Below, piece after piece: positions 1-20,357 of a stretch of DNA of 20,357 nt. This stretch comes from a virus. Each line of letters starts with the position of its first letter. Position 1 is the first letter of the stretch. The notes beneath the pieces were generated by a model, which was given only the letters and a program-made list of their open reading frames with translations, had not been told where the DNA came from and made no database searches. The position numbers and the translations under genes are program-made. The stretch lies in the IMG/VR virus record IMGVR_UViG_3300015373_000227, positions 1 through 20,357 of that record. One strand, written 5' to 3'.

Positions 1-8235: not shown

Positions 8236-8411
8236 TTTCGTTTTCCTTTCCCTTTGCCTTTGTTACTCAAGCCAGCCTCACTCAAGGCTATCGCTATGGC
8301 TTGCTGCGGATCCGTCACTATCGGACCCCTGCTGCTCCCGCTGTGCAGCTGTCCGTGCTTGAACTTGTGCATTTCCTGCCTTACTCCCTCTTTTCCCGGT
8401 TTCACTGGCAT
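8232..8411 (-). CDS. 59-aa DUF6496-like basic protein, overlapping the 157-aa gene
   Basis: This product begins M-P-V-K-P-G-K-E-G-V and carries H-K-F-K-H-G-Q-L near residue 14 and T-D-P-Q-Q-A-I-A-I-A-L-S-E-A (31-44), followed by a Lys/Gly tail. The pattern 'K-F-K-x-G-x-L ... x-x-P-x-Q-A-x-A-I-A-L-S-E-A' is that of the DUF6496 family of small phage and bacterial proteins of unknown role. ATG 8411 was chosen over upstream in-frame starts because GGAGG lies 7 nt upstream and the family's usual start is here. The first 134 nt overlap the C-terminal end of the 157-aa gene in another frame. The stop overlaps the next start (ATGA). Confidence 0.82.
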   Translation of the reverse strand: MPVKPGKEGVRQEMHKFKHGQLHSGSSRGPIVTDPQQAIAIALSEAGLSNKGKGKGKRK

Positions 8412-8751
8412 GTTTGTCCTCCATTGCCTCTGTATCAAGTAGACGAACTGCATAGCGACTGACACTCGCGCTCAGATTACTGCGCAGAATGCGATCCTTA
8501 ATCATCTCTCGATCACTTTCGAGCAGATTCAAAGGTACTAAGCTCTCATCAGCCTCACTAATCTGTTCAATTAGATCACCTCGACGCATTTTGTCCTTCG
8601 GATTCTTGTCCTCCTGCATTTGCTGATCGAGAACCATGCAGCAAACGTCTCCGAGCGTGACTTTGCGAGGCTTTTCTGGATTACGCTGGTCAAATTCCAG
8701 CAAATCTTCGCCAAGCCTATTTTTGATCGTGGCACCAAACTGAATACGCAT
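8278..8751 (-). CDS. Unknown 157-aa phage protein
   Basis: The protein starts M-R-I-Q-F-G-A-T-I-K-N-R-L-G-E-D-L-L and continues with K-V-T-L-G-D-V-C-C-M-V-L (31-42). Residues 1-107 look like a folded domain, and the last ~45 residues (A, S, Q, G, D-rich) look disordered. That tail is where the DUF6496-like gene is encoded in another frame. The ribosome site is AGGGAG, 8 nt before ATG 8751. It follows the glycine-rich adhesin by 11 nt. No family recognised with confidence; the N-terminal 'x-N-x-x-G-E-x-L ... T-L-G-D-V' pattern occurs in other phage hypothetical proteins. Confidence 0.75.
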   Translation of the reverse strand: MRIQFGATIKNRLGEDLLEFDQRNPEKPRKVTLGDVCCMVLDQQMQEDKNPKDKMRRGDLIEQISEADESLVPLNLLESDREMIKDRILRSNLSASVSRYAVRLLDTEAMEDKHASETGKRGSKAGNAQVQARTAAQREQQGSDSDGSAASHSDSLE

Positions 8752-8762
8752 AGAGATTCTCC

Positions 8763-9794
8763 CTAAAACACCATGAACATCGTCGGGTTGCGATTGAAAC
8801 CACCTGCCGCTGGCGTGTAGGTAATGATAATCAGTCCACCGCCGCCGGTGCCGCCAGCATTCGTAGTCGGGGTTCCGCGCTGAGCGCCGCCGCCACCGCC
8901 GCCACCGCCGTAATTTCCACCATTGCCGCCGTTTACGTTCGTCGAGACGACGTTGCTCAGACTTCCGCCGCCACCGCCACCTCCGCCACCAGCGCCGTGC
9001 GTGCTGTCGAACGCCTGATCACCTGCGCCATCTCCGCCCTTTGAGCTGTTGGTGCCGGACGTGTTGCTTCCTGCCCCGCCACCACCGCCGCCGCTATCCG
9101 CCGTCGCGTTGCCGCCGTTCGAACCTGCGGCGCCTCCAGTGCCGTGGCCGGTGCCGCCGGTGCCGTCGCCACCATTCGCGCCCGCTGTGGTTGCTGTGGT
9201 CCCGCCTGCGGTACTAGTGCCGCCATTCGATCCGCCGCCTCCAGCTCCCCCGCAGTTGCCGGCCGCGCCAGTCGCGCCGCCAGCCTTTCCGCCTCCGGTA
9301 GGACCTGCGGCACCACCGCCGCCTGCGCCACCGAAACCTGCAGCCGCCGTCGATCCTGCACCGCCGTTGCCGCCCGTTTGTGACGCGGTGGTGTAAGTAA
9401 CCGGAGACGGCGTGCCATTGGTAATGCCAGCGCCACCGACGCCACCAGTTGTCGATGTGCCGCTGTTCTGTCCCGCGAGGCCGCAGTTGGCCTCATGCGT
9501 GTTGGTGGTGGTCGTCCCCTGCCAAAATGTCGAGTTGGCATGCGTATTGGTGACGACCGAGTTCGATGCCTTGATCTGGAACGCCGTGGTTGCGCCCAGC
9601 GCGCCCGAGGAATAAGTCAGCTTGTAATAACCACCACCGCCACCGCCGCAGCCACAGCGGCTGTTGATGCCAGTTGATCCCGCGCCGCCATTGCCGCCGC
9701 AGCCGACGAGCTCGACAGTATGCCCCGCATCCGTCCAATCGCCTGGCTTCGACCACGGAGAAGTGTTAGCACTGGTGAGAAATACGGCTGTCAT
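8763..9794 (-). CDS. Glycine-rich tail-tip / adhesin protein
   Basis: This 343-aa protein is about 40% glycine. The N-terminus has W-S-K-P-G-D-W-T-D-A-G-H-T-V-E-L-V-G-C-G (14-33), a pattern typical of glycine-rich surface or tail adhesin domains. Poly-Gly tracts with S, T, A and N follow, and the C-terminus has G-G-G-G-L-I-I-I-T-Y-T-P. Such domains fold as packed polyglycine II helices in phage receptor-binding adhesins such as T-even gp38, so a host-recognition role is likely. It lies directly downstream of the giant fibre. ATG 9794 falls inside the end of the 83-aa gene (29-nt overlap) with only a weak AGG upstream. The GC-rich repeats create long spurious Pro-rich frames on the other strand. 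Confidence 0.8.
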   Translation of the reverse strand: MTAVFLTSANTSPWSKPGDWTDAGHTVELVGCGGNGGAGSTGINSRCGCGGGGGGYYKLTYSSGALGATTAFQIKASNSVVTNTHANSTFWQGTTTTNTHEANCGLAGQNSGTSTTGGVGGAGITNGTPSPVTYTTASQTGGNGGAGSTAAAGFGGAGGGGAAGPTGGGKAGGATGAAGNCGGAGGGGSNGGTSTAGGTTATTAGANGGDGTGGTGHGTGGAAGSNGGNATADSGGGGGGAGSNTSGTNSSKGGDGAGDQAFDSTHGAGGGGGGGGGSLSNVVSTNVNGGNGGNYGGGGGGGGAQRGTPTTNAGGTGGGGLIIITYTPAAGGFNRNPTMFMVF

Positions 9795-10017
9795 GCTCGA
9801 CCTGCTTACGTGCGTACTCTTGTGCCATGCGAATGACGTTCGGAATCATCCCCCAATCGACAGGCTCTACGACCGTCAAACCGGGTACGATATAGTATCG
9901 CTCACCCTCCTCTACATGCGCGCGCACCGCCATCACATCATCAGTAACCACGGTGCGAACTGCACCGTACCGATTAACCACACCAGCAACGATCGCCGCT
10001 CTGTGTGACTCACACAT
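9766..10017 (-). CDS. Unknown 83-aa protein with palindrome in its first codons
   Basis: ATG 10017 overlaps the fibre stop as TGATG, supporting this start by translational coupling. The palindrome (10002-10016) forms the next codons, so the product begins M-C-E-S-H-R-A-A-I-V-A-G. The body contains E-G-E-R-Y-Y-I-V-P-G-L-T-V-V-E-P-V-D-W-G (37-56), which looks like a small beta fold, then a helix with A-Q-E-Y-A-R-K-Q. It lies between the fibre and the glycine-rich adhesin, and may be a fibre-associated or chaperone-type protein. No family was recognised. An in-frame GTG after the palindrome could be the true start. Confidence 0.65.
   Translation of the reverse strand: MCESHRAAIVAGVVNRYGAVRTVVTDDVMAVRAHVEEGERYYIVPGLTVVEPVDWGMIPNVIRMAQEYARKQVEHDSRISHQC
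10002..10016. repeat. Junction palindrome 7
   Basis: TGTGTGACTCACACA, perfect. It lies one base after the fibre stop and forms the first codons of the 83-aa gene (C-E-S-H after the Met). Confidence 0.9.
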
Positions 10018-13000
10018 CAGTAGCCCTTTACGTAGCTAACCACGTCCCAGCGCGACGCAGCCCCGTTGTAGATCGCGCCGATGTAGTCGGTCAGGCCAGA
10101 AGTCGTCGCCGTGAGCGCGGTGATGTCGGTGCCGAAACGGAAGGCGCCGGCCGAGCCGGTGGTGAGCGAGAGCGTACGTGCGCCACCGGAGGCGTTGTGA
10201 CGAATCACGATCTTCTGCCCATCAGTCGCGTTAGTCGGCGCGCTGATAGTACGGTTTCCAGCGGCGACAAGATCAAACACATTTCCTTTCGAGGCATCGA
10301 GCGCGACGCTTGCACCGTCAGTCAGAGTAAACGGGTTCTCGCACAACGCGACTTTGGGGTTCACCTGATTGCCATTGACGCGGAGCGCCTGCACTTGAGT
10401 GCCGCCAATCGCAGGCCAGAACTCGACGGTTCCTTGCTCGCTGCCAGCCGTCGCGTTGACGATGCGCGTCAATATCTCCGCATATACGGTGTCGGCAGCA
10501 GCGCTATTCTTCCCCTGTATCACCCAATCACTAACGAAGTCGTCTACCGCAGGCGAAGCGCTGTTGTGCTTGGTGTAGAGGCGCGGACCTCTCGTGCCAG
10601 GATCGGTGCTCGATAAAATGATGTCGCCGACCGTCCCTTTGATCCGAAACTTTTCGTCGGCGGCTGCACCGCCCGTCATCAACTTGGCGACTAGATCGAA
10701 GTTCTCGGCGGCGGCGGTCACGAAAGTTGCCGACGCTTCAATCGCTGCACCAATCTCAAAATTGCTCGCAGATGTCTCTACATTGAACTCCACACCGACG
10801 CCTATACCCACCGCAGGCGTCCCTGTCGTGGTATGCGTTAGTCTAAATACGCGAGTAACACCGTTATTTACCGCATCATCTACTCCAAGCGCAAGCATAC
10901 CCGTCGAGTGACTCAAAATGACGTCGCCGTTATTGAAATTTATGACCCCACCGGAGGCCAAGAACAGATCAGACCACGACAAAGTTGCCTGGCCGAGCGC
11001 CCCAGTATCATTAGTCGCTGGATGGAAATCGCCAGCGTCCTCCAATATCGCGACGCTATCCTGAACCGAGTTTCCACCCACCCCATTCCAGCGCACCATC
11101 GCATTATCGGTCGATGAGCCAATAGTTGGGATACCTCCACTTGCCCCAGGCAAACTTGACCAGTTGATCTTGATTAGTTGATCCGTCCCACCGTCATAGG
11201 CGAGCAAAAAGTCGCCTGTAGCCGGACTTGCCTCCGTCGTAATGTCAGCAAGAGCCGCAAGCTTCATCGTGCCAGCACTATCATCCCAGAATAGGATACG
11301 ATCTAGGTTCGGATCAGTGAGTGCAGCACCTGTCCCTCCTCTCGCAAGCGATAACGTGCCTGTCCACCCAAGCGTCAACGACGCCGCAACCAACAAAGCC
11401 GTCGCTGGCGTACCTCCAAGTGTCAGCGTGACGTTCGTGTCATCCGTTTTCGTGAGCGCAGCACCACTTCCCACGTCCGCCGCCGTAATCACGTCCCATG
11501 CAGGAGCGGCAGAGACTGCCCCTGTGCCAGTCTGTCTCAGCCACCTCTTCGCGTTGACAATACTGCCCGCAAGCTTCGATAGAGCGTTCGTCGCCGATGA
11601 ATAGAGTATGTCACCTAGCGTCCAAGTCGTCTGCGCTGTGCCGCCGTGCGTGGCGTCAATTGCTGAAGCGCTCCAAGTTCCTGTTGCAACCGTTCCGAGA
11701 GTAGTAATCGTAGCTTGTCCAACGTAAGCAGCATCAATGTCAATCGTAGGATTGCCAGCAACACCGCTCCCGTTGGTGACTGATATGCGATTCGTAGTGC
11801 CCGTGATAGTTCGTCCAGTAAACGTATCCGCAGCTGTCTGAGTGAGTAATCCATTTGTATTATATGCTGCGAGAGCTGTAAGAGTAGCGTCAAGCGGTTG
11901 ACCAGTTGCGGCTGTAAGGACATTCGAGCCTCCGACCTGAAGCGTACCGCCAGCAACATTCAAGTTGCCAGCGCTATGCGTGATCGTCATGTTACCATTA
12001 TTGAAGTTAATAACCCCGCCTGAGGCCAGAAATAGATCACTCCACATCAATGTAGTCGTGCCAAGTGCCGTACCGTCGTTAGCATCTGGCGTTAATGCGC
12101 TTCCCTCCAGACGCATCTTTGCAGTCAACGTACCCGCTATAGCAACGGACCATGTTAGTCTAGCGTCCTCCGACGTGCTTACTACATCCGTCGCAACCCA
12201 CGTTAATCGGCCAAATTCAACCTGTGTTCCCACACTATTCTTAAGCAAATAACTCACATAGGCTTCATCATTCGCCGCAGCAGTCGTCCTCTGTCCTTCA
12301 AACTGTGCAACCTGAAGGCTCGCAGCATTGGTCGTGTTGACCGCCCTCAATGGCTCATTCGCCGCACCTGTTCCGAGTGTCGCAGTCACTCCCGCAGCGT
12401 TCCATGTCCCCGTTGTGATCGTTCCAAGCGTTGTAATGCTCGTCTGCCCAACATATGCGGCATCAATATCTATGGTAGGGTTGCCACCGACGCCACTTCC
12501 ATTCGTCACAGCAATGCGATTAGTAGTCCCGATAATTGTCCTTCCTGTGAACGTATCTGCCGCTGTTTGCGTCACCAATCCGTTCGTATTGTAGGCTGCA
12601 AGAGCCGTTAATGTTGCATCAAGCGGCTGCCCCGTCGCCGTCGTCAGAATAGTCACACCTTCAATCGAAGCTACACCCGCAGAAACGCGAGCCAGCGTCG
12701 TATCTGTCGCCGCGCCTAGTTCTATCGTGCCAGTCGTAAATGAGCCGGTAATACCGACCGAAAGAGCATCCGTCGTCGTGTCAAAAGTGAGCGCAGTGTC
12801 CCCTTCGATGGTCGTCGAGGATGTCCAGACGGCAATTTGATTATCTACTGGCGTACCGACGTTACTGACATTGCCTCCACCGCTCGGCACAGCAAAAGTA
12901 CCATCCGCACGGAGAAAAGTCGTGGTTCCTCCACCCGAAGCTGGAACCAAGCCCTTCAAGCCGGACGTAAAAACGTCCAATATGGCAGTTGCTTGCGTTC

Positions 13001-15620
13001 CAGTGAGATCAGTAGGATCGCCAGTCCCCGCCACCACAGCCCGGCCCTTAATTGTGCTCTGAGCCATGTTGGCGAGCTTAGTATTATCAACAGCGTCATT
13101 CGTAATGCCTCCAGTTGCGACAGTCGAGAACGTAAGCGCAGTCCCTCCAGTATTCACAACAAGAACTTGATCCGCAGTCCCTTGAATACTCGCCAAATCG
13201 GCCGTCGCATTGCCCGTAACCCCTAATACTGACCTAGCAAGCCCCTGAGCGATGTTCGCAAAGGCAATATCAGTACCATTCCACACCCCAGACGTGATCG
13301 TCCCTAGTGTGGTGATCGTTGCTTGCCCAACATATGCAGCATCTATATCAATTGTGGGGTTGCCAGCGACACCACTGCCATTCGTGACACTAATACGGCT
13401 CGCAGTTCCTGTAATTGCCCTTCCAGTGAAGGTATCTGCCGCCGTCTGTGTCAGCAATCCGTTCGTATTGAACGCTGCAAGAGCCGTCAACGTCGCATCA
13501 AGAGGCTGTCCCGTCCCCGTTGTGAGGAGCGTGACACCCTCAACCGCAATCACGCCTGCGCTTACTCTAGAAATCGTCGTATCTGTCGCCGCGCCAAGCT
13601 CAATCGTACCCGTGGTGAACTTACCAGTTACACCTGTGCTCAGCGAATCGGTTGTCGTGTCAAAAGTAAGTGCTGTATCACCCTCAATAGTGGTAGCAGT
13701 TGTCCAAACTGCAATTTGATTATCGACAGGAGTGCCTACATTGCTGACATTACCCCCACCAGCGGGCACGTTCCAAGTCCCATCTGCCCTAAGGAAGTTT
13801 GTCGTACCACCACCACTTGCCGGAGCAAGACCTTTTAGGCCAGACGTGAAAACATCAAGGAGTGTAGTCGCCTGAGTGCCAGTCAACTCCTCAGTATCGC
13901 CCGCACCAGCCGTAATCCTTCCAAGAAATCGACCCGTCACACTCACATTTTGGATTTTGGCATAAGTAATTTGATCATCGCTCACGTCCGCCGTTACAAT
14001 CGGCGAAGCGAGCAAAGTTCCAGACGCATCTGTGTGAATCACACCAGTTCCGTAAGCGCCACCAGGGAACACCACAGTGCCATCATTTAAGACCTTTAGA
14101 CGGGTTACTGGCGAAGCTGTACCATCCTGTGAAACTCTAAATTCCAGGCGACCTGGCATATCTCCTGAAGCGCCCGGCGTACCATCAACTGCCGCAGTAA
14201 TGTTAGCTAAACGATCAAAGCTAGTTCCATTGCTCCCAAAGAAAACGAGCTGACCAGCAACGTCATTGTTTTGAACTATAGTGTGACTGCCAAGCGTAGC
14301 ATTACGAGATTTACCCAACGCAACTATTGGACCTAATGCATCAGCACTAAAGGCCCCAGCAATAAGAGCATTCTCAACATTAGTATCAACAGAGATTTGA
14401 ATCCTAGATGTCTGTCCTATCCCAAGGCCAAAGCCAAGAAACTCTCTACCATTATCATCAACGAACACACTGCTATTCTGGATCACCTTTCCCGTCGTGC
14501 CATCAAAGCGCGTGATCGCATTGTCCGTAGCACTAGCAGGACCTACAACATCACCACCACCCCCAGGCACAGCCCACGACCCATCCCCTCTCAGGAACGT
14601 CGTCGTGAGTCCATTCGAGCCAGGGACGACACCTTGAGCAGTCGTTGACGTGGAGAACAAACTCAATAACGAAGTCGCCTGCGCTCCAGTCAACTCCTCA
14701 ATGTCACCCGCACCTGCCGTGATCCTCCCAAGGAATCGCGCCGTCACACTCACGTTCTGGATCTTAGCGTATGTGACTTGATCGTTACTTATATCAGCTG
14801 TCACAATCGGTGAGCTAACCAAATCACCGCTCGCGCTCGTGCTGTGAATAATTCCAACGCCATAAGCGCCACCAGGGAATGATATAGTACCATCCGGTAT
14901 GATCTTCAGGCGCGTTACTGGTGAGGCTGTACCATCTGGCGAGACTCTAAAGTCCAAGCGCCCCGGCATATCCCCAGAAGCGCCAGGTGTGCCTTGCACC
15001 ACAGCGGTAATGTTAGCTACACGATCAAAGCCAGTCCCATTGCTCCCGAAGAAAACAATCTGACCAGCAACGTCTTGATCCTGAACTATGACATGAGTAC
15101 CAAGAGTAGGACTACGAGATTTACCTAATGCAATTATCGGACCTAATGCGTCGTTGCTAAAGGCCCCAGCAGTAATAGCGTTCTCAATATTAGAATCAAC
15201 ACAGATTTGAACTCTAGCTGTCTGCCCTATCCCAAGGCCAAAGTTGAAAAACGTCCTATCACTATCATCAATGAGTACGGCACTATTTTGGATTATTGTC
15301 CCTGTCGCACCATCCCATCTTACGATAGCATTGTCAGTGCTAGAGCCCGGACCTGTTATAGTGCCTCCGCCCGAAGCCGTGAAGAACTCCAGTCCAGTAG
15401 CTCCGGCATTAACCCTAACACCCTTAAGAGCCTGACCTACATAGCTGCTCGGAACGTCGATCAGGTCTGTGAACGCCGAGGCACCACCACCACTACCTGC
15501 CAAGAGAGAGCCTGCCGTAATCGCATGGTCAAACCCTCCCTTGGCAAGATAGAAAAGCTCATCGCCCGCAAGGGCGGTGAGCAAGGGGAGCTCAGTGACT
15601 CTCGTTGACTTACGAGACAT
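10017..15620 (-). CDS. Giant repeat-built tail fibre / receptor-binding protein (1867 aa)
   Basis: The protein is Thr/Ala/Gly/Ser-rich with beta-repeat character. An N-terminal part (about 1-80) is probably virion-attaching. Repeats follow: two ~270-aa units beginning G-P-x-S/A-x-T-D-N-A-I, each with F-L-G-R-I-T-A-G-A-G-D and T-x-F-L-R-x-D-G-x-W. Two ~293-aa units then carry V-D-N-Q-I-A-V-W, and a partial third unit keeps P-L-D-A-T-L-T-A-L-A-A-Y-N. Two W-S-D-L-F-L-A-S-G-G-V-I-N-F blocks and an A-R-G-G-T-G motif come later. The C-terminus (N-R-T-I-S-A-P-T ... D-Y-I-G-A-I-Y-N) resembles other phage fibre ends. ATG 15620, immediately after the palindrome, is preferred to TTG 15656. No Shine-Dalgarno is seen. 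Confidence 0.85.
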   Translation of the reverse strand: MSRKSTRVTELPLLTALAGDELFYLAKGGFDHAITAGSLLAGSGGGASAFTDLIDVPSSYVGQALKGVRVNAGATGLEFFTASGGGTITGPGSSTDNAIVRWDGATGTIIQNSAVLIDDSDRTFFNFGLGIGQTARVQICVDSNIENAITAGAFSNDALGPIIALGKSRSPTLGTHVIVQDQDVAGQIVFFGSNGTGFDRVANITAVVQGTPGASGDMPGRLDFRVSPDGTASPVTRLKIIPDGTISFPGGAYGVGIIHSTSASGDLVSSPIVTADISNDQVTYAKIQNVSVTARFLGRITAGAGDIEELTGAQATSLLSLFSTSTTAQGVVPGSNGLTTTFLRGDGSWAVPGGGGDVVGPASATDNAITRFDGTTGKVIQNSSVFVDDNGREFLGFGLGIGQTSRIQISVDTNVENALIAGAFSADALGPIVALGKSRNATLGSHTIVQNNDVAGQLVFFGSNGTSFDRLANITAAVDGTPGASGDMPGRLEFRVSQDGTASPVTRLKVLNDGTVVFPGGAYGTGVIHTDASGTLLASPIVTADVSDDQITYAKIQNVSVTGRFLGRITAGAGDTEELTGTQATTLLDVFTSGLKGLAPASGGGTTNFLRADGTWNVPAGGGNVSNVGTPVDNQIAVWTTATTIEGDTALTFDTTTDSLSTGVTGKFTTGTIELGAATDTTISRVSAGVIAVEGVTLLTTGTGQPLDATLTALAAFNTNGLLTQTAADTFTGRAITGTASRISVTNGSGVAGNPTIDIDAAYVGQATITTLGTITSGVWNGTDIAFANIAQGLARSVLGVTGNATADLASIQGTADQVLVVNTGGTALTFSTVATGGITNDAVDNTKLANMAQSTIKGRAVVAGTGDPTDLTGTQATAILDVFTSGLKGLVPASGGGTTTFLRADGTFAVPSGGGNVSNVGTPVDNQIAVWTSSTTIEGDTALTFDTTTDALSVGITGSFTTGTIELGAATDTTLARVSAGVASIEGVTILTTATGQPLDATLTALAAYNTNGLVTQTAADTFTGRTIIGTTNRIAVTNGSGVGGNPTIDIDAAYVGQTSITTLGTITTGTWNAAGVTATLGTGAANEPLRAVNTTNAASLQVAQFEGQRTTAAANDEAYVSYLLKNSVGTQVEFGRLTWVATDVVSTSEDARLTWSVAIAGTLTAKMRLEGSALTPDANDGTALGTTTLMWSDLFLASGGVINFNNGNMTITHSAGNLNVAGGTLQVGGSNVLTAATGQPLDATLTALAAYNTNGLLTQTAADTFTGRTITGTTNRISVTNGSGVAGNPTIDIDAAYVGQATITTLGTVATGTWSASAIDATHGGTAQTTWTLGDILYSSATNALSKLAGSIVNAKRWLRQTGTGAVSAAPAWDVITAADVGSGAALTKTDDTNVTLTLGGTPATALLVAASLTLGWTGTLSLARGGTGAALTDPNLDRILFWDDSAGTMKLAALADITTEASPATGDFLLAYDGGTDQLIKINWSSLPGASGGIPTIGSSTDNAMVRWNGVGGNSVQDSVAILEDAGDFHPATNDTGALGQATLSWSDLFLASGGVINFNNGDVILSHSTGMLALGVDDAVNNGVTRVFRLTHTTTGTPAVGIGVGVEFNVETSASNFEIGAAIEASATFVTAAAENFDLVAKLMTGGAAADEKFRIKGTVGDIILSSTDPGTRGPRLYTKHNSASPAVDDFVSDWVIQGKNSAAADTVYAEILTRIVNATAGSEQGTVEFWPAIGGTQVQALRVNGNQVNPKVALCENPFTLTDGASVALDASKGNVFDLVAAGNRTISAPTNATDGQKIVIRHNASGGARTLSLTTGSAGAFRFGTDITALTATTSGLTDYIGAIYNGAASRWDVVSYVKGY
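11660..13745 (-). repeat. Fibre long repeat B, two full and one partial copy
   Basis: The sequence around 13711 recurs at about 12832 (879 bp, 293 codons). The block P-L-D-A-T-L-T-A-L-A through Y-V-G-Q-x-x-I-T-T-L-G-T appears again near 11670-11930. Synonymous differences between copies show the duplications are not brand new. Confidence 0.8.
13750..15360 (-). repeat. Fibre long repeat A, two copies of ~810 bp
   Basis: Equivalent points at about 15353 and 14543 are 810 bp (270 codons) apart. Both copies share G-L-G-I-G-Q-T, G-A-F-S-x-D-A-L-G-P-I, F-F-G-S-N-G-T and F-L-G-R-I-T-A-G-A-G-D. A shortened relic (S-S-T-D-N-A-M-V-R-W) recurs near 11100. Confidence 0.8.
14031..14045. repeat. Palindrome 8, inside fibre gene
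   Basis: TGTGTGAATCACACC, 14 of 15. It encodes G-V-I-H-T in the second long repeat. The first repeat copy (I-I-H-S) has lost or never had the site. Confidence 0.85.
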
Positions 15621-15635
15621 TGTGTGATTCACACA
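15621..15635. repeat. Junction palindrome 9
   Basis: TGTGTGATTCACACA, perfect. It contains the stop TGA of the 68-aa gene and ends immediately before the fibre ATG (15620). Confidence 0.9.
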
Positions 15636-15835
15636 TCGCTGAAGATTTGGCCCCAACGCCCCGCCACCACCTCAAGTCCTCGGTAGCGGATGCCAGTATC
15701 CAACGCCAAAGCAAGCTCGCCGGAGTACAGAGGTGTCGCAGCCAACACGTTAGCGGTGGTCGCGAACGCCCTATTAGTCGAGCGATACTTCAGCGCTATC
15801 GGGTTATTACCCGACAGGTCAGGAACAGTCGCCAT
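15629..15835 (-). CDS. 68-aa fibre-associated / virion protein
   Basis: This short protein contains T-P-L-Y-S-G-E-L-A-L-A-L-D-T-G-I-R-Y-R-G (34-53), a 'GELAL-D-T-x-x-x-Y-x-G' pattern found at the start of many phage fibre and tropism proteins, where it forms a small beta attachment module. Here it is a separate gene just before the giant fibre, so it may be a split fibre N-terminus or adaptor. The ribosome site upstream of ATG 15835 is AAGGAGGTGATCC, complementary to the full 16S 3' end, implying strong initiation. The stop TGA (15629-15631) lies inside the palindrome at 15621-15635. Confidence 0.8.
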   Translation of the reverse strand: MATVPDLSGNNPIALKYRSTNRAFATTANVLAATPLYSGELALALDTGIRYRGLEVVAGRWGQIFSDV

Positions 15836-15836
15836 T

Positions 15837-15849
15837 GGATCACCTCCTT
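15837..15849 (-). promoter_or_regulatory. Full-length Shine-Dalgarno of the 68-aa gene
   Basis: Minus-strand AAGGAGGTGATCC is complementary to 13 nt of the 16S rRNA 3' end, one base before ATG 15835. It decides the start of that gene. Confidence 0.75.
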
Positions 15850-16135
15850 ACGCCGGATCGCAGTACACACCACTGTTGCGAAGCGCCTGATATTCCTCAT
15901 ACGTGAGGTAAATCTGATCGCCCGCTTTGTAGTCCTTATGCGCCACATTCGCGTCTTGCTTCATGACATAAATGCCTTTTCCCTCATGGGAAGCAGCGGT
16001 ATCCTCGGGAGGTTCCGGCTTCTCGACGTCAGCCATCTTCTCCTCATACTCCTTGGATGCGGCTTCCCGCTCCTCGTCATGCTCCTCCTCGTAAACCTCG
16101 CCTGTCTCTTCGCTGTGCTTCTTGCGCTTAGTCAT
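15848..16135 (-). CDS. 95-aa protein, acidic N-terminus and DUF7210-like C-terminus
   Basis: Residues 1-45 are Lys/Glu-rich and likely disordered or helical. Residues 52-95 form a compact segment (G-K-G-I-Y-V-M-K ... H-K-D-Y-K-A-G-D-Q-I-Y-L-T-Y-E-E-Y-Q-A-L-R-N-S-G-V). That pattern of 'h.Y.aGD.I.LteeE...L...GV' resembles DUF7210-type small phage proteins, often found near head or tail genes; the function is unknown. ATG 16135 overlaps the stop of the 45-aa gene as ATGA, with GGAGG about 7 nt upstream. Its TAA overlaps the strong ribosome site of the following gene. Confidence 0.75.
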   Translation of the reverse strand: MTKRKKHSEETGEVYEEEHDEEREAASKEYEEKMADVEKPEPPEDTAASHEGKGIYVMKQDANVAHKDYKAGDQIYLTYEEYQALRNSGVYCDPA

Positions 16136-16269
16136 CTCTGCCTCCGTTGCTCTTCTTCAGATTTCCTTCTCTCTTCCCGCTCCTTCTCATCCTTACGAGG
16201 CTGTGTCGGATCAGGAAACTCCTCCTCTTCACCTTCACTCGGGTCCGTTGGACTACGTTGCCTTCCCAT
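16132..16269 (-). CDS. 45-aa highly charged protein, unknown
   Basis: The product begins M-G-R-Q-R-S-P-T-D-P-S-E-G and is composed almost wholly of E, R, K, Q and P. The second half is probably a single charged helix. It is supported as a gene by ATG 16269 with GGAG 7 nt upstream, a one-base gap to the previous stop (TAG at 16271-16273), and an ATGA overlap with the next gene. It has no cysteine, aromatic core or membrane segment, so a folded enzyme is unlikely. Confidence 0.6.
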   Translation of the reverse strand: MGRQRSPTDPSEGEEEEFPDPTQPRKDEKEREERRKSEEEQRRQR

Positions 16270-16270
16270 T

Positions 16271-16852
16271 CTAAACTCCATCTATTTTTACTTCCTGGTC
16301 ACCCTTACCGATGATTACGATCCGCAGATCGTTTCGTGCTGCAACAGCGGCATTCTTTTTATCTCCGTACCCACCCGCGTTCATCAGGTACGTGCTTCCT
16401 CTGAGCCTGTTCCTCTCCTCTTTTCCAGCAAGTGCTATGCTGGCAATCTCCGTTAAGGCATCATGACTGTACGCAGCAATCCTCGCGTTAATCATGTCAC
16501 TGTTGATGTTAATGAACTCATTGGTGACTGCCTCGAAGCACTCGGCATAAGCGGGGTGATCCCTTAGCTCTTTGAGTTGCTTCGCTGTAATCCTAAGCGT
16601 ATCTGCAATCTCGCGGTCACCAAGTCCAAGAGTCGTGTACATAAAAACACATGCGATGCCGTTTAATGTCGGCACTGGTGCTGGCAAATCTTTTAGTGTC
16701 CGTTTCTTAGACGGCTTGTAATCCTTATACTCCATCTTTGGCAGAGTCATATCGACTCCGCCATTGATGCGATCCGGTGGCACAATAGTGCCATCAGCCT
16801 TCACGAAGGGATCGCCCCAACGTGCAAGTGGCTTAGCCAGAAGCTTTCCCAC
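16271..16852 (-). CDS. HTH protein, candidate terminase small subunit
   Basis: This 193-aa protein has a central helix-turn-helix-like segment: L-G-L-G-D-R-E-I-A-D-T-L-R-I-T-A-K-Q-L-K (75-94), then H-P-A-Y-A-E-C-F-E-A. It continues into helical repeats (110-160) that could oligomerise. The HTH followed by 'L-x-x-x-P-A-Y' is a pattern seen in phage small terminases, which bind DNA at pac or cos and hand it to the large subunit. The N-terminus (1-60) is Lys/Pro-rich. GTG 16852 overlaps the previous stop as TAGTG with no strong Shine-Dalgarno; the next in-frame ATG is residue 35. If correct, it is encoded almost 9 kb upstream of the large subunit, which is unusual. A regulatory DNA-binding role is the main alternative. 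Confidence 0.55.
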   Translation of the reverse strand: MGKLLAKPLARWGDPFVKADGTIVPPDRINGGVDMTLPKMEYKDYKPSKKRTLKDLPAPVPTLNGIACVFMYTTLGLGDREIADTLRITAKQLKELRDHPAYAECFEAVTNEFININSDMINARIAAYSHDALTEIASIALAGKEERNRLRGSTYLMNAGGYGDKKNAAVAARNDLRIVIIGKGDQEVKIDGV

Positions 16853-17241
16853 TATCTTGTTCCCAACGGATTACGGTCAAGGTTCACTGGTGGGTTAGGT
16901 CCAAGCGTCGTCCGCGTCGTCAGCGTGAGGTAATCCGTATTGAACTCAGTCACGTCCGCAGCCGTCGTCGCTCTATTAACCAGAGCTATCGTCTCGATAG
17001 CTCTCGGCCCACCAAGCTCTTGAGATGGAGCAACCCTCGTAATGTTCTTCGTAGCCGTGACGCCAGGAGCCGCACCAAGCAAAGCAGCCACGATTGCCCT
17101 ATTACCAAGCTGTCCTCTGACTCCCAACTCCTGAGCCACTGAACGTCGCTGAGCCTGCTCACCGCTAATGCTCGCAAGACTGTTGACCCCATTCGTGGGC
17201 CAGAAACCTCCGAGAACTGTAGCTACTGCGAGTGTCGTCAT
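16852..17241 (-). CDS. Unknown 129-aa protein, first gene of the late operon
   Basis: The first minus-strand gene after the control region. It is Ala/Thr/Val/Asn-rich and begins M-T-T-L-A-V-A-T-V-L-G-G-F-W-P-T-N-G-V-N. The N-terminal hydrophobic stretch is interrupted and not a clear signal peptide. The low-Lys, Thr/Asn-rich composition is like a virion or decoration protein, but no family was recognised. ATG 17241 has AGGAGG about 7 nt upstream, preceded by a stem-loop in the leader (17259-17292). The stop TAG overlaps the next GTG start. Confidence 0.75.
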   Translation of the reverse strand: MTTLAVATVLGGFWPTNGVNSLASISGEQAQRRSVAQELGVRGQLGNRAIVAALLGAAPGVTATKNITRVAPSQELGGPRAIETIALVNRATTAADVTEFNTDYLTLTTRTTLGPNPPVNLDRNPLGTR

Positions 17242-17258
17242 CGTTGCCTCCTAGGTAA

Positions 17259-17292
17259 AGGTGGTGAGGGCCTATGGCAACCCCCACCACCT
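17259..17292 (-). other. Stem-loop upstream of first late gene
   Basis: AGGTGGTG (17259-17266) and CACCACCT (17285-17292) are perfect 8-bp arms. In the minus-strand transcript the hairpin ends just upstream of the AGGAGG ribosome site of the 129-aa gene. It has only three T after it, so it is not a typical terminator. It may affect translation or mRNA stability. Confidence 0.5.
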
Positions 17293-17345
17293 ATTGCGCG
17301 AACAAGTCACAGGCGAGGGAGATTCTACATTAGGCGCCTCCAGGT

Positions 17346-17360
17346 TGTGTGAGTCACACA
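17346..17360. repeat. Control-region palindrome 10
   Basis: TGTGTGAGTCACACA, perfect, in the late leader about 80-95 nt after the predicted minus-strand start. A minus-strand TAGAAT (17327-17322) lies 18 bp beyond it. Confidence 0.88.
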
Positions 17361-17367
17361 AGTTCAA

Positions 17368-17407
17368 GGTGCGGGCCGAGGACCAGGCCAGGAACTCAGC
17401 CCGCACC
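17368..17407 (-). other. Stem-loop in late leader
   Basis: Perfect 9-bp arms GGTGCGGGC (17368-17376) and GCCCGCACC (17399-17407) are separated by 22 nt. It lies next to the palindrome at 17346-17360 in the predicted late leader. No T-run is present on either side. Confidence 0.5.
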
Positions 17408-17408
17408 A

Positions 17409-17436
17409 ATGAGCGACGTGGAGTTGAAACGCTCAT
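17409..17436 (-). other. Stem-loop at start of late leader
   Basis: Perfect 7-bp arms ATGAGCG (17409-17415) and CGCTCAT (17430-17436) flank a 14-nt loop. It starts about at the predicted minus-strand transcription start and is the third hairpin in the leader. Confidence 0.4.
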
Positions 17437-17444
17437 GCTCTCAC

Positions 17445-17473
17445 TTTGTAACATATCTACAGATCGTAGTCAA
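17445..17473 (-). promoter_or_regulatory. Candidate sigma70-type late promoter (minus strand)
   Basis: Minus-strand TTGACT (17473-17468), a 17-bp spacer and TACAAA (17450-17445) would give a start near 17438, about 195 nt before the first late gene. The -10 matches consensus at only 4 of 6 positions. The -35 box overlaps a TGACTACG motif like those clustered at 18234-18544, so the same factor might control it. It is the best candidate for driving the whole late block. Confidence 0.4.
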
Positions 17474-17521
17474 GCGATTTCTACGCTACGTCGCCACAGA
17501 TATGAGAGTGCTATCTTGCTC

Positions 17522-17542
17522 GCTTGTCACTTCGTGACAAGC
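17522..17542. promoter_or_regulatory. Perfect 9-bp inverted repeat, operator or hairpin
   Basis: GCTTGTCAC (17522-17530) and GTGACAAGC (17534-17542) flank a 3-nt TTC centre. No T-run follows on either strand, so it is not a standard terminator. It lies 22 bp upstream of the P1 -35 box and could be an operator for a dimeric regulator. Confidence 0.5.
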
Positions 17543-17564
17543 TCGCGGGCCTCGAAAATAATGC

Positions 17565-17593
17565 TTGACAAGGGATTGCTTTTAGTGTATTAT
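17565..17593 (+). promoter_or_regulatory. Sigma70-type promoter P1 (plus strand)
   Basis: TTGACA (17565-17570), a 17-bp spacer, and TATTAT (17588-17593) is near-consensus. The start would be near 17600. No gene with a ribosome site starts before 17911, so P1 makes either an untranslated RNA or a longer leader for the 31-aa peptide. It shares the wider context CTTGACAAGG with P2. Confidence 0.65.
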
Positions 17594-17696
17594 CATGATA
17601 GGCTGCCAGGGTGGTTGAGGGGGGGTACATATACAGCGGTCCCGGCTCACTGGCGCGCTTTGGCGCGCGCGACAGAAGATTGCAACCCATTTTGCC

Positions 17697-17711
17697 CGTG
17701 TGATTCACACA
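17697..17711. repeat. Control-region palindrome 11
   Basis: CGTGTGATTCACACA, 14 of 15, ending 10 bp before the P2 -35 box. Confidence 0.88.
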
Positions 17712-17721
17712 AAAATACCAC

Positions 17722-17750
17722 TTGACAAGGTTTTCTCGCCGTGCTACTGT
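17722..17750 (+). promoter_or_regulatory. Sigma70-type promoter P2 (plus strand)
   Basis: TTGACA (17722-17727), a 17-bp spacer, and TACTGT (17745-17750) would start transcription near 17757. A palindrome copy (17697-17711) ends 10 bp before the -35 box, a position suited to regulation. Downstream lies an intrinsic terminator within ~65 nt, then the 31-aa membrane peptide gene. Confidence 0.6.
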
Positions 17751-17781
17751 ACTTATGTTACCGCGAGTGCATTGGTACTTA

Positions 17782-17822
17782 GTGGGTGTGCGGTATTCAC
17801 CTCCCGTAACACCCACCTTTTT
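17782..17822 (+). terminator. Intrinsic terminator / attenuator downstream of P2
   Basis: GTGGGTGT (17782-17789) pairs with ACACCCAC (17809-17816). An inner GCGG/CCGT pairing extends the stem to about 12 bp with one bulge. It is followed by CTTTTT (17817-17822). This is a good rho-independent terminator. It sits between P2 and the 31-aa gene, so P2 transcripts would mostly end as a ~65-nt RNA unless read through. Confidence 0.7.
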
Positions 17823-17859
17823 CCAGGCACTCTGTGCTCCAGCGCCCGTTGGAGACTCG

Positions 17860-17893
17860 CCCCCGGTCCTTGGCGCCCTCCGAGGATCGGGGG
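17860..17893 (+). other. Strong GC-rich hairpin before the 31-aa gene
   Basis: CCCCCGGTCCTTGG (17860-17873) pairs with 17880-17893 over 14 bp (two G-U pairs) around a 6-nt loop. It ends about 10 nt before the GGTGA ribosome site of the membrane peptide. A smaller hairpin (CTCCA / TGGAG, 17837-17854) precedes it. Together with the terminator this makes a structured leader. Confidence 0.55.
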
Positions 17894-17910
17894 GATTCAT
17901 TTGGTGAAGC

Positions 17911-18006
17911 ATGGCTGACGAATCCGAACATAGGTTCATCATTGCCGCTATCATCCTAATCGCGATCGTAAGCATTATCACAGTCCTCTCTCACCTCTTG
18001 CCCTAA
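17911..18006 (+). CDS. 31-aa single-span membrane peptide
   Basis: This tiny gene encodes a charged N-terminus M-A-D-E-S-E-H-R followed by one hydrophobic helix (residues 9-27, mostly I, A, V and L), ending S-H-L-L-P. The ribosome site is GGTGA (17903-17907), 3 nt before ATG, similar to the (AGA)GGTGA sites of the other plus-strand genes here. It lies downstream of P2 and its attenuator and is followed by a 9-bp hairpin. Short single-span peptides in phage control regions can be superinfection-exclusion, lysis-inhibition or toxin-type proteins. Which of these applies cannot be read from the sequence, and it may be unrelated to any of them. Confidence 0.6.
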   Translation: MADESEHRFIIAAIILIAIVSIITVLSHLLP

Positions 18007-18017
18007 AACCTCCCCTC

Positions 18018-18055
18018 AGCCGAAGTCCTCGCGCCGCAGGCACGGAACTTCGGCT
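18018..18055 (+). terminator. Hairpin after 31-aa gene, terminator-like
   Basis: AGCCGAAGT (18018-18026) and ACTTCGGCT (18047-18055) are perfect 9-bp arms around a 20-nt loop. The following TCGTCTTCGT is only moderately T-rich, so termination efficiency is doubtful. It lies 11 nt after the stop codon. Confidence 0.4.
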
Positions 18056-18111
18056 TCGTCTTCGTCCGGGTGCTGTTCTCGGCGAATGAAGACCCGAATC
18101 TTTATGCTCCC

Positions 18112-18126
18112 TGTGTGACTCACACA
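18112..18126. repeat. Control-region palindrome 12
   Basis: TGTGTGACTCACACA, perfect, between the 31-aa gene's 3' hairpin and the iteron cluster. Confidence 0.88.
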
Positions 18127-18317
18127 AGTCCAGGGCTTTCATGAACAGCATTAACCTCAGTTTCAATATCAATTCCAATAACATTATCCGATCACGATCC
18201 GTCTCGCTTCGCTCGTTTGCCGTTGATGCGGAATGTAGTCAACTACAGTTTGTGATCGGGGGGGACTACGAGGGGTGGTCATGCTACGGAATGAAGCTAC
18301 AGAGGGCGCGAAAACGC

Positions 18318-18332
18318 TGTGTGCCTCACACA
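18318..18332. repeat. Control-region palindrome 13, degenerate
   Basis: TGTGTGCCTCACACA, one central mismatch, in the -35 to spacer region of the TATAAT at 18339. Confidence 0.75.
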
Positions 18333-18338
18333 AATCCG

Positions 18339-18344
18339 TATAAT
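18339..18344 (+). promoter_or_regulatory. Consensus TATAAT with palindrome at the -35 side
   Basis: A perfect -10 hexamer has no TTGACA 16-18 bp upstream. The degenerate palindrome TGTGTGCCTCACACA (18318-18332) covers that region, and a TGACTACG repeat starts at the last base of the hexamer. This would suit a promoter that needs, or is blocked by, the palindrome-binding protein. Confidence 0.4.
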
Positions 18345-18564
18345 GACTACGATACCGAGGCACCCGTACGCGAATCGCGCGGATGGATGACCACATTACG
18401 TATTCAAGTGACCACAATGACATCATTCATATCGTAGTCAAAACACATAGAGTAGTCGGAGATTGACTACAGCGGAGAACGTGACCCGGAAGCGTAGTTG
18501 TTCCGTGCCTACGGCGCAGGAATGACTACGCGATGATGACTACAGAGCGCATGCTCGTGGAACG

Positions 18565-18640
18565 AATGAAATGGAAATGTCAATAGAAATATTTTCGCAA
18601 AATGCAACCAAGAGTTGATTGACAAAAATCCACAACCAGG
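18565..18640. other. A+T-rich stretch beside the iteron cluster
   Basis: This roughly 75-bp stretch is visibly A-rich (runs such as GAAATATTTTC and GACAAAAATCC), unlike the surrounding ~50-55% GC sequence. It lies about 20 bp after the last TGACTAC repeat and could be a duplex-unwinding element if the cluster is an origin. Confidence 0.4.
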
Positions 18641-18646
18641 CGCAAG

Positions 18647-18814
18647 GTGGAGGATCACATTCGATATGAGGTGAAGAGATACAGAGAACAGACGGCCATT
18701 AGGCCAGCGAGAACAGGAACTCGCACGGGACACCCGATGACGGTGGCGCGAATGCCATGCCAACCACGGCTTACCCACAAATTCCCACAAACCGAAGCGG
18801 GTAACCCTTGCTAA
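18647..18814 (+). CDS. Possible 55-aa small protein, weak
   Basis: A GTG-started frame encodes V/M-E-D-H-I-R-Y-E-V-K-R-Y-R-E-Q-T-A followed by a basic Pro/Thr/Arg-rich tail, ending at TAA 18812-18814. The first 17 residues look like a charged helix. There is only a weak AGG upstream and no promoter. It may be a chance frame; no family was recognised. Confidence 0.2.
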   Translation: MEDHIRYEVKRYREQTAIRPARTGTRTGHPMTVARMPCQPRLTHKFPQTEAGNPC

Positions 18815-18882
18815 CCGTATGCGGACCATGCGTGCCATTGCACTGTGAGCCATCCCCGCGATAGGCCAAGGGAGAAAAATCT

Positions 18883-18897
18883 AGTGTGAAGCACACA
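18883..18897. repeat. Early-gene palindrome 14, degenerate
   Basis: AGTGTGAAGCACACA, outer arms kept and centre altered. It is followed by ACGCAA and the AGAGGTGA of the 69-aa gene. Confidence 0.65.
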
Positions 18898-18913
18898 ACG
18901 CAAGAGGTGAAAC

Positions 18914-19123
18914 ATGGTTTACGTGGTCCATACGACGCGGGACGGGAAGGCGGAATGGTTTGATGCCTTCCGGCCCGCGTTTCGAGCTTGGAAAGCAGCG
19001 TTGCGCCGCGATGGTTTGCGGGGCGATGCAGCGCTATGGCATGGCGAAAGAACAGGAACGGTCTGGACGCTGGTTTATTCCAGCACAGGCTACCCCAGCA
19101 AGCTTTCGCGCCCTCCAATGTAA
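18914..19123 (+). CDS. Unknown 69-aa protein
   Basis: This product begins M-V-Y-V-V-H-T-T-R-D-G-K-A-E-W-F-D-A-F and is rich in Trp and Arg. It is soluble, with no signal or membrane segment. The ribosome site AGAGGTGA lies 5 nt before ATG. An overlapping longer frame from 18960 lacks a ribosome site and is rejected. A degenerate palindrome (18883-18897) and the shared leader ACGCAA immediately precede it. First of four plus-strand small genes, probably early or regulatory, but I do not recognise it. Confidence 0.75.
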   Translation: MVYVVHTTRDGKAEWFDAFRPAFRAWKAALRRDGLRGDAALWHGERTGTVWTLVYSSTGYPSKLSRPPM

Positions 19124-19181
19124 GGGAGGCACTTCAAGGGCAATTAAAGCGCTGTACGGCGTTCTAATTGCCTTTGGAGGG
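19111..19181 (+). other. Alternative stem-loops between 69-aa and 80-aa genes
   Basis: CAAGGGCAATTA (19135-19146) and TAATTGCCTTTG (19165-19176) form a 12-bp stem with one G-U pair and an 18-nt loop. Outside it, CCCTCCAA (19111-19118) can pair with TTGGAGGG (19174-19181) or, over 5 bp, with the nearer GGAGG (19125-19129). These pairings are mutually exclusive. No T-run follows. Confidence 0.5.
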
Positions 19182-19222
19182 CATTCCAATGGGGAAGTAA
19201 GTCCCGAAAAAGAGGTGAAGTC

Positions 19223-19465
19223 ATGAATAAGCTTTTTGCAATCGTCGCGCTGTTGCTGGTTTCGACCAATGCCATGGCGCAGTCCCCGACCTATTCGGAC
19301 GTTATCAAGACGTGCGGAGCGGAATGGAGAGAGCGCACGGACAAGGCGACGAACAAGGGACGGGACGCTTGGAACACGTTTCGCAAGGATTGCGTAGCTC
19401 GCAAGGGTTACGTGACAAAGGCTCAGGCGCGAGGTGAGTTTCAGCGCGTTCCCGACAAGCAGTAA
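19223..19465 (+). CDS. Secreted 80-aa periplasmic protein with two cysteines
   Basis: The N-terminus is a classic Sec signal peptide: M-N-K, a hydrophobic core (residues 4-15), and A-M-A at 17-19 with cleavage before Q20. The mature ~61-aa domain has C31-G-A-E-W-R-E-R and W50-N-T-F-R-K-D-C57, a Cys-x3-Trp ... Trp-x2-Phe-x3-Cys pattern. I associate this with small secreted proteins of Rhizobiales; the two cysteines could form a disulphide. The ribosome site AGAGGTGA is 5 nt before ATG 19223. In a phage it is a likely moron that acts in the host envelope, or a gene captured from the host. Confidence 0.8.
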   Translation: MNKLFAIVALLLVSTNAMAQSPTYSDVIKTCGAEWRERTDKATNKGRDAWNTFRKDCVARKGYVTKAQARGEFQRVPDKQ

Positions 19466-19467
19466 AT

Positions 19468-19526
19468 CGGCATTCGCTGCATGGCGACTAGGCGCAAGCT
19501 TAGTCGCTATGCGGGGCTTGATGCCG
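19468..19526 (+). other. Long stem-loop between 80-aa and 70-aa genes
   Basis: GCATGGCGACTA (19479-19490) and TAGTCGCTATGC (19501-19512) form a 12-bp stem with one G-U pair and a 10-nt loop. CGGCAT (19468-19473) and ATGCCG (19521-19526) add an outer stem. It lies just after the stop codon with no T-run; it may protect the 3' end or tune expression. Confidence 0.55.
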
Positions 19527-19560
19527 GAATAACCGCCCCCGGCGAAAGAGAGGTGACGTC

Positions 19561-19773
19561 ATGGCGAAAGCGCCAAAGATGCAAGGCGAGTTGATCGGAC
19601 GCAATGTCACGGTCGCTCTGGAAGGAAATACCATCGTCATTCGCGTTAATGCGGATGCCGAAGGGACGGAAAGCAAGAGTGGAAAGAGCAGCGTGGTAGG
19701 CACTACGAACGGGAACGTGGCAATTCCCGGCACTGATCTGAAGCTTGGCTTAAACGTCTACCGGCCACTTTGA
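19561..19773 (+). CDS. 70-aa conserved-looking hypothetical protein
   Basis: This product begins M-A-K-A-P-K-M-Q-G-E-L-I-G-R-N-V-T-V-A-L-E-G and ends N-V-A-I-P-G-T-D-L-K-L-G-L-N-V-Y. It is a small all-beta-looking soluble protein. I recall similar short proteins in proteobacterial phage genomes but know no function. ATG 19561 has AGAGGTGA 5 nt upstream, the same spacing as the two genes before it. Confidence 0.78.
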   Translation: MAKAPKMQGELIGRNVTVALEGNTIVIRVNADAEGTESKSGKSSVVGTTNGNVAIPGTDLKLGLNVYRPL

Positions 19774-19781
19774 TTTTCGTT

Positions 19782-19814
19782 TGTGCGGCAAGGTCGAAAG
19801 GCCTTTGCCGCACA
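19782..19814 (+). other. Perfect 10-bp stem-loop after 70-aa gene
   Basis: TGTGCGGCAA (19782-19791) and TTGCCGCACA (19805-19814) are exact arms around a 13-nt loop that can itself pair AGG/CCT. It lies 8 nt after the stop. The downstream sequence is not T-rich, so factor-independent termination is doubtful. Confidence 0.55.
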
Positions 19815-19848
19815 TGCCGAAGTCAAAAAACGCAGAGAAAATAAGGAC

Positions 19849-19878
19849 TTGACAATCTGTTTTGTTGTGTGGCAGAAT
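19849..19878 (+). promoter_or_regulatory. Sigma70-type promoter P3 (plus strand)
   Basis: TTGACA (19849-19854), an 18-bp spacer, and CAGAAT (19873-19878) would start transcription near 19885. The palindrome at 19907-19921 then lies about 22-36 bp downstream of the start, suited to a roadblock. It would drive the gene at 19944. Confidence 0.5.
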
Positions 19879-19906
19879 TGTCACTGTTGCGCGAATGCAG
19901 CAGAGT

Positions 19907-19921
19907 TGTGTGATACACACA
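19907..19921. repeat. Early-gene palindrome 15, degenerate
   Basis: TGTGTGATACACACA, one mismatch, downstream of P3 and followed by ACGCAA in the leader of the gene at 19944. Confidence 0.75.
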
Positions 19922-19943
19922 ACGCAAACGTGGAGACTAACAC

Positions 19944-20357
19944 ATGGCAGCGAAGCAGGCTGTTAAGACGGCAAAAGCGCCGACACCTAACGCCGTAAAG
20001 GCCAAGGGTGCGGCGAATATGCCGAAGGAAGACGCCGCGACTAGTGCGGCGCTTATCCCGGTGGTGAACCCGAAAGCCTTGTCGGTTGACGTAGGCCCGA
20101 AGGTTCTCCAGACACTCGCCGCATACTCGAGAGATGAGCGGCAAGTGCGGGAATTGCAGCAGAGTATGGAGGCAAAGCGCTATGACGCGCTAAGCAATCT
20201 TACGGCTGCGATCGTGAAGGCTGCGACGGCGGACAAGACCATCAAGCTTGATGTTATTTTCGCCGGATCGAAGCTCGACAAAATCAAGCTCAATAACCAG
20301 TTGGGAATTGCGCTTGGTTTCAAGTCCGTGATGACCGTTGGCAAGGCCGGAGCGGAA
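19944..20357 (+). CDS. Unknown phage protein, partial at right edge
   Basis: The first 138 residues are visible and the frame is still open at the window end. The N-terminus (1-35) is Ala/Lys/Pro-rich, histone-tail-like and probably disordered. A helical part with A-A-Y-S-R-D-E-R-Q-V-R-E-L-Q-Q follows (residues 66-80), then a segment with K-L-D-V-I-F-A-G-S-K-L-D-K-I-K. GGAG lies 8 nt before ATG 19944. It has its own promoter P3 and a palindrome in its leader. The family was not recognised; the basic tail could bind DNA. Confidence 0.7.
   Translation, partial: MAAKQAVKTAKAPTPNAVKAKGAANMPKEDAATSAALIPVVNPKALSVDVGPKVLQTLAAYSRDERQVRELQQSMEAKRYDALSNLTAAIVKAATADKTIKLDVIFAGSKLDKIKLNNQLGIALGFKSVMTVGKAGAE

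Follow-up and report, generated by a model that had tools for sequence, protein, structure and literature searches.

The question raised by this locus is whether a cluster of TGACTAC repeats between the late and early genes of an uncultured soil phage marks a replication origin, as an earlier note on this DNA had proposed, or serves some other purpose. The window, ie the whole stretch of DNA analysed, is a complete IMG/VR contig of 20,357 bp, and belongs to a family of uncultured soil phages whose genomes measure about 44-46 kb. Positions 1-17241 hold the head, tail and terminase genes in leftward orientation, small early genes run rightward from 18914, and about 1.7 kb of non-coding DNA separates the two arms. 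The cluster sits in this divergent intergenic region, between the gene starts at 17241 and 18914, and is non-coding, as the note had stated. The early arm of the virus was extended with the overlapping contigs L014 and L016. Cultured relatives are distant, sharing no more than about 20-27% identity in terminase, capsid and polymerase, and a capsid-based search matched no prophage and no host genome. Elsewhere in the intergenic DNA, a non-coding block at 17812-17903 aligns to L005 with 75% identity and carries a strong GC-rich stem (CCCCCGGTCC...GGATCGGGGG), possibly a terminator or a structured leader; a second conserved non-coding block, at 18772-18877, lies 5' of the first early gene and is 71% identical to L123 (TAACCGTRTGCGGACCATG).

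The repeats themselves were examined against dinucleotide shuffles.

18234-18543, no strand: TGACTAC cluster, six exact and seven one-mismatch copies

The exact copies are at 18235 (-), 18344 (+), 18434 (-), 18464 (+), 18523 (+) and 18537 (+), and those with one mismatch are at 18263, 18275, 18388, 18400, 18409, 18452 and 18506. Over 18234-18550, six exact copies compare with 0.06 expected, and 13 copies with no more than one mismatch compare with 1.18 expected; neither count was reached in any of 4000 shuffles, and no 7-mer of any sequence occurred six times in that interval in the shuffles. The description of the cluster as far above chance, with copies in both orientations, is therefore borne out. 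The exceptional property is the clustering, the whole-window total of seven being only mildly unusual (shuffle mean 1.97, with 1 of 100 shuffles reaching 7). Outside the cluster, the known sequence of this virus holds one further copy, at 17466-17472 (-), which is a chance-level number. The copies are of mixed orientation with an irregular spacing of 9-69 bp, and Tandem Repeats Finder detected no tandem array at the cluster, ie the regularly spaced direct repeats of an iteron-type origin are not found here.

A search for the same cluster, which had been suggested as a check, located it only in near-identical contigs of the same virus (L002, L014 and L015) and in none of the other relatives, of which more than 80 were searched. 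At the same spot the relatives carry other over-represented words, namely TAGGA/ATAGGA, GACTA, TCAAACA, or 11-bp tandem arrays. In 15 modules, the interval between the two hairpins described below contains 72 copies of TAGGA against 11.7 expected, and 36 of GACTA against 11.2 expected. Since TGACTAC is not conserved and other words take its place in relatives, it is regarded as one lineage's version of a fast-changing set of repeats. Such turnover could also be passive, the spacer in each lineage filling with short repeats that have no function, and the variation in the repeated word, together with the simple arrays of 11-bp units in L130 and L131, agrees with this. However, most lineages share related words of the GACTA or TAGGAC kind, and passive expansion would account for the repeats only, leaving the conserved hairpin pair, the central element and the strand-composition switch unexplained. 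We consider it somewhat unlikely for the repeats; it is, in any case, compatible with the surrounding module being an origin. The TGACTAC copies probably serve as initiator sites or as arms of hairpins, and the copy at 18523 does form the 3' arm of the right hairpin.

The conserved feature is the module around the repeats, with its hairpin pair, and the 7-mer itself is lineage-specific. The module has a conserved anatomy and contains the point at which the genome switches strand composition. Its parts in the window are as follows.

18018-18055, minus strand: left hairpin, facing the late genes; stem AGCCGAAGT/ACTTCGGCT, loop core CCGTGCCTGCGGCG at 18032-18045, z -3.15
18112-18126: palindrome TGTGTGACTCACACA, 80 bp from the left hairpin core
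18137-18187: the contig's lowest-stability 50-bp stretch, lying between left hairpin and repeats; may be an unwinding element
18203-18215, plus strand: central element CTCGCTTCGCTCG, with the skew switch immediately to its right
18258-18269, plus strand: G-tract followed by ACTAC (GGGGGGGACTAC)
18318-18332: palindrome copy within the repeat cluster
18392-18471: least stable 80-bp stretch of the contig, within the repeat cluster
18492-18531, plus strand: right hairpin, facing the early genes; stem GCGTAGTTGTTCC/GGAATGACTACGC, loop core CCGTGCCTACGGCG at 18503-18516, z -4.37
about 18559-18640: A-rich stretch, 65% A+T, a value matched by 0.06% of 81-bp windows

The general order is left hairpin, palindrome, CTCGCTTCGCTCG or C-tract, easily melted DNA, G-tract, lineage-specific short repeats and right hairpin. 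The central element, or a close variant, is present in several relatives and is followed by a C-tract; this tract is usual, not universal, at the centre of the module in relatives, and a run of CCCCCC or GGGGGG was found in all 15 of the modules compared. Both of the least stable stretches fall between the hairpins. The claim that A-rich DNA adjoins the cluster was thus confirmed at 18560-18640, and easily melted A+T-rich tracts, as expected beside iteron-type repeats, begin at 18137 and 18392 as well. There is no perfect DnaA box within the module, a point against its being an origin.

The hairpins share a conserved loop core, CCGTGCCT-N(1-2)-CGGCG, on stems whose sequence differs in almost every phage. 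The stems also differ between the two hairpins of one phage, yet remain complementary, ie they covary. Thirty-one distinct helices of about 11-18 Watson-Crick pairs exceed the 99.5% random-pairing threshold. In the genomes searched, the loop core with a stem is confined to this region, where there is normally one copy pointing left and one pointing right. The two point outward, are 400-630 bp apart, and enclose a segment with its own short repeats. No match near threshold was found in Rfam.

A divergent pair of hairpins is also what two outgoing transcripts might require, and the main rival to an origin is a hub for transcription control. The TGACTAC copies would then be cooperative operators, and the hairpins would be RNA elements of the nut or put kind, with which two divergent leader transcripts begin and which would load an antitermination complex. 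The hairpins do fold well as RNA, and the right hairpin of the window is fully paired only if two tandem G.U pairs are allowed. Among the 31 helices, however, wobble pairs are rare (four G.U and one A.C, counted on ungapped helices, the count on gapped arms being noisy), which would be odd for a stem selected as RNA and leans towards a hairpin acting at the DNA level. Palindrome copies lie near both hairpins, and one of them, at 18318-18332, is followed 6 bp past its end by a perfect TATAAT (18339-18344), as would suit a site of transcription control. Against this, the relatives have almost no outward sigma-70-like promoter between the hairpins (promoters of this type only, at 10 of 12 matches); their strong promoters are placed to the left of the module. 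Two candidates in the window are likewise to the left.

17445-17473, minus strand: candidate late promoter, TTGACT-17-TACAAA, overlapped by the stray TGACTAC at 17466
17565-17593, plus strand: strong rightward sigma-70-like promoter, TTGACA-17-TATTAT

Leftward sigma-70-like promoters occur at the same place in many relatives, and rightward ones similar to that at 17565 occur in several. The stray copy in the late promoter (placed at 17465 in the earlier note) had been taken to link the same factor to late transcription. That link is not sustained, as chance alone would place about two copies in the window and, in L005 and L007, the promoters homologous to 17445-17473 have a plain TTGACA.

The strand composition of the genomes bears on both readings. 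In each of the 16 genomes that have both hairpins, the minimum of the cumulative GC skew falls between them. L140 was excluded from this set because its hairpin assignment was doubtful, and L126, L127, L133, L099 and L128 have one or both hairpins missing from the available sequence. A C- or G-tract alone could generate a local minimum, so the test was repeated with the tracts masked, and the result was again 16 of 16. In the window, the unmasked minimum is at 18221 and the masked one at 18446. The minimum of the whole genome was inside the module in both complete relatives examined (46,145 bp and 44,631 bp); it is at 14080 in G005, with hairpins at about 13925 and 14328, and at 9725 in G037, with hairpins at about 9390 and 9896. 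The GC-skew analysis that had been proposed as a check on the origin thus gave a positive answer, the switch staying with the module throughout.

Gene direction also flips near the module, and the skew minimum alone could therefore reflect transcription. Two observations help to separate the two causes. Firstly, past the strong rightward promoter of the window the skew remains negative for some 600 bp (17593-18221) and changes sign to positive only once within the module, which places the switch away from the divergent promoters. Secondly, L134 and L136 have the module displaced by about 1.3 kb, away from the late genes, and the skew minimum has moved along with it; the right hairpin core is at 3688 and 3690, respectively, and the minimum is inside the module. 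Two rightward genes to the left of the displaced module have G:C counts of 14:45 and 3:9 at fourfold sites, compared with G005, where 10 of the 10 co-oriented genes tested, early and late, have more G than C at such sites. This reversal favours replication over transcription as the cause. The evidence is good but thin, because L134 and L136 are one closely related pair and a rightward gene to the right of the displaced module, L136:4043-4462, shows no excess of G at its fourfold sites (12:18). Nearly everywhere else, skew is confounded with gene direction. A hub for transcription control also leaves unexplained why the skew switch follows the module, and taken with the rarity of wobble pairs and the position of the promoters this makes it, in our judgement, improbable. 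The rightward genes L136:2050-2811 and L136:2827-3054 (present also in L134, and reversed relative to the window) lie between the late genes and the module, and one of them has a signal-peptide-like start, MKKLLLTTAALLALAGEPVKA.

Packaging is a third candidate function, since only one small gene separates the region from the gene for the terminase small subunit downstream of it, a usual place for a cos or pac site, and the small subunit could bind the repeats; a packaging site would not be expected to show an opposed pair of hairpins or to coincide with a genome-wide skew switch, however, and the assembled contigs of relatives end at scattered points around here and not at one, so that a packaging start is very improbable.

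Taken together, the sequence comparisons make it likely that the TGACTAC cluster belongs to a bidirectional replication origin, of which it would form the central-right part and in which the hairpins would act on the lagging-strand template. The original proposal of an origin with an unwinding element holds as to its location, and is strengthened by the conserved divergent hairpins, the skew switch in 16 of 16 genomes, the easily melted DNA and the family-wide excess of short repeats between the hairpins; the part of it that called the repeats iterons in the strict sense does not hold. A mechanism can be suggested. A phage initiator, perhaps the 317-amino-acid early product considered below, would bind the short repeats, which are TGACTAC here and TAGGAC or GACTA-type words in relatives, and once bound it may open the easily melted centre. 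As the forks leave, each conserved-loop hairpin would be exposed on the strand that is becoming the lagging-strand template of the approaching fork. The exposed hairpin may then fold and direct primer synthesis or the loading of helicase or primase, one hairpin per direction. Some of the TGACTAC array would, in this lineage, double as the arms of such a hairpin.

The proposed initiator would be encoded next to the module, by the first large early gene.

19944-20357, plus strand: 5' part of the first large early gene, corresponding to L014:1771-2724 in the overlapping contig L014, 317 amino acids

Its product is kept across the family, with 36-56% identity to the L014 copy. It matched no known family in Pfam, PHROGs or PDB sequences, and its AlphaFold model, of moderate quality (pLDDT 72.7, pTM 0.66), gave no convincing fold match among solved or viral structures. 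The protein is a candidate initiator or regulator. In favour of an origin, the family encodes replication proteins of its own, namely UDG-PolA, a Dda-like helicase, Sak4 and the DUF669 single-strand binding protein; the early arm of the relative G005 comprises an exonuclease, the Sak4 annealing protein, the DUF669 protein, the Dda-like helicase and the fusion of UDG to DNA polymerase A. Scanning early proteins of G005 and of this virus revealed no recognisable initiator or primase family, which counts against the origin. The absence of a recognisable primase fits a need for hairpin sites, and is no proof of it. L142:11691-14279 encodes a fusion of uracil-DNA glycosylase with a DNA polymerase of family A.

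Origins in which hairpins recruit a primase are known from single-stranded DNA phages of the G4/alpha3 type, whose origins are recognised by the host DnaG. The likeness is that stem-loops in single-stranded DNA could recruit the host primase where the phage has none; here, in contrast, the phage is double-stranded and has two opposed elements. The oriV of the IncQ plasmid RSF1010, with ssiA and ssiB, similarly has one hairpin element per strand at the origin (PMC4434180), and the divergent hairpins of the module show that arrangement with a conserved sequence in the loop. The RSF1010 ssi system is defined by its RepB'-type primase (PMC4434180), whereas no such primase was recognised here, and in the module 400-630 bp separate the hairpins, whose stem is longer and unconserved while the loop is conserved. 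The lambdoid origin, ori-lambda with its O protein iterons, resembles the module in having short repeats, like initiator sites, by an A+T-rich tract and near early replication genes (PMC7466680). The lambda iterons are located inside the O gene (PMC7466680); the repeats here are 7-mers in both orientations, irregularly spaced, between operons and framed by two conserved-loop hairpins. With its repeats and candidate unwinding element the module resembles a phage origin, yet it falls outside the strict definition of iterons.

A small literature search found no earlier description of the module. We tentatively put forward, as a possibility that we rate below the origin itself, that it represents a new type of origin for double-stranded DNA phages, in which two divergent conserved-loop hairpins with drifting stems may fold on the displaced strands as sites of primer synthesis or replisome loading for both forks, alongside fast-turnover initiator repeats and no recognisable primase. 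Only a minority of tailed phages, and hardly any uncultured ones, have a mapped origin. A 14-base loop motif combined with covarying stems is enough to recognise the module, which narrows the predicted origin down to a few hundred bases in an entire family of soil phages. Should the hairpins prime both forks, they would be the counterpart, in a double-stranded DNA phage, of the hairpin-primed origins of plasmids and single-stranded DNA phages.

The palindrome that accompanies the hairpins is distributed well beyond the module. It is a perfect 15-bp palindrome, TGTGTGANTCACACA, and 15 copies are present in the window, where about one would be expected even at three mismatches.

15 bp each, at 321, 1319, 2184, 4526, 6046, 8049, 10002, 14031, 15621, 17346, 17697, 18112, 18318, 18883 and 19907: palindrome copies

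The copies are mostly at gene junctions, directly 5' of start codons, and are found also at intergenic promoters and beside hairpins. Most relatives have the palindrome (about 38 copies in G005), and in nearly all of them a copy lies 49-93 bp from the left hairpin. Within one genome the half-sites change in step (TGTTTGANTCAAACA; TGTTTGA in other members). The start-associated sequences of cluster K mycobacteriophages, with their inverted repeats, are similar in being a near-identical short element just 5' of many start codons (PMC3203893). They differ from the element described here, which is one perfect 15-bp palindrome, found also at intergenic promoters and hairpins, with half-sites that change in step. 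The palindrome is previously unreported and merits a study of its own. At many sites in L144 (relative G037) there are asymmetric variants of it, TGTGTGANTCAAACA, and their strand orientation is often constant whatever the direction of the neighbouring genes.
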